Shown here piece after piece: positions 1 to 64,000 of a DNA stretch of 64,000 nucleotides (within the stretch, counting starts at the first letter, position 1; each line of letters opens with the position of its first letter). A model generated the notes under the pieces. It was not told the DNA's origin and searched no databases. It saw only the letters and a list, made by a program, of their open reading frames with translations. Location of the stretch: assembly GCA_027592925.1 (NCBI GenBank), contig JAQCJO010000003.1:1-64000 (forward strand), written 5' to 3'. This stretch comes from Actinomycetota bacterium (GTDB taxonomy: Bacteria; Actinomycetota; Acidimicrobiia; Acidimicrobiales; Ilumatobacteraceae). Made by a program: the position numbers and the translations under genes.

Positions 1-1
1 A

Positions 2-853
2 GAAGGAGATGAAGCGCAGATTTCTCCATCCGAGTGTGATCAGTTGATTCGTAAAGCAATTGTGCCAACAAGCGCAACAATTACGGTGCTTCGGCAATCT
101 TCTTGGACTATGACATCACAATTTGCTGACTCATATCGATTGAGTCGTGTTTTGCTCGCAGGAGATGCTGCACACAGGTTTCCACCGTCTGGGGGAATGG
201 GTCTCAACACCGGAATTGGCGATATTCATAACTTGATGTGGAAAATAGATCGAATTGAAGGTGGAGTAGCGGACTTAGCACTACTGGACACGTACGAGAT
301 AGAGCGCCGACCTATCGCGGAACGAAATGCGCAAGCAAGCATGGATAATGCGTTCAAAATGTTTGAGGTGTTCATGGCGCTAGGGGTTGACGCAGACACA
401 GAAGTTGCGTTTGCAAATCTCAATAGAGTGCTCGAAGATGCTGAAGGGATGAAAGTTCTGGACCAAGCGATTCAAAATCAAGCGACACACTTCGACATGC
501 TTGGATTGCAAATTGGGTATCGATACATTCTTCCGACATCGACAACGGAACTCGAGCCACTCACCGATGAAATCATTCGCAATTATCGTCCATCGGTCGA
601 GGCGGGCAATCGACTTCCACATGGTTGGCTCGTGCGAAACGGTGAGAAAATATCGTCGTTGGATCTTGTCAGTTTGGATGACTACTTGATCATTGGAGGT
701 TCGGACTTTTCGGGCGATTTGCCACACATCAAAATCGGCCGAGATGTTCAAGATGCCGAAAACTGGTGGTCACAGATTCTTGGTTTGTCATCCAATGAAG
801 GGTTACTTGTTCGCCCCGACCAACACATTGAACAGCGCCTTTCCAGTATCTAA
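2..853 (+). CDS. FAD-dependent monooxygenase (PheA/TfdB-like), C-terminal part, truncated by left edge
   Basis: Frame open to the left edge; GDAAHRFPPSGGMGLNTGIGDIHNLMWKI motif typical of FAD aromatic monooxygenases. Confidence 0.85.
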   Translation, partial: EGDEAQISPSECDQLIRKAIVPTSATITVLRQSSWTMTSQFADSYRLSRVLLAGDAAHRFPPSGGMGLNTGIGDIHNLMWKIDRIEGGVADLALLDTYEIERRPIAERNAQASMDNAFKMFEVFMALGVDADTEVAFANLNRVLEDAEGMKVLDQAIQNQATHFDMLGLQIGYRYILPTSTTELEPLTDEIIRNYRPSVEAGNRLPHGWLVRNGEKISSLDLVSLDDYLIIGGSDFSGDLPHIKIGRDVQDAENWWSQILGLSSNEGLLVRPDQHIEQRLSSI

Positions 854-874
854 TTGTTTTGCTATGGTTGCGAA

Positions 875-1336
875 ATGACACAGCCTGCACCAGTTTCAGT
901 AACACGAGAATTTTCTGCATCACCCGACAAAGTTTGGGCACTTGTCACTGACTTGCCTCGCATGGGTGAATGGTCGCCAGAAAACCAGGGCGGCAAGTGG
1001 GCCAAGGGAGCAACCGGACCAGCTGTTGGAGCGATATTCAAGGGCCGAAATAAAAATGGCAAGAAGGCTTGGGGCACAAACGTCGTAGTCAATGCGTGCG
1101 AAGCGCCAAAGAAATTTTCCTTCGGACTGATGGTCGTCGGAAACAATTGGTGTGATTGGGTATTCGAAATTGAGCCGACTGCTGCAGGCAGCAGAGTGAC
1201 ACACAGCTGGATTGATCACCGTGGTGCTGCGAGCGCATTTCTTGGCAAAGTCGTCAGTGGTGTTGCAGACCGAGCAACGCATAACAAAAAGAACATGGAA
1301 ATCACCATGGATAATCTTGCGAAGGCAGCGAACTAA
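875..1336 (+). CDS. SRPBCC family protein (polyketide cyclase/dehydrase-like)
   Basis: VTREFSASPDKVWALVTDLPRMGEWSPEN; ATG at 875 preceded by TATGGT-N6. Confidence 0.8.
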   Translation: MTQPAPVSVTREFSASPDKVWALVTDLPRMGEWSPENQGGKWAKGATGPAVGAIFKGRNKNGKKAWGTNVVVNACEAPKKFSFGLMVVGNNWCDWVFEIEPTAAGSRVTHSWIDHRGAASAFLGKVVSGVADRATHNKKNMEITMDNLAKAAN

Positions 1337-1350
1337 CTAGCTACTGCGTT

Positions 1351-1977
1351 CTAGCAGTCGAGAGCAGTGCAAAGTTTTATAAAGAGCTCGTCGTAGGTTT
1401 CGAGTGCCTGAAATTGTGGAAACTCGGCCTTGATGTTGTCGGGAGCATGGAACAAGAAGCCAGCATCGGCAGCACCCAACATCGCTGTGTCGTTATATGA
1501 GTCGCCGGCAGCAGCAACGCGGTAATTCAATTTTTTGAAAGCTTCAACGGCAAGACGTTTTTGATCGGCTTGCCGCAACTCAAAATCGACAATGCGATCA
1601 TCTTTGACAATGAGCCGATGACAAAACAGTGTCGGCCAGTTGAGCAGGCGCATCAGTGGGCGCCCAAACTGCTCAAACGTGTCGGAGAGGATGATGACTT
1701 GTGTGCGCTCACGCAATGCATCCAAAAATTCGACAGCACCTGGCATTGGAGACAGACCGGCAATCACTTGATCGATGCGGCTCATGGTGAGACCATGTTG
1801 GTTGAGAATTTGAATACGCGATTTCATGAGCACGTCATAGTTGGGCTCGTCGCGAGTCGTGCGCTTCAACTCTGGAATACCAGTGCTTTCGGCAACAGCA
1901 ATCCAGATCTCGGGCACCAACACGCCTTCAAGATCGAGCGTGACGATTCCTTGATGTGGTGTTGTTGCAACAGCCAT
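1351..1977 (-). CDS. thrH: HAD phosphatase, ThrH-like bifunctional phosphoserine phosphatase/homoserine phosphotransferase
   Basis: LDLEGVLVPEIWIAVAE; AAGDSYNDTAMLGAADAG; internal ATG start (MAVATT) preferred. Confidence 0.8.
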   Translation of the reverse strand: MAVATTPHQGIVTLDLEGVLVPEIWIAVAESTGIPELKRTTRDEPNYDVLMKSRIQILNQHGLTMSRIDQVIAGLSPMPGAVEFLDALRERTQVIILSDTFEQFGRPLMRLLNWPTLFCHRLIVKDDRIVDFELRQADQKRLAVEAFKKLNYRVAAAGDSYNDTAMLGAADAGFLFHAPDNIKAEFPQFQALETYDELFIKLCTALDC

Positions 1978-1981
1978 AGTT

Positions 1982-2869
1982 CTATTCTTGCTCGCGACAG
2001 TCTTCGCACGAAATTGTGGGTGATGTGGCTTCACACGCACTGCATACCAGGGTCAACTTGTGACAAGCAAGGTTGGAGCAATTGTGAAACTGTGCGGTTG
2101 TTTCTGAGCACAAGTCGCACGTGCCCAACACTTTGGCCTGATCACTGAATTCAATTTTGAGTCGTCGATCAAAAACATACAGTGAGCCTTCCCAAAGGCC
2201 TTTGTCGCGAAACTCTTCGCCGTAACGAACAATGCCGCCATCAATTTGATAGACATCTTTGAATCCTCGGTTTTTCATAATCACCGATAACACTTCGCAG
2301 CGAATTCCACCCGTGCAGTAAGTGATTACTGACTTGTCTTTGAGGTGGTCGTACTTGCCACTCTCTATTTCGGCAACAAAATCTGGTGTTGTCTCAACGT
2401 CGGGAATGACCGCGTTTTTGAATCTGCCAATGCGTGCTTCATATGCGCTTCTGCCGTCAAAGAAAACAACGTCGTCGCCACGTTCGGCAACAAGTTGATT
2501 GACTTCGGTTGGCTTGAGGTGCACGCCGCCACCAATAACCCCATTTTCGTCGACTTTGATTTCGTCGGGAATACCGAACGTCACGATCTCGTCACGCACG
2601 CGTATTTCGATTCGTGGAAAGTCTTCGCCGATGCCGTCAGACCACTTGAAGTCGATGGACTTGAAAGCCGGAAACTCTTTGGTGACCCGCACGTATTTTT
2701 TGATGGAAGCCAACGATCCACCGACGGTTCCATTGATGCCGTCTTTCGAGATGATGATTCTGCCGTTGAGATCAAGGCGTTCACAAAGCGCGCGCTGCCA
2801 CAGGCGGATTGCTTCTGGATCGGCAAGCGGTGTGAACTTGTAGAAGAGGACGATTTTGGTGGGTTCGAT
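1982..2869 (-). CDS. trhO: Rhodanese-type tRNA uridine(34) hydroxylase TrhO; N-terminal extension has no ATG/GTG/TTG start
   Basis: [12 protein letters not shown] rhodanese loop; the frame upstream of the called TTG (2713) encodes [47 protein letters not shown], the conserved TrhO N-terminus. Confidence 0.8.
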
Positions 2870-2940
2870 GACTCTAAATTTAGCGGTGTCGCGATAAATA
2901 AGGCGTGGCTGACAAGCGCCTCGGCGTAGCCTTGACAGTC

Positions 2941-4155
2941 ATGGAAATTATGCAGTCGCACAAGTTGGCCAATGTCTTGTATGACATTCGTGGCCCTGTG
3001 CTTGAAGAAGCCAAGCGTTTAGAGGCTGCAGGGCACAGGATTATCAAACTGAACATCGGTAATCCGCAGCCATTTGGTTTTGAGACTCCTCCAGAAGTGT
3101 TGGTCGAAGTTGTACGTAACCTGCCGATTTCGCAGGGTTACTCAGATTCGCAAGGCATCTTGTCGGCGCGCACCGCGGTTGTGCAGCACTATCAAGAGCG
3201 CGGAATCGATATCACCGATGTCGATGATGTGTGGCTGGGCAACGGCGTCAGTGAACTTATTCCGGTTGCACTCAATGCCTTGCTTAACGAAGGCGACGAA
3301 GTATTTATTCCTGCACCTGACTATCCGTTGTGGACTGCTTCGACAAGTTTGTCTGGTGGCACACCAGTGCACTATTTGTGCGACGAGGAAAATGGCTGGA
3401 TGCCCAACATGGACGACATCAGGGCAAAAGTGAGTGATCGCACCAAAGCAATTGTGATCATCAACCCAAATAATCCGACTGGTGCTGTGTACAGCCCACA
3501 GATTTTGCGTGAGATTGCCGATTTTGCTATTGAAAGAAACCTCATCGTGATGGCAGACGAGATCTACGACAAGATTTTGTATGACGATGCAGTGCACACA
3601 ACGTTTGCCGCAATTGCCCCAGACGTATTTACTTTGACATTTAGTGGTCTTTCGAAGGCCTATCGTCTTGCAGGGTTTCGTGCTGGGTGGATGGTGATGA
3701 CCGGCCCGCGCAAACACGCGACGAGTTACATCGAAGGCATCACGATGCTCACCAACATGCGATTGTGTGCCAACGTGCCCGCGCAGCATGCGATCCAGAC
3801 TGCGATTGGCGGACGACAGAGTATTAAAGACTTGGTGTTACCAGGCGGGCGACTGCTCGAGCAGCGCAATGCCGCGATTACTGCTTTGCGTAAAATCCCT
3901 GGTGTTTCCTGCGTCGAGCCAAAAGGCGCGTTGTATGTATTTCCAAAACTTGATCCCAATGTGTATCCAATTGTTGACGATCGCAAGTTTGTACTCGATT
4001 TGTTGCGAGCCGAGCATGTATTAGTAGTGCAAGGAACCGGTTTTAACTGGCCAACACCAGACCACTTGCGCATCGTGACATTGCCATGGGCGACAGACCT
4101 CACAGAAGCAATCGGGCGCATCGGCAACTTCTTGTCGACGTATGCGCCACAGTAG
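2941..4155 (+). CDS. PLP-dependent class I/II aminotransferase (AlaA-like)
   Basis: IINPNNPTGAVY, SGLSKAYRLAGFRAGW (PLP Lys); start 2941 or 2950. Confidence 0.9.
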   Translation: MEIMQSHKLANVLYDIRGPVLEEAKRLEAAGHRIIKLNIGNPQPFGFETPPEVLVEVVRNLPISQGYSDSQGILSARTAVVQHYQERGIDITDVDDVWLGNGVSELIPVALNALLNEGDEVFIPAPDYPLWTASTSLSGGTPVHYLCDEENGWMPNMDDIRAKVSDRTKAIVIINPNNPTGAVYSPQILREIADFAIERNLIVMADEIYDKILYDDAVHTTFAAIAPDVFTLTFSGLSKAYRLAGFRAGWMVMTGPRKHATSYIEGITMLTNMRLCANVPAQHAIQTAIGGRQSIKDLVLPGGRLLEQRNAAITALRKIPGVSCVEPKGALYVFPKLDPNVYPIVDDRKFVLDLLRAEHVLVVQGTGFNWPTPDHLRIVTLPWATDLTEAIGRIGNFLSTYAPQ

Positions 4156-4168
4156 GTAGCGCACTCAA

Positions 4169-5119
4169 ATGCCAGCAGTTACCGCAGACACCCTGACACT
4201 TCCGCGACTGAGCGCGGCCTTGTCGAAGCGCTCGCGTTCGGTGCGCTCGATCACCACCGCACCAAGTGGTTTTGAAGGCGAAGGTTTTCCAGTGCGTCGC
4301 GCTTTTGCTGGCGTATCGACAGCCGATCTCGATCCGTTCATCATGATGGATCAAATGGGCGAAATTAATTATGCTCCGCTCGAACCCCGCGGCACCGACT
4401 GGCATCCACATCGTGGCTTCGAAACAGTTACGTATTTAATGGACGGCACATTCGTGCACCAAGACAGTCATGGTGGCGGCGGGATCATTGCAAACGGTGG
4501 TACGCAATGGATGACAGCCGGTAGCGGAATCTTGCATATTGAGACCCCGCCAGAAGACTTGGTGATTCGGGGCGGTTTGTTTCACGGAATTCAGTTGTGG
4601 GTGAACTTGCCTTCAAAATTGAAAATGATGTCGCCTGCATACCAAAACTTGGAAGGCGATCAGGTGGTGTTGTTGTCCTCAGAAGACGGGGGCGCACTTG
4701 TGCGTTTGATTGCTGGAGATCTTGGTGGTCATCGGGGACCGGGCTCAACGCAAACTCCAATTGTCGTTGCACATGCAACGCTCAGTGCTGGGGCACAGAT
4801 GACATTGCCATGGGATTCGTCGTATAACGCACTTGCTTACGTGTTATCGGGAAGCGGAACTGTCGGCGACGATGCACACCAGATCAATCTTGGCCAGCTT
4901 GCAGTGTTCGTTGATGGTGACTCAATCACACTGCGCGCATCGGCTCATGAAGCGCTCGATGTGATGTTGCTCGGTGGTCAACCAATTCGCGAACCGGTCG
5001 CTCAGCATGGACCATTTGTGATGAATACAAGAGACGAGCTACAACAAGCGTTTGATGATTTTCAACGCGGTCTTCTCGGAACTGTTCCTGCCAACGGACT
5101 ACGTCCATTTAGGCGCTAA
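4169..5119 (+). CDS. Pirin family protein
   Basis: DPFIMMDQMGEINYAPLEPRGTDWHPHRGFETVTYLMDG; GGTQWMTAGSGILH. Confidence 0.92.
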   Translation: MPAVTADTLTLPRLSAALSKRSRSVRSITTAPSGFEGEGFPVRRAFAGVSTADLDPFIMMDQMGEINYAPLEPRGTDWHPHRGFETVTYLMDGTFVHQDSHGGGGIIANGGTQWMTAGSGILHIETPPEDLVIRGGLFHGIQLWVNLPSKLKMMSPAYQNLEGDQVVLLSSEDGGALVRLIAGDLGGHRGPGSTQTPIVVAHATLSAGAQMTLPWDSSYNALAYVLSGSGTVGDDAHQINLGQLAVFVDGDSITLRASAHEALDVMLLGGQPIREPVAQHGPFVMNTRDELQQAFDDFQRGLLGTVPANGLRPFRR

Positions 5120-5155
5120 GAATTAATGATTTGAAGAATCATTACACTCAAATAG

Positions 5156-5755
5156 GTGTCCGGGCCCCTACAACTTGAGTTTGTAACGTCGGCCATCAAT
5201 ATTCGTGACTTGCCTGAATCACCAATTGAGGTTGCGGTAGTTGGTCGGTCAAATGTGGGCAAGTCGTCATTGATCAATGCGCTTGCCAATCGCAAACAAC
5301 TCGCACGTGTTTCCAATACTCCTGGTCGCACACAGTTGATCAACTTGTTTGAGACACCGGGAGGTGGCACGGTAGTGGACTTGCCGGGTTATGGCTACGC
5401 CGCAGCGCCAGGAAATGTGCGCAAGAAGTGGCAGAGCATGATCACGAATTACTTGCTCGACCGCGAGTCACTTGTGATGGTCTTTGCATTAGTTGATGGA
5501 GTTATTGGGCCAACCGAACTCGATCAGCAAGTGTTGGGCGAGCTTGAAGAAAATGGAATTCCATTTACGGTTGTGGCTACCAAGCTCGACAAAGTGAAAC
5601 CATCACAACTCGAGACGCGCAAGCGCGATCTTGCACGCGGCTGCGGTCTCGCTCAAGATGACATTGTTTGGGTGAGTGCAACAACTGGCATTGGCATTGT
5701 CAAACTGCGTGCGTCAGTGGGCAATTATCTGAACACTAAAAAGCCGCGCAAATAG
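5156..5755 (+). CDS. engB: Ribosome biogenesis GTP-binding protein YihA/YsxC (EngB)
   Basis: VGRSNVGKSSLINAL, TPGRTQLINLF, DLPGYGYA, TKLDK. Confidence 0.93.
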   Translation: MSGPLQLEFVTSAINIRDLPESPIEVAVVGRSNVGKSSLINALANRKQLARVSNTPGRTQLINLFETPGGGTVVDLPGYGYAAAPGNVRKKWQSMITNYLLDRESLVMVFALVDGVIGPTELDQQVLGELEENGIPFTVVATKLDKVKPSQLETRKRDLARGCGLAQDDIVWVSATTGIGIVKLRASVGNYLNTKKPRK

Positions 5756-6529
5756 TTATCGCGCGTAGGTAACGCCACCGTCTACGACGACGGTTGATCC
5801 AACGACATAATCGCCGGCGCGAGATGCCAAATAAATTGCAGCACCAGCCATGTCTTCTGGTGTGCCAATGCGGCCGGATGGAATTGCAGCTGCGATTGCA
5901 TCACCGTGGTCGCGTGCGATTTTGTTCATGTCGGAAGCAAATGCACCTGGTGCAATTGCGGATACACCAATGCCGTCTTTGATGAGACGCAACGCCATGC
6001 GCTTTGTCATATGAATGAGACCGGCCTTGCTACCCGCATATGGGTATGTCTCTTCCAAGTTGGTCGAGATGCCGTCGATGGATGCGATGTTGATGACCTT
6101 TGCAAGGTGACCATTCTTTGCTGCAGCAGCGCGGAGTTGTGGCGCGAGTGCTTGGGTGAGAAAGAACGGTGTCTTCAAGTTGAGGTCAACTGTCTTGTCC
6201 CATCCACTTTCGGGAAACTCGTCGAAGGCCGCGCCCCATGCGGCGCCAGCGTTATTGACAAGAATGTCAAGAGTCTCTTCGCGTTCAGCAATCTGTGCAG
6301 CGAGTGTTTCAATGCCAGCTTGGGTCGAAATATCGCCAGGGAGTGAGATGCACTCACCGTACATGCTGAGATTTTTTGCTGCGGCGTCGCACTGCGCGGC
6401 TTTGCGGGCGGTGATATAGACACGAGAACAACCGTGCTCCAAAAATCCTTGGACGATCATGGCGCCGATACCACGAGATCCACCAGTCACGAGTGCTACA
6501 CGACCATTGAGTGAAAAGATGTCTTTCAT
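5756..6529 (-). CDS. SDR family oxidoreductase
   Basis: VALVTGGSRGIGAMIV, NNAGAAWG, YAGSKAG; start MKDIFSLNG. Confidence 0.9.
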   Translation of the reverse strand: MKDIFSLNGRVALVTGGSRGIGAMIVQGFLEHGCSRVYITARKAAQCDAAAKNLSMYGECISLPGDISTQAGIETLAAQIAEREETLDILVNNAGAAWGAAFDEFPESGWDKTVDLNLKTPFFLTQALAPQLRAAAAKNGHLAKVINIASIDGISTNLEETYPYAGSKAGLIHMTKRMALRLIKDGIGVSAIAPGAFASDMNKIARDHGDAIAAAIPSGRIGTPEDMAGAAIYLASRAGDYVVGSTVVVDGGVTYAR

Positions 6530-6566
6530 CAGAGCAACTGTAGAGGGTGGGTAGTACTCTGCAACG

Positions 6567-7844
6567 ATGCGCAAGAACCCAATGGTTGCAATTTTTCTGA
6601 CTGTTTTCATTGACTTGCTCGGATTTGGAATATTGATTCCCGTGTTCCCGCTGTCGATCAGCTCGGGATCACCTTTTCGTGTTACCCCCGAAGGTTGGTC
6701 GTTTACCCAAGGCTTGATCATGCTTGGCTGGCTGCAAGCGGTCTTTCCGCTTTGCATATTTATTGCCGCACCGATTCTCGGACAGTTGTCTGATCGACAT
6801 GGTCGCAAGCCGGTCCTCGCGTTTTCCATTTTCGGTACCGCAATTGGCTACGCGCTGTTTGCAATTGGCATTAGTACGGCAAATATTCCACTGCTATTTG
6901 CTGCACGCGCCCTGGATGGCGTCACTGGAGGAAACTTGGCAGTTGCGCAAGGCGCGATTGGCGATGTGAGCACCAATGAAAACCGAGCAAAAAACTTTGG
7001 CATGCTTGGGGCTGCATTCGGACTCGGATTTATTATTGGGCCGTATCTCGGTGGTCGACTCAGCACACCGGACACAAGTTTTTACGGTTTGTTTGACACC
7101 CCAAGTTGGTTTGGTGCAACTACGCCGTTTTGGTTTGCGGCAATCTTGTCACTCGCTAACTGCGCAAGCATTCTCACGATGTTCCCTGAAACATTGAAAG
7201 AAAAGTTTCATGGTGGCCGGATCAAAGTAAGTCAGTCGGTGAGCAACGTGATTACTGGATTCAAATCTGACCGCCTTCGAGCTGTGCTGATGGCAAGTTT
7301 TTTGTTTAGTGCCGGGTTTACGTTCTTCACCACGTTCTTTGGTGTGTACTTGCGCAACAACTTCAATTTCTCGTCTGCCAAGATCGGTGACTATTTTGCG
7401 ATCGTCGGTTTGTTCATTGCGGTATCGCAGGCGGTTGTTGTGGCTAAAGTTGCTAAAAAGCTTGCCGACTGGAAAGTGCTGCGGTTCAGCATGTTTGGCC
7501 TTGGCGCAATGATGCTCGTATATTTCGTTATTCCAACGACGTCGTCGTATTACTTGTATCTTGTCATCCCATTTTTCACATTGTTTAACGGTTTGACGAT
7601 GGCCAATATGTCGAGTCTGATCAGTCGTTCTGCTGAAATGGGTCAACAAGGCCAAGCAATGGGCATTTATTCGAGCGTGTCGAGCCTCGCTCAAGTGCCG
7701 GCCTCGATTTTGGTTGGGTACATCACCAGCGACATCACGTCGAGCCAACCACTGTTTGTCTCATCGGCATGCATCATTCTTGGTGGAGCCGTGTTCTTCG
7801 TGTTGTTTAAACCAAAATATGTAGTGGAGGTTGCTCATGCCTAG
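6567..7844 (+). CDS. MFS transporter (TetA-like)
   Basis: FLTVFIDLLGFGILIPVFP; GQLSDRHGRKPVL; multiple TM segments. Confidence 0.88.
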   Translation: MRKNPMVAIFLTVFIDLLGFGILIPVFPLSISSGSPFRVTPEGWSFTQGLIMLGWLQAVFPLCIFIAAPILGQLSDRHGRKPVLAFSIFGTAIGYALFAIGISTANIPLLFAARALDGVTGGNLAVAQGAIGDVSTNENRAKNFGMLGAAFGLGFIIGPYLGGRLSTPDTSFYGLFDTPSWFGATTPFWFAAILSLANCASILTMFPETLKEKFHGGRIKVSQSVSNVITGFKSDRLRAVLMASFLFSAGFTFFTTFFGVYLRNNFNFSSAKIGDYFAIVGLFIAVSQAVVVAKVAKKLADWKVLRFSMFGLGAMMLVYFVIPTTSSYYLYLVIPFFTLFNGLTMANMSSLISRSAEMGQQGQAMGIYSSVSSLAQVPASILVGYITSDITSSQPLFVSSACIILGGAVFFVLFKPKYVVEVAHA

Positions 7845-8265
7845 TGACAGAATGCTGAAAACAATGAATGCTGTGCACCGCCTCATCCTCGGTGTCACAC
7901 GCGGCAAAGCAGGTTGGACCGCAGGCAACATGCCCGTGCTCGAACTGACAACCATTGGCCGCAAGAGTGGTGAACCACGAAGTTGTTTGTTGACTTCGCC
8001 CATACAAGAGAATGGTGAGATTGTGATCGTTGCGTCGCGTGGCGGCGACGACCATCACCCAGCTTGGTATCTCAATTTGCTCGAGACACCACAAGTGTAG
8101 GTGTCATATAAAGGTGCACCTCACAAAATCATGACTGCCCGCACAGCCAACTCGGAAGAACGCGCACGCATGTGGCCAGTAGTCGCAGGCGCGTATAAGG
8201 GCTACGCGGGCTATCAAGAAAAGACATCGCGCGAGATTCCGTTAGTAATCCTTTCCGAATCCTAA
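7837..8265 (+). pseudogene. Nitroreductase/deazaflavin (F420)-dependent (Ddn-like) family protein interrupted by an in-frame TAG at 8098-8100
   Basis: LELTTIGRKSGEPRSCLLTSPIQENGEIVIVASRGGDDHHPAWYLNLLETPQV*VSYKGAPHKIMTARTANSEERARMWPVVAGAYKGYAGYQEKTSREIPLVILSES; homology continues in the same frame after TAG. Confidence 0.85.
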
Positions 8266-8286
8266 ACCCGCTTGGCGCTCTGACTA

Positions 8287-8302
8287 GGTCGACAAATCGA
8301 CC
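8287..8302. promoter_or_regulatory. Perfect inverted repeat upstream of the acyl-CoA dehydrogenase gene
   Basis: GGTCGA-CAAA-TCGACC, upstream of TAGCAT-N6-ATG. Confidence 0.45.
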
Positions 8303-8321
8303 AGACGGGTAGCATGGGGAT

Positions 8322-9614
8322 ATGCCAAAGCCCGGAATGCACTCAGGAATAACCACAGACGACGCAATGAACTTGGCCATGTCGGCCAAAGCGGTTCCGT
8401 TATTTGAAGCCGTCAAAACATTTATTCAAAATGAGATCGATCCGATCACTGCAGAGTATTTTCGGCTTGGCGAGGGACGGCCCGACCGCTGGCAATATGG
8501 CAAGGGTCAACTTGAGTTACTCAATTCGGTGAAAGCAAAAGCCAAGAAGGCTGGTTTATGGAACTTCTTTTTGCCAAACGCCGAGACTGGTGAAGGTTTG
8601 TCAAACCTTGACTATGCCTACATTGCAAATGAGTTAGGCAAGAACCCACTTGCATCAGAGTGTTTGAATTGCAGTGCTCCTGACACTGGCAACATGGAAG
8701 TGCTGGAGCGAGTTGGCACCCCAGAGCAAAAGAAGCGTTGGCTCGAGCCGCTGCTTGCTGGCGAAATTCGTTCTGCATATGCGATGACCGAACCAGACGT
8801 GGCGTCATCGGATGCAAAGAATCTTGAGTGTCGTGCGGTGAAGGATGGCGACGAATGGCTCATCAACGGTGAGAAGTTTTATATCTCTGGCGCGGGTGAC
8901 CCACGCTGCAAGATATTGATTTGCATGCTGCGAACAAGCCAAGATGGACCGCCACACGGCAGGCATTCACAAATACTCGTGCCGATGAACACCCCAGGAG
9001 TTGAAATCCTTGGGCATATGGAAGTATTTGGCGAAGACGATGCGCCTCACGGCCACATGCACTTACGTTTCACCGACGTACGTGTGCCAGCAAGCAACAT
9101 GTTGCTGGGTGAAGGTCGTGGTTTTGAGATCAGCCAAGTTCGTTTAGGACCAGGACGTATTCATCACTGCATGCGCTCGATTGGTGCAGCAGAGCGTGCG
9201 CTCGAACTTATGGTGCAGCGTGGGCTGAGCCGTGAAGCTTTTGGCAAGCCAATTGCACGACTTGGAAAAAATACGGAAGTGATTGCTAAGGCACGCATTG
9301 AGATTGAAGCGATGCGCTTGATGGTGCTGCGTGCAGCAAAAGCCATGGACACACTCGGCAATGCCGAGGCACGCATTTGGGTGAGCGCAGTAAAAGCAAT
9401 GGTTCCCGAGCGCGTATGCAAGATCATTGATGAAGCAATTCAAGTTTTTGGTGGGGCAGGCGTCTCACAATGGACTCCACTTGCACGCATGTATGCAGGT
9501 CAGCGCACATTGCGACTTGCCGATGGCCCTGACGAAGTGCACTGGCACGTTGTTGGCCGAGCAGAAATTGCTCGCTACGAAGGTGAAGTGAGCCCGCCGA
9601 TGAAGGGCGAATAA
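8322..9614 (+). CDS. Acyl-CoA dehydrogenase family protein
   Basis: YAMTEPDVASSDAKNLE; IDEAIQVFGGAGVSQWTPLARMYA. Confidence 0.92.
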   Translation: MPKPGMHSGITTDDAMNLAMSAKAVPLFEAVKTFIQNEIDPITAEYFRLGEGRPDRWQYGKGQLELLNSVKAKAKKAGLWNFFLPNAETGEGLSNLDYAYIANELGKNPLASECLNCSAPDTGNMEVLERVGTPEQKKRWLEPLLAGEIRSAYAMTEPDVASSDAKNLECRAVKDGDEWLINGEKFYISGAGDPRCKILICMLRTSQDGPPHGRHSQILVPMNTPGVEILGHMEVFGEDDAPHGHMHLRFTDVRVPASNMLLGEGRGFEISQVRLGPGRIHHCMRSIGAAERALELMVQRGLSREAFGKPIARLGKNTEVIAKARIEIEAMRLMVLRAAKAMDTLGNAEARIWVSAVKAMVPERVCKIIDEAIQVFGGAGVSQWTPLARMYAGQRTLRLADGPDEVHWHVVGRAEIARYEGEVSPPMKGE

Positions 9615-9617
9615 AAC

Positions 9618-10616
9618 TTAAAAGCGGGTTTTTGGTGACACGGTCAACCGTGGATCGCTGACGATAATTCCTTCGAGTGCCTTGTCGATTGCCGTCAAGA
9701 TTGCTGGCTCAAGCACAATGTTTGCGGCTTTCACGTTGTCGTCGAGTTGATCTGGGCGAGTGGCGCCAACAATTGCTGATGCAATATTTTTGTTTTGCAA
9801 TACCCACGCGATTGCCATCTGCGCCATCGTGATGCCAGCCTCTGCCGCAATTGGTTTGAGCTCTTGTACTTTTGTCAGCGTGTCATCAGTGAGCCAGCGC
9901 GAGATGAAGTTTTTGCCGCTCAACTCGTCGGTTGCTCGTGATCCTTCTGGCGGTGGTTGACCAGGGAGGTACTTGCCCGTGAGCACACCTTGAGCCATTG
10001 GTGACCATACGATCTGTGAAAGTCCTTCGCGCTCACTTGCTGGCACAACCTCTTGGTCAATTACGCGCCACAGCATCGAGTACTGAGGTTGGTTAGAAAT
10101 GAACGGCACGTGTAGTTCGCGCGCAAGTTCTGCACCACGGGTGATCTGATCGGCATCCCACTCGGATACACCTATATACAGGGCTTTTCCTTGACGCACG
10201 ATGTCGGCAAATGCAAGCATCGTTTCTTCAAGCGGTGTTTCCACGTCGTAGCGATGGGCTTGATACAAATCGACATGATCCATATTGAGACGCTTGAGTG
10301 AAGCATCGATCGAGTGCATGATGTGTTTGCGCGATAGGCCACGATCGTTAACACCACCCCCAGTTGGGAAATAGACCTTGGTAAATACTTCGATGCTTTC
10401 GCGTGACACACCAGCAAGTGCACGACCAAGCACGGCTTCGGCGCGAGTGCCCGCGTAAACATCTGCTGTGTCAAACGTGGTGATGCCGAGTTCGAGTGCG
10501 CGCTTGACGCATGCGTTAGCAGCATCTTCTTCTACTTGGCTGCCATGCGTGATCCAGTTGCCATAACTAATTGCTGAGACTTTGAAGCCACTTCGGCCGA
10601 GGTATCTAAATTCCAT
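9618..10616 (-). CDS. Aldo/keto reductase
   Basis: MEFRYLGRSGFKVSAISYGNW; FDTADVYAGTRAEAVLG; VDLYQAHRYD. Confidence 0.92.
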   Translation of the reverse strand: MEFRYLGRSGFKVSAISYGNWITHGSQVEEDAANACVKRALELGITTFDTADVYAGTRAEAVLGRALAGVSRESIEVFTKVYFPTGGGVNDRGLSRKHIMHSIDASLKRLNMDHVDLYQAHRYDVETPLEETMLAFADIVRQGKALYIGVSEWDADQITRGAELARELHVPFISNQPQYSMLWRVIDQEVVPASEREGLSQIVWSPMAQGVLTGKYLPGQPPPEGSRATDELSGKNFISRWLTDDTLTKVQELKPIAAEAGITMAQMAIAWVLQNKNIASAIVGATRPDQLDDNVKAANIVLEPAILTAIDKALEGIIVSDPRLTVSPKTRF

Positions 10617-10625
10617 TCCGTAAAT

Positions 10626-11810
10626 CTACGGTGCGATGGCCACTTCACTCGTACTGGCTGGCCGTCGCAGATACTTTGGTCCAACAAGCACACATCCAAG
10701 GCACACAAGCGTGAACATAGTGATGCCCGTAGCAACAAATGCAGTTTGCCGCCCATAGTGCTCGTACACACTGCCTGCTGTCATGGCAACAATTCCGCCG
10801 GTGAGTGTTTGGATTCCGCCGAGCAAACCAGATGCACCCGCTTGACGCTCTGGCGGAGCAACTTGAGCAACGGCGATGCCGGTACCAGTGACGGTGAGTG
10901 CATCGAGCGCCGACTGAGTGACGCCGATGCCGAGCATCCAATATGGGCTACCAATGAATCCGTACGACGTCATATAAAAAGCGCCAAGCGCGAGACCGAA
11001 CGCACTGACACGAAAGGGACCATATTTTTGTGCGATGGTGCCGCCAACTGTTGCAAACAAAATCCAAGGCATTCCGAAAATTGAGATGCCAGCGTTACCA
11101 ACCCAATTAGGCGCGCCCATGTCGTCCATCATCACTACCCAGAGTGGATCAAACACGCCGATCATCACGTATAACGCAACGCCAATGAGTATTGCGCCAG
11201 TGAGTGGTCTGATGCGCAACAAGTCGATAGCAAAGCGTTCGGTGGTGCGATCTTCGGCAGGAGTTTCTTCAATCTCTTCACGTGCGATCAACGCAACCAT
11301 CACGATAAGGATTGCTGCGATGATCAGGAAAGGCGCTGCTAAACCAAATGTGCCAACAGTGAGGGCAGAAATGATTGGTCCAAGTGCAAAGCCACCAACT
11401 TCAAAGGCGACGCCGCGACCCAAGTTGGTTCCCATGTTTTCCCGGTCACTGACAATCACGATGCGCTTGATTGCAGGGATTGCGATGCCGGCTCCGATGC
11501 CCATCAACACACGGCCACAAATAAAGCCGGTCATTGATGAGCCGTATGCCATCACGACAGCACCCACCACATTGGCCGCAACCCCCCACGTCATTAAGCG
11601 ACGCGCGTGACCCTTGTCGGCATAAGGAGCAATAGTCAACTGCGCTACAAAAGAAGTAAAGAATCCGGCAGCGACGATGATGCCAAGGCCTGTTTCCTGA
11701 ATGCCAAATTGATCGCGCCAGTCGTCGAGCATCGTGAACATGACGCCGTATCCAGCGGCAAGAAAACCCATTGCAATCTGCAAAATATTGATCAATCGCT
11801 TATGGGCCAC
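10626..11810 (-). CDS. MFS transporter
   Basis: Multiple hydrophobic segments; RVLMGIGAGIAIPAIKRIV; GTG start. Confidence 0.82.
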   Translation of the reverse strand: MAHKRLINILQIAMGFLAAGYGVMFTMLDDWRDQFGIQETGLGIIVAAGFFTSFVAQLTIAPYADKGHARRLMTWGVAANVVGAVVMAYGSSMTGFICGRVLMGIGAGIAIPAIKRIVIVSDRENMGTNLGRGVAFEVGGFALGPIISALTVGTFGLAAPFLIIAAILIVMVALIAREEIEETPAEDRTTERFAIDLLRIRPLTGAILIGVALYVMIGVFDPLWVVMMDDMGAPNWVGNAGISIFGMPWILFATVGGTIAQKYGPFRVSAFGLALGAFYMTSYGFIGSPYWMLGIGVTQSALDALTVTGTGIAVAQVAPPERQAGASGLLGGIQTLTGGIVAMTAGSVYEHYGRQTAFVATGITMFTLVCLGCVLVGPKYLRRPASTSEVAIAP

Positions 11811-11853
11811 CGAGCCACACTAGACCAATAGTGATTGTCCGTAGGATGTTGAT

Positions 11854-12708
11854 ATGGATGTCGCAGTTGTCGATTATCAATCACCGGATGCACCGAAACG
11901 TTTTACCGAGTCGTTGCGCAACACCGGTTTTGCAGTGCTCACCAATCATCCAGTGCAGTACGACATGGTGCAACGATTGCAAAACGAGTGGCTCAATTTT
12001 TTTCGCACAGGCAACAAGTGGGATTACTTGCCAGGCGAAGGTGGACAAGACGGATACCGACCTCTCGAAGAAGCCGAACAAGCAGTTGGTGCTGCACTCC
12101 CCGATATCAAAGAGTATTTTCACTGGTATCCATGGGGTCGTCAGCCAACTGTTGAGTCTGCAAGTGCGGCCGCCATGTATCAAGCTGGCTGGTCGCTTGC
12201 TGCAGAGTTGTTGACATGGGTGGAAGCAAATACACCAAGCAGCATTTCCAAATCTTTTTCGATGCCACTTTCCGAAATGATCGTTGGTACGAAGCGAACT
12301 CTTTTACGAATTTTGCATTATCCACCACTGAAGGGAAACGAGCCAGTTGGCTCGGTGCGTGCGGCAGCCCACGAAGACATCAACATGATCACTGTGTTGC
12401 CGGCGGCCAACGAGCCTGGTTTGCAAGTGCGCGACCTAGATGGCAAGTGGCACGACGTGCCGTGTGACCCGGGCAGTGTGGCGATCAATGCTGGCGACAT
12501 GCTCAAATATGTGACCGGCGGTTATTACCCGAGCACAACTCATCAAGTGATTAATCCGGTTGGTGAATCAGCAACGAGATCGCGTGTTTCGACACCATTG
12601 TTTTTGCACCCAGCGGACGACGTGTTGATTGCCGAAAACAAAACAGCATTTGATTTTTTGCGCGATCGCATTAAAGAAATTGCGGGCGTTGAGCTGACAA
12701 AGGATTAA
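11854..12708 (+). CDS. Isopenicillin N synthase-like 2-oxoglutarate/Fe(II) dioxygenase
   Basis: AAHEDINMITVLPAANEPGLQVRDLDGKWHDVP; INAGDMLKYVTGGYYPSTTHQVINP (HxD...H, RxS). Confidence 0.88.
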   Translation: MDVAVVDYQSPDAPKRFTESLRNTGFAVLTNHPVQYDMVQRLQNEWLNFFRTGNKWDYLPGEGGQDGYRPLEEAEQAVGAALPDIKEYFHWYPWGRQPTVESASAAAMYQAGWSLAAELLTWVEANTPSSISKSFSMPLSEMIVGTKRTLLRILHYPPLKGNEPVGSVRAAAHEDINMITVLPAANEPGLQVRDLDGKWHDVPCDPGSVAINAGDMLKYVTGGYYPSTTHQVINPVGESATRSRVSTPLFLHPADDVLIAENKTAFDFLRDRIKEIAGVELTKD

Positions 12709-12712
12709 CTAT

Positions 12713-14143
12713 ATGCAAGATGTAAAGACGCAGTCATTCATTAATGGCGAGTGGGTGGGTTCTGCAAACCAGATTGATGTGCTCAACCCAGCAACCGGCA
12801 AGTCGCTTGCAAGTGTTGCCAATGCATCAATAGCCGATTGTTTGCTCGCAGTAGACGCTGCCGATGCAGCATTTGTTTCGTGGCGTGCAACTGCACCGCG
12901 CGTGCGTGCGGAAATCTTGCGCAAAGCATTCGAGATCATGATTGCTGAACAAGAACAACTGGCACGTTTGATCACGCTCGAGATGGGCAAAATACTTGCT
13001 GACTCGCGAGCAGAAGTGGCTTATGCTGCAGAGTTTTTTAGGTGGTTTAGCGAAGAAGCAGTGCGCATCGACGGCGATTACCGACGCGCGCCAGGTGGCG
13101 CCAATTGGCTGATGGTCTCTAGGCAACCAGTTGGTGTGGCACTGCTTGCAACACCATGGAATTTTCCGGCCGCAATGGCGACGCGCAAGATTGGGCCAGC
13201 GCTTGCGGCAGGTTGCACAGTGGTGCTGAAGCCAGCGCAAGACACGCCGCTCACCGCACTTGCAATCGCCGATGTGTTGCAGCGTGCAGGTGTGCCAGCT
13301 GGTGTAGTCAATGTTGTTGTTACAAACCCATCGGGCCCAGCTGTTGCAGCGATGATGGATTCTGGCAAGGTGCGCAAACTGAGTTTTACGGGTTCAACAA
13401 AAGTTGGTTCGATTTTGCTTGCACAAGCAGCACCACGAATAATCAACTGCAGCATGGAATTGGGTGGCAATGCGCCGTTTCTTGTGTTTGGTGATGCCAA
13501 TGTTGATGCAGCCGTTGATGGAGCGATGCTCGCAAAGATGCGCAATGGCGGTGCGGCATGCACTGCGGCAAATCGTTTCTACGTGCATGACTCAGTGCTC
13601 GCAGAATTTACCGACAAGTTGACTGCGCGCATGTCGGCACTTGTGTTGGGCGATGGACTTGATGCCTCAACCACACTGGGCCCGCTCGTGTCTCGCGCCG
13701 AACAAGAATCAGTGGCAAAAATGGTGGATGGCGCAGTGAGCAGGGGAGCAAAAGTGTTGTGTGGTGGCAAGTCGGTGACGACGCCAGCATTTGGATACCA
13801 GGCCACAGTGTTGGCCAATGTTTCACCGGATGACGAAATTTTGAAAGACGAAATTTTTGGACCAGTTGCGCCGATAGTTGCATGCAGCGATGACGCCGAG
13901 ATGGTGCTACTTGCCAACGATGTTGAATACGGACTAGTGAGCTATGTATTTACCCGCGATGCCGCAAAAGGTATGCGCGTTGCCGAGTCGTTGGAGGCTG
14001 GAATGATCGGCTTCAATCGAGGAATTGTTTCGGATCCTGCTGCACCATTTGGTGGAGTCAAGGCATCGGGTATTGGTCGCGAAGGCGGCCACGACGGGTT
14101 ACTCGCGTTCTTGGAAACCAAGTACGTCGCTGGCAACTGGTAG
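12713..14143 (+). CDS. gabD: NAD(P)-dependent aldehyde dehydrogenase, succinate-semialdehyde dehydrogenase-like
   Basis: SMELGGNAPFLVFGDANVDAAV; NGGAACTAANRFYV; PWNFPAAMATRKIGPALAAGCTVVLKPAQ. Confidence 0.85.
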   Translation: MQDVKTQSFINGEWVGSANQIDVLNPATGKSLASVANASIADCLLAVDAADAAFVSWRATAPRVRAEILRKAFEIMIAEQEQLARLITLEMGKILADSRAEVAYAAEFFRWFSEEAVRIDGDYRRAPGGANWLMVSRQPVGVALLATPWNFPAAMATRKIGPALAAGCTVVLKPAQDTPLTALAIADVLQRAGVPAGVVNVVVTNPSGPAVAAMMDSGKVRKLSFTGSTKVGSILLAQAAPRIINCSMELGGNAPFLVFGDANVDAAVDGAMLAKMRNGGAACTAANRFYVHDSVLAEFTDKLTARMSALVLGDGLDASTTLGPLVSRAEQESVAKMVDGAVSRGAKVLCGGKSVTTPAFGYQATVLANVSPDDEILKDEIFGPVAPIVACSDDAEMVLLANDVEYGLVSYVFTRDAAKGMRVAESLEAGMIGFNRGIVSDPAAPFGGVKASGIGREGGHDGLLAFLETKYVAGNW

Positions 14144-14521
14144 AGCATTTGCTCGGGCAATCGAGAGCGCCCACCAAAACATCCCGAACTGCAACGGCAA
14201 TCGACCATACGCAACAAGTTGGTCACTGAGTGCGTGATCGCGCCAATCCCACGCCATATAAAGGTTGGCTGGGTAGACCGCAACAAATATTGCGAATGCT
14301 GCAAATGCTGCGCGACGACGAGTTGCACTCATGAGCAGACCTAGACCGGTACATATTTCGCCAATGCCACTGATGTAGGTCCAAAATCGTTCGCTCGGTG
14401 GCAACCATGGTGGAACGATGTTGTCAAAAAAGGTTGGATTGGCAAAGTGCATTACCCCTGCCGTCAATAAGAATGCGGCCATGATTCGGGCGCTGGTTGC
14501 AGCAGGTTGTTGTTTAGTCAC
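14099..14521 (-). CDS. DoxX-family-like small membrane protein
   Basis: Four hydrophobic segments; PPWLPPSERFWTYISGIGEICTGLGLL; GTG start. Confidence 0.65.
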   Translation of the reverse strand: MTKQQPAATSARIMAAFLLTAGVMHFANPTFFDNIVPPWLPPSERFWTYISGIGEICTGLGLLMSATRRRAAFAAFAIFVAVYPANLYMAWDWRDHALSDQLVAYGRLPLQFGMFWWALSIARANALPVASDVLGFQERE

Positions 14522-14570
14522 GCATTCAGTGTGACATGGCTAGGTATTCCACGATGGACTGCTGGCATCT

Positions 14571-15122
14571 GTGACAATGGAATTAGTGAGTGATCAAATT
14601 GACATCAAAACCAACTGGCTCGACCCAAATGCCCTAGATCAGGTGCGTGGGCAGGTGCCGCTTGTATACGTAGATGCCGTGCCCGTGCGCGTTGACGAAA
14701 TGGGCCAAGTTACATCTGTCGGCATGTTGTTGCGCCAGGCACCCGACGGCAGCATCAGTCGCACGGTGGTATCGGGACGGGTGTTGTTGGGCGAACGAAT
14801 TCGTGAGGCGTTATTGCGACATCTCGAAAAAGACCTCGGGCCGCTTGCGCTTCCGCAAATTCCCCCAGAGCCAGCACCATTTACTGTCGTCGAATACTTT
14901 CCAGACCCGACCATCAGCGGTTTTCACGACCCACGCCATCATGCAGTGAGCCTCGCGTTTGTTGTGCCGGTGTCGGGCGATTGCCAACCGAGTCAGCAAG
15001 CCCTCGATCTCGGATGGTTCTCACCTGAACAAGCAGTGAGTGAACAAATGCGTAAGGAAATGACGAGCGGGCACGACCGCTTAATCAGGCTTGCATTGGC
15101 CTCAGTCGGTCAACTGCCCTAA
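14571..15122 (+). CDS. DUF4916/NUDIX-like hydrolase
   Basis: Overall pattern DAVPVRVDEMGQVTSVGMLLRQAPDGSISRTVVSGRVLLGERIREALLRHLEKDLGPLALPQ. Confidence 0.7.
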   Translation: MTMELVSDQIDIKTNWLDPNALDQVRGQVPLVYVDAVPVRVDEMGQVTSVGMLLRQAPDGSISRTVVSGRVLLGERIREALLRHLEKDLGPLALPQIPPEPAPFTVVEYFPDPTISGFHDPRHHAVSLAFVVPVSGDCQPSQQALDLGWFSPEQAVSEQMRKEMTSGHDRLIRLALASVGQLP

Positions 15123-15125
15123 GGG

Positions 15126-15470
15126 CTACAAAGCCTTGTAGCGATTGGATTTTCTGCGCTTTACTACGACGCGCGGACCGGTCTGGGCATCGTGTCGACG
15201 CAGGTGTGGTGGGGGTGAAACGACCGTTGTGTTGGCATCGACAACAAGCGTGATGCCGCTGTCATCGATATTTCCTGGTTCGCTAGCGGCCTCAATGACA
15301 ACCGCGGCCTCTTCTTTTGGTTTTCGGCCGAGCAGTTTGTCAAATACCAGCATGCCGCCTGCCAACATTGCACCGACTGTGCCGTATCGCTGAGCCGCAC
15401 GTCGAACCATGGCGTTATCTTGGTTGGTAACAAACTCATCGTCGCCAGGTTTCTCATTCACGTCTTTCAA
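15126..15470 (-). CDS. Small hypothetical protein
   Basis: ORF with one hydrophobic patch and Arg/Lys-rich C-terminus; upstream region shared divergently with the Nei-like gene. Confidence 0.5.
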   Translation of the reverse strand: MKDVNEKPGDDEFVTNQDNAMVRRAAQRYGTVGAMLAGGMLVFDKLLGRKPKEEAAVVIEAASEPGNIDDSGITLVVDANTTVVSPPPHLRRHDAQTGPRVVVKRRKSNRYKAL

Positions 15471-15486
15471 ACTAACGGTATATCCC

Positions 15487-15507
15487 TCACACTGGTAGGC
15501 AGTGTGA
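15487..15507. promoter_or_regulatory. Perfect inverted repeat in the divergent promoter region of the Nei-like gene
   Basis: TCACACTG-GTAGG-CAGTGTGA. Confidence 0.55.
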
Positions 15508-15520
15508 ATAATCTTTACTT

Positions 15521-16402
15521 GTGCTCATCGGCAACAAGGTCCAACACGACGCAGCAGCATTACGCACTGCGTTATTGGGCAAGAAGATGGTCCGATTTGA
15601 AGCACCACAGATGGACAGCATTGTGCCTCAGGTGGGTCACACGATAGAAGAAGTTCGCAATCTTGATAAGAGCATTGAGATTATTTGGGACAACGGCATC
15701 GTGCTCAATACCCGAATGAAGATGACGAGTTCATGGGACGTGTATCGCAAAGGTGACACGTGGCGAAAGAATGCAAAGCACGCAGATGTTTTGATTGATG
15801 TGCAAGATTGGGTTGCGGTGTGCTTTGATACGCCAGAGATCGACGTGTATCACGACTTTGATCCTCGGCGTCACCCGATACTTGGCAAACTTGGACCAGA
15901 CCTCGCACATCTTGATGCCGACATCGAAGAAGCTGTTGATCGAATGATGGAGTACGAAGAGCGCGATGAGACAGTTGCCGACGTGCTACTTGATCAACGA
16001 GTTGTTCGCGGAGTGAGCAATGTATTTCGTTGTGAGATTTTGTGGGCGTGCGAGTTGCACCCATATGCCAATATCGGAACTCTCAAGCGTGCCGAGTGCC
16101 GAGAATTGCTCACGCTTGCTCATGAGATGTTGCAAAATGCCGATGTGTCGTCGGACAATTTGGCAATTTATGGCCGACAGGGCAAATCATGTGTACGTTG
16201 CGCCGATCTGGTGAAGGTCAATCATCACGGCGAAGCAAACCGGGTGTTGTATTGGTGTGCAGGTTGTCAAACTGCTCACGAGCCGCTCGTGCGACCAAAC
16301 TTTACGCCGTTATATATTGAGCGCGATGCAAGTATGGGTGACAGTCACCCTGCTGCGAAGCAATTTATGAACGAAATTATTTCGCTCCGCGATGCTGGCT
16401 AG
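15521..16402 (+). CDS. Fpg/Nei-family DNA glycosylase homologue with non-canonical N-terminus
   Basis: H2TH region DQRVVRGVSNVFRCEILWACELHP; zinc finger CVRCADLVKVNHHGEANRVLYWCAGCQ; GTG start gives MLIGNKVQHD where MPEGDTVHR is expected. Confidence 0.85.
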   Translation: MLIGNKVQHDAAALRTALLGKKMVRFEAPQMDSIVPQVGHTIEEVRNLDKSIEIIWDNGIVLNTRMKMTSSWDVYRKGDTWRKNAKHADVLIDVQDWVAVCFDTPEIDVYHDFDPRRHPILGKLGPDLAHLDADIEEAVDRMMEYEERDETVADVLLDQRVVRGVSNVFRCEILWACELHPYANIGTLKRAECRELLTLAHEMLQNADVSSDNLAIYGRQGKSCVRCADLVKVNHHGEANRVLYWCAGCQTAHEPLVRPNFTPLYIERDASMGDSHPAAKQFMNEIISLRDAG

Positions 16403-16418
16403 TAAGCAAAACTAAAAA

Positions 16419-16811
16419 CTAAGCCCGACCCATAATTCTGTCGACATCAATGATCACGGCGACTCGATTGTCGCGCTCTTTTGGATCTTGATATCGCTGC
16501 GCGTAGCCAGCGACTGCTCGACGCACTTCGTCTGGGTCATTGTCTATCGTTGCAAGACGCACGGTCCCTTCAAGCGTGAGCCAACGTCCGCCGTCGACTT
16601 GTGAAACTGCAGCTCGTCCACCACGCGCTGCGTTCAGTGCTTTTTGTGCAGTTGAAAAAGTGATCACGCGTGCTCGGCATGTTGAGGCGTCGTAACTAAA
16701 ACCGACTGCAACGACATGTGGTGAGCCATCTTGCCGCAGTGTTGTGAGCGTTGCAAGATGACGTTCGGTCAAGAACTGCAACATCTCGGGAGTGATCTCT
16801 GATGGTTTCAT
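16419..16811 (-). CDS. PPOX-class, likely F420-dependent, pyridoxamine 5'-phosphate oxidase family protein
   Basis: FLTERHLATLTTLRQDGSPHVVAVGFSYD; GRWLTLEGTVRL; internal start MKPSEITPEM. Confidence 0.82.
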   Translation of the reverse strand: MKPSEITPEMLQFLTERHLATLTTLRQDGSPHVVAVGFSYDASTCRARVITFSTAQKALNAARGGRAAVSQVDGGRWLTLEGTVRLATIDNDPDEVRRAVAGYAQRYQDPKERDNRVAVIIDVDRIMGRA

Positions 16812-16813
16812 AA

Positions 16814-19351
16814 TTATGTAGTTGCTATGGATTGCATGATGTCGACTTTGGTGGCGCGTCGTGCTGGATACACCGCAGCCAGTACGCCAACTATAAATGA
16901 CAACACCAAAATCCAGATGGTGGCGGCAATCGGCAAACTGAACGCCGAGGCACCCGAGTCGGCCAAGATAAGTATGAGCACAAAGCCCATCACGACACCA
17001 AGTACAACGCCAACGATTGCGCCAAACATGCTCGTGATAACGCTTTCCCAACGCACGGTTGTGCGCACCTGCGAGCGGGTCATGCCGATGGCGCGCAGCA
17101 GACCGATCTCGCGCTTACGCTCAAACACCGACAATAACAAAGTGATGACGATGCCAACGATTGCAATGATGATTGAGAGACCGAGTAGACCATAAATCAA
17201 TCCAAGAATCTGATTGATTTGTCCAGATTCGGCATCAATGAATTCATCGCGGCTCTGCAGCGTGCCAAGACCCTTGTCGGTTGAGGCAGCAGCGAGGGCA
17301 TCGTAAACCTGATCGTTGTTTGCTCCGCTGGTGAGTCGAATATAGATGTTGGTATCAAACAAGTTGTTGAGAGTTCCTTCAAACAACGCTCGGCTAACAA
17401 CGTACGAGCCACCAAATCCGCTGGATGCAAATGTTCCCTCCACTGTGACGGTTTTTTGGGTGCCATCAACCATTGCAACATCAATAGTTGAGCCAATCGT
17501 CCACCCCTTGGCAAGAGCACGAGTATCACTGACGAGGATTCCGTTTGCCGAAAGTTTTGACTGATCGCCCTGCACCATGTTGAATGTGATGAGACCGCTT
17601 GCAGTTGCAGGGTCGATGATTATTACAAATTTGCCTGAGCCATCAAGGTTTACCGAAGTAAAACCGAGACCAGTTGCCTGTGCTACGCCTGGAATAGCAG
17701 CAAGTTCTAGAGCGAGTGATGGTGCGAGGCCGCCAAATTGGCGATTGGCCGAACTGACGATGTAATCGCCCTGAAATTGATCGCCGATCGTAGTGCGCAC
17801 TTCGCTGCGCACACTTGCCGCAAATACGGTCATGGCAGTAACGAGTGCAACGCCGATGAGCACAGGTGCAGCCGTGCGAGCGGTTCGTTTTGGATTGCGC
17901 GCCGCATTTTGTCGAGCCATCGCACCTGTAACACCGCGAAGTTTTTCGATTGGACGACCAAGACTCAGCGCAACTGGTTTTGCAATTCCTGGTCCGATGA
18001 TGAGTACACCTGCAAACACCAAGAGCACACCAATGCCGAGCAGAACATTTGTCGCACCTGCAGCGGTGGCAGTAATGGCGCCAGCACCGAGCAACATTGC
18101 TACAACACCAATTGTTACGCGGCGCTTCACACTTCCAACATTCTCAAGTGCTGTATCGCGCAAAGCAGCTAACGGGGGAACGCGACCTGCTCGCAGTGCA
18201 GGAAGAATCGCAGACAGAATCGTGATAACAGTGCCGACAATCATGGTGAGCACGATTCGATTTGTTTGAATCGTGAGACCAGTTGTTGGTAACTCGATAC
18301 CAAACGCATTGAGCATGGCGCTCAACCCGCGCGAGAGTCCAATGCCCGACAAAAATCCGAGTGCAGATCCAAGAAGTCCGATGATCAGTGCTTCAACCAT
18401 CATCGCGACGACAACTTGGCGCTTGTTGGCACCAATGGCACGCATCAATGCGTTCTCTTTGAGACGTTGTGCGGTGGTGATTGAAAATACGTTGTAGATC
18501 ACGAAACAACCAATGCCTAAAGCTATGAATGAAAATGCGGTGAGAAACAGAGTGAGAAAGCTCAGTACGGCACCAATTTGGTCTTGTGTCTCTTGAGTGA
18601 TCTGTGCACCAGTAATCGTCTCGAGTTTGTCGGCAGGCGAAAGTGCCGCGTTGATTGCAGAAGTAAGTTGCTCGTCACTGACCGTTCCATCACCTTGTAC
18701 CAAGAATGCATCGACAAAACCAGGCTTGAGTAAAAACTCTGACGCGGTTGGTTGGTCGAACAACGCAAAAGTTGCTCCACCTGGAGAACTGACGTCGCCG
18801 TAGTTGACAATGCCAACCATCGCAAATTCGCGACTGCCTGATTGGGCATTGATGCGCACGGTGTCGCCAAGCACAAACTTGCTCGCCTTGGCAGTTGCTT
18901 TGTCCATGACCATTTCGGTTGGGCCGACTGGTAGACGACCGTCCTCAATATTCCACAATCCTGCAACACTTGCTGAGGCGATGCCACCAAATGTTGGTGG
19001 TCCGTTGTCTGCACCAATGGGCTTGCCGTCTTTGCCGATGATGCGCGCATAACCCTGTACATCAGGTGCTGCATCTTTTACTCCTGGCACGCTGAGCACG
19101 GTTTCAAGTGCACTGATGGGTGCAGATCCGCGTTGTTCACCGCCAAATTCGGCTTCGACAAAACTAGACGAACGAACATATGCATCGACATCTTTAAATA
19201 CGTCGGAAAACAGTCTGTCAAATGTGGAGTTGAGCGTGTCTGAGAAAATATACGTTCCGGCCAGGAAGCCTGTTCCAAGAATGATGGCAAGCGAGGTAAG
19301 AAAAAGTCGGCCTTTGCGAGCAAGGGTCATTTTGAGTGAAAGTCGGAACAC
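16814..19351 (-). CDS. ABC transporter permease, FtsX/MacB type
   Basis: 845 aa with two FtsX-like blocks (ALMRAIGANKRQVVVAMMVEALIIGLLG; GLLRAIGMTRSQVRTTVRWESVITSMFGAIVG). Confidence 0.93.
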   Translation of the reverse strand: MFRLSLKMTLARKGRLFLTSLAIILGTGFLAGTYIFSDTLNSTFDRLFSDVFKDVDAYVRSSSFVEAEFGGEQRGSAPISALETVLSVPGVKDAAPDVQGYARIIGKDGKPIGADNGPPTFGGIASASVAGLWNIEDGRLPVGPTEMVMDKATAKASKFVLGDTVRINAQSGSREFAMVGIVNYGDVSSPGGATFALFDQPTASEFLLKPGFVDAFLVQGDGTVSDEQLTSAINAALSPADKLETITGAQITQETQDQIGAVLSFLTLFLTAFSFIALGIGCFVIYNVFSITTAQRLKENALMRAIGANKRQVVVAMMVEALIIGLLGSALGFLSGIGLSRGLSAMLNAFGIELPTTGLTIQTNRIVLTMIVGTVITILSAILPALRAGRVPPLAALRDTALENVGSVKRRVTIGVVAMLLGAGAITATAAGATNVLLGIGVLLVFAGVLIIGPGIAKPVALSLGRPIEKLRGVTGAMARQNAARNPKRTARTAAPVLIGVALVTAMTVFAASVRSEVRTTIGDQFQGDYIVSSANRQFGGLAPSLALELAAIPGVAQATGLGFTSVNLDGSGKFVIIIDPATASGLITFNMVQGDQSKLSANGILVSDTRALAKGWTIGSTIDVAMVDGTQKTVTVEGTFASSGFGGSYVVSRALFEGTLNNLFDTNIYIRLTSGANNDQVYDALAAASTDKGLGTLQSRDEFIDAESGQINQILGLIYGLLGLSIIIAIVGIVITLLLSVFERKREIGLLRAIGMTRSQVRTTVRWESVITSMFGAIVGVVLGVVMGFVLILILADSGASAFSLPIAATIWILVLSFIVGVLAAVYPARRATKVDIMQSIATT

Positions 19352-19356
19352 GGCGG

Positions 19357-20127
19357 TTATTCTCCGAGATGCTTGAGATAGTCGAGCACGCGATCTGGTG
19401 TTGGCTCAAACATTTCCCCAGCGATCTTGCCATCTTTCAAAAACACGATACGATCGGCATAACTTGCCGCCACGGCATCGTGGGTAACCATCACAATGGT
19501 TTGACTCAAATCGGTCACAGCGCGTCGCATGAACCCGAGCACCTCACCACCAGTTTTTGAATCCAAGTTGCCAGTTGGTTCATCAGCAAAAATGATTGCG
19601 GGCTCGCTTGCAAGTGCGCGAGCAACAGCAACGCGTTGCTGTTGTCCACCAGAGAGTTCGCTTGGTCGGTGTTCGAGCCTGTCACGCAGTCCAATTGCGT
19701 CAATCACCTTTTCTATCCAAGAAGCATCACCTTTTAGCCCACCGAGTGAGAGTGGGAGGACAATGTTTTCTTTGGCATTGAGGGTTGGGATCAGATTGAA
19801 AGCTTGAAAAATGAAACCAATTTGTTCACGACGTAACTGAGTCAGTGCCTTATCGCTGAGCCCACCCAAGTCAATGCCATTGATAGATACTGAACCCTTG
19901 GTGAGTGAGTCGAGACCCGCCATGCAATGCATCAATGTTGACTTGCCCGAACCGCTTGGGCCCATGATTGCTGAGAAGTGACCCTTCTCAAACTGGATCG
20001 TGACATCGTCGAGGGCGCGCACTTCGCTGTCGTCGTGACCATAGATCTTGCTGACGTTTGTTGCGCGTGCGGCTGGCGAATCCGTGCTCGCAACCGGTGG
20101 AGGGAAAGAGGCTGAGGAATTATTCAT
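19357..20127 (-). CDS. ABC transporter ATP-binding protein (LolD/MacB type)
   Basis: [51 protein letters not shown]. Confidence 0.96.
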
Positions 20128-20170
20128 GTTCCACAGCCTACGACCCGATAACTGCTGGCGTTAGTCGTGC

Positions 20171-20803
20171 TTACTTTGGCTGTGCCAAGGTTCGTAGGTA
20201 GGGCTTGATTGTTTTCCAGCCACTAGGGAACAATGTTTTTGCCTCATCGTCAGTAACTGCAGCGCCGATGATGACGTCTTTGCCATCTGTCCAGTTGGCT
20301 GGCGTTGCAACCTTGAACTTTGCGGTGAGTTGCAACGAGTCAATGACGCGGAGCACTTCGTCGAAGTTGCGGCCTGTTGAGGCTGGATAAGTGATGGTGA
20401 GTTTCACTTTCTTGTCAGGTCCGATCACGAACACGCTACGCACCGTAAATGTGTCGTTGGCGTTTGGGTGAATCATGTCGTACAAGTTGCTGACAGTGCG
20501 ATCTGAGTCGCCGATCATCGGGAAATTCACTGGAGTACCTTGCGTCTCACCAATGTCGCTTTCCCACTTTTCGTGCAACTCAACACTGTCAACCGAGAGA
20601 CCGATTACTTTGACGTTGCGCTTATCAAACTCTGGCTTGATCTTGGCGACGTAACCGAGTTCGGTGGTGCAGACCGGTGTGAAATCTTTTGGATGGCTAA
20701 ACAACACGCCCCATGAGTCGCCAAGCCAGTCGTGAAACTTGATCTCACCTTGCGTGGTTTGGGCGGTGAAGTCTGGGGCAATATCTCCGAGACGAACTGA
20801 CAT
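20171..20803 (-). CDS. Peroxiredoxin, 1-Cys/Prx6 class
   Basis: FSHPKDFTPVCTTELGYVAKIKPEF; PANWTDGKDVIIGAAVTDDEAKTLFPSGWKTIKPYLR. Confidence 0.93.
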   Translation of the reverse strand: MSVRLGDIAPDFTAQTTQGEIKFHDWLGDSWGVLFSHPKDFTPVCTTELGYVAKIKPEFDKRNVKVIGLSVDSVELHEKWESDIGETQGTPVNFPMIGDSDRTVSNLYDMIHPNANDTFTVRSVFVIGPDKKVKLTITYPASTGRNFDEVLRVIDSLQLTAKFKVATPANWTDGKDVIIGAAVTDDEAKTLFPSGWKTIKPYLRTLAQPK

Positions 20804-20882
20804 GAGGGGCTCCTTGGTTTGGTCGCCCAGTTGGGCAACTTGCTATGGGGCAGTCAGCATATCGGAAACCCGACCAAACTTG

Positions 20883-21782
20883 TCAACTTTGAGAGATGTC
20901 GATTCCAAAAGCCTTTTTGAACTCGATCGCGTAATCTGCGTCACTCTCGACTGCTCCGAGGGCGATCCAGTCAGCATCGCTCATCTTGGCGCGACCATTA
21001 ATGAACTCGTGGCCGCCCCACGAACATGGGTATCGCAATTGGGGTGTATCGGTGGTGATGGCGTGATGAATCAGTGCGCCAACTTCGGTTGGGTCGGTGG
21101 CGTGCGGAATACCTGCGGCATAAAACTGCAACATGCGTCGGTAATGCGAGTCGTATGCGCCACTTGCGTTCGGAGCGTCAAGATTTTTCATAAAAATCGA
21201 CGATTTGGTGATGCCTGGTTCGATCATGACGACACGAATACCAAACGGTGCAACTTCGTGTGCAAGACCTTCGGTGAGTCCTTCAAGCGCCCACTTTGAA
21301 GTGACGTATGGCGATTGCGCAACAGCCGCGATGCGACCGACAATTGAGGAAATATTAATGATTGTGCCACTTTTGGTTGCGCGCATTTGCGGCAGCACTT
21401 GTTGCGTGCAGCGCACAACACCAACGACGTTGACATTGAACGAATCAAAATATTGCTCGGGTGTCGTTTCTTCGGTGACACCGTTGCCACCGATGCCTGC
21501 GTTGTTGATAAGAACGTCAATGCGGGGGGATGCTCGAAAAATATCGGCAAAACCTTGGCGCACGGACGCGTCATCAGCGACATCCATCTCGACCAGCTCT
21601 ATCGCTACGCCAAGTTTCTCGGCAAGTGCCATGAGTTTGGCCGCTTTGTCGAGACTGCGCACGGTGCCAAACACCCTGAAACCCTGCTGGGCTAGGTAGA
21701 TGGCGGTAGCTCGACCGATACCCGAGTTGGCCCCTGTAACGACGGCGACTGGCTGTGGCTTAGATGTTTGTTGATCGCTCAT
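20883..21782 (-). CDS. SDR family oxidoreductase
   Basis: VAVVTGANSGIGRATAIYLAQQG; NNAGIGGNG; SPYVTSKWALEGLTE. Confidence 0.92.
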   Translation of the reverse strand: MSDQQTSKPQPVAVVTGANSGIGRATAIYLAQQGFRVFGTVRSLDKAAKLMALAEKLGVAIELVEMDVADDASVRQGFADIFRASPRIDVLINNAGIGGNGVTEETTPEQYFDSFNVNVVGVVRCTQQVLPQMRATKSGTIINISSIVGRIAAVAQSPYVTSKWALEGLTEGLAHEVAPFGIRVVMIEPGITKSSIFMKNLDAPNASGAYDSHYRRMLQFYAAGIPHATDPTEVGALIHHAITTDTPQLRYPCSWGGHEFINGRAKMSDADWIALGAVESDADYAIEFKKAFGIDISQS

Positions 21783-21860
21783 CTGCTCAGCATATTGCGT
21801 AGTTACTGTGAGAATTTCTTCACTATGCGTCAGTGAGAGGCCAGCAAGTAACCTCCGCGC

Positions 21861-23288
21861 ATGGCTCATGCGCACACACCTCCATCAAATCTTCCCCTCT
21901 CCATCGGCACATTGCGTGCATCGGGGTGGCAATCATTTCCGGTCAAAGAAGAGTTGCGACGTAATGCAGTCAAGCGCATTGCCGCAGGACTTCCATTATT
22001 TGAAGGTGTGCTTGGTTACGAAGACACGGTGATGCCGCAACTTGAAAATGCGTTGCTCGCAGGTCACGACGTCATTTTTCTGGGTGAGCGCGGTCAGGCA
22101 AAGACGCGCATCATTCGTTCGCTCACCGGATTGTTGGATGATTGGATGCCAATCATCGCAGGCAGCGAGATCAACGATGATCCGTTCAACGCTGTGTCAC
22201 GTCATGCGCGCGAGTTGGTAGCGACGCATGGTGACGACACACCCATTGCGTGGGTGCACTCGAGCGATCGCTACGGAGAAAAACTTGCTACTCCAGATAC
22301 TTCGGTCTCAGATTTGATTGGTGAAGTCGACCCGATCAAAGTTGCTGAGGGCCGCTATTTGTCGGATGAACTCACGATTCATTACGGTCTCGTACCGCGC
22401 ACTAATCGCGGCATTTTTGCGATCAATGAATTGCCCGACTTAGCCGAGCGAATTCAGGTCGGCTTGCTCAACGTGCTCGAAGAGCGCGACGTACAGATTC
22501 GTGGCTACAAAATTCGGTTGCCACTCGACGTCATGCTCGTGGCTTCTGCAAACCCAGAGGACTACACCAATCGCGGTCGCATGATCACGCCGCTCAAAGA
22601 CCGTTTTGGCAGCCAAATTCGTACGCACTATCCACTCGAGGTCGCAACCGAAATGGACATCGTGCGACAAGAAGCGCGACCATCATCGATCGGCGATGTG
22701 CAAGTGCAGTGGCCCGAATTTATGGAAGAAATCATCACGACAGTTAGTCACGTTGCCCGCTCGAGTTCGCAGGTCAACCAACGCAGTGGTGTGAGCGTGC
22801 GTTTGTCGGTAAGCAACTACGAGACATTGGCTGCAAATGCCGTGCGCCGCGCGCTTCGTGTGGGCGAACGTGATGTTGCTCCACGCGTGAGCGATCTTGC
22901 AGCGCTTGCGGCATCCACTTCGGGCAAGATCGAAATTGAAAGCATGGAAGAGGGGCGTGAGTCTCAGATTCTTGAAAATTTTGTCAAGGCAGCAGTGTTG
23001 CAAGTGTTTAAAAAACGGGTTTCCTCGGCAAAAATCGGCGAAGTAATTGCGTTGTTTGAGGGCGGCGTGATTGCCCACGTCGGAGAAGACATCGCATCCG
23101 CTCAATATATTGAACTCTTCAACCAAGTTCCACCACTGCGCGAACTTGTTGTGGCTGCAGTTGGCAACCATGAGTCTGTTGCACAAATTGCAAGCGGTGT
23201 GGAGTTTGTTTTAGAGGGATTGCACCTGTCGAAGCGGCTAAACAAAGATGAGTCTGGTTCGCGCGCAACATATCGTTCGCGAACGTAA
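21861..23288 (+). CDS. MoxR/magnesium-chelatase-like AAA ATPase
   Basis: VIFLGERGQAKTRIIRSL (Walker A variant), GIFAINELPDLAERIQVGLLNVLEERDVQIRGYKIRLPLDVMLVASANPEDYTNRGRMITPLKDRFGSQI. Confidence 0.88.
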   Translation: MAHAHTPPSNLPLSIGTLRASGWQSFPVKEELRRNAVKRIAAGLPLFEGVLGYEDTVMPQLENALLAGHDVIFLGERGQAKTRIIRSLTGLLDDWMPIIAGSEINDDPFNAVSRHARELVATHGDDTPIAWVHSSDRYGEKLATPDTSVSDLIGEVDPIKVAEGRYLSDELTIHYGLVPRTNRGIFAINELPDLAERIQVGLLNVLEERDVQIRGYKIRLPLDVMLVASANPEDYTNRGRMITPLKDRFGSQIRTHYPLEVATEMDIVRQEARPSSIGDVQVQWPEFMEEIITTVSHVARSSSQVNQRSGVSVRLSVSNYETLAANAVRRALRVGERDVAPRVSDLAALAASTSGKIEIESMEEGRESQILENFVKAAVLQVFKKRVSSAKIGEVIALFEGGVIAHVGEDIASAQYIELFNQVPPLRELVVAAVGNHESVAQIASGVEFVLEGLHLSKRLNKDESGSRATYRSRT

Positions 23289-23316
23289 TACTCAGAAGAT
23301 AACGCGTGCGAAATCG

Positions 23317-23883
23317 TTAGCCAACGAATGGCGAGCGAGTCCAAAAGTCGTTGATGTCGTAACGACCGTCAATCAATGGCTCACCTGCGAGTGACACCAC
23401 TTCAATCGGCTGAGAAAAACCCGGCAAGTTAACCGAGTTATGTGGCACCGAATACACGCCCACTGGCAAAACTGTGGCCTGGTCTGCAGGGATAAGCGTG
23501 CCGATGCCAACCGCCGCATCGCAGAGTCGCGCTGCCAAGTTTGGTGCATCTCCGATGTAGTCCTGACCTTCAAACAACATGGTGTCGCCTGTGGCGATAC
23601 CGATGCGCAATGAAAGTGGTGCGCAGGCAGTAACTGCATGGCGTTGCAGTTCCATTGCGAAAGTGATTCCATCGAGTGCTTTTACGGCCACTGCCATCAG
23701 ACCATCACCGAGATATTTGTCGATGCGCACGCCTTGATGCGAACCAACGGCTCGTGCAACCCCGCGAAACTGAGTGAGCAACTGCGCGGCAGCACCATCT
23801 CCAAAACTCTCGGTGTAATTGGTGAACCCCGAGAGGTCAACGAAAATGAACGTTCTTCCGAAGCGCATACTGAGTCTCAGCAT
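23317..23883 (-). CDS. Stand-alone class III adenylate/guanylate cyclase catalytic domain protein
   Basis: FIFVDLSGFTNYTE (metal Asp), IDKYLGDGLMAV, RIGIATGDTMLFEGQDYIGDAPNLAARLCDAA. Confidence 0.85.
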   Translation of the reverse strand: MLRLSMRFGRTFIFVDLSGFTNYTESFGDGAAAQLLTQFRGVARAVGSHQGVRIDKYLGDGLMAVAVKALDGITFAMELQRHAVTACAPLSLRIGIATGDTMLFEGQDYIGDAPNLAARLCDAAVGIGTLIPADQATVLPVGVYSVPHNSVNLPGFSQPIEVVSLAGEPLIDGRYDINDFWTRSPFVG

Positions 23884-23932
23884 AGGGGTGTGACCGATGT
23901 CTTGCCACAGTGGTGAGTACTAATATTCGGCC

Positions 23933-25957
23933 ATGCCATCGAAGTTCACATATTCGCGTTGGGACGGCTCGCAACGAGGCTTTGACCTCGATGCAGAGGG
24001 GCTCTTAAGCGAGCTCGCTGACGATTTGCTGTACCACGGCGATGTCAACAGTGCGCTGCGCAAGGCCATGCAAGATGGAATGCGCGACATCAACGGCGAC
24101 CGCATTGCTGGTATGCGTGAATTGATTGAACGACTGCGCGAAAAGCGTGAATCAATTCAGGAACGCGGAGATCTTGGCGGAGTGTATTCAGAAATTGCTG
24201 ACGAACTCAATGATGTCGTAGACGAAGAACGCCACGCGATCGAGAACTACACCACTGAGGCAAAGAACTCTGGTGATCAACGTCGAGCAGAAATGGCAGA
24301 GCAGTCGGCGATGGATCGAAATTTTCGGCTGGACATGTTGCCTGCAGACTTGGCAGGCAAGATTGCCGAACTGCAGCACTACGACTTTCAATCCAAGCAG
24401 GCACAACAGCGATTTGAGCAGTTGATCGAGAAGTTGCGCGAGCAATTGATGCAACAGCATCTCGACCAGATGTCTGGAGAGATGCAAAAACTCACTCCCG
24501 CCGACATGCAACGAATGAAAGACATGATGGCCGAACTCAACGCAATGCTTGAGCGTCGTCAGCAGGGTGAGGATCCGAAGTTTGAAGAATTCATGAAAAA
24601 TTTCGGCGACTTTTTTCCCGAGAATCCAGAAACGCTCGATGAACTTCTTGAGATCATGGCGCAACGCATGGCTGCGGCACAGGCGATGCTCAACTCGATG
24701 ACTCCTGAGCAACGAGCACAGTTGCAACAGCTCTCCGAGCAACTTCTTGAAGACATGGATCTGCGATGGCAGATGGATCAGCTGTCAAAAAATCTGCAAT
24801 CGATGTTTCCGCAGGCCGGATGGCAAAAAAGTTACGATTTTTCGGGTCAAGACCCGATGGGCTTTGGTCAGGCCATGCAGTCGATGCAAGAACTCTCCGA
24901 ATTAGACCAGTTAGAAAACTTGATAAAAAATGCCACAAATCCTGCTGCTTTGGCCGAAGCCGATTTGGACAGGGTGCGTGAATTGCTCGGCGACGATGCC
25001 GCAAAATCACTCGAGAAACTGTCGCAATTAACCCAGATGATGAAGGATGCAGGGCTCATCGACCAGTCGGATGGGCGCCTACAACTCACACCTCGGGGCA
25101 TCAGGCAACTTGGTGCCAAGGCTCTGCAAGATCTGTTTGGCAATCTGTCGAAAGACATGATTGGTCAACATCAGATCGACAAGATCGGCACTGGCCACGA
25201 ACGTGCCAACGATACAAAACCATACGAGTTTGGTGACTCGTTTCGACTCGACCTTCATGGCACCTTACGCAATGCATTGCGACGCGGTGGACCAGGGTTG
25301 CCGATCAAACTTTCGCAAGATGATTTTGAGATCGAACGAATGGAGCACTCAACTCGATCGTCAACTGTGCTCCTGCTCGACCTTTCATTGTCGATGCCAA
25401 TGCGCGACAATTTTTTGCCTGCCAAAAAGGTGGCAATGGCTCTGCATCACCTGATTTCATCCCAATTTCCACGGGATTATTTGGGTGTTGTTGGGTTTGG
25501 TGCAACGGCCCGCGAACTAGCCGCCGAGCGCATTCCAGAAGTCAGTTGGGACTTCTCGTATGGCACAAATATGCACCACGCATTCACCTTGGCGCGCAAA
25601 TTACTTGCACGTCAGACTGGCAACAAGCAGATCATCATGATTACCGATGGCGAGCCAACTGCGCATGTGATGTCATCTGGCGAGATATTTTTTAATTATC
25701 CACCAGTGCGTGAGACGGTTGAAATCACACTTCGTGAGGCATTGCGATGCACAAAGGAAGCAATTCGGATTAATACTTTTATGTTGGATGCTGACAATGG
25801 TTTACGACATTTCATAGAACAATTGACCAAAATCAACGGCGGGCGTGCGTTTTTCACTTCTCCTGAAACCCTTGGTGACTATGTGCTCGTTGATTATTTG
25901 GAACACAAACGCAACATTTCTCGTGGACGATCGGCGAGTGCAACTTCACAACGGTGA
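23933..25957 (+). CDS. VWA domain-containing protein partner of the MoxR-like ATPase
   Basis: LLLDLSLSMPMRDN MIDAS (DxSxS), GTNMHHAF, IMITDGEPTAH; Gln/Met-rich helical middle. Confidence 0.9.
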   Translation: MPSKFTYSRWDGSQRGFDLDAEGLLSELADDLLYHGDVNSALRKAMQDGMRDINGDRIAGMRELIERLREKRESIQERGDLGGVYSEIADELNDVVDEERHAIENYTTEAKNSGDQRRAEMAEQSAMDRNFRLDMLPADLAGKIAELQHYDFQSKQAQQRFEQLIEKLREQLMQQHLDQMSGEMQKLTPADMQRMKDMMAELNAMLERRQQGEDPKFEEFMKNFGDFFPENPETLDELLEIMAQRMAAAQAMLNSMTPEQRAQLQQLSEQLLEDMDLRWQMDQLSKNLQSMFPQAGWQKSYDFSGQDPMGFGQAMQSMQELSELDQLENLIKNATNPAALAEADLDRVRELLGDDAAKSLEKLSQLTQMMKDAGLIDQSDGRLQLTPRGIRQLGAKALQDLFGNLSKDMIGQHQIDKIGTGHERANDTKPYEFGDSFRLDLHGTLRNALRRGGPGLPIKLSQDDFEIERMEHSTRSSTVLLLDLSLSMPMRDNFLPAKKVAMALHHLISSQFPRDYLGVVGFGATARELAAERIPEVSWDFSYGTNMHHAFTLARKLLARQTGNKQIIMITDGEPTAHVMSSGEIFFNYPPVRETVEITLREALRCTKEAIRINTFMLDADNGLRHFIEQLTKINGGRAFFTSPETLGDYVLVDYLEHKRNISRGRSASATSQR

Positions 25958-26052
25958 TGATTGAAGTTTGCGATCAAAAATCCAAGATCCACCAAATTGC
26001 CCAAATATTTGCATTTTGGCTGCCAATTTGGCAGAATGACACTGTTGTAATT

Positions 26053-26090
26053 ACCTCGGTGGAGGCGCGTCCTCGCGACTACACCGAGGT
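26053..26090 (+). promoter_or_regulatory. Long stem-loop in the whiB 5' leader
   Basis: ACCTCGGTG...CACCGAGGT (9 bp) enclosing GAGG-CGCGT-CCTC. Confidence 0.55.
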
Positions 26091-26117
26091 CATCAGAAGT
26101 AAACGGAGGCAAGCTAC

Positions 26118-26393
26118 GTGGAAGACGAACAAATAGCGTTGAGCGCAGACCGAGCCTGGCAAGATCAAGCCAACTGCCTCGGTGTCGACCCAGACTTGTT
26201 CTTTCCAGAACGTGGAGCATCAACTCGGGAGGCTAAAGAAGTCTGCCGCGGTTGTGTGGTGCGCAAGGATTGTCTTGAGTACGCGCTCGACAACGGCGAG
26301 AAGTTTGGTATCTGGGGCGGTCTGTCCGAGCGTGAGCGTCGTCGCTTGCGTCGTCAGCGCGCTCAATCAAGTCGCACTATCGCAACTGCGTAA
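26118..26393 (+). CDS. WhiB-family iron-sulfur transcriptional regulator
   Basis: NC-LGVDPDLFFPERG...CRGCVVRKDCLEYAL (4 Cys) and GIWGGLSERERRRLRRQR; GTG start with GGAGG upstream. Confidence 0.97.
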   Translation: MEDEQIALSADRAWQDQANCLGVDPDLFFPERGASTREAKEVCRGCVVRKDCLEYALDNGEKFGIWGGLSERERRRLRRQRAQSSRTIATA

Positions 26394-27194
26394 TTAATTC
26401 GAGAGTTTGCGGTTTCGCGCAGCCATTGTTGACTCAATAGTTTTTTCTGCACTCAAGTCAAGCTCGTTCCATCTGCTGCGCGGAATGCCGGCAAGTGCGC
26501 GAGCAGGCACCAAACCAACCAACTCGGCGCGGTCAATTTGCGCATGTTGGGCAACGATGTCGTACACCTGGAGAGGTCCAGTAACTGCGTAGTCGATCAG
26601 GTTCATGCTCACTTGCGCGCTACTGCCAACTTGCAACCCAAGTGTGCGCACCGAATCACTGCGCAAAAGAGCCGAAATTTGCTTGGCTTTTTCGAGTGTG
26701 GAGTCTTTGAGCCAGATGTTGTACGCGATCAAAATCGGTCGTGCGCCAACGCACATTGCGCCTGCTGTGGGGTGTGGGGTCTTGGGGCCAAAGTCGGGAA
26801 GAAGATCGACAAATGCGTGCTTGCGAATGTAGGGGAGTGTGCGCTCTGGACCATAGAGAAAACATGGCACCCCAAGTTCGTCTGCTGCAAAATGCGCAAA
26901 TTCATCGCGCGCTCGCAGTGCGTCTTCAAATGTGCTCGGCTCGAGTGCAACAAACGGCACCACGTCGACAATGCCAACTCGTGGGTGCACGCCTGCATGT
27001 GTGCTGATGTTGAACATGTTCAGTGCTTCGCGCGCAAGCACTCGTGCAGGGTCTGTGCCAGCGAGGGTAAACACACTGCGGTTGTGGTCAGCATCGCTGT
27101 GCAAGTCGAGCAAGTCGTCGCCTAATGCCGCAACTAAGGCAGCAAGCTTGTCGGGGTCTCCACCCTCACTGATGTTGATGACGCATTCCAGCAC
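26394..27194 (-). CDS. Glutamate formimidoyltransferase (FTCD N-domain-like)
   Basis: MLECVINISEGGD; HSDADHNRSVFTLAG; HAGVHPRVGIVDVVPFVAL. Confidence 0.9.
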   Translation of the reverse strand: MLECVINISEGGDPDKLAALVAALGDDLLDLHSDADHNRSVFTLAGTDPARVLAREALNMFNISTHAGVHPRVGIVDVVPFVALEPSTFEDALRARDEFAHFAADELGVPCFLYGPERTLPYIRKHAFVDLLPDFGPKTPHPTAGAMCVGARPILIAYNIWLKDSTLEKAKQISALLRSDSVRTLGLQVGSSAQVSMNLIDYAVTGPLQVYDIVAQHAQIDRAELVGLVPARALAGIPRSRWNELDLSAEKTIESTMAARNRKLSN

Positions 27195-27252
27195 CCCTTC
27201 TGCCTATCGGGCGGTTTGGAGTGGTTGCTACCTGCGGTGGTATATTGGTCGA

Positions 27253-27435
27253 ATGGGAAGCATCGGTGGTCCAGAACTCATTATTGGTCTAATTATTGTC
27301 GCTTTGCTCTTTGGATCGCGTTTGCCAAAGCTTGCTCGCAACCTTGGGCAAGCAACAAACGAATTCAAAAAGGGCCAAGCAAGTGCGAACAAGGATGACG
27401 CTCCAAAGAGCGATACTCCTCCTTCCAGCAACTAA
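27253..27435 (+). CDS. tatA: Sec-independent translocase TatA-like
   Basis: GGPELIIGLIIVALLFGSRLPKLARNLGQATNEFKKG; ATG at 27253 preceded by TATATT-N6. Confidence 0.92.
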   Translation: MGSIGGPELIIGLIIVALLFGSRLPKLARNLGQATNEFKKGQASANKDDAPKSDTPPSSN

Positions 27436-28979
27436 TTAGCCAACACTTTTACTTTCAGGCCGGTTGTGTCGGCCAGCAGTGTGCGACGCTCCATAGCAGC
27501 GTAAATATTCAAATCGCCGTCAAGTTTCTTCGTCGTCGTAAAGGCAATTTTTAATTCTCCATCGCTAATGCTCGTCGTTATTTTCTTCACACGACCATCC
27601 TGGGTTCGATCGAGCCCAACTGCAATGCGCAACACACCTGCCAATGCATTCACAAGTTTTTGATCCTCTGATGTGAGCGCAGCAAATTCTGGGTGGCCAA
27701 GTTTTGGCAAACCCTTGCGGTGGTAGCGCGCGACCTGAGCAATGATCTCAATCTCGCGATCATTGAGGCCAACGAGCTCTGAGTTGCGAATGACGTAATA
27801 CGAATGCAGATGGTGCTTGGAGTGCGAAATAACTACACCAACGTTGGCGAGCAGTGCCGCAGCCTCCAAAAGCTTGCGATTCGCTTGCGCAACGCCGAGC
27901 ACATCCCACACTTGATCAAACAAGTCGAGCGCGATACGGGCAACGTTTTGCGAATGCTCTGGTCGGTCATCACAGCGGTCGGCGAGTAGGCGCACACTAC
28001 GCATTGCGGCATCGGTGTCGCCTGTGGCAGGCCCAAGGCCGCGGCGCTGCAGAGTGTCAAGAATGACGCCCTCGCGAAGCGCATAGTCGCTGTACATAAA
28101 TGACTCAACGCCATACACCGATGAGATTCCTTCAAGAATGATTGCCCCAGCCAGGATAATTTCGGCCCTGCTCTTTTCGAGCCCAAACTTTTCGCGTCGC
28201 TCGTCAACAGTGTTGACCGAACTCAGCATCGTCACTGTTTCCGCAATTTGTCCCTGAGTGAACTCAAAACGGTTCAGTGTTTTAGGTGTCGAATTGTCGG
28301 ACCTGTGTTGGATGAGCCGAGCAATTGTTTCTGCGGTGCCTGATGATGCAACGGCAACGTCAAAACCAAATTCGGTAACTTCGGTTTGCAACACCATGAG
28401 TGTGGAGCGCACATGCGAGCGGCAACTGCTCACCGCACTTGGATGTAGCGTTTCAGAGATAAAGAATCGGTCGGTCAGCCGAACCGCGCCAAGTTTGAAA
28501 CTGCGAGCAAGCAAAACTTCGTCGTCATTGCCGAGCACAATCTCGGTTGATCCACCGCCAATGTCACACAGCAACATCGGACGTTCGTGCTCTCCGACAC
28601 CATTGTTTACACCAAGATGAATCAGACGTGCTTCTTCGACACCAGAAATGACTTCAATGTCTATCTGTGCTTCTTTTTTGGCTCTGCGAATGAATTCAAA
28701 GCGGTTCTTGGCTTCGCGCACAGCACTCGTGGCCACGGCACGAATTTCGGCATTGTGCGAAGCAGCAATTTTTTGCATCCGCACCAAACACGCAATACCT
28801 CTGTCGATCGCGTCAGCGGAAAGTTCGTTCATGTCGCCGGCACCATGTCCGATGCGCACAGTCTCTTTTTCAGTCTCGATTACTTCAAACCCACCCTCAA
28901 CCACTTTGGCAATCACGAGATGAAATGAGTTTGTGCCTATATCGAGCGCTGCGATTGTTGCGTTTTCGCTAATTGGCAC
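27432..28979 (-). CDS. Ppx/GppA phosphatase family (exopolyphosphatase)
   Basis: ALDIGTNSFHLVIAKV; LCDIGGGSTEIVLG; C-terminal HD-like region. Confidence 0.92.
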   Translation of the reverse strand: MPISENATIAALDIGTNSFHLVIAKVVEGGFEVIETEKETVRIGHGAGDMNELSADAIDRGIACLVRMQKIAASHNAEIRAVATSAVREAKNRFEFIRRAKKEAQIDIEVISGVEEARLIHLGVNNGVGEHERPMLLCDIGGGSTEIVLGNDDEVLLARSFKLGAVRLTDRFFISETLHPSAVSSCRSHVRSTLMVLQTEVTEFGFDVAVASSGTAETIARLIQHRSDNSTPKTLNRFEFTQGQIAETVTMLSSVNTVDERREKFGLEKSRAEIILAGAIILEGISSVYGVESFMYSDYALREGVILDTLQRRGLGPATGDTDAAMRSVRLLADRCDDRPEHSQNVARIALDLFDQVWDVLGVAQANRKLLEAAALLANVGVVISHSKHHLHSYYVIRNSELVGLNDREIEIIAQVARYHRKGLPKLGHPEFAALTSEDQKLVNALAGVLRIAVGLDRTQDGRVKKITTSISDGELKIAFTTTKKLDGDLNIYAAMERRTLLADTTGLKVKVLAN

Positions 28980-29026
28980 GCGAGTCAGTCTAGTAAAGGG
29001 CTATTTCTGGCGATATCGTTGACACT

Positions 29027-29293
29027 ATGTCTGAAGCACCAGTAGCAACCGAGCCATCCCGCGGCCACGCTCGCATCACCTATACAGGTGCTGTGTCCCC
29101 ACATTGGGCTGTCTATAGCGACTTTGGTGACCCAAACCTCCTCGAAGAGTTTCGTGCCCGCGTGCTTGCCCGCCTGGTGTTGTTGCCACGCAACGACCCA
29201 CAGTTTCGTCGTAACCAAGAGCGCGTCAACCGCGATGCCGAGCGCGAACGTATTTCGGTCGAGTGGGAACTCGGCTACAACGACGCTCAATAA
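29027..29293 (+). CDS. Small hypothetical protein between ppx and ppk
   Basis: 88-aa ORF; TATCGT-N7-ATG upstream; acidic/Arg-rich. Confidence 0.6.
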   Translation: MSEAPVATEPSRGHARITYTGAVSPHWAVYSDFGDPNLLEEFRARVLARLVLLPRNDPQFRRNQERVNRDAERERISVEWELGYNDAQ

Positions 29294-29366
29294 GGTGTCC
29301 TTGCGCTTTGGCGCGATGAGGTGTGAATTTTGTGCAAAACCAATCTGAAGTTTTGGTAAATCAACA

Positions 29367-31478
29367 ATGACTTCTTGGCGACAATTACTGAAACAGTCCA
29401 TCAGCAAAGATCTCTCTGTTTACGATTCAGGCATCGATGCACGAATCATTAACAGGGAGCTGAGCTGGCTCGATTTCAATGCACGCGTGCTGTCGCTTGC
29501 TGCTGATACCGAAATTGAATTACTTGAGCGCTGCAAGTTCGCCGCAATTTTCTGCAGCAATCTCGATGAGTTCTATCAAATCCGTGTTGCAGCGCTCAAA
29601 GATCGGATAGCCGCAGACGTCGTTGCTGTCACTCCCGACGGACGCACACCTCGACAGCAACTGCACGAAATAATTCGGCAGGTGCAGCAATTAGTTGAGC
29701 AATTAGAAGACGTCTACAACCAAGATCTAGTGCCAAAACTTGCGGGCAATGGTGTTCAGATTCTTGGATGGGATGAAGTAACCGACATCGAACGGGAGTT
29801 TCTGATGTCGATGTTTGAAACTCGAATCTTTCCGGTGCTCACACCGCTCGCGGTCGACCCAGCGCATCCGTTTCCCTATATTTCAAACCTGGCGCTCAAC
29901 TTGGCTGTTATCGCGCTTGACCCACGTACGCAAGAGCAACGGTTCGCTCGTGTCAAGATTCCGCCAACGCTTCCAAGGTTTTTACAGTTGCCCGACAGCA
30001 ACAGGTTTGTGTTGCTCGAAGATGTGGTGAGTGCCAATTTGGGTCGGCTATTTCAGGGAATGAAAATTGAGCAGTGTCATACATTTAGAGTCTCTCGAAA
30101 TGCCGACCTTTCGGTTGATGACGAAGATGCAGAAGACTTGTTGGCAGCAGTCGAGATGGAGTTGCGTCGTCGTCGCTTTGGTCGTGCTGTACGCCTCGAG
30201 GTGTCCAACGGAATGTCTCAAGAAGTACTTGATCTGCTGATAGATGAACTCGAACTTGAGGCTGGAGATGTCACGGTGCATCATGCTCCAGTTGGCTTGA
30301 GTGCATTGATGCAACTTTCCAACCTCAACTTGCCTCATTTGCGATTTAAGCCTTGGCCTGCGCTTACTGCTGGTCGCTTGGCAGCAGCAGAAGAAAATGA
30401 ACGGTCGATCTTTAGCGTTATTCGTGAGCGTCAAGTGCTCGTGCATCATCCGCATGAATCATTTATCTCTTCTGTTGAAGAGTTTGTGAAGCAAGCGGCA
30501 CTCGATCCGCTCGTGCAGTCGATCAAGATGACCTTGTATCGCACATCTGGAGACAGTTCAATTGCTCGACACCTCATCCATGCTGCCGAATTGGGCAAGC
30601 AGGTTGCGGTTGTTATTGAACTGAAGGCTCGTTTTGATGAGGCCCGCAACATGTCGTGGGCAAAAGAACTCGAGTACGCAGGCGTGCATGTGACATACGG
30701 TCTTGTTGGTCTCAAGACACACGCCAAGTGCATCTTGGTGGTGCGCAATGACTCAGACAAGATGCGCCGTTATGTGCACATGGGGACCGGAAACTACAAC
30801 TCGACGACGGCACGTATCTATGAAGACATCGGCTTTTTTACCTGCGAAGACGCGATTGGTTCGGATGTCACCGAGTTGTTCAATTACCTCACTGGCTACG
30901 GCCATGAGCCCGACTATCAAACACTGTTGGTGGCGCCACATCGACTGCGTAACGGCATTGTCGATCTCATCGATAAAGAAACAACGTTTGGAGTTGATGG
31001 ACGCATCACGATGAAGATCAACTCAATCTCGGACAAGACCGTGATTGAAGCGCTGTATCGGGCGAGCGGTGCCGGCGTGCAGATTGAGATCATCGTGCGT
31101 GGAATTTGCTGCCTTCGTGCTGGCGTCGCGGGCATGTCTGAAAACATTCGGGTCCGATCGATTCTCGGTCGGTACCTTGAGCATTCGCGTATCTATCGCT
31201 TCGAACACGGCTATGAAAATAACGAACCCCTCCATCTCATTGGGTCTGCCGACATGATGGGTCGAAATTTGGATGGGCGAGTTGAGGCATTGGTGCCACT
31301 CACTCATCCGAAGCACCGCATGTGGCTCGACAAGGTGCTCGGATATTTAATGGATGCCGATGCCGCCCATTTTGACCTGCAAGCTGATAACTCGTGGGTG
31401 CGGGCAGGGGCACCTGGCCTCACCGTGGATGCCCAACGAAAACTGCATGACTGGGTCGTGCAAACCCAAGTCAGATAA
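29367..31478 (+). CDS. ppk1: Polyphosphate kinase 1
   Basis: NRELSWLDFNARVL; FCSNLDEFYQIRVAALKDRI; TYGLVGLKTHAKCILVVR; HMGTGNYN. Confidence 0.97.
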   Translation: MTSWRQLLKQSISKDLSVYDSGIDARIINRELSWLDFNARVLSLAADTEIELLERCKFAAIFCSNLDEFYQIRVAALKDRIAADVVAVTPDGRTPRQQLHEIIRQVQQLVEQLEDVYNQDLVPKLAGNGVQILGWDEVTDIEREFLMSMFETRIFPVLTPLAVDPAHPFPYISNLALNLAVIALDPRTQEQRFARVKIPPTLPRFLQLPDSNRFVLLEDVVSANLGRLFQGMKIEQCHTFRVSRNADLSVDDEDAEDLLAAVEMELRRRRFGRAVRLEVSNGMSQEVLDLLIDELELEAGDVTVHHAPVGLSALMQLSNLNLPHLRFKPWPALTAGRLAAAEENERSIFSVIRERQVLVHHPHESFISSVEEFVKQAALDPLVQSIKMTLYRTSGDSSIARHLIHAAELGKQVAVVIELKARFDEARNMSWAKELEYAGVHVTYGLVGLKTHAKCILVVRNDSDKMRRYVHMGTGNYNSTTARIYEDIGFFTCEDAIGSDVTELFNYLTGYGHEPDYQTLLVAPHRLRNGIVDLIDKETTFGVDGRITMKINSISDKTVIEALYRASGAGVQIEIIVRGICCLRAGVAGMSENIRVRSILGRYLEHSRIYRFEHGYENNEPLHLIGSADMMGRNLDGRVEALVPLTHPKHRMWLDKVLGYLMDADAAHFDLQADNSWVRAGAPGLTVDAQRKLHDWVVQTQVR

Positions 31479-31482
31479 AGCG

Positions 31483-31526
31483 GTTAACTTATTCGTAATC
31501 TGACGTTCAGGTGAGTTTTACCTCGT
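31483..31526 (+). promoter_or_regulatory. Candidate PHO-box: four 11-nt direct repeat units upstream of phoU
   Basis: GTTAACTTATT/CGTAATCTGAC/GTTCAGGTGAG/TTTTACCTCGT; resembles the actinobacterial PhoP/RegX3 11-nt repeat layout. Confidence 0.45.
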
Positions 31527-31551
31527 GCGTGTAGGTTTTGTCTAGAGCAAT

Positions 31552-31573
31552 TCTGCTGTTCAGCAGATTTTTT
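31552..31573 (+). terminator. Hairpin plus T-run (terminator/attenuator-like) in the phoU 5' leader
   Basis: TCTGCTGTTCAGCAGA followed by TTTTTT, 16 nt before the phoU ATG. Confidence 0.4.
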
Positions 31574-31589
31574 GAAAGAAAGTTGATCA

Positions 31590-32318
31590 ATGGACGAATT
31601 ACGAAAGACGTTTCATCAAGAAGTTGAGGCCATTCGTGACCAAGTGATTCGACTTGGAGCCTCGGTAATTGAAGCCATACCTCGGGCAACCGCAGTGCTG
31701 CTCAGTGGCGACCTTGAGGGCGCCGACTATTTGGTACAAGGCGATGATGAAATTGATGCTCGCGCAGGAGATATCGAAGACCAGTGTTTTCGGGAGCTTG
31801 CTCTGCAAGCACCTGTTGCCGGTGACTTACGTCAATTAGTCTCGATCATCAAGATCACTGGCGAACTCGAGCGCTCGGCTGACTTGGCGGTCAACATCTG
31901 CAAAGGTGCACGACGAATTTACGGACATGACATTGATCCTGTGTTGCGTGGCTTGATCACCAAAATGGCCGAGCAGGCTCAGCAATTGTTTATCTCGGCA
32001 ATGGATGCCTTCGAGTTGAGCGATGCGCCAAAGGCTGCGGCCATCGACGATATGGACTCATTCTTGGACGGGTTGCATCGTCAATTCATCCAGGAAATTT
32101 TTGAGTGTCATGCTCGGGGCAAAATGGAAGTTCAGGTTGCCGTGCAACTCGCAATCATTGGCCGATTCTTTGAACGCATTGGCGACCACGCGGTAAACGT
32201 TGGCGAGCGAACCCAATTTATTCTCACGGGAGTCGTACCAGAGCACCGTGGCGCTGCTCGCTTCAAGGCACGGCATTCTGGTGACGCGCAAACACCGCCA
32301 TCAGACACTTCGTCGTAG
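31590..32318 (+). CDS. phoU: Phosphate signalling complex protein PhoU
   Basis: FHQEVEAIRDQVIRLG; ERSADLAVNICKGARR; ERIGDHAVNVGERTQFIL. Confidence 0.95.
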   Translation: MDELRKTFHQEVEAIRDQVIRLGASVIEAIPRATAVLLSGDLEGADYLVQGDDEIDARAGDIEDQCFRELALQAPVAGDLRQLVSIIKITGELERSADLAVNICKGARRIYGHDIDPVLRGLITKMAEQAQQLFISAMDAFELSDAPKAAAIDDMDSFLDGLHRQFIQEIFECHARGKMEVQVAVQLAIIGRFFERIGDHAVNVGERTQFILTGVVPEHRGAARFKARHSGDAQTPPSDTSS

Positions 32319-32336
32319 TTCTGATTTGAATTAGCC

Positions 32337-33479
32337 ATGACGACCATCTGGTTTGTCACTTGTGTTCTAGCCGCACTCGTCGCAGGAATGCTTTATGGCA
32401 AGAAATCCTCGCGCGCCGGACGCGCTGATCGATCCGAAAGCACAGCGAGTAATGAAGTGGCCCCACGTATGGATCTCGTAGCAAAAGTAGTTGACGATCA
32501 GGTGCTGAAAGCGTTTGATCTTCTGCCAATCGGCGTTGTGATCAGCCGTGGACCCAACGGTGATCTACTTCGAAACCGAATTGCCACGGAGATGACGGGA
32601 GTTCGTCATGTCGACATCTTGGTTGACGAGGCAGTTGTCGCGCTTGTACAAGAGACAATCGAGATTGGTGAGCAGAATAAATCAATGCAGGTTGCAGGCC
32701 CGCCTGATCGTTTCTTTCAATTGCATTCGCAACGACTGAATGATGATGGCGTAGTCGTGACAATCGAAGACACCACTGATCGAGTTCGAATTGACACTGT
32801 TCGCACCGATTTTGTTGCCAACTTGAGTCACGAATTGAAAACCCCTATCGGTGGAATTGCCGCCCTCGGCGACACGATGGTGGATGAAACCGACCCCGCG
32901 GTCATGAAGCAGCTGGCAGACCGAATCGTTCGTGAGTCATTTCGTATGGCGGGAATAGTGAATGATCTACTTGATCTTTCACGGATTGAATTTGGAGGTT
33001 CATCGGAGTGGGAACACATCGAAATGACCGGAGTGATCAAAGAGGTTGTCGCCCTTTCGCAAGACAATGCTCTGCGACACAAAGTAGAACTCATGACGAG
33101 CGGCAATTTTGCTGCTGAAGTTTTTGGAGATCGAAGCCAACTTGTTTCTGCATTTTCCAATATTGTCGAAAATGCAATTAAGTACAGCGACGAGGATCGA
33201 CTCGTCAAAATTATTGGTGATGTTGGAGCAGACGACATGAGCATCGCCGTCGTCGATCAAGGCCTAGGAATTGCTCCGAAGGATCACGAACGAATTTTTG
33301 AACGTTTTTATCGAGTTGATAGGGCACGTAGCCGATTAACGGGAGGAACAGGGCTTGGTCTGTCAATTGTGCGACACGTTGTTGACAACCATGGAGGAAA
33401 AATAGAAGTGAAGTCAAATGAAGGTGAAGGCGCAACCTTCACTGTTGTATTACCCCACCAAAAGAACGAAAAGAACTAA
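32337..33479 (+). CDS. Sensor histidine kinase (SenX3/PhoR-like)
   Basis: NLSHELKTPIGGIAALGDT H-box; NIVENAIKYS; GGTGLGLSIVRHVVDNHGGKI. Confidence 0.93.
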   Translation: MTTIWFVTCVLAALVAGMLYGKKSSRAGRADRSESTASNEVAPRMDLVAKVVDDQVLKAFDLLPIGVVISRGPNGDLLRNRIATEMTGVRHVDILVDEAVVALVQETIEIGEQNKSMQVAGPPDRFFQLHSQRLNDDGVVVTIEDTTDRVRIDTVRTDFVANLSHELKTPIGGIAALGDTMVDETDPAVMKQLADRIVRESFRMAGIVNDLLDLSRIEFGGSSEWEHIEMTGVIKEVVALSQDNALRHKVELMTSGNFAAEVFGDRSQLVSAFSNIVENAIKYSDEDRLVKIIGDVGADDMSIAVVDQGLGIAPKDHERIFERFYRVDRARSRLTGGTGLGLSIVRHVVDNHGGKIEVKSNEGEGATFTVVLPHQKNEKN

Positions 33480-33492
33480 AAGGACTTACATC

Positions 33493-34212
33493 ATGAATCA
33501 ACCAACCGAATTGCCAATGGTGTTTGTTGTCGAAGACGAAGAATCGTTTATTGAGGCACTTGATATTGGACTGAAGCGCGAAGGCTTCCGTGTCAGCATT
33601 GCCAAAGACGGGGCAGAAGCTCTGACGATGTTTGACAAAATCAACCCAGACATCGTTCTGCTGGATGTGATGTTGCCAAAAGTTTCGGGAACTGATGTGT
33701 GTCGTGAAATTCGCAAAAAGAGCCAAGTTCCAATCATCATGGTTTCAGCAAAAGGGTCAGAGATTGACACGGTCATCGGCCTCGAAGTTGGTGCCGATGA
33801 CTACATTGTCAAGCCGTATCGATTGCGCGAACTTGTGGCACGTATTAGCGCTGCTCTACGCCGCAGCTCACTGACCCCAACGGAAATTGACGAAGTTGGT
33901 ATTGGCACGGTGTCGATTGGTGATGTTGCGATCGATCCAGAACAGCACGTGGTGACTGTTCGCGGCGTCGTGACCAAACTTCCGCTCAAAGAATTTGAGT
34001 TGTTGTACGTGCTTGTTTCTAATGCGGGCCGAGTATTGACTCGTGAAACGCTGATTGACCGAGTGTGGGGCACTGACTATTACGGTGATACCAAAACCCT
34101 TGATGTCCATATCAAGCGCTTGCGTAGCAAAATTGAGTCAGAGCCAGCAATCCCAACACGGTTGGTCACCATCCGTGGGCTTGGCTATAAGTATGAGAAA
34201 ATGAGCGCATAG
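33493..34212 (+). CDS. Response regulator, OmpR/PhoB family (RegX3-like)
   Basis: VVEDEESFIEAL, DIVLLDVMLPKVSG, KPYRLRELVARI, winged-helix RVWGTDYYGDTKTLDVHIKRLRSKIE; ATG at 33493. Confidence 0.95.
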   Translation: MNQPTELPMVFVVEDEESFIEALDIGLKREGFRVSIAKDGAEALTMFDKINPDIVLLDVMLPKVSGTDVCREIRKKSQVPIIMVSAKGSEIDTVIGLEVGADDYIVKPYRLRELVARISAALRRSSLTPTEIDEVGIGTVSIGDVAIDPEQHVVTVRGVVTKLPLKEFELLYVLVSNAGRVLTRETLIDRVWGTDYYGDTKTLDVHIKRLRSKIESEPAIPTRLVTIRGLGYKYEKMSA

Positions 34213-34244
34213 CAACACAAAACAGACATACGGGCCTCGCGCCA

Positions 34245-35405
34245 GTGAGCCCACTTACGCGGTTGTCGCGCGTTCATGTGTTGATGGTGGTCGGCGAGGC
34301 TGCACTTGCGGTGTCGTTAGCCGATTCACTCTTTTTGTCAATTAGTCCTGATGCGGCGCGTTCAAAAGTCATTTTATTTTTAGCGATTAGCCTCGCACCA
34401 TTTGCTGTGCTTGCACCGATTATCGGTCCATACATCGATCGCTTGCCGGGTGGTCGTCGCATCACGGTGTGTCTTGTGGGGTTGATGCGCGCGATGGTGC
34501 TGATTGCAATGATGAAGTGGTTGAACTCACTCGCACTTTTTCCGCTCGCATTTTTATCGCTGGTGCTAGCCAAGACATATGGGGTATCACGTTCAGCAAT
34601 CATGCCAACGGTTGTAGACGGTGACGAACAATTGATGGCGGCCAATGGAAAACTTGGGCGACTGACCAGCGTGGTTGGTTTTCTTGGTGGTGCACCAGCA
34701 GTGTTGTTGCAACTCATCGACACCAGGTTGTCGCTCGGTTTATCGGCTTGTGCGTTTGCGGGTGCGGGCATAGCCGCGCTTGCACTGCCACGACATGTTG
34801 CGGCAGTTCCAAACACGATGCAAGCGATAGAGAAGCATGAGTTGCACGCCCCTCAAATTCGTCATGCAGCATTTGTGATGCTGGTGTTGCGAGCAGCAGT
34901 CGGTTTTATGTTTTTTCATTTAGCGTTCTGGTTGCGCGATCAAAAAGCGGGCACTGCGTGGTTTGGTTTGGCGGTTGCTGTGTGCTCGCTCAGCACATTT
35001 GCCGCCAATGCAATTGGTCCACTACTGCGTCGACGAATCCACGAACAGAGAATGCTCAAACTTTGTGTTGCGAGTGTTTGTCTTGGAGGACTGTTGGCTG
35101 GTTATTTTGGTGGTGTAACTGCCGGAATTGTTTTGGCTGGGGTTGTAAACGGAGTTGGTTCAATCGGCCGCCTTGCATTCGAATCGACAGTGCAATCAAA
35201 AGCACCAGATGCAAACCGAGCGCGCACATTTGTGCGCTATGAAACACGCAATCAAATCGCGTGGGTTGTGGCCGGTCTACTTGCTGTCATTGCAACGCCG
35301 CCAGGAGCGGTTGGCTTTTTAATTGTTGGCGTTGGGTCGGCAGTTGCGTCGCTGTTATTTGTCTTGAAGCTCAATACGAGCAAGCCACAGACCAGGCGCA
35401 TCTAG
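34245..35405 (+). CDS. MFS transporter
   Basis: Multiple TM segments; LAPIIGPYIDRLPGGRR. Confidence 0.8.
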   Translation: MSPLTRLSRVHVLMVVGEAALAVSLADSLFLSISPDAARSKVILFLAISLAPFAVLAPIIGPYIDRLPGGRRITVCLVGLMRAMVLIAMMKWLNSLALFPLAFLSLVLAKTYGVSRSAIMPTVVDGDEQLMAANGKLGRLTSVVGFLGGAPAVLLQLIDTRLSLGLSACAFAGAGIAALALPRHVAAVPNTMQAIEKHELHAPQIRHAAFVMLVLRAAVGFMFFHLAFWLRDQKAGTAWFGLAVAVCSLSTFAANAIGPLLRRRIHEQRMLKLCVASVCLGGLLAGYFGGVTAGIVLAGVVNGVGSIGRLAFESTVQSKAPDANRARTFVRYETRNQIAWVVAGLLAVIATPPGAVGFLIVGVGSAVASLLFVLKLNTSKPQTRRI

Positions 35406-36569
35406 CTCGTTTGGGGTAGGCAAGTTGCCTGCTTTGTCAAACAGTTGAGATAGGCCGTCGTGTCCAGCGCGCTCGGTGACACCGGATGCAAAGTCATGCC
35501 CACGTTCGACTTGCTGACGGGTGAGGCGCAAGCCCAACAGTTGCTCGACAAATGAGTCATGGGGAGCAGACTCAACACGGCGCCTGCGAACTGCTTCTGC
35601 AATCTGCGCACCGCCACCCAAAACCAGTGATGATATTGCGTCAACGCTGTGGTCGATGTAGCCGATAATCGAAGCGATCATCGCGTCTAGCACTGGAGCT
35701 TGACGCTCTTGCTCGGGCGAGCGCACCGCACCCAAAATAATGGTGGGGTCTGTGAGAAATTTTTGCATCATGGCCATCGGATCGGTGGTGCCGAGATCCA
35801 TTGTCGTGAGTCTTTCCATCAGTGCGTTTGGATTTGGTCGAAAGCCAGCGATGTATTTGCTGATCTGTTGATTGATCGAATCACGAACATGGTCGACGCT
35901 GAGCACCACATGGGATGTGAGTTCGTGGATCAACACCCACATGCGCATGTCGTCAACTGCAATGCTCCAGTCGTTTGCAAATTGTTCTACATTGCTGGCA
36001 ACAAGAAGAAGTTGATTTCGTGGTTCGCGCGGAATCGGTAAGTCGTATTGTCCGAAAGCCCGTAGTGAGAGTTGCCCGATCATTGACCCGATCGACATAC
36101 CCATCATCGCTGGCGCCATCATCTTGTTGAGCGACGACATCATTGCAGTGATCTGGTCGGTTTCGATATCAAGCTCGGTGCTGGGCTGCGGCGTTTCGGC
36201 ATTTGGGTTGCTTAATGCAGTTGCAAGTTGAGTGAAGAGCGGCTTGTACGATTCGAGCGTGTGGTGCACCCAAGTGGAATGGTTGGTGACGACAATGTTG
36301 GGAAGCGCGGTACCAGAGCCGCTACTAGTGCAAGTAGTTAAGCCGGTGTAATTGCGCACATGCATGTCGGCAATTGGCGCGAGTTGCTCGAGGCTCACCC
36401 GAGACGACGGATCAACATTTGCTTCGGTGTTGGTGCCATTCGTTGCAGTCGAGATGGCTACTTGACGCGCGACGTCCCACTGCAGCGGACCTTGGCCTGC
36501 CATTGCCTTTGCAAGGTCGCCAAAAAGTGGAATTCCAGCAAATGGTTGTTCGTCGGGGTTGTTGCTCAC
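35355..36569 (-). CDS. Zinc-dependent metalloprotease family (DUF2342-like)
   Basis: FGDLAKAMAGQGPLQWDVARQVA; QYDLPIPREPRNQLLLVASNVEQFANDW; degenerate HELTSH motif. Confidence 0.8.
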   Translation of the reverse strand: MSNNPDEQPFAGIPLFGDLAKAMAGQGPLQWDVARQVAISTATNGTNTEANVDPSSRVSLEQLAPIADMHVRNYTGLTTCTSSGSGTALPNIVVTNHSTWVHHTLESYKPLFTQLATALSNPNAETPQPSTELDIETDQITAMMSSLNKMMAPAMMGMSIGSMIGQLSLRAFGQYDLPIPREPRNQLLLVASNVEQFANDWSIAVDDMRMWVLIHELTSHVVLSVDHVRDSINQQISKYIAGFRPNPNALMERLTTMDLGTTDPMAMMQKFLTDPTIILGAVRSPEQERQAPVLDAMIASIIGYIDHSVDAISSLVLGGGAQIAEAVRRRRVESAPHDSFVEQLLGLRLTRQQVERGHDFASGVTERAGHDGLSQLFDKAGNLPTPNELDAPGLWLARIELQDK

Positions 36570-36634
36570 TGATCTAGAGCCTATTGAAACTTTAAACTAA
36601 ATGACCATCCACAACCTCGGGTACGCTGAAAGCG

Positions 36635-37126
36635 ATGTCACACCGGGAATTCTCTCTAGACAGCAACGTGTGGCTTGAAATCACTGCTACGACACTTGAT
36701 GTTGGTGCGGTGTACGACTGGTCAGTCACTGATACATGCGGGGCAGTGGTGCTGTTTTCGGGCACTGTGCGCAATCATTCCGAGGGTCGCACTGGCGTGC
36801 ACACCTTGAGCTACGAGGCCTTTGAAGAAGAAGTCATTCCGAAGTGTCGCGACATTGTTTCCGAGATGAAAAATCAGTGGAGCGACTTGGGCAGAATTGC
36901 GCTCATCCATCGAGTTGGTGACCTCAAGTTGGGTGAGTCATCGGTGCTTGTTGTGGTTTCTGCTCCGCATCGACCCGAAGCGTTTGAAGCAGCAAGATTT
37001 GGTATCGACGCCTTGAAAGCAACAGTGCCAATTTGGAAACGCGAAGCATGGGCGACCGGAAGTGACTGGGCGCTCGGTGCACAACATGTAACAACTGTTG
37101 ATCAAGTGATGAAAAGCACTGAATAA
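36635..37126 (+). CDS. moaE: Molybdopterin synthase catalytic subunit MoaE
   Basis: GAVVLFSGTVRNHSEGRTGVHTLSYEAFEEE; IALIHRVGDLKLGESSVLVVVSAPHR; VPIWKREAWATGSDW. Confidence 0.92.
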   Translation: MSHREFSLDSNVWLEITATTLDVGAVYDWSVTDTCGAVVLFSGTVRNHSEGRTGVHTLSYEAFEEEVIPKCRDIVSEMKNQWSDLGRIALIHRVGDLKLGESSVLVVVSAPHRPEAFEAARFGIDALKATVPIWKREAWATGSDWALGAQHVTTVDQVMKSTE

Positions 37127-37341
37127 TGATTGCAATCTCAAGTTTCTCATTGTTGTTTGCCGCAATCTCTGTGGTCTCGGCATCAACTCTGGTCGTGATG
37201 ATGTTGCAAGAGTCGCGCAACGCAACACGCAATAACGGAATGGTTGCATTTCGTCGCCACTTGGACGCTCTTTCCGATGACTCGCGCGCTCATGTGCGCC
37301 AACAATTAAAAGATCATTCGACCAAACAAGGCAGAGGGTAG
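37126..37341 (+). CDS. Small single-TM hypothetical protein between moaE and mreB
   Basis: 71 aa; N-terminal TM; start overlaps moaE stop (TAATG). Confidence 0.6.
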   Translation: MIAISSFSLLFAAISVVSASTLVVMMLQESRNATRNNGMVAFRRHLDALSDDSRAHVRQQLKDHSTKQGRG

Positions 37342-37347
37342 ACCAAA

Positions 37348-38352
37348 GTGGCACGCGACTTAGCAATTGACCTTGGTACCGCAAACACCCTTGTGTACAT
37401 GGAGGGGCGCGGCATTGTTATCAATGAACCTTCCGTGATTGCTGTCAATAAGCGCACAGGTGAGGTGCTTGCAACGGGTCAAGAAGCCTGGAGCATGATC
37501 GGTCGCACGCCTGGGTACATCGTTGCGGTCCGCCCATTACGTGGTGGCGCAATTACCGACTTCGAGATCACCGAAAAGATGATCAGATTGCTGTTGCAAC
37601 GCGCTGGTGTCTCACGATTTTCACGACCCAAGGTGCTGATTTGTGTGCCGTCGGCAATCACCGAGGTGGAGCGACGCGCGGTAACCGACGCAACTCGTCG
37701 CGCAGGCGCTGCCGATGCACAGTTACTGGAACAACCAATGGCTGCTGCCATCGGTGCGGACTTGCCGATCAATGAACCTGTTGGCAACCTCGTTATTGAT
37801 ATCGGTGGCGGCACCACAGAGACCGCAGTGATCAGTCTTGGTGGAATTGTCGCGCTTGAAGCAGTGCGTGTTGGCAGTTTCGACATTGATGCAGCGATTC
37901 AGTCATATGTGCGACGCGAACATGGTCTTGCAATCGGTGAGCGCACCGCAGAAGAGATCAAGATCTCGATCGGTAGCGCAATGGCAACACCCGAAGACCG
38001 CGACGCCGAGGTGCGTGGTCGCGATCTTGTTTCAGGATTGCCAAAGACGGTGGTGCTGACATCGAGTGAAATTCGTGTCGCGATCGATGATGTTGTGACG
38101 CAGATGGTCAACTCGGTCATTCGCTGCCTGGCCTCTGCGCCGCCAGAGCTGTCACAAGATTTTCTTACTCGTGGCATGTACTTGGTCGGCGGTGGCTCGA
38201 TGTTACGCGGTTTGGCTCGGCGAATCGAGCGCGACACACAAGTGCCTGTCAATATGTCGACAGAACCGCTTGAAGCAGTTGTGCTTGGTGCTGGTCACTG
38301 CGTCGAAAACTTTGCAGCCCTGCGCGGGTTGTTCATGGATTCACGCCGCTAG
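37348..38352 (+). CDS. mreB: MreB/Mbl-type rod shape-determining protein
   Basis: LAIDLGTANTLVYMEGRGIVINEPSVIAV; VIDIGGGTTETAVISLGGIV; GTG start. Confidence 0.95.
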   Translation: MARDLAIDLGTANTLVYMEGRGIVINEPSVIAVNKRTGEVLATGQEAWSMIGRTPGYIVAVRPLRGGAITDFEITEKMIRLLLQRAGVSRFSRPKVLICVPSAITEVERRAVTDATRRAGAADAQLLEQPMAAAIGADLPINEPVGNLVIDIGGGTTETAVISLGGIVALEAVRVGSFDIDAAIQSYVRREHGLAIGERTAEEIKISIGSAMATPEDRDAEVRGRDLVSGLPKTVVLTSSEIRVAIDDVVTQMVNSVIRCLASAPPELSQDFLTRGMYLVGGGSMLRGLARRIERDTQVPVNMSTEPLEAVVLGAGHCVENFAALRGLFMDSRR

Positions 38353-39200
38353 ACGAGACGCGCAAGACCTTCTTGCACGACAGTGACAACAAGTTTTCCA
38401 TCCCGAGTAAAAATATGCCCCTCGGCCATGCCACGTGAATTGGATGTGGAGATAGACGACTGCTGATAGAGCAACCAGTCGTCGGCGCGAAACTCACGAT
38501 GAAACCACATTGCATGATCGAGGCTGGCGAGTTGTAGCGAACCATCGGCGAGCGATCGACCATGGGGCAAAAGTGCAGAGTCGAGCAATGTCATGTCGCT
38601 TGCGTAGGTAACGATGCACGCATGCAAGACGTTGTCGTCCGGAAGTTTTCCGTCGGTGCGAAACCAAACGCGTTGGCCTGGTTGCGGATTGCCTCTGCGC
38701 GTAAACGGGTTGCCGTCTACATAACGCATGTCAATCGGACGTGGCCTGTCATACCAGTCGCCAAGTTTTTCTTTGTACGGTTCCATCAACGACTTGAAGT
38801 CGGGAAGTGAGTCTGCATCAGGTACATCGGAAGGCATTGCGATCTGGTGCTCGAGCCCTGGCTCTGCTTTTTGAAAACTGGCCTGCACATTGAAAATCGC
38901 TTTTCCATGCTGAATTGCAACCACGCGGCGAGTCGAGAAGCTCTTTCCATCACGAATGCGGTCCACCTCATACAAGATCGGCACACCGGGGTCGCCTGAG
39001 CGCAAAAAATATGCGTGCAACGAGTGCACCATGCGACCCGGCTCATCGATCGTGCGGGCTGCAGCCACAAGAGCTTGCCCAGCCACCTGACCGCCAAACA
39101 CTCGTTGGCGATTTTCGTCTGGTGACTGACCGCGGAAAATATTGACCTCTATGGTTTCGAGGTCGAGCAATGTGATGAGGTCTTGAAGGGGTTTACTCAC
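38349..39200 (-). CDS. tesB: Acyl-CoA thioesterase II (TesB-like)
   Basis: QRVFGGQVAGQALVAAARTI, SLHAYFLRSGDP, SLDHAMWFHREFRADDWLLY; GTG start. Confidence 0.92.
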   Translation of the reverse strand: MSKPLQDLITLLDLETIEVNIFRGQSPDENRQRVFGGQVAGQALVAAARTIDEPGRMVHSLHAYFLRSGDPGVPILYEVDRIRDGKSFSTRRVVAIQHGKAIFNVQASFQKAEPGLEHQIAMPSDVPDADSLPDFKSLMEPYKEKLGDWYDRPRPIDMRYVDGNPFTRRGNPQPGQRVWFRTDGKLPDDNVLHACIVTYASDMTLLDSALLPHGRSLADGSLQLASLDHAMWFHREFRADDWLLYQQSSISTSNSRGMAEGHIFTRDGKLVVTVVQEGLARLV

Positions 39201-39255
39201 CCTTCCATAATGCCAGCAATAGGTCGGGTGTGTGTGTCCGACTAGCGTGAATTTC

Positions 39256-40491
39256 ATGACAAGTGCGAATACTGCTTCAACATCATCAAACCCACTTTCT
39301 TTTCCTGCCGGATTTACGTGGGGAACTGCGACGGCTGCCCACCAAGTGGAAGGCAACAACTGGAATAACGATTGGTGGGATTGGGAACATCGTGTTGGCA
39401 CGCGCGTGAAAGAGCCAAGCGGAGACACCTGCGATCACTACAACCTGTATCCACAAGATATTGCGATGCTCGCCAAGTTGGGTTTCGACAACTATCGATT
39501 CAGTGTTGAGTGGAGTCGCATCGAGCCGGAAGACGGAGAGTTTTCTCAAGCCGAGATCAATCACTACCGAAAAGTTTTGGAAGCCTGTCACGAACACAAC
39601 ATCACACCGGTTGTGACACTGCATCACTTCACCACACCACGTTGGGTTGCAGCACAGGGCGGATGGGTAAATGATTCAACTGCAGATTTGTTTGCTCGTT
39701 TTTCGGAAAAAGTTGCTCAGTCGCTCGGTGATGGAGTTGGCAAGTGGTGCACTATTAACGAACCCAACATGGTCTCGACCATTGGGTATTTGCTCGGTGA
39801 GTTTCCACCTGGCACAAAGTCGCGCGAAGCACGCAAAAAAGCAAACGAAGTGTTTTGTCAGGCACACATAAAAGCGCGTGACGCAGTGAAGTCAATTTCG
39901 AGTGCTCCGCTTGGCATCACGCTGGCAATGCAGGAGTACACCATCAATGTCGATGACGAGTCACATCGCGCTACTGCTGAAGGCAAACGCGACATGGCAT
40001 GGGACGGCCTTGAAGACTGCTTTTTGGAAGTGGCTAAAGGCGACGACTATTTCGGTGTGCAGACATATACGCGCGAGCGTTTCAATCAAGACGGTCGCAT
40101 TTTGCCTGATGCAGATATGCGCAGGACGATCATGGGCTACGAGTTCAGGCCACAAGCGCTAGAAGCATGCATTCGTCGTGCGTGGGACAAGACGGGCCAT
40201 GTGCCGATCATTGTTACCGAAAACGGTATTGCCACGAGCGATGATGCCGAGCGAATCGAATACGTGCACGGCGCGCTTGAAGGATTGCTCAACTGCATCC
40301 AGGACGGAATTGACATTCGTGGTTACACGTATTGGAGCCTGATGGACAATTTTGAGTGGATGTATGGATACGGTCCAACATTCGGAATCGTTGCAGTCGA
40401 CTGGAAGACACAAGTGCGTACGCCACGACCAAGTGCATCTTGGCTTGGGCGTATTGCTCGCGGCAACGCACTGCTTCCGCGCAATGCGTAG
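39256..40491 (+). CDS. GH1 beta-glucosidase-like glycoside hydrolase
   Basis: FTWGTATAAHQVEGN; WCTINEPN acid/base; VTENGIA nucleophile; YTYWSLMDNFEWMYGY. Confidence 0.95.
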   Translation: MTSANTASTSSNPLSFPAGFTWGTATAAHQVEGNNWNNDWWDWEHRVGTRVKEPSGDTCDHYNLYPQDIAMLAKLGFDNYRFSVEWSRIEPEDGEFSQAEINHYRKVLEACHEHNITPVVTLHHFTTPRWVAAQGGWVNDSTADLFARFSEKVAQSLGDGVGKWCTINEPNMVSTIGYLLGEFPPGTKSREARKKANEVFCQAHIKARDAVKSISSAPLGITLAMQEYTINVDDESHRATAEGKRDMAWDGLEDCFLEVAKGDDYFGVQTYTRERFNQDGRILPDADMRRTIMGYEFRPQALEACIRRAWDKTGHVPIIVTENGIATSDDAERIEYVHGALEGLLNCIQDGIDIRGYTYWSLMDNFEWMYGYGPTFGIVAVDWKTQVRTPRPSASWLGRIARGNALLPRNA

Positions 40492-40506
40492 CGAGTAATT
40501 TTTCAC

Positions 40507-41148
40507 GTGACCAAACTCAGTGGTGAACGACGCACGATTGCTATTGAGACAACTGGGTTTATGCCAGAGGTTGAAGGAGATGCTCTCTTTGTTGCGGCGC
40601 TAGGTGCTGGAAAAGCTTGCCCTGGTTTACCGATGGTTGAAATTGGCTCGTACTGTGGCCGCAGCACCGTGTGGCTTGGTGCAGCAGCCGAAACCTGTGG
40701 CACATTGCTGTTTGCGGTTGATCACCACGGCGGATCAGAAGAAAACCAGATTGGTTGGGAGTGGCACGACCCAACATTGGTCGACGCGTCAACAGGTCGA
40801 CTCAATACGTTGCCGCATTTTGAAAAAACTATGAGCCGTGCGCGGCTCACCGACACGGTGCGAACTGTTGTCGGAGACTCGCCAACAATTGCAAGTACCT
40901 GGACGCAACAAATCGCGATGTGTTTTATTGATGGCGGCCATGCCCGAGATGTTGCGGCAAACGATTATGCAGCGTGGAACGGACATATTGCACTGGGTGG
41001 CATCTTGGCAATCCACGATGTGTTTACTGATCCGGCACTTGGCGGCCAGGCTCCCTATGAAGAGATTTATCTAGCAGCAATAAATGGCGGCAAGTTTGCA
41101 GATGTGAGCGCAACTGGGTCGCTGCGTGTGCTCACACGTGTGAAATAA
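40507..41148 (+). CDS. Class I SAM-dependent methyltransferase (CmcI/methyltransferase-24-like)
   Basis: MVEIGSYCGRSTVWLG; CFIDGGHARDVAANDYAAWNGHIALGGILAIHDVF. Confidence 0.8.
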   Translation: MTKLSGERRTIAIETTGFMPEVEGDALFVAALGAGKACPGLPMVEIGSYCGRSTVWLGAAAETCGTLLFAVDHHGGSEENQIGWEWHDPTLVDASTGRLNTLPHFEKTMSRARLTDTVRTVVGDSPTIASTWTQQIAMCFIDGGHARDVAANDYAAWNGHIALGGILAIHDVFTDPALGGQAPYEEIYLAAINGGKFADVSATGSLRVLTRVK

Positions 41149-41174
41149 AAACGTCTCGAAACCGGAATCAGTTT

Positions 41175-42227
41175 TTAGTCAAGCACAGTTGATGCGCCAA
41201 ATATTTGGCTTGCTGCGGTGTCGCCACTAATTGCATTGGCAGCCAAGATCACTGCGGCACCGGTGTACGCACTGCACTCGTCGGCAGGAAACACAATGCG
41301 ATCTGGGTAAACAATGCCGGTGAGGTATGCGCCGCTCTCAGTGCGGTGCGCGTTTGTCCACGACAACAATTGTTTTGCAGTGTCAATGTTGCCGATGGCA
41401 GAGTGAGCAAGCGAGCATTCTGCTGTTTCTGCTGCAGTTACCCAATCTTCGTCATTGACGCAACGCACGCCACGAGACGGGATCACGAATTCATCCCACT
41501 GCATGGCAATGCGGGTCTTTGCTTCGGTGCCAGTTAACGCACCAGTGAGCACGGGGTAGTACCAGTCCATTGCCCAGCGCAGTTTTGGCTCGAAAGCAGC
41601 GAGGTTGGTGTTGATGATTTCGTCAAGTGTGTCGGCGGCAGCGCGCCACTCGGGTTGCGAATCACCAACTATTGCTCCAATGTTTGCTGCGCAATGCAGT
41701 GCGTGGCGGATAGACGAACAGCCAGTCAGCAATGCATAGTCCCAAGGGTTTGCGTTCACTTCGCGAGCCCACAAGATGGTGCCGTCTGGGCGACGCATTG
41801 CCAGCACCCATTCCATTGCACGCTTGACCGCTGGCCACATGCGCGCAACAAATTGTTTGTCGTTGGTGCTCATCCAGTGGTGCCACACTCCGGTGCCGAT
41901 GTATGCGCACACGTTGGTGTCAAGTTTGGTTTCTTCAACTGATCCGTCTGGCAAGTAGTAGTTAAACCAACTGCCATCTTCGCGTTGCACCGAGGTCAAC
42001 CATTCGTATGCTCGTTGCGCCTGATCATGCAAACCCATCACGTCGAGAGCCATTGCGGTCTCAACGTGATTCCATGGGTCGCAGTGTCCACCAACAAACC
42101 ACGGGACCATGCCATTTGAGAGTTGCAATGATGCAATGGACTGAGCGGTTGCACGCAACTCTTCTTGCGTGATCACATCGTCAAGATTATCGCCGAGATG
42201 GCTACCGAGAAGTTCGTTATTTGGCAT
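41175..42227 (-). CDS. Alpha/alpha-toroid protein (often annotated prenyltransferase/glycosidase-like)
   Basis: SNGMVPWFVGGHCDPWNHVETAMAL; AYEWLTSVQREDGSWFNYY; AMEWVLAMRRPDGTI repeats. Confidence 0.75.
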   Translation of the reverse strand: MPNNELLGSHLGDNLDDVITQEELRATAQSIASLQLSNGMVPWFVGGHCDPWNHVETAMALDVMGLHDQAQRAYEWLTSVQREDGSWFNYYLPDGSVEETKLDTNVCAYIGTGVWHHWMSTNDKQFVARMWPAVKRAMEWVLAMRRPDGTILWAREVNANPWDYALLTGCSSIRHALHCAANIGAIVGDSQPEWRAAADTLDEIINTNLAAFEPKLRWAMDWYYPVLTGALTGTEAKTRIAMQWDEFVIPSRGVRCVNDEDWVTAAETAECSLAHSAIGNIDTAKQLLSWTNAHRTESGAYLTGIVYPDRIVFPADECSAYTGAAVILAANAISGDTAASQIFGASTVLD

Positions 42228-42948
42228 TGCTCACCGGCTTCATTGAGTACACCACATAACTTTTGCCAAGAACTGGCGCAAGCACTTGTTCGGCCACTTG
42301 TGTCACTTTTGGTTTGGAGATGATGTCCCATTCCAAAAACTTTTTGTATGCGTTGACCATGCGGTTGTCTTCGCGCGCAGGACCAACAGCGCAGCGCAGC
42401 CACCAATACGGCGAGTGCAATCCGTGGGCGCGATGCTGACCAACGACGCGCAAACCAGCCGCACGCAACTTTGCCTTGAGTTCGGTGCCGCTATAAATGC
42501 GCACATGGCCACCGACTACAAATGGCGCGTGGTATTCATCTGACAACATCCAGTTGATCTTTTCGGGAAACCATGACGGCACGGTGGCGCCAAGTGTGCC
42601 GCCCGGCTTGAGTACGCGAGCGAGTTCACTCAGTGCAGCTACATCATTTTGAATGTGCTCGAGCACTTCAGAAGTGACAATGCAATCAAACGAGTTTTCG
42701 GCAAAAGGCAAGCACGTGGCATCGCCGCGCAACACACCCACGAGGTTTTCGGCCATGATCTCGCCGGCTTCGTACATGGCGCTAAAAGTTGCGCGCATGG
42801 CGACTACTTCTTCTTGGGCGTAGTCGAGTGCAATAACTTGCGCACCAAGGCGTGCGGCTTCAAATGCGTGACGACCAAAGCCTGCTCCGGCATCGAGAAA
42901 CAGCGTGCCAGGTCCTATAGAGAGTTCGCTAAAGCGCACGGTCAGCAT
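42217..42948 (-). CDS. Class I SAM-dependent methyltransferase
   Basis: FLDAGAGFGRHAFEAARLGAQVIALDYAQ; FDCIVTSEVLEHIQNDVAALSELARVLKPGGTLGATVP. Confidence 0.92.
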   Translation of the reverse strand: MLTVRFSELSIGPGTLFLDAGAGFGRHAFEAARLGAQVIALDYAQEEVVAMRATFSAMYEAGEIMAENLVGVLRGDATCLPFAENSFDCIVTSEVLEHIQNDVAALSELARVLKPGGTLGATVPSWFPEKINWMLSDEYHAPFVVGGHVRIYSGTELKAKLRAAGLRVVGQHRAHGLHSPYWWLRCAVGPAREDNRMVNAYKKFLEWDIISKPKVTQVAEQVLAPVLGKSYVVYSMKPVSNAK

Positions 42949-42951
42949 TGG

Positions 42952-44244
42952 TTATTTGCTATCTCGCCGTTGAAGTTTTTTGACGTTGTGTGGCATCGAA
43001 AGAACTTCTTTGTATTGATCGACAGTGAGTGCTGCACAATGGCGCCAGCTCCAGCGCTCGACCACGCGGGCTCTGCCTGCAGCACCAATGCGATCTCGCA
43101 ACTCTTTGCTATCAAGACCGCGACGAATCGCTGCCGCCAAGGCTTCGGCGTCGCCCGCTGGGCACGACAACACCGTGTCGTTGTCGACGCCTGTCACTTC
43201 GGGGAGCGCGCCACCCGTAGTTGCAACCAAACACGTGCCAGTCGCCATTGCTTCGATTGCGGGGAGACTAAATCCCTCGTACAAACTTGGCACTACTGCG
43301 AGCTCGGCTTCTGCATACAACTCAACAATGCGTTCGTCGGAGACCCCGGAAACGTGCGTGATGCAATCTTCAAGACCAAGCGAACGAATCATGTCGGCGT
43401 TTGCGCCTTCGCGTGGCTTGCCAATGATGGTCAGGTGCACCTCGCGCTCGGTGCGCAATTTGGCAAGAGCTTCGAGTAAATATGAAAGACCTTTGAGAGC
43501 GACATCAGCGGAGGCAGTGGTGATCATGTGTCCTGGCTTGCGCTGCACCGTTGGCTTGGGGGAGAACAACTCGTGATCAACGCCAACTGGCACAAGTCGC
43601 ATGCGGTCGAGCGACACTTTCATGTCGGTATGAATGTCGTCGATTGAGTTTTTGCTGACCACAACAACGCGCGGCATCTTGCTTGCAACTTTGCCTTGCA
43701 TCTCCACAAACGAATACCAGCGACCAATGGCTTTGCGCTTCCACCAAGTTGGCGTGTGTTCCATCTCGAGCTTGCGATCTTTGGTGATGGGGTGATGCAA
43801 AGTCACGATTGTCGGAATGATTTTTTCAATCCTGAGGATGCCGTATCCGAGGCACTGATTGTCGTGCACAATGTCAAAATCGTTGACGCGTGTTTTGAGA
43901 GCGCGGTGTGCTCGGATGCTGAACGAGCGTGGCTCACCAAACGTGCCTTTAAGAAACTGTGCTGACTCAACAAAGTTCGGCCAGTCGTTGATCTCCCAAT
44001 ATGCGGGGAAGCGACCAGGGTGAGCATCGTTAAAAATGTCGAGGCTTGGCAATTGATGTAGTTGCACTCGCGGATCAAGAATTGGGTATGGCTGTCCGCC
44101 AAAAACTTCCACATGATGACCGAGATCGGCAAGTGCTTTGGTGAGGTGTCGCGTGTACACGCCCTGACCGCCCACGTGCGGCTTGCCGCGATACGTCAAA
44201 TAGGCAATACGCAACGGGCCGTTGGGGTCGAACGGCGTTGTCAT
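42952..44244 (-). CDS. Glycosyltransferase family 4 (GT-B)
   Basis: RIAYLTYRGKPHVGGQGVYTRHLTKALADLGH; VVPSLYEGFSLPAIEAMATGTCLVATTGGALPEV. Confidence 0.93.
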   Translation of the reverse strand: MTTPFDPNGPLRIAYLTYRGKPHVGGQGVYTRHLTKALADLGHHVEVFGGQPYPILDPRVQLHQLPSLDIFNDAHPGRFPAYWEINDWPNFVESAQFLKGTFGEPRSFSIRAHRALKTRVNDFDIVHDNQCLGYGILRIEKIIPTIVTLHHPITKDRKLEMEHTPTWWKRKAIGRWYSFVEMQGKVASKMPRVVVVSKNSIDDIHTDMKVSLDRMRLVPVGVDHELFSPKPTVQRKPGHMITTASADVALKGLSYLLEALAKLRTEREVHLTIIGKPREGANADMIRSLGLEDCITHVSGVSDERIVELYAEAELAVVPSLYEGFSLPAIEAMATGTCLVATTGGALPEVTGVDNDTVLSCPAGDAEALAAAIRRGLDSKELRDRIGAAGRARVVERWSWRHCAALTVDQYKEVLSMPHNVKKLQRRDSK

Positions 44245-44260
44245 AGCCGTACCACTCTAC

Positions 44261-45088
44261 CTAGGGGTAACCGAGTGCAGTCAGACGGAAATAGCGCGTC
44301 AGTGGATGGTCTGGGGATACCACCAACGGTTCGGAGTTGAGTCCGTTTGGTGGACCGGATTGCGGTTCTACACAGATTGCGTGCGACGGCTCGTTGTACA
44401 CGACCCAGTGGCTGCAGTCGCTCTCGAGGCGCACTACAAGTCCGTTCTCATATTTCAGCAATGGTGCGGAAAGGGCATCGGTAAAACAGTCATCAAGTGG
44501 TCCATGCATCAAGTCGTGTTGTTGCTGCACACGTTGCACACGTTGTGCACTAGCGATGCCGTCACTGTCGCGTACGTACATTGTTTTGAATTCGGCCTCA
44601 AGTTGCACTGGTCGCACAAACCACGGGTGCCAACCAACTTGTGCTGGCATTGAATTTTTTTCATCGCTGCGGTCGATCGCGTGCACGGTGAGTTGTAGGT
44701 TCACCGATGTTGAGTCGACACTGATGCGATGTTCAACCCACCCGGCAAAAGGCCACCGCTGATCGAGATCGACTCGCAAAGTTGCGCTTGTTGGCGAAGA
44801 ATTTACCACTTGCCATGCAGCGTCATGCACAAGACCATGAATTGCATGTGGGGGAGAGTTGATGGGCAACTGCACACTCGTGCCTTGGTACTCAAATATT
44901 CCATTGCGTGTGCGGCCAGCCCACGGAGCCATCGGGTAACAGCCCCACGAAAACGAATCATCATGTGTGCGCTGCACCAATAGCTCTGTTTCACCAAACC
45001 GCACGCTCGAAAGCCGTGCTCCATGCTCTGCGTCGATGACGGTTTCAACATTGCCAGACGAAAGCGTGATCATGTTGCTGCTGTTCAT
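44261..45088 (-). CDS. Aldose 1-epimerase family protein
   Basis: GCYPMAPWAGRTRNGIFEYQG; HAIHGLVHDAAWQV; QVGWHPWFVRP. Confidence 0.9.
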   Translation of the reverse strand: MNSSNMITLSSGNVETVIDAEHGARLSSVRFGETELLVQRTHDDSFSWGCYPMAPWAGRTRNGIFEYQGTSVQLPINSPPHAIHGLVHDAAWQVVNSSPTSATLRVDLDQRWPFAGWVEHRISVDSTSVNLQLTVHAIDRSDEKNSMPAQVGWHPWFVRPVQLEAEFKTMYVRDSDGIASAQRVQRVQQQHDLMHGPLDDCFTDALSAPLLKYENGLVVRLESDCSHWVVYNEPSHAICVEPQSGPPNGLNSEPLVVSPDHPLTRYFRLTALGYP

Positions 45089-46563
45089 GCTCGAGTTGTG
45101 CGCCGACCAGCGATCAGTAGGGCAAGCAGCGAAGCAATCATGATCAAAATAAAAGGCATATCACCAAGGTACGAATAGATGGTGCGGCCAGAACGCAACT
45201 GCACTTCTCGGGTAATGACGCGCTGCTCACTCACACCAGTGCGGTCAAACACTTGACCACTTGGTGAAATAAATGCAGAGAAGCCCGTTGGTGAAACTTG
45301 CACCAGCCAACGACCGGTTTCTAATGCGCGCAAGCGAGATGAAGCAATTTGTTGGGTTTGCAATATTGTGCCCGTGTAACTCGAGCCATTCGTTGGGTTC
45401 ACCAGCAACGTTGCCCCACGCTCAACACCTTCGTTTGCGCGTCCTGCAAAAAAGACTTCCCACGAAATAACAACTGCAATGGTGGTGTCTGCGGCCCGAA
45501 GTATGGCTGTATCTTTGCCCGCCTGCGCATCGCGAGGGATTCTGTCTACTGGTGCTCCAACGGCTTCGAGCAACCCGCGCATCGGTACAAACTCACCAAA
45601 CGGCACGCGTCGCACTTTGTCGTAGCGATTTCCAATCGAACCATCAGTGTTCACTACAGCTTGAGCGTTGGTAAAAAATCTGTTGTCGAAATCTTCGGTG
45701 ATGCCAACAAGAAATGGCGCATCAAGTCTCGCCGCTTCGGCTGCGACTTCGGTGCGCTCGATGCTGGATGAAAAACTGCTCACATCAATGACATTTTCAG
45801 GCCAGACGACTAAGTCCAAATTGTTGTCAGTTGTGACAGATCCTCCAGCAATTGTCCGAGTCGCGTCAAGGTGCCGAACAACTACATCGCGACTGTTGGT
45901 GTTGATTGCCAACGTGCCTTGTGGGCCGCCACCCTGCACCGCAGCAATAGTGAGTGAACGACCAATGTCGTGTCCATGCGGAGCGATCAAACCAGCAATG
46001 GGCAAAATGGCGACTACAACAACTGCGATGAGTGCTGCATGCACTGCGCGCTTGGGCGTTTTAGTTTCGCGAAGGTCTGCTAGCAAAAAGCCAATCTGTA
46101 ACACGATGTAGGTGAGGAGCAGTGGGCCACCCACTCGCACAATGGGTGCGAGTGGCGATGCAGCTTGTGAGATGGCAAGTGTTGCAAGTGGTACGCCACC
46201 AAACGGAAATGAAAATCGCAATGCTTCTGCAAGTGTGTGCGCAAGCGGACCAACTACTGCTCGATGTTTATGTTGATCGTTAACAGCACCGGTGATCATC
46301 GCTGCGATGCCGTGGAGTGCCGAAAACAGCAATGCTGCAATCACATATCCCGGCGCTGTAAGAAACCACATCCAAGCCATGCCCGGTGCCAGCCAAGCGA
46401 GCGCAAACAGTGTGCCAAACATAAATCGAGCACGATTGCTAGTTGGTTTGATTGTCGTAAAGAGTGCAACTCCTAAATAGGCGAGCGGCCACCATCCCCA
46501 CGGCGGAAGGCTGAGGGCAACGAGCGACCCTGCAATGAGTGCTACAAGGGATTGTTTTTTCAT
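45085..46563 (-). CDS. lnt: Apolipoprotein N-acyltransferase homologue
   Basis: LPPWGWWPLAYLGVALF; VVWPENV; YDKVRRVPFGEFVPMRG; VVISWEVFFAGRA (Ser at expected Cys). Confidence 0.88.
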   Translation of the reverse strand: MKKQSLVALIAGSLVALSLPPWGWWPLAYLGVALFTTIKPTSNRARFMFGTLFALAWLAPGMAWMWFLTAPGYVIAALLFSALHGIAAMITGAVNDQHKHRAVVGPLAHTLAEALRFSFPFGGVPLATLAISQAASPLAPIVRVGGPLLLTYIVLQIGFLLADLRETKTPKRAVHAALIAVVVVAILPIAGLIAPHGHDIGRSLTIAAVQGGGPQGTLAINTNSRDVVVRHLDATRTIAGGSVTTDNNLDLVVWPENVIDVSSFSSSIERTEVAAEAARLDAPFLVGITEDFDNRFFTNAQAVVNTDGSIGNRYDKVRRVPFGEFVPMRGLLEAVGAPVDRIPRDAQAGKDTAILRAADTTIAVVISWEVFFAGRANEGVERGATLLVNPTNGSSYTGTILQTQQIASSRLRALETGRWLVQVSPTGFSAFISPSGQVFDRTGVSEQRVITREVQLRSGRTIYSYLGDMPFILIMIASLLALLIAGRRTTRA

Positions 46564-47975
46564 GAGTGCAGTTCGCTGAGTGCGCGTGATGCTGCACGTT
46601 GGCCATCATTGATGCATGCGGGAATACCAATGCCGCGGTAACTTGCGCCAGCCAATACAACACCAGGTGCAGATGCGTGCAATTGTTTGTCGAGTGTTTC
46701 GACCCTGTATTCATGTCCTGGTCGGTATTGGGGAAACGATTCGATCCATCTCGTGAATCGCATGTTGGTGGGTGCTGCATCGAAACCAAGATGCAAACGT
46801 AGATCGCGTAGTGCAACTTCTAGCAAGGCCTTGTCGTCAAGGTGATGCATCGGTGCGCCGTCACGTCCAAGCGAAACTCGCAAGATCATCTCATCGCTGG
46901 CGGTTTTCCAGTGTGCCCATTTGTTTGAGCCAAATGAAACCGCAGTAACACCAGTTTGTACTGGTTTGGGCACAAGATAGCCAGATCCAGTGAGGTGTTG
47001 TGGCCACTGTGACCGCGAAATGGTCAGTGCAATCATGATCACGGATGCATGCTCAAACTGTTGAAGTTGCGTGGATGTTTCGCTGCTGAGCTGTTTGACA
47101 AGTGCTGCAGTGTGACGGGCAGGACTCGCCAAAACAACTGCGTCTGCGGGCAACGATTCGGTTTCAAGATGCACTACATACGAGCGACCTTGGGGTTCGA
47201 TACTGCGTACCGGAGATGAAAGAATCACGCGCCCACCGTCTTCAACAATTCGGTCGCGCACCGCTCGAGTGAATGCGCTCATGCTGGTAATTGGTGTTGC
47301 GAATACTGGGCCACCACTCGTGCGCTTTTGCATTGAATTGCGTGCCGCACGCATGAGGCTTGTCGGCTGCGCCAAGAGCTCGGCCACTTGGGGCATGCCT
47401 TGCACACTGAAATTATCGGTATCAGTTGCATAGATGCTTCCAACAAGTGGGTCGACAAGGCGCTCCAGCACTTGGTTGCCGCAACGACTACGAATTGCAG
47501 CACCTAACGAATCGGTTGATCGACCAATTGCGCGGGGAAGAAATGGTTCGACAGATGCTCGCAATTTGCCAGACTTTGTAAGTAACTGCGTGTTCCAGAT
47601 GGCTTTGTGCGAACCAGGCACGCCAAGCACGGTGCCCGTTGGAATTGCGTGCATGTTGTTGTTCCAGATGTAGGCATGATTGGTAGCAGGTGAAGTGAGG
47701 TGATGATCAAGACCAACTGCCGCACAGAGTTTCATTGCTGCTGGAGTGCGCGTCAAAAATGCATCAGCCGATTCGTCGACTAAATCCAGCCCAGCAAATG
47801 GTGATGCCTGGATAATGCCGCCAATGCGGTCGGCGGCTTCAACGATGGTGACTCGCGGTGGATGAGGTTGCTGCAGTAATTGATGAGCAGCAGCAAGACC
47901 AGTGATGCCTGCGCCAACGATAACGACGTGCCGATCGCTGAAGTTTTGAGCAACGGTCGTGTTGTCGATTGACAT
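46560..47975 (-). CDS. hemY: Protoporphyrinogen/coproporphyrinogen III oxidase (HemY/CgoX)
   Basis: VVIVGAGITGLAAAHQLLQQ; GVVLAGASYRGIGIPACINDGQRAA. Confidence 0.92.
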   Translation of the reverse strand: MSIDNTTVAQNFSDRHVVIVGAGITGLAAAHQLLQQPHPPRVTIVEAADRIGGIIQASPFAGLDLVDESADAFLTRTPAAMKLCAAVGLDHHLTSPATNHAYIWNNNMHAIPTGTVLGVPGSHKAIWNTQLLTKSGKLRASVEPFLPRAIGRSTDSLGAAIRSRCGNQVLERLVDPLVGSIYATDTDNFSVQGMPQVAELLAQPTSLMRAARNSMQKRTSGGPVFATPITSMSAFTRAVRDRIVEDGGRVILSSPVRSIEPQGRSYVVHLETESLPADAVVLASPARHTAALVKQLSSETSTQLQQFEHASVIMIALTISRSQWPQHLTGSGYLVPKPVQTGVTAVSFGSNKWAHWKTASDEMILRVSLGRDGAPMHHLDDKALLEVALRDLRLHLGFDAAPTNMRFTRWIESFPQYRPGHEYRVETLDKQLHASAPGVVLAGASYRGIGIPACINDGQRAASRALSELHS

Positions 47976-47986
47976 TGCAAACGACT

Positions 47987-48898
47987 TTACAATGCGCTCA
48001 CAACACGTTGCGCAAGTGCGCTCATCACTGTTGAATCATCATTCACACAAGCAGTGCGACTGAAGCTCAGTCCCAATTTGTCAGCATGTCGCGCTGCTTC
48101 AATGTCGAGGTCATACAACACCTCTAAGTGATCGGCCACAAATCCAACTGCACTCACCAATACGCCGTCTGCGCTGCGTTGTGCAGCAATGTCGTCGATG
48201 GCAATCAAAATGTCTGGACCAATCCATGGTTCTGGAGTTCGACCGGCAGATTGCCAAGCAATGTCCCAGTCCGAATGCTCGACTAGACCGAGTTGTTTGG
48301 CTACAGCAGTTGCTGTTGCGTGCAACTCGGTTGGATATGGGTCGCCGCCATCGATAATTCGCTGTGGCAGGGAGTGCGCTGTGAATAACACGCGAGTGCG
48401 AGTTGGCATTGCCGCCAACTTTTGTTTCATGTCGGCAGCAATGAAGTCGACAAAGGCTGGCTCGATGGCCCACGAATTAATACCGACTACTTCAACTCCG
48501 TGTGGCTTTGCTGCCTCGGTGGCACGACCAACATATTGTCCAATTGAATATGAAGAAAAGTGCGGTGCAAGCACGAGCGCAATGATTTTGGTGAAACCCT
48601 GTTGCGCTAAATCATCTACTGCTGTCTCAATCATTGGTGCCGCATGTTTGAGACCCAACTGCACATGAAATTGGCCGGGGATAAGACCATCTAACGCACG
48701 TTGAAGCGCATCTCGTTGTGCCTCGGTGCGCGCGGCCAGTGGGGAGATGCCGCCAATTGCGTCGTAGCGAGCCACCAAGTCGGCAAGTTGTTCATCGGTT
48801 GGTGCGCGACCGCGTCGAATGTCGGTGTAATAAGGAAGGATCTCTTGCGTACTGCGCGGAGTGCCGTAGGCCATCAATAAAACAGCTGTGCGGTTCAT
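47987..48898 (-). CDS. hemH: Ferrochelatase (protoporphyrin or coproporphyrin type)
   Basis: VLLMAYGTPRSTQEILPYYTDIRRGR; LFTAHSLPQRIIDGGDPY; SAVGFVADHLEVLYDLDIEA. Confidence 0.94.
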   Translation of the reverse strand: MNRTAVLLMAYGTPRSTQEILPYYTDIRRGRAPTDEQLADLVARYDAIGGISPLAARTEAQRDALQRALDGLIPGQFHVQLGLKHAAPMIETAVDDLAQQGFTKIIALVLAPHFSSYSIGQYVGRATEAAKPHGVEVVGINSWAIEPAFVDFIAADMKQKLAAMPTRTRVLFTAHSLPQRIIDGGDPYPTELHATATAVAKQLGLVEHSDWDIAWQSAGRTPEPWIGPDILIAIDDIAAQRSADGVLVSAVGFVADHLEVLYDLDIEAARHADKLGLSFSRTACVNDDSTVMSALAQRVVSAL

Positions 48899-49947
48899 GA
48901 GCTAGTCCTTTCGTGGACATGTTGTACTACTGCCGTTAACACATCTGGGTTTACGCCAGGTGTTACACCATGACCGAGATTAAAAATATGACCAGGATGA
49001 TTGGCATTGTCGGCGAGCACTGCGTCTGCACCCTTGAGTGCGGTAGTGATATCGCCTTGTACGAGTGATGGATCTAAATTTCCTTGAATGATGGTGTCTT
49101 TGCCAAGACGTGCGCGAGCATCGACAATTGATGTGCGCCAATCGAGTCCCATCACTGTTGCCCCTGCAGAATGCATTAATTCGAGCAGGTGATCGCAACC
49201 AACACCAAAGTGAATCGATGGTGCGTGAGGGTGAGAGCGTTTCAATTCACTGATCACGTGTGCAGAGTGCGGCAAGACTGCGTCGCGATATTGATCCTGC
49301 GTCAAATTTCCTGCCCACGAATCAAAGAGTTGGTATGCACTCGCACCGGCGTCAAGCTGGCTGCGTAGAGACGCAACAGCATGTTGTGCGAGTCGCTGCA
49401 TCAAGTCGTGCCACAACTGTGATTCAGCCGTCATCATTTGTTTGGTTATCAGATGATCGCGGCTCGGTTTGCCTTCAACCAGATAACTGCCAACAGTAAA
49501 TGGTGCACCAGCAAATGCGAGCAGCGGAACCTTGAGTTCGCTTGCCAACATGCGAACGGTTTCAAGTACGTACGGCGTGTCGGTTTCTGGTTCAAATTCG
49601 CGCAGTCGTTGCAAGTCTGCATGAACGCGAAATGGTTGTTCGGCAACTGGTCCAGTACCCGGAGCAACGTCAATTCCAAAACCAACTGCATGTGCTGGCA
49701 CAACGATGTCGCTGTACAACACTGCCGCGTCGACTCCGTATCGAGTTACGGGTTGCAATGTGATGTCTGCGGCAAGTCGGGGTTGTTTGATTGCATCCAA
49801 GATGCTGCCCTCACCGCGAATTGCGCGATACTCGGGCAAACTTCTGCCTGCTTGACGCATGAACCACACGGGCGTGTGACTGATTCGCTTGCCCGAAGCT
49901 GCCGCAAAAAATGGACTGAGTGCCGTGTCTTGCGCTGCAGGGCTCAT
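48895..49947 (-). CDS. hemE: Uroporphyrinogen decarboxylase
   Basis: HTPVWFMRQAGRSLPEYRAIR; LFDSWAGNLTQDQYRD; VLADNANHPGHIFNLGHGVTPGVNPD. Confidence 0.96.
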   Translation of the reverse strand: MSPAAQDTALSPFFAAASGKRISHTPVWFMRQAGRSLPEYRAIRGEGSILDAIKQPRLAADITLQPVTRYGVDAAVLYSDIVVPAHAVGFGIDVAPGTGPVAEQPFRVHADLQRLREFEPETDTPYVLETVRMLASELKVPLLAFAGAPFTVGSYLVEGKPSRDHLITKQMMTAESQLWHDLMQRLAQHAVASLRSQLDAGASAYQLFDSWAGNLTQDQYRDAVLPHSAHVISELKRSHPHAPSIHFGVGCDHLLELMHSAGATVMGLDWRTSIVDARARLGKDTIIQGNLDPSLVQGDITTALKGADAVLADNANHPGHIFNLGHGVTPGVNPDVLTAVVQHVHERTSS

Positions 49948-49970
49948 GCCACGAAACGCTATCGCCAGCG

Positions 49971-50900
49971 TTATTGGTGTCGACGAATTGACCGCCGTTT
50001 GTGTGCAACGTCACGCTTCAGTAATGCCTCAAGTTTTGCCACTCTGGTGCCAGCAGGCGGATGAGTTGAAGTTGAAAGCATTGGTCGAAGTCGCATCCCT
50101 TTTTGAATTTCGTGTTTGTCTACATTGCGTAGGGCACTTACAAGTTCATGTCCAAAACCCATTTGTGCGGCGCGAGCGTCAGCGCGATATTCGGATGCTC
50201 GACCGATGCGGTTATTGAGTGCCTGTGCTGCGCTAAACCCAGAAAGCAGAAGGTATGAAATAGCGGTGAGCAAGGATGCCAGTGCATGCATAAAAAAGCG
50301 CGCAACTATGTATCGTTCGGTAAATTTAGACGTTACGCGTTGCGCATAATTTCGAATCCAAATACCAAGACGACCAAGACTAATAATCGGAAGGCTCATC
50401 CACTGCGCAACGGTGAGCGCTACGGTGTGCCCGCCCATGTGGTGACTGAGTTCGTGGGCGAGTACTCCGGTGAGTTGATCTTGTCTCAAGTGATCAATCG
50501 CGTACGAAGAGACGACGAGTAGATGTCCGCCGCACGCAAACGCATTAGTTTCATCGCTGTCAACGACGGACAATACAAAACGGTTTGGCAAAAAATGATT
50601 TGCTTGTGAAACGATGTTCCATGCCGGCTGCAATGCAAGAAGTTCGCGCGAAGTTGGTGGTCTTGCACCGAGCATTCTGGCAAAGACAATTCGCTGCACT
50701 GGTCGCGAAAAGAGAATTACACCAAACAGCATCACCATGCTTACGAAAAAGAAATACGAAACATCAGATGCCATTCCCAATGGCAACCAAATCAATCCGA
50801 TCGCGATCAACCACACTGGAAGCAGTGCAACAACTGGTGCTATCGCAGCAAATGCCGATGTGTCGAGGCGTCGGCGCGATTGCTCCACCAGTTCAGTCAA
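49971..50900 (-). CDS. M48 family metalloprotease (HtpX-like)
   Basis: LTGVLAHELSHHMGGH; ASEYRADARAAQMGFGHEL. Confidence 0.92.
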   Translation of the reverse strand: MTELVEQSRRRLDTSAFAAIAPVVALLPVWLIAIGLIWLPLGMASDVSYFFFVSMVMLFGVILFSRPVQRIVFARMLGARPPTSRELLALQPAWNIVSQANHFLPNRFVLSVVDSDETNAFACGGHLLVVSSYAIDHLRQDQLTGVLAHELSHHMGGHTVALTVAQWMSLPIISLGRLGIWIRNYAQRVTSKFTERYIVARFFMHALASLLTAISYLLLSGFSAAQALNNRIGRASEYRADARAAQMGFGHELVSALRNVDKHEIQKGMRLRPMLSTSTHPPAGTRVAKLEALLKRDVAHKRRSIRRHQ

Positions 50901-50993
50901 GCAGAAATTGGCTTACGCAACGGTCAACGACTTTTGAGTGTGCATATAAGATGGTTCGAAGTTGAAACGGCACAGGAAACTGGGGTAAGCGCG

Positions 50994-51755
50994 ATGGGTG
51001 GACAAGTACAAACAGGGGCAGAGGCGTGGTCCCACAACGGAACACTGCCGAGCGGCGTATTGGTGATTCATGGCTTTACCGGCAACCCTTCATCTGTGCG
51101 CGAACTTGCCGAGCGGTTTGCCGCTGAGGGCTTTCATGTAGAAGTGCCACGTTTAACTGGACATGGAACAGTCATTGAAGACATGATGCCTACGCGTTGG
51201 TCTGACTGGAGCGCAGACGTAGAGGCTGCGTACAAAGTTTTGTCATCACGTTGCAAACAAGTAGTTGTCGCCGGGCAATCAATGGGTGGAGCACTGACAC
51301 TGTGGCTGGCGGCCCATCATCCAGAAATCGCTGGAATTGTCTGCATCAATCCGGTTGCGCAGGGCCGAACCGCCGAAGAAATTGCATTCTTTGAAGCAAT
51401 CATTGAGTCTGGCGAAGAGTCACTTCCTGGTATCGGCAGCGATATTGCCGATCCGCAGGTTGTAGAAAATTCATACGCCGGCACACCGTTGCGAGCCGCG
51501 TATTCGATGTACGTAGAAGGTGCAGCACCTCTCGCCGAGCACTACCCAACGATGGTGATGCCGATGTTGTTGATTAACTCGGTGCAAGATCACGTTGTTG
51601 AACCAACGCAAAGCGACTTCTTGGTTGCGCATTATGCAGGCAAAATCGAGCGTGTGATGCTGGAGAAGAGTTTCCATGTTGCAACGCAAGATGTTGAAAA
51701 AGAAACCGTGATGTCTCGTTCGGCCACGTTCGCAAAGCAGGTCTTAGGCGCGTGA
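50994..51755 (+). CDS. Alpha/beta hydrolase (esterase/lipase)
   Basis: GVLVIHGFTGNPSSVRELAERFA; VVVAGQSMGGALTLWLAA (GxSxG). Confidence 0.9.
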   Translation: MGGQVQTGAEAWSHNGTLPSGVLVIHGFTGNPSSVRELAERFAAEGFHVEVPRLTGHGTVIEDMMPTRWSDWSADVEAAYKVLSSRCKQVVVAGQSMGGALTLWLAAHHPEIAGIVCINPVAQGRTAEEIAFFEAIIESGEESLPGIGSDIADPQVVENSYAGTPLRAAYSMYVEGAAPLAEHYPTMVMPMLLINSVQDHVVEPTQSDFLVAHYAGKIERVMLEKSFHVATQDVEKETVMSRSATFAKQVLGA

Positions 51756-52609
51756 ACTTTTTTGCCGGCATTCCAAGCCCAGGTAGTGGGACATTGCATC
51801 TCGGGCCGTTGCAACTCAATGCGTATGGGGCGATGATCGCACTTGGTGTGATGGCAGCAGTGTGGCTCGCCGGTCGTCGCATGGAAAAGCGTGGTGTTGG
51901 TACGCGCGATGACATGGGTTCAATCGCAATGATCGCCGTGCCCGTCGGCATCGTCGGTGCGCGGCTCTATCACGTTGTCACCGACTGGCAACGATTTGAA
52001 AACGATCTCGGCAGCATCGTGCAAGTGTGGAAAGGCGGTCTCGGCATTTGGGGCGGCATTGCACTTGGCACTGCTACAGGGGTGTGGTTTGCTCAGCGCA
52101 AAGGTATCTCGATTGGTTTATTGCTCACGTGTGTTGCGCCAGCACTGCCGCTTGCTCAAGCAATTGGACGCTGGGGCAATTGGTTCAACCAAGAGCTCTT
52201 TGGTCGTCCGACCACATTGCCTTGGGCACTTGAAGTATCTGCATCAACAGCCAAGGCTGCTGGTTATGCAGCAGGCACGACTTTTCATCCAACATTTTTA
52301 TATGAATCAGTGGCATGCGGCGCATTGTGCGTCGCACTAATTTTCCTTGATAACAAAGTGCCGATGCGACCTGGCAGATTATTTTGTTTTTATACAGCCG
52401 GCTACACGCTGTTTCGTTTTTTCATTGAGGGAATTCGCATTGACGAAGCACATCTCGTCGGTGGCCTGCGCCTCAACCAGTGGGTGTCGATTGTGGTGTT
52501 CGGCGTGTCATTGCTGCTGATTACTGGAATGCGCGGCATGGTTGCAAAGCCAGAGGTTGCTACAGCGCCCGAAGCGACGCAGCAAGATCTTCAGGAATCA
52601 TCGGATTGA
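51752..52609 (+). CDS. lgt: Prolipoprotein diacylglyceryl transferase
   Basis: GARLYHVVTDW; WKGGLGIWGGIALG; QAIGRWGNWFNQELFGRPT; GTG start. Confidence 0.97.
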   Translation: MNFFAGIPSPGSGTLHLGPLQLNAYGAMIALGVMAAVWLAGRRMEKRGVGTRDDMGSIAMIAVPVGIVGARLYHVVTDWQRFENDLGSIVQVWKGGLGIWGGIALGTATGVWFAQRKGISIGLLLTCVAPALPLAQAIGRWGNWFNQELFGRPTTLPWALEVSASTAKAAGYAAGTTFHPTFLYESVACGALCVALIFLDNKVPMRPGRLFCFYTAGYTLFRFFIEGIRIDEAHLVGGLRLNQWVSIVVFGVSLLLITGMRGMVAKPEVATAPEATQQDLQESSD

Positions 52610-53435
52610 AATATTCTCCAGTCGATACTTCTGCTGCTGCGATATAGCGCATTACTCCATTACTGCGCCAAGGAGAAACGATTTCAAAATTGAGCCACGC
52701 ATCGGCATGTTTCATTTCGTTTGTTGTCGGTCGCTGATTGACCCACAACATGTATGGCACGCGTACGCCAAATAGCGAATCAATTCGAGTGAGCGCATCC
52801 ACCAACATTGCTGCACATGCATCGCGCTGTTGATGGCTGAGTTCGCTCAGACTTCCAACTTGTATTGAAGGGGCAATCTCGAGTGCCACTGGGTATACAG
52901 ATGCGTACGGCACTGAAGTGCGCCAGCCGTCGTGCTCGCGCACAAGTCGTTCTTGCGATTGGTCTGGTCTCCAACCATTACTCAGTCGCGCACTCGTGCG
53001 TGCCGGAATGTGGTCAAACGCATAAATCTGTCCATGCGGGTGATCAATCGTTGCTCCAACTTCGCGTCCGCGATTTTCAAAAATCAACACGTAATCAACG
53101 TCTGCACGCGCACCGAGCTCGGTTGTTCGTTGTGCCCACAAGTCGATCACGCTTCGCACTCCTGTTACACCGAGCCCCGCAAATGACTGATCATGATCGG
53201 GCGAATACAACACGATCTCGCAGCGATCATTTGGCATCGGTGGCCAACGATTTGCGAAGTGGTGTGTTTCGTAGGGTTGCGGAGCCTCTAGTCCGCCCAC
53301 GCAAAACGGGCAATCGGTAGCGGGCAAATTGGGGCGATTTTGTCGCGAGCCAACCACGTGCACAACAGTGCCAGTGCTGGGATCAATGCGTTCATTGCCC
53401 GAGCCACCACGAGCGAGGTTGTGTTGAGTAGTCAT
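52560..53435 (-). CDS. galT: Galactose-1-phosphate uridylyltransferase
   Basis: RPNLPATDCPFCVGG; HFANRWPPMP; FENRGREVGATIDHPHGQIYAF. Confidence 0.93.
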   Translation of the reverse strand: MTTQHNLARGGSGNERIDPSTGTVVHVVGSRQNRPNLPATDCPFCVGGLEAPQPYETHHFANRWPPMPNDRCEIVLYSPDHDQSFAGLGVTGVRSVIDLWAQRTTELGARADVDYVLIFENRGREVGATIDHPHGQIYAFDHIPARTSARLSNGWRPDQSQERLVREHDGWRTSVPYASVYPVALEIAPSIQVGSLSELSHQQRDACAAMLVDALTRIDSLFGVRVPYMLWVNQRPTTNEMKHADAWLNFEIVSPWRSNGVMRYIAAAEVSTGEYFNPMIPEDLAASLRAL

Positions 53436-55584
53436 GGATCTGCAACTGACGGTACCGTGCGCAGTGGTGTCTACTCAACCAAAACGTCCAATCATGAAGC
53501 ACATCGGCGATTCTCGCCAGTCGGTGGTGTGCGAAGTCTCGGGTGGAGTGCCAACAATTATGTATTGGGGTGCTGCGTTGAATGCGGCTTCGATAGCCAG
53601 TCTTGATTCGATCGCGACAGCAACCGCGCGGCCAAACATGCCCGATGTTACCGATGCAATCAATGCGATCTCATTGGTGCCGTGTCACGGCGATGGTGCC
53701 ACGATGCGGCCTGGTGTGAGTGGGCATCGTCCGGGCGGTCGACATTGGGCACCACGGTTTTCTTTTGTCAGTTGCGAAGTTGTCGACCAACAATTACTTT
53801 CGATTGCGCGAGATGATGTTGCGCAACTTGAACTGGAAACCAAACTTGAGTGCAATGCATCGGGCACACTTCATGTGACTGCAACGTTGCGCAATATTGG
53901 CGAGTCGCGATACTTGCTCACCAATCTGACTATTACGTTTCCCGTCGCCGAGACTGCAACACAGTTGCTCACATTTAGCGGTCGGTGGGCACGCGAAGCA
54001 CAGTTGCATCGGCGCGATTTTGTAGATGGTGCTTGGACTGCAGAAAATCGCACAGGACGCACATCCCATGAGCACTTGCCATTGATTTTTGCAACCGAAC
54101 GTTTTGCAGACGAATGGAGTGGGCAAGTGTGGGGAGCGCATCTTGCGTGGAGCGGCAACTCGGTGTTGCTCGCCGAAGTTTTGCCAGACGGTAGAAAATA
54201 TCTGCAGTTAGGCGAACTGTTGCACGCAGGCGAGTTGTGCCTTGAGCCAGGCGAGTCGTATGCAACTCCTGAAGTGATTGGCGTGTGGTCGGGCGATGGT
54301 CTCAATAGTGCAACTCATGCGTTGCATCGCAATGTGCGTTCGCGCTCCCATCATCCAACTGTTCAGCGCCCTCGAAAAGTGATGCTCAATACGTGGGAGG
54401 CCGTGTACTTCGATCATGATCTCACGCGGCTGTGTGCACTTGCCGATGCTGCAGCCAATGTTGGGGTTGAGCGCTTTGTGTTAGACGACGGATGGTTTGG
54501 CTCACGTCGCAATGACAAGTCTGGTCTTGGCGATTGGTTTGTGTCGCCCGATGTTTATCCGAACGGACTTACTCCATTGATCTCGCATGTGCGCAAACTC
54601 GGCATGGATTTTGGAATTTGGGTAGAACCCGAGATGGTCAATCCCGACTCGGATCTCTTTCGCGCGTATCCCGAGTGGATGTTGATGGCTGCTAGTTATG
54701 AGCCTGTATTGGCGCGCAACCAACTGGTGCTCAACCTTGCGCACCCAGATGCATATGCACATATATATAACCAGCTAGATGCGCTGCTTACAGAAAACGA
54801 CATTGCGTATGTGAAGTGGGACATGAACCGCGCACATGTGCATGCAACCGGAAGCGATGGGGCAGCCGGTACGCACAATCAAACTCGGGCCGTTTATCAA
54901 CTGATTGATCAATTGCGTGCAGCGCACCCAAATGTGGAAATTGAAAGTTGTGCATCAGGTGGTGGCCGAATTGATCACGAGATTTTGCGCCGAACCGAAC
55001 GTGTGTGGACAAGCGACTGCAATGACGCACTTGAGCGACAAATCATTCAACGGGGCACGTCAATGCTTGTGCCACTCGAAGTGATGGGTGCGCACATTGG
55101 CCCACCCACCGTACACACCACTGGTCGTCGGCAATCGCTTTCGTTTAGAGGTGCAACAGCCATGTTTGGTCACATGGGTGTTGAGTGGAATTTGCTCACC
55201 TTGCGAGACGATCAACAACAACAGCTTCGTCACATAATTGGTTTGTACAAACAACATCGAGAGTTGTTGCACAGTGGCGACTTTGTGCGCTACGACGTAA
55301 CTTCCGACAACAGTGCGGTTGCTCACGGAGTGATTTCGACAGACAAGCACAAGGGGTTGTTGTGTTACGCGCAGTTGTCCACGTCGCAAGGCCTCGTGCC
55401 GTCGCTGTGGAAAATCCATGGACTACTGAGCGATATTGAATACACCATTACATATCTGCCTCTCGGCGATTCGAAAGAACACGCATCACTCACAATGACG
55501 GGTGCTCAACTTGGACGCGTTGGTATCCAACCACCAATGCTGCTCCCCGAATCTGCAGTTCTTATCTACTTGAAGAGCCAATAG
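53434..55584 (+). CDS. GH36 alpha-galactosidase
   Basis: FVLDDGWFGSRRNDKSGLGDW; IAYVKWDMNRAHVH; SCASGGGRIDHEIL; VWTSDCNDALERQ. Confidence 0.95.
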   Translation: MDLQLTVPCAVVSTQPKRPIMKHIGDSRQSVVCEVSGGVPTIMYWGAALNAASIASLDSIATATARPNMPDVTDAINAISLVPCHGDGATMRPGVSGHRPGGRHWAPRFSFVSCEVVDQQLLSIARDDVAQLELETKLECNASGTLHVTATLRNIGESRYLLTNLTITFPVAETATQLLTFSGRWAREAQLHRRDFVDGAWTAENRTGRTSHEHLPLIFATERFADEWSGQVWGAHLAWSGNSVLLAEVLPDGRKYLQLGELLHAGELCLEPGESYATPEVIGVWSGDGLNSATHALHRNVRSRSHHPTVQRPRKVMLNTWEAVYFDHDLTRLCALADAAANVGVERFVLDDGWFGSRRNDKSGLGDWFVSPDVYPNGLTPLISHVRKLGMDFGIWVEPEMVNPDSDLFRAYPEWMLMAASYEPVLARNQLVLNLAHPDAYAHIYNQLDALLTENDIAYVKWDMNRAHVHATGSDGAAGTHNQTRAVYQLIDQLRAAHPNVEIESCASGGGRIDHEILRRTERVWTSDCNDALERQIIQRGTSMLVPLEVMGAHIGPPTVHTTGRRQSLSFRGATAMFGHMGVEWNLLTLRDDQQQQLRHIIGLYKQHRELLHSGDFVRYDVTSDNSAVAHGVISTDKHKGLLCYAQLSTSQGLVPSLWKIHGLLSDIEYTITYLPLGDSKEHASLTMTGAQLGRVGIQPPMLLPESAVLIYLKSQ

Positions 55585-55595
55585 GCTGAAGGGCT

Positions 55596-55922
55596 GTGAG
55601 CCCTCCGTCCGACGCAAAAACAACACCGAAAATCACTGCCCAAGTGGTGGCCAAGGTGGCGCACTTGGCCAGGCTCGACCTCACCGAAGCAGAACTTGCT
55701 CTCATGACCACGCAGTTAACCGGGATGCTCGACCATTTCGGCGACATCGACAAACTCGATTTGTCCGCCGTGACGCCAATGGCGCAACCTTTCCCGATCA
55801 AAAATGTGTATCGCGAAGATGTCGTTGTTCCGGGTCTCGATCGTCAAGAAGTTCTCGATAACGCACCTGCACCACAAGACGGCCGTTTTCGCGTTCCGCC
55901 ATCGAACGGTTCTGAATCATGA
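55596..55922 (+). CDS. gatC: Asp-tRNA(Asn)/Glu-tRNA(Gln) amidotransferase subunit GatC
   Basis: VAKVAHLARLDLTEAELALMTTQLTGMLDHFGDIDKLDLSAVTPMAQPF; adjacent to gatA/gatB. Confidence 0.95.
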   Translation: MSPPSDAKTTPKITAQVVAKVAHLARLDLTEAELALMTTQLTGMLDHFGDIDKLDLSAVTPMAQPFPIKNVYREDVVVPGLDRQEVLDNAPAPQDGRFRVPPSNGSES

Positions 55923-57346
55923 CGAGTGAGTTTGTTTCTGTAGTCGACATCGTCGGCTCGATCCGTGCGGGTAAAACAACTGCATCCGATGTGCTCGAAC
56001 AACATCTCGCACGCATTGACAAGCGAGAAACTGAAATTCATGCGTTCAATCACGTCATGGCTGAGTCTGCTCGGGCCAATGCTGCGAGTATCGATGCCGA
56101 CTTGAAGTCTGGCAAAGAGCGTGGTCCTCTCGCTGGTGTACCAATCGCACTCAAAGACAACATGTGCACACGCGGTGTGCCAACGACGTGTTCGTCCAAA
56201 ATTTTGGAAGGTTGGAAGCCGCCGTACGACGCAACAGTCGTTACTCGCTTGCAACAAGCCGGTGCAGTCGTTGTTGGCAAAACCAACTTGGATGAATTTG
56301 CAATGGGCTCATCCACCGAAAACTCTGCGTTTGGTCCAACACGAAATCCGCTTGATACTTCACGTGTTCCTGGTGGTTCAAGCGGCGGAAGTGCGGCAGC
56401 AGTTGCTGCAGGTTTTGCGGCAGCAAGTTTGGGTAGCGACACGGGCGGCAGCATTCGTCAACCGGCAGCGCTCTGTGGCGTCGTTGGTGTCAAGCCAACA
56501 TATGGCATGGTGAGCCGACAAGGCCTCGTTGCGTTTGCGAGCAGCCTCGATCAAATTGGTCCGTTCACGCACACAGTGGCAGATGCCGCATTGCTGATGG
56601 AAGTAATCGGCGGGCACGACCCACTCGACTCAACATCACTCGATCAACCAGTTCCTTCACTCACTGCAGTGCTTGGTCGGGGCGTTAAGGGAATGCGCAT
56701 CGGCAGGCTTGCTGACATGCCTGACGGCTGTGAACCAGAAGTTCTTGCTCGACTCGATGCAGCGTTTGCTGCTCTCAAGGCCGCAGGCGCAACCATTGTC
56801 GACATTGCATTGCCATCGCTTTCATATTGTCTCACCGCGTATTACTTGGTTGCTCCCGCAGAGGCGTCGAGCAATCTCGCTCGTTACGACGGAGTGCGCT
56901 ATGGCTTGCGTGTCGAATCAGCAGACCTCATCAGCATGTATGGCGCCACTCGCGCAGCAGGTTTTGGCGCAGAAGTAAAACGCCGCATCATGTTGGGCAC
57001 TTATGCGTTGTCGGCCGGCTATTACGACGCGTACTACGGCAAGGCGCTCAAAGTTCGCAGGCTGATTGCCAATGATTTTGCCGCTGCATACCAATCGTGC
57101 GATGTGATTTTGACGCCAACATCTCCAACGGTCGCGTTTCCGATCGGTGAAAAAACGAGCGATCCGCTGACCATGTATCTGTGCGACATCTTTACGATTC
57201 CTTCAAACCTTGCTGGTCACGCTGCGATGAGTGTGCCGTTCGGAACTGGCGCGCATTCGATGCCAGTTGGCGTGCAAATACTTGCGCCAGCGCTAGGCGA
57301 ACCAACCATGTTCCGAGTTGCTGCCGAGTTGGAGCGCGCATCATGA
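55919..57346 (+). CDS. gatA: Amidotransferase subunit GatA
   Basis: GVPIALKDNMCTRG; GGSSGGSAAAVAAGFAAASLGSDTGGSIRQPAALCGVVGVKPTYG. Confidence 0.97.
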   Translation: MTSEFVSVVDIVGSIRAGKTTASDVLEQHLARIDKRETEIHAFNHVMAESARANAASIDADLKSGKERGPLAGVPIALKDNMCTRGVPTTCSSKILEGWKPPYDATVVTRLQQAGAVVVGKTNLDEFAMGSSTENSAFGPTRNPLDTSRVPGGSSGGSAAAVAAGFAAASLGSDTGGSIRQPAALCGVVGVKPTYGMVSRQGLVAFASSLDQIGPFTHTVADAALLMEVIGGHDPLDSTSLDQPVPSLTAVLGRGVKGMRIGRLADMPDGCEPEVLARLDAAFAALKAAGATIVDIALPSLSYCLTAYYLVAPAEASSNLARYDGVRYGLRVESADLISMYGATRAAGFGAEVKRRIMLGTYALSAGYYDAYYGKALKVRRLIANDFAAAYQSCDVILTPTSPTVAFPIGEKTSDPLTMYLCDIFTIPSNLAGHAAMSVPFGTGAHSMPVGVQILAPALGEPTMFRVAAELERAS

Positions 57347-58806
57347 GCAACGCATCGTCGGCTCCATCGCACGCAACAATCCTGCCCAACGGCTGGGAGA
57401 TGGTGATTGGTCTTGAGGTTCACGTCGAGTTAGACACCAAGACCAAATTGTTCTCGGCAAGTCCAAACCATTTCGGTGACGAGCCAAACACCAACATCGA
57501 TCCAGTAACACTCGGTTTGCCTGGTGCACTTCCTGTCATCAACCGACGCGCTGTTGAGCTTGCAATACGCCTTGGCCTTGCACTCAATTGCACCGTGCAG
57601 GCGAGCACGTTTCACCGCAAAAACTACTTTTACCAAGACCTCGCAAAGGCGTATCAAATTACGCAATACGACCAACCGATCAACATTGATGGGTTCATGA
57701 TGTTGCCGGGCGACGTGCGCATTGGCATCGAGCGCGCTCACCTCGAAGAAGACACCGGTAAGTCGACACACTTCGGTGGTACAAGCGGTCGTATTCACGG
57801 CAGTGACTACTCACTTGTTGACTTCAACCGCGCTGGTGTTCCGCTGGTCGAAATTGTTTCTCGTCCCGACATTCGCAACGCCGATCAGGCTCGCCAATAT
57901 GTTTCTGAGTTGCGCAGCATCTTGCTTGCAGTCGGTGCAAGCGATGCAAAGATGGAAGAGGGCTCGATGCGTTGCGACGTCAACGTCTCGGTGCGCAAAG
58001 CAGGCGAGCCGTTTGGTACTCGTTGCGAAATCAAAAACGTCAACTCCATTCGCGCGGTTGGCAAGGCCATTGACTACGAAGCTCGTCGTCAAGTAGATGT
58101 GCTCGAGTCTGGCGGCACTATTCGTCAAGAGACCCGCCACTGGGACGACTCGGAAGGGCGCACGCACACACTGCGCGTTAAAGAAGACGCCGACGATTAC
58201 AGATATTTTCTCGAGCCCGATCTTGTGCTGCTCGATCCAGGCACAGAGTGGGTCGAAACAATTCGCGCATCTCTACCGATGTTGCCTGCAGCGCGTCGTG
58301 CACGACTGTCGCAACTGACTGGCACCGACAAAGAGAGCGAAGCGGTGTACGTCATTGTCGAACGTGGTCAAGACGACTACGTGCAACTCGTTGCCGATGC
58401 CGGTGGTGAGCCTGCGCGCGCGCTTGTGTATGTGCAACAAGCATTTGCCGAAGAGGGCGCAACACCTGCCGTTTCGGCGGCGCATCTTGCAGCGCTCACG
58501 CAAATGGAGCGCGATGCAAAAGTGACCGCAACGCAAGCAAAAACAATTCTCGCCGAGATGGTTGCAAATGGCGGGGGAGACCCGGCCGCTATTGCCGCCG
58601 CAAAAGGTTTCGAAGCGCTCGATACCAGTGCCGTCGAGGCAATGGTCGACGCCGCAATCGCACAGCAAGCAGATGCCTGGGCGAAGTATTGCGCTGGCGA
58701 AGAGAAGGCCATGGGCGCTCTTGTTGGCGCGATCATGAAGGCCTCGCAGGGCAAGGCCGACGGCAAGGTCGTTACTGCTATTCTGCAATCACGCCGCTCC
58801 AAATAG
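57343..58806 (+). CDS. gatB: Amidotransferase subunit GatB
   Basis: WEMVIGLEVHVELDTKTKLFSASPN; RIHLEEDTGKS-like ERAHLEEDTGKSTH; ATGA overlap with gatA. Confidence 0.97.
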   Translation: MSNASSAPSHATILPNGWEMVIGLEVHVELDTKTKLFSASPNHFGDEPNTNIDPVTLGLPGALPVINRRAVELAIRLGLALNCTVQASTFHRKNYFYQDLAKAYQITQYDQPINIDGFMMLPGDVRIGIERAHLEEDTGKSTHFGGTSGRIHGSDYSLVDFNRAGVPLVEIVSRPDIRNADQARQYVSELRSILLAVGASDAKMEEGSMRCDVNVSVRKAGEPFGTRCEIKNVNSIRAVGKAIDYEARRQVDVLESGGTIRQETRHWDDSEGRTHTLRVKEDADDYRYFLEPDLVLLDPGTEWVETIRASLPMLPAARRARLSQLTGTDKESEAVYVIVERGQDDYVQLVADAGGEPARALVYVQQAFAEEGATPAVSAAHLAALTQMERDAKVTATQAKTILAEMVANGGGDPAAIAAAKGFEALDTSAVEAMVDAAIAQQADAWAKYCAGEEKAMGALVGAIMKASQGKADGKVVTAILQSRRSK

Positions 58807-58832
58807 GGGCCATCGGGCCGAGTTGCAATAAC

Positions 58833-58871
58833 TGTTAGGCAACCCTAACATAATGTTAGACATACCTAACA
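58833..58871 (+). promoter_or_regulatory. Two tandem 18-bp imperfect palindromes, iron-box (IdeR/DtxR-like) candidates upstream of the fbp-like operon
   Basis: TGTTAGGCAACCCTAACA (58833-58850) and TGTTAGACATACCTAACA (58854-58871), offset 21 bp. Confidence 0.75.
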
Positions 58872-58886
58872 TATTGGAGGAATCAC

Positions 58887-59933
58887 CTGATCAAGCAGAC
58901 ATCGAAGAGCTCAAGACTGAAAAAGGTAGTGATCGGTGTTGCCGCGGCAACAGTGCTTGCGGGTTGCGCGGCAAGTGATGGCGAATCATCAAATACGTCA
59001 TCGGGCCCGCTTGTTGTGTACAGCGGACGAAGTGAAGCACTCGTTGCCGAGTTGTTTTCTCAGTTCTCGACCGAGACAGGTACTGAACTTGAAGTTCGTT
59101 ATGCCGACTCGGGTGAACTTGCGGCGTTGTTGATCACCGAAGGCAATGCTTCTCCCGCCGACGTGTACTTCTCGCAAGACGCAGGTGCGCTTGGCGCAGT
59201 GGAAGATGCTGGATTGTTCAGTGCATTGCCATCAGACATCACCCAGTTGGTTGACAGCAAGTTTCGTTCAACGCAAGACCGTTGGGTTGCCACAAGCGGA
59301 CGTGCTCGCGTGGCGGTGTACAACCCGAATTTGGTGACAACAGTTCCCAACACCATTGACGACATTTTGGATCCGATGTGGAAAGGAAAGGTTGGCTTCG
59401 CACCGACCAATGCTTCGTGGCAATCATTTGTGACGGCGCTCCGGGTTGTTCGAGGCGAAGATGAAGCGGAGCAGTGGCTCACGGCTTTCAAGGCAAATGA
59501 GCCCGTTGCTTACGAGAAAAATTCTGCCGTGCGCGACGCGGTAAATATAGGTGAGGTGTCGATGGGGTTGATAAACCACTACTACCTCTACGAAAAGATT
59601 GCAGCAGAAGGCGCCGACGCAGTTACCGCAAAGAATCATTACTTCACTGGAGGCGACATTGGTGGCCTGATCAATGTCGCTGGTGTTGGAGTTCTTGAAT
59701 CATCAAAGAACAAAGACGCAGCGAATCAGCTCGTGAAGTTTCTGTTATCTGCGCAGGGCCAAGAGTATTTTGCGCAAAAAACATTTGAGTATCCGATGGC
59801 GGCAGGAGTCGCTGCGTACGGCGATCTTCCATCAATCGAAGAACTCAATCCTCCCGCCATCGATTTGTCAGACTTGAAGTCGATTGCAAAGACTCAGGAG
59901 CTTCTTGCAAAGACAGGTCTGCTTACTAAATGA
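58887..59933 (+). CDS. Fe(III)/iron ABC transporter substrate-binding lipoprotein (FbpA-like), probable CTG start
   Basis: IKQTSKSSRLKKVVIGVAAATVLAGC lipobox; LVVYSGRSEALVAELFSQF; INHYYLYEKI (Tyr-Tyr iron ligands); GGAGG 6 nt upstream of CTG 58887. Confidence 0.88.
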   Translation: MIKQTSKSSRLKKVVIGVAAATVLAGCAASDGESSNTSSGPLVVYSGRSEALVAELFSQFSTETGTELEVRYADSGELAALLITEGNASPADVYFSQDAGALGAVEDAGLFSALPSDITQLVDSKFRSTQDRWVATSGRARVAVYNPNLVTTVPNTIDDILDPMWKGKVGFAPTNASWQSFVTALRVVRGEDEAEQWLTAFKANEPVAYEKNSAVRDAVNIGEVSMGLINHYYLYEKIAAEGADAVTAKNHYFTGGDIGGLINVAGVGVLESSKNKDAANQLVKFLLSAQGQEYFAQKTFEYPMAAGVAAYGDLPSIEELNPPAIDLSDLKSIAKTQELLAKTGLLTK

Positions 59934-61459
59934 GTAGCCGAGTGCGGGCTCCAATTGCGCTGGTGGCGCCCGCATTCGTTGCAGCAGTCCTCAGCCTTGT
60001 TCCCGTTTGGTATCTATTTCAAACCGCATTTACTAGTGGGTTCGCGGCCGTAGTTGATGAGTTGATGCAGATCCGCACGCTGCAGCTTGTGTTGCGCAGT
60101 TTGTTGTTAATGGTCACCGTCACGAGCGCATCGGTGGTCATCGGAATTTTCGCTGCGTGGGTGGTGGCACGTTCGCCATTGCGACCGCGACTATTACTGA
60201 TCATCGCTTTTTCATTATCACTGGCGATTCCGTCGTATCTCGCGGCGTTTGCTTGGGTCTCGTGGATCCCCGGTATCAGCGGTTTTTTCGGCGCATTCAT
60301 CGTGCTGACATTCGTGTGTTATCCGTTCGTGATGTTGCCAGTGATTGCATCTATGGACATCAGCGATCCGATGGCCGAAAAAGTAGCGCTCTCGCTTGGT
60401 CGACGCCCGTTTGGCGTATTTCGAACGGTGACACTTGGTCAGTCGCGTCCGGCAATAACGGGCGGTGCGTTACTTGTTGCGTTGTATGTATTGTCCGACT
60501 TTGGTGCAGTTGCTGCAATGCGATATGAGGTATTCACTTGGGTGATTTACGGTGCATATCGGGCCGGATTCAATCCATCGCGTGCGGCCATATTGTCGTC
60601 TGTCTTACTGATGGCGGCGTTGGTGTTAACACTGATTGAAGTTCGAGTTCGATCCACTCGCGATACGTTCCGCATGGGCGCGGGCGTTCGTCGCGCGACC
60701 AACATTCAGTTCGGTGTTACCGCACGAATTGCGACTATTGCCGGTGCGGTGTTGCTGGTTTCGTTCGGCGCCGGAGTTCCGATCTGGCGAGTGATTTACT
60801 GGACGGGATTCGACTCGAATACAGATGTGCAGTGGGACGTTGTATTCAGGTCAATCGCAACTTCATTCGGGATCGGCATTGTGACATCGGTAGTGACCGC
60901 ACTTGTCGCGCTTCCCATTGCGCTGCTCTCGGCGCGTTACAGGGGCAAAACGTCACAGATCCTTGAAGGCTCTACATATGTTGCGCACGCCTTGCCGGGG
61001 ATTGTGATTGCAATTTCTATTGTGTACTTGGGCATCAGAACACTTCGTCCTCTCTACCAAGAGATGCCATTATTGATTTTGGCCCAAGTGCTCATCTTCT
61101 TGCCACTGGCGGTTGCGTCTATGAGGACGGCTATTGCAATGAGTACGCAGTCGTTGGAGCATGTTGCTCGTAGCCTTGGGGCAGGTTCGATGATGACACT
61201 GTTACGAGTGACTATTCCACTAGCACTGCCGGGGATTATGGCTGCGGGTGCATTATCCATGTTGTCCTCTGTTAAAGAACTTCCGGCCACGTTGTTGCTT
61301 CGACCGACCGGCACAGAAACACTTGCAACACAAATTTGGAAGTTCAGTGCGGTTTCTGATTATGCAGCGGTTGGTCCGTTCGCCTTAGCAATGATTCTGC
61401 TTGCCGTAGTCCCTGTTGCAGTGCTCACTGCAACAACGAGGCAAGGGATTGCACGATGA
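59930..61459 (+). CDS. Iron ABC transporter permease (FbpB-like, two fused permease domains)
   Basis: Two BPD-type TM blocks; EHVARSLGAGSMMTLLRVTIPLALPGIMAAGAL. Confidence 0.93.
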   Translation: MSSRVRAPIALVAPAFVAAVLSLVPVWYLFQTAFTSGFAAVVDELMQIRTLQLVLRSLLLMVTVTSASVVIGIFAAWVVARSPLRPRLLLIIAFSLSLAIPSYLAAFAWVSWIPGISGFFGAFIVLTFVCYPFVMLPVIASMDISDPMAEKVALSLGRRPFGVFRTVTLGQSRPAITGGALLVALYVLSDFGAVAAMRYEVFTWVIYGAYRAGFNPSRAAILSSVLLMAALVLTLIEVRVRSTRDTFRMGAGVRRATNIQFGVTARIATIAGAVLLVSFGAGVPIWRVIYWTGFDSNTDVQWDVVFRSIATSFGIGIVTSVVTALVALPIALLSARYRGKTSQILEGSTYVAHALPGIVIAISIVYLGIRTLRPLYQEMPLLILAQVLIFLPLAVASMRTAIAMSTQSLEHVARSLGAGSMMTLLRVTIPLALPGIMAAGALSMLSSVKELPATLLLRPTGTETLATQIWKFSAVSDYAAVGPFALAMILLAVVPVAVLTATTRQGIAR

Positions 61460-62505
61460 CGCTAAGCCTCTCCATCCGAGATGTTTCTCATCATTACGGG
61501 GATCGACTGGTGTTGGATTCGGTAAACCTGGATGTGCCGCAGCAGTCGATTACTGCAATCATTGGTCCTTCTGGGGTTGGCAAGACAACGCTCCTTCGAT
61601 TGATCGGCGGTTTTGAAACGCCGGACAGGGGTCGCATCGAAGTGGAAGGCGAGGTTGTTGCCGAAAACTCGCGACTTGTTATCCCTCCGCAGTCGCGCGG
61701 GGTCACCATTGTTCCCCAAGATGGCGCACTGTTTTCGCACCTGAGCGTTGGCGGCAATGTTGCTTTTGGCCTGAAGAATCGACGGTCTGCGGCAGCGCGA
61801 GCGCGAGTGAAGGAAGTGCTTGAAATTGTTGGGTTGGATCGATATGAAAAGCACCGACCAAGCCAGCTTTCGGGTGGAATGCAGCAGCGAGTTGCGCTCG
61901 CCCGAGCGTTAGCCCCTCACCCTCGGGTGGTATTGCTTGACGAACCATTTGCTGCGCTTGATGCAGGTTTGCATGAACAGGTGCGCGAAGAGACGGTTCG
62001 TGCACTGCGTGCAACGAACGCAACAGCAGTCTGGGTTACACACGACCAAGAAGAGGCATTGTCAACCGCGGATCAGGTAGCGGTGATGATCGCGGGACGC
62101 ATTCAACAACTCGCAAGCCCAGCAGACCTGTACCAGTTTCCCGTGTCGCGCCAAGTTGCCGAGTTTGTTGGCGATGTGTTTGTGATCGCCGGCACTTCTG
62201 TTGGGTCGGGTGATCATGTTCGTTGCGCGTTGGGTGACATGGTGCCCATTTCGCGTGCTTGCCCGAATGGGCCAGCAAACATTGTGGTGCGACCAGAGCA
62301 ACTATCAATTGTCCAGGACGGCGCTGCCGGTTCTGTTTCGGTGCAGGTCGTGGGATCAAAGTTTTTCGGCCATGACGGGATCGTTGAGGGCACCTTTTCA
62401 ACAGGCGAGCGAGTAGTCATTCGTTTGCAAGCCGATCAATTGCCACAAATCGGTTCGCGTGTCGGCGTAGTGGCGCGTGGATCATTGCTTGCATACTCCG
62501 ATTGA
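61456..62505 (+). CDS. Iron ABC transporter ATP-binding protein (FbpC-like)
   Basis: IGPSGVGKTTLLRLIGGFE; LSGGMQQRVALARALAPHPRVVLLDEPFAALD. Confidence 0.95.
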   Translation: MTLSLSIRDVSHHYGDRLVLDSVNLDVPQQSITAIIGPSGVGKTTLLRLIGGFETPDRGRIEVEGEVVAENSRLVIPPQSRGVTIVPQDGALFSHLSVGGNVAFGLKNRRSAAARARVKEVLEIVGLDRYEKHRPSQLSGGMQQRVALARALAPHPRVVLLDEPFAALDAGLHEQVREETVRALRATNATAVWVTHDQEEALSTADQVAVMIAGRIQQLASPADLYQFPVSRQVAEFVGDVFVIAGTSVGSGDHVRCALGDMVPISRACPNGPANIVVRPEQLSIVQDGAAGSVSVQVVGSKFFGHDGIVEGTFSTGERVVIRLQADQLPQIGSRVGVVARGSLLAYSD

Positions 62506-62530
62506 TTGATCGCAAGTAGCCTGAGAGGCA

Positions 62531-64000
62531 ATGACGAAGCCAACGGAAACCCCAGTAGATGTCAAGCCACGTAGTCGCGACGTAACCGACGGAAATCAAA
62601 AAGCCGCAGCGCGCGCAATGTTACGCGCCGTTGGATTAACCGACGACGACTGGGTAAAACCACAGATCGGTATTGCCTCGTCGTGGAACGAAGTAACACC
62701 GTGCAACGCATCACTCAGGCGCCTGGCCGACAGTGCCAAAAAGGGTGTGCGTACCAACGGCGGCGTGGCGATGGAGTTTGGAACCATCACTGTCAGCGAC
62801 GGCATCAGCATGGGTCACGAAGGTATGCGTGCAAGTTTGGTGAGCCGCGAAGTAATCACCGACAGCGTGGAAACAGTGGTGCACGCCGAGCGCTTCGATG
62901 GTTTCGTTGGGCTCGCTGGTTGTGACAAGAGCATTCCCGGCATGTTGATGGCCGCTGCTCGTCTCAATTTGCCAAGTGTGTTTGTGTACAACGGCAGCAC
63001 ATTGCCAGGTGTGCACAATGGCAAAAACATCGACATCACTACTGTGTTTGAAGCCATCGGTGCTTGTGCAGCAGGCAACATGAGCCAAGAAGAGCTCGGC
63101 GAGATCGAGCGTGCAGCGTGCCCAGGCGAAGGTGCTTGCGGCGGCATGTTTACTGCCAACACCATGAGCTCAATTGCAGAGGCACTTGGCATGAGCCTGC
63201 CCGGCACTGCATCGCCACCAGCAATTGACAAGCGTCGCGAGTCTGACGCCGAGCGTGCGGGTGCGGCCGTGATGAATCTTGTTCGTCTCGGCATTTATCC
63301 GCGCGACATCATGACCAAAAAGGCTTTCGAAAACGCGATCGCAATGGTCAATGCACTCGGCGGATCAACCAATGCGGTGTTGCACTTGTTGGCTATTGCC
63401 AACGAGGCAGGCGTTGCACTCGATCTGGAAGATTTCAATCGCATTGCAGCAAAAGTTCCGCACATCGCCGACACCAAGCCTGGCGGCAAGTACCACATGA
63501 CCGATATCGATCGCATCGGTGGTGTGCCAGTTGTGATGAAGCATTTGCTTGATGCGGGCCTGCTGCACGGCGACGTACTGACGTGTACTGGTAAGACCAT
63601 GGCCGAAAACTTGGCCGAGATCAATCCGCCAGCACCAGATGGTGATGTCGTACATCCGTTGAGCAATCCAATTCACGCAGAGGGTGGCATCAATATCCTC
63701 AGCGGTTCACTTGCACCGCGCGGTGCAGTTGTCAAAGTTGCTGGCCTGACAAAAGATCAAATGACATTTGAGGGTCCTGCTCGCGTGTTCGACGGCGAAG
63801 ACGGTGCGATGGCTGCGGTGATAGCGGGCGACATCAAGCCCGGCACGGTGATCATCATTCGTTATGAAGGACCAAAGGGTGGCCCAGGTATGCGCGAGAT
63901 GCTCGCGATCACTGGTGCACTCAAAGGCGTTGGTCGCGGATCAGATTGTGCACTCATCACCGACGGTCGCTTTAGCGGCGGCACGTGGGGTTTCTGTATT
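62531..64000 (+). CDS. ilvD: Dihydroxy-acid dehydratase, 5' part, truncated by right edge
   Basis: Read directly (no stop in window, so absent from ORF track): [56 protein letters not shown]. Confidence 0.96.

What the first reader, a model, noticed from the sequence alone, without database searches (positions are those of the whole stretch)
40507..44244. Candidate methylated-polysaccharide cluster: GT4 + two methyltransferases + alpha/alpha-toroid protein
Four contiguous genes encode a CmcI-like SAM methyltransferase (+ strand), an alpha/alpha-toroid protein, a second SAM methyltransferase and a GT4 with an E-x7-E motif. From memory, this composition matches the methylmannose polysaccharide (MMP) cluster of non-tuberculous mycobacteria (mannosyltransferase ManT, methyltransferases MeT1/MeT3, hydrolase MmpH). 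It also resembles the GT4/methyltransferase set used for methylglucose lipopolysaccharides. Here one methyltransferase is convergent to the other three. A GH1 gene lies next door, and the three minus-strand genes continue downstream of galM/lnt/heme genes. If genuine, this suggests an O-methylated intracellular polysaccharide in a non-mycobacterial actinobacterium. Family composition is seen in sequence; the link to MMP is inference.
Basis: partly seen in the sequence, partly recalled or inferred. Interest (0 to 1): 0.72.

Follow-up and report, generated by a model that had tools for sequence, protein, structure and literature searches.

The report
Methylmannose polysaccharide genes in freshwater Acidimicrobiia
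A small-genome aquatic actinobacterium carries, in the same order, the four genes that mycobacteria use to build an unusual methylated mannose polymer, and most of its relatives do too although they lack the fatty-acid enzyme this polymer is thought to regulate.

Summary
The finding holds. Three of the four genes match the solved enzymes of the mycobacterial methylmannose polysaccharide (MMP) pathway end to end: MeT1 (E 5.8e-56), MmpH (E 3.2e-95; predicted fold TM 0.94 to 7qsj) and ManT (E 8.3e-118). The fourth is 47-52% identical to the protein at the pMeT3 position of mycobacterial-type clusters. Gene order, and meT1 running convergent to the other three, is the same as in mycobacterial-type genomes. 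Across 397 Actinomycetota genomes MmpH and MeT1 occur together in 63 (one has MmpH only, two MeT1 only; p about 1e-69). MmpH is in 144 of 296 Acidimicrobiia genomes, including 72 of 74 from other families of the same order. The reference paper surveyed mycobacteria and a few relatives only. Three things go beyond it. First, 52 of 64 MmpH genomes, this one included, lack fatty acid synthase I, the proposed target of MMP. Second, catalytic-acid candidate Asp47 is invariant in 161 homologues while Asp50 is Asn in all Acidimicrobiia examined, which favours Asp47. Third, seven relatives have MeT3 and MmpH fused in one frame, linking pMeT3 to the pathway. The product is inferred; no chemistry was done.

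The parts
40507..41148 (+). meT1: MMP reducing-end 1-O-methyltransferase (213 aa)
   Evidence: phmmer to 6g7d (MeT1 structure) E 5.8e-56 over residues 11-212; co-occurs with MmpH in 63 of 64 genomes
41175..42227 (-). mmpH: MMP alpha-(1->4)-endomannosidase (350 aa)
   Evidence: phmmer to 7qsj E 3.2e-95; AlphaFold2 model pLDDT 93.7, Foldseek TM 0.94 to 7qsj, most others at or below about 0.77; Asp47, Asn101, Glu262, Glu265 positions kept, Asp50 to Asn
42217..42948 (-). pmeT3: putative MMP 3-O-methyltransferase (243 aa)
   Evidence: 47-52% identical to the protein between mmpH and manT in mycobacterial-type loci L147-L155; fused in frame to MmpH in seven relatives
42952..44244 (-). manT: GDP-mannose-dependent alpha-(1->4)-mannosyltransferase, GT4 (430 aa)
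   Evidence: phmmer to 7qsg E 8.3e-118 over the whole length; catalytic His142, Lys240, Glu313, Glu321 positions kept
39232..40491 (+). GH1 beta-glucosidase-like gene, 15 bp upstream of meT1; accessory at most
   Evidence: TIGR03356 E 1.3e-90; same place in relatives of several families (L182, L183, L196) but absent from most loci
38349..39200 (-). TesB-type acyl-CoA thioesterase II, divergent from GH1/meT1 (start re-set by homology; the mechanical ORF starts at 39428)
   Evidence: PF02551 E 2.9e-43; divergent and within 2.6 kb of meT1 in 48 of 48 close-relative loci with enough flank, not in all families

Best explanation
The four genes are a complete MMP biosynthesis cluster. Inferred working, by analogy with M. 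hassiacum: ManT adds alpha-(1->4)-linked mannose from GDP-mannose to methylated oligomannosides; MeT3 3-O-methylates the added units; MeT1 caps the reducing end with a 1-O-methyl group; MmpH cuts mature chains into fragments that prime new chains. The cluster looks old and vertically inherited in Acidimicrobiia rather than recently acquired from mycobacteria. Since the cell has a FAS-II type gene and no FAS-I, the polymer's role here cannot be FAS-I control; binding acyl-CoA or acyl lipids, perhaps in the cold, is the likeliest remaining role. Shown: homology, fold, catalytic residues, synteny, co-occurrence, absence of a FAS-I marker. Inferred: product, enzyme specificities, physiological role.
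For: Full-length matches to the three solved MMP enzymes and to the pMeT3-position protein. MmpH model superposes on 7qsj with TM 0.94. Identical order and convergent meT1 in mycobacterial-type loci L147-L149. In 33 divergent loci MmpH, MeT3 and ManT recur in all and MeT1 in 29; the other widely recurring clusters inspected were antisense shadows or lineage-limited neighbours. MmpH/MeT1 co-occurrence: 63 both, 1 and 2 alone, 331 neither. In-frame MeT3-MmpH fusions. Likely GDP-mannose supply in the same genome: a mannose-1-phosphate guanylyltransferase-like protein and a phosphomannomutase-like protein on contig C66. The tree places mycobacterial-type and other actinomycete sequences apart from Ilumatobacteraceae sequences. 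MMP mechanism from PMC9883506.
Against: No chemistry. MmpH differs from M. hassiacum at residues lining the subsites: Asp50 to Asn, Phe102 to Val, Trp315 to Tyr, so substrate detail may differ; Asp50Ala cripples the mycobacterial enzyme (PMC9883506). MeT3's activity is unproven even in mycobacteria. In some relatives meT1 sits elsewhere in the genome. The two GDP-mannose enzymes score below NCBIfam cut-offs.
Confidence: 0.88

Rival explanations
1. A sister pathway: the same enzyme set makes a related but different O-methylated mannan (other chain length, methylation pattern or acylation) in Acidimicrobiia, as Streptomyces griseus makes an acetylated MMP.
For: Consistent active-site changes in MmpH of the class: Asn for Asp50, mostly Tyr for Trp315 and Val for Phe102. 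GH1 next to meT1 in several families. A variant product is known from S. griseus (PMC9883506).
Against: The catalytic pair Asp47/Glu262 and the ManT donor-site residues are kept; no additional gene is tied to the cluster phylum-wide.
Confidence: 0.25
2. Methylglucose lipopolysaccharide (MGLP)-type cluster making an O-methylated glucan.
For: GT4 plus methyltransferase composition is superficially similar.
Against: The GT4 matches ManT at 8e-118, far ahead of any glycogen-synthase-type enzyme; the toroid matches MmpH, not the MGLP enzymes; no GpgS-type match over the curated cut-off in this genome.
Confidence: 0.03
3. Chance neighbourhood of generic sugar enzymes, or a surface-glycan cluster.
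For: Methyltransferases and GT4 enzymes are common and often cluster.
Against: Specific full-length orthology of each gene, phylum-wide co-occurrence and gene fusion; no polymerase, flippase or exporter next to the genes.
Confidence: 0.02

Closest known systems
MMP biosynthesis cluster of Mycobacterium hassiacum / M. smegmatis (meT1-mmpH-pmeT3-manT; Maranha et al. 2023, PMC9883506)
   Same: Same four genes, same order and the same convergent meT1 as in mycobacterial-type genomes; about 45-52% protein identity; catalytic residues of MmpH (Asp47, Glu262) and ManT (His142, Lys240, Glu313, Glu321) kept.
   Different: Host is a small-genome freshwater-type acidimicrobial actinobacterium without FAS-I; MmpH Asp50 is Asn, Trp315 is Tyr, Phe102 is Val; in several relatives meT3 and mmpH are fused or meT1 has moved away.
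Acetylated MMP producer Streptomyces griseus (as cited in PMC9883506)
   Different: meT1 lies several kb from mmpH in those genomes; acetylation genes were not traced.
GH15 / GH125 (alpha/alpha)6-barrel glycosidases
   Same: Overall barrel fold of MmpH (PMC9883506).
   Different: Low sequence identity (8-15%); the model is far closer to MmpH (TM 0.94) than to any other fold relative (at most about 0.77).

Membership tests
MMP biosynthesis cluster | MmpH endomannosidase homologue with Asp47 and Glu262 | tested here: met
   7qsj E 3.2e-95; both residues invariant in 161 homologues including the window
MMP biosynthesis cluster | ManT GT4 with Glu313/Glu321/Lys240/His142 | tested here: met
   7qsg E 8.3e-118; residues kept
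MMP biosynthesis cluster | MeT1 1-O-methyltransferase | tested here: met
   6g7d E 5.8e-56
MMP biosynthesis cluster | pMeT3 between mmpH and manT | tested here: met
   position and 47-52% identity
MMP biosynthesis cluster | Conserved order meT1-mmpH-pmeT3-manT | tested here: met
   window and 45 of 60 close-relative loci holding MeT1 have meT1 convergent and adjacent to mmpH; same in L147-L149
MMP biosynthesis cluster | Asp50 of MmpH (important for activity in M. hassiacum) | tested here: not met
   Asn in the window and in all Acidimicrobiia examined; Asp50 was one of two candidate acids, the other (Asp47) is kept. A residue variant, not a feature that defines the cluster
MMP biosynthesis cluster | GDP-mannose supply in the cell | tested here: inconclusive
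   guanylyltransferase-like and phosphomannomutase-like proteins found, both below curated cut-offs
MMP biosynthesis cluster | Production of alpha-(1->4)-3-O-methylmannan | not testable with these tools
   needs extraction and mass spectrometry/NMR
MGLP biosynthesis | GpgS (Rv1208-type) over the curated cut-off | tested here: not met
   best match 43.2 bits against a cut-off of 262

The most novel reading that the evidence does not exclude
MMP is an old actinobacterial polymer whose original role is independent of FAS-I and mycolate metabolism; Acidimicrobiia, common in lakes and oceans, make a version processed by an Asn50-type MmpH, and its conserved divergent neighbour, an acyl-CoA thioesterase, works with it in handling acyl-CoA.
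Probability: 0.3. Interest if true: 0.72.

Novelty: new member of a known kind. Interest (0 to 1): 0.55.

Why it matters
MMP was proposed to regulate FAS-I on the basis of in-vitro work (PMC2674218), and its known distribution was mycobacteria plus a few relatives. The cluster is near-universal in one order of Acidimicrobiia, and 142 of 144 MmpH-bearing genomes of the class sample lack FAS-I, so FAS-I control cannot be its general function; that makes an open question testable in organisms that lack the confounding system. The natural Asp50-to-Asn switch points to Asp47 as the catalytic acid of MmpH, which mutagenesis left open, and the MeT3-MmpH fusions are independent evidence that pMeT3 belongs to the pathway.

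Tried and rejected
MGLP reading: rejected on GT4 and toroid identity and no GpgS over cut-off. A fifth phylum-wide cluster gene: none; of the recurring ORF clusters those inspected were mostly antisense shadows (11, 21, 22, 37) or lineage-limited neighbours. TesB as a core gene: close to meT1 in every close relative with enough flank but missing near the cluster in several other families, so only a lead. GH1 as a core gene: in a minority of loci. ManC beta-helix family PF22640: no match, but the C. glutamicum control does not match it either, so uninformative. Horizontal transfer from mycobacteria: not supported by the tree. The PNAS paper on MeT1 is not held, so MeT1 residues could not be checked against the published active site.

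Full report
Observation. The four ORFs exist as described. Families: Methyltransf_24, alpha/alpha toroid, Methyltransf_11 and GT4. manT, meT3 and mmpH are packed (gap 3 bp, overlap 11 bp) and follow galM by 16 bp; meT1 follows GH1 by 15 bp and converges on mmpH with a 26 bp gap. The window belongs to a 1.66 Mb genome, 98.5% complete. Its closest named relatives (95% identical MmpH) are MAGs labelled Acidimicrobiaceae, Ilumatobacteraceae or Acidimicrobium, mostly with names that suggest lakes, so it is inferred to be a freshwater Ilumatobacteraceae-type acidimicrobial bacterium.

Identity of the parts. A sequence search of the PDB returns for the toroid one hit only, MmpH of M. hassiacum (7qsj, E 3.2e-95, residues 16-344). 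The + strand methyltransferase hits 6g7d, taken as MeT1 from prior knowledge of that entry (E 5.8e-56). The GT4 hits 7qsg, which is ManT deposited under another name (prior knowledge; E 8.3e-118; the ManT residues described in PMC9883506 fit its sequence). The AlphaFold2 model of the toroid (pLDDT 93.7) superposes on 7qsj with TM 0.94 and rmsd 1.4; other folds are GH-type barrels at 0.77 or less. The second methyltransferase has no solved close relative, but is 47-52% identical over its length to the protein between mmpH and manT in mycobacterial-type loci. Its model (pLDDT 91.2) is closest to small-molecule methyltransferases that include the sugar O-methyltransferases RebM and AtmM.

Conservation. 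Among the 80 nearest loci in named genomes, 59 hold all four genes and 20 hold mmpH-meT3-manT without meT1 in the stretch fetched. In genomes where meT1 is not adjacent it is usually found elsewhere (regions). In a sample of 397 Actinomycetota genomes MmpH is in 64 and MeT1 in 65; 63 have both, 331 neither (Fisher p 9e-70; related genomes are not independent, so the p-value is nominal). In 296 Acidimicrobiia genomes MmpH is in 144: all 22 of the same family, 72 of 74 of other families in the same order, 50 of the remaining 200 (counted by hand). The order meT1> mmpH< meT3< manT< is the same in mycobacterial-type genomes (L147-L149), recognised as such by up to 86% identity to M. hassiacum MmpH and by FAS-I. 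In 33 loci spanning the phylum MmpH, MeT3 and ManT are in all and MeT1 in 29; the other recurring clusters inspected are antisense shadows or lineage-limited neighbours. A concatenated tree of MmpH, MeT3 and ManT sets the mycobacterial-type and most other actinomycete sequences apart from Ilumatobacteraceae, compatible with vertical descent; several deep nodes have weak support.

Residues. In 161 MmpH sequences (some loci are repeated at two lengths) Asp47, Trp49, Asn101, Met215, Tyr219, Glu262 and Glu265 are invariant. Asp50 is Asp in the mycobacterial-type and most other actinomycete sequences and Asn in every acidimicrobial one, with a few Asn cases outside the class (L157, L158, L159, L166). 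PMC9883506 found both Asp47Ala and Asp50Ala severely impaired and could not say which is the acid. The natural replacement of only Asp50 favours Asp47. Trp315 is mostly Tyr and Phe102 mostly Val in this class, so substrate detail may differ. ManT keeps His142, Lys240, Glu313 and Glu321.

Fusion. In seven relatives (L006, L047, L071, L072, L073, L080, L109; L006 and L071 may be the same lineage) meT3 and mmpH form one open frame of 585-600 codons with a short linker. This is independent evidence that the still putative MeT3 acts with MmpH.

FAS-I. The reference hypothesis is that these polysaccharides bind acyl-CoA and regulate FAS-I (PMC2674218). A FAS-I marker (PF08354, found in the C. glutamicum control) is in 16 of 397 phylum genomes; 12 of the 64 MmpH genomes have it and 52 do not. 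There is an association (p 1e-7), but it comes from mycobacterial-type genomes and a few near them. In Acidimicrobiia it is in 2 of 296, both of which carry MmpH. This genome has no match to it, and has a FabF split over two contig ends. FAS-I control therefore cannot be the general role of MMP.

Supply and neighbours. A mannose-1-phosphate guanylyltransferase-like protein (best family NF052502, E 3e-74) and a phosphomannomutase-like protein (PRK09542, E 3e-169) are encoded on contig C66; both are below the curated cut-offs. A TesB-type acyl-CoA thioesterase lies divergently upstream of meT1 in 48 of 48 close-relative loci with enough flank, and stays with meT1 in G027, G039 and G067, where meT1 is separated from mmpH; in G110 it is next to mmpH instead. 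In several other families it is not near the cluster. Retained ancestral synteny explains this as well as function does.

Literature. In the open library 13 papers name methylmannose polysaccharide; no paper holds both 3-O-methylmannose and Acidimicrob-; the reference survey covered 162 mycobacterial and related genomes. Subscription papers are not covered, so prior mention cannot be excluded.

Verdict. This is a new lineage carrying a known pathway, with one informative active-site substitution and a distribution that bears on what the polymer is for.

Noticed in passing
L006, L047, L071, L072, L073, L080, L109: meT3 and mmpH form one open frame of 585-600 codons: a natural MeT3-MmpH fusion in a group of relatives.
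   Followed up: partly
window 38349-39200: TesB-type acyl-CoA thioesterase, divergent from GH1/meT1, within 2.6 kb of meT1 in 48 of 48 close-relative loci.
   Followed up: partly
window 39232-40491: GH1 beta-glucosidase-like gene 15 bp upstream of meT1, with TINEP and VTENG motifs; found at the same place in several acidimicrobial families and missing in most.
   Followed up: partly
G173 C143:73920-74918 and G187 C1:1678176-1679186: Two Acidimicrobiia genomes of one family carry a roughly 3,000-codon FAS-I-type frame, rare in the class (2 of 296).
   Followed up: no
window 44261-49947: hemE-hemH-hemG-lnt-galM run straight into manT-meT3-mmpH with gaps of at most 16 bp or overlaps, so the MMP genes may be co-transcribed with heme and lipoprotein genes.
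   Followed up: no
G000 C46:30871-31725 and C76:3-287: fabF is split over two contig ends in this assembly.
   Followed up: no
L161 (G014), G130, G211, G267: Family f2 of the same order has much more divergent MmpH (32-38% identity) and, in L161, divergent MeT3 and MeT1.
   Followed up: no
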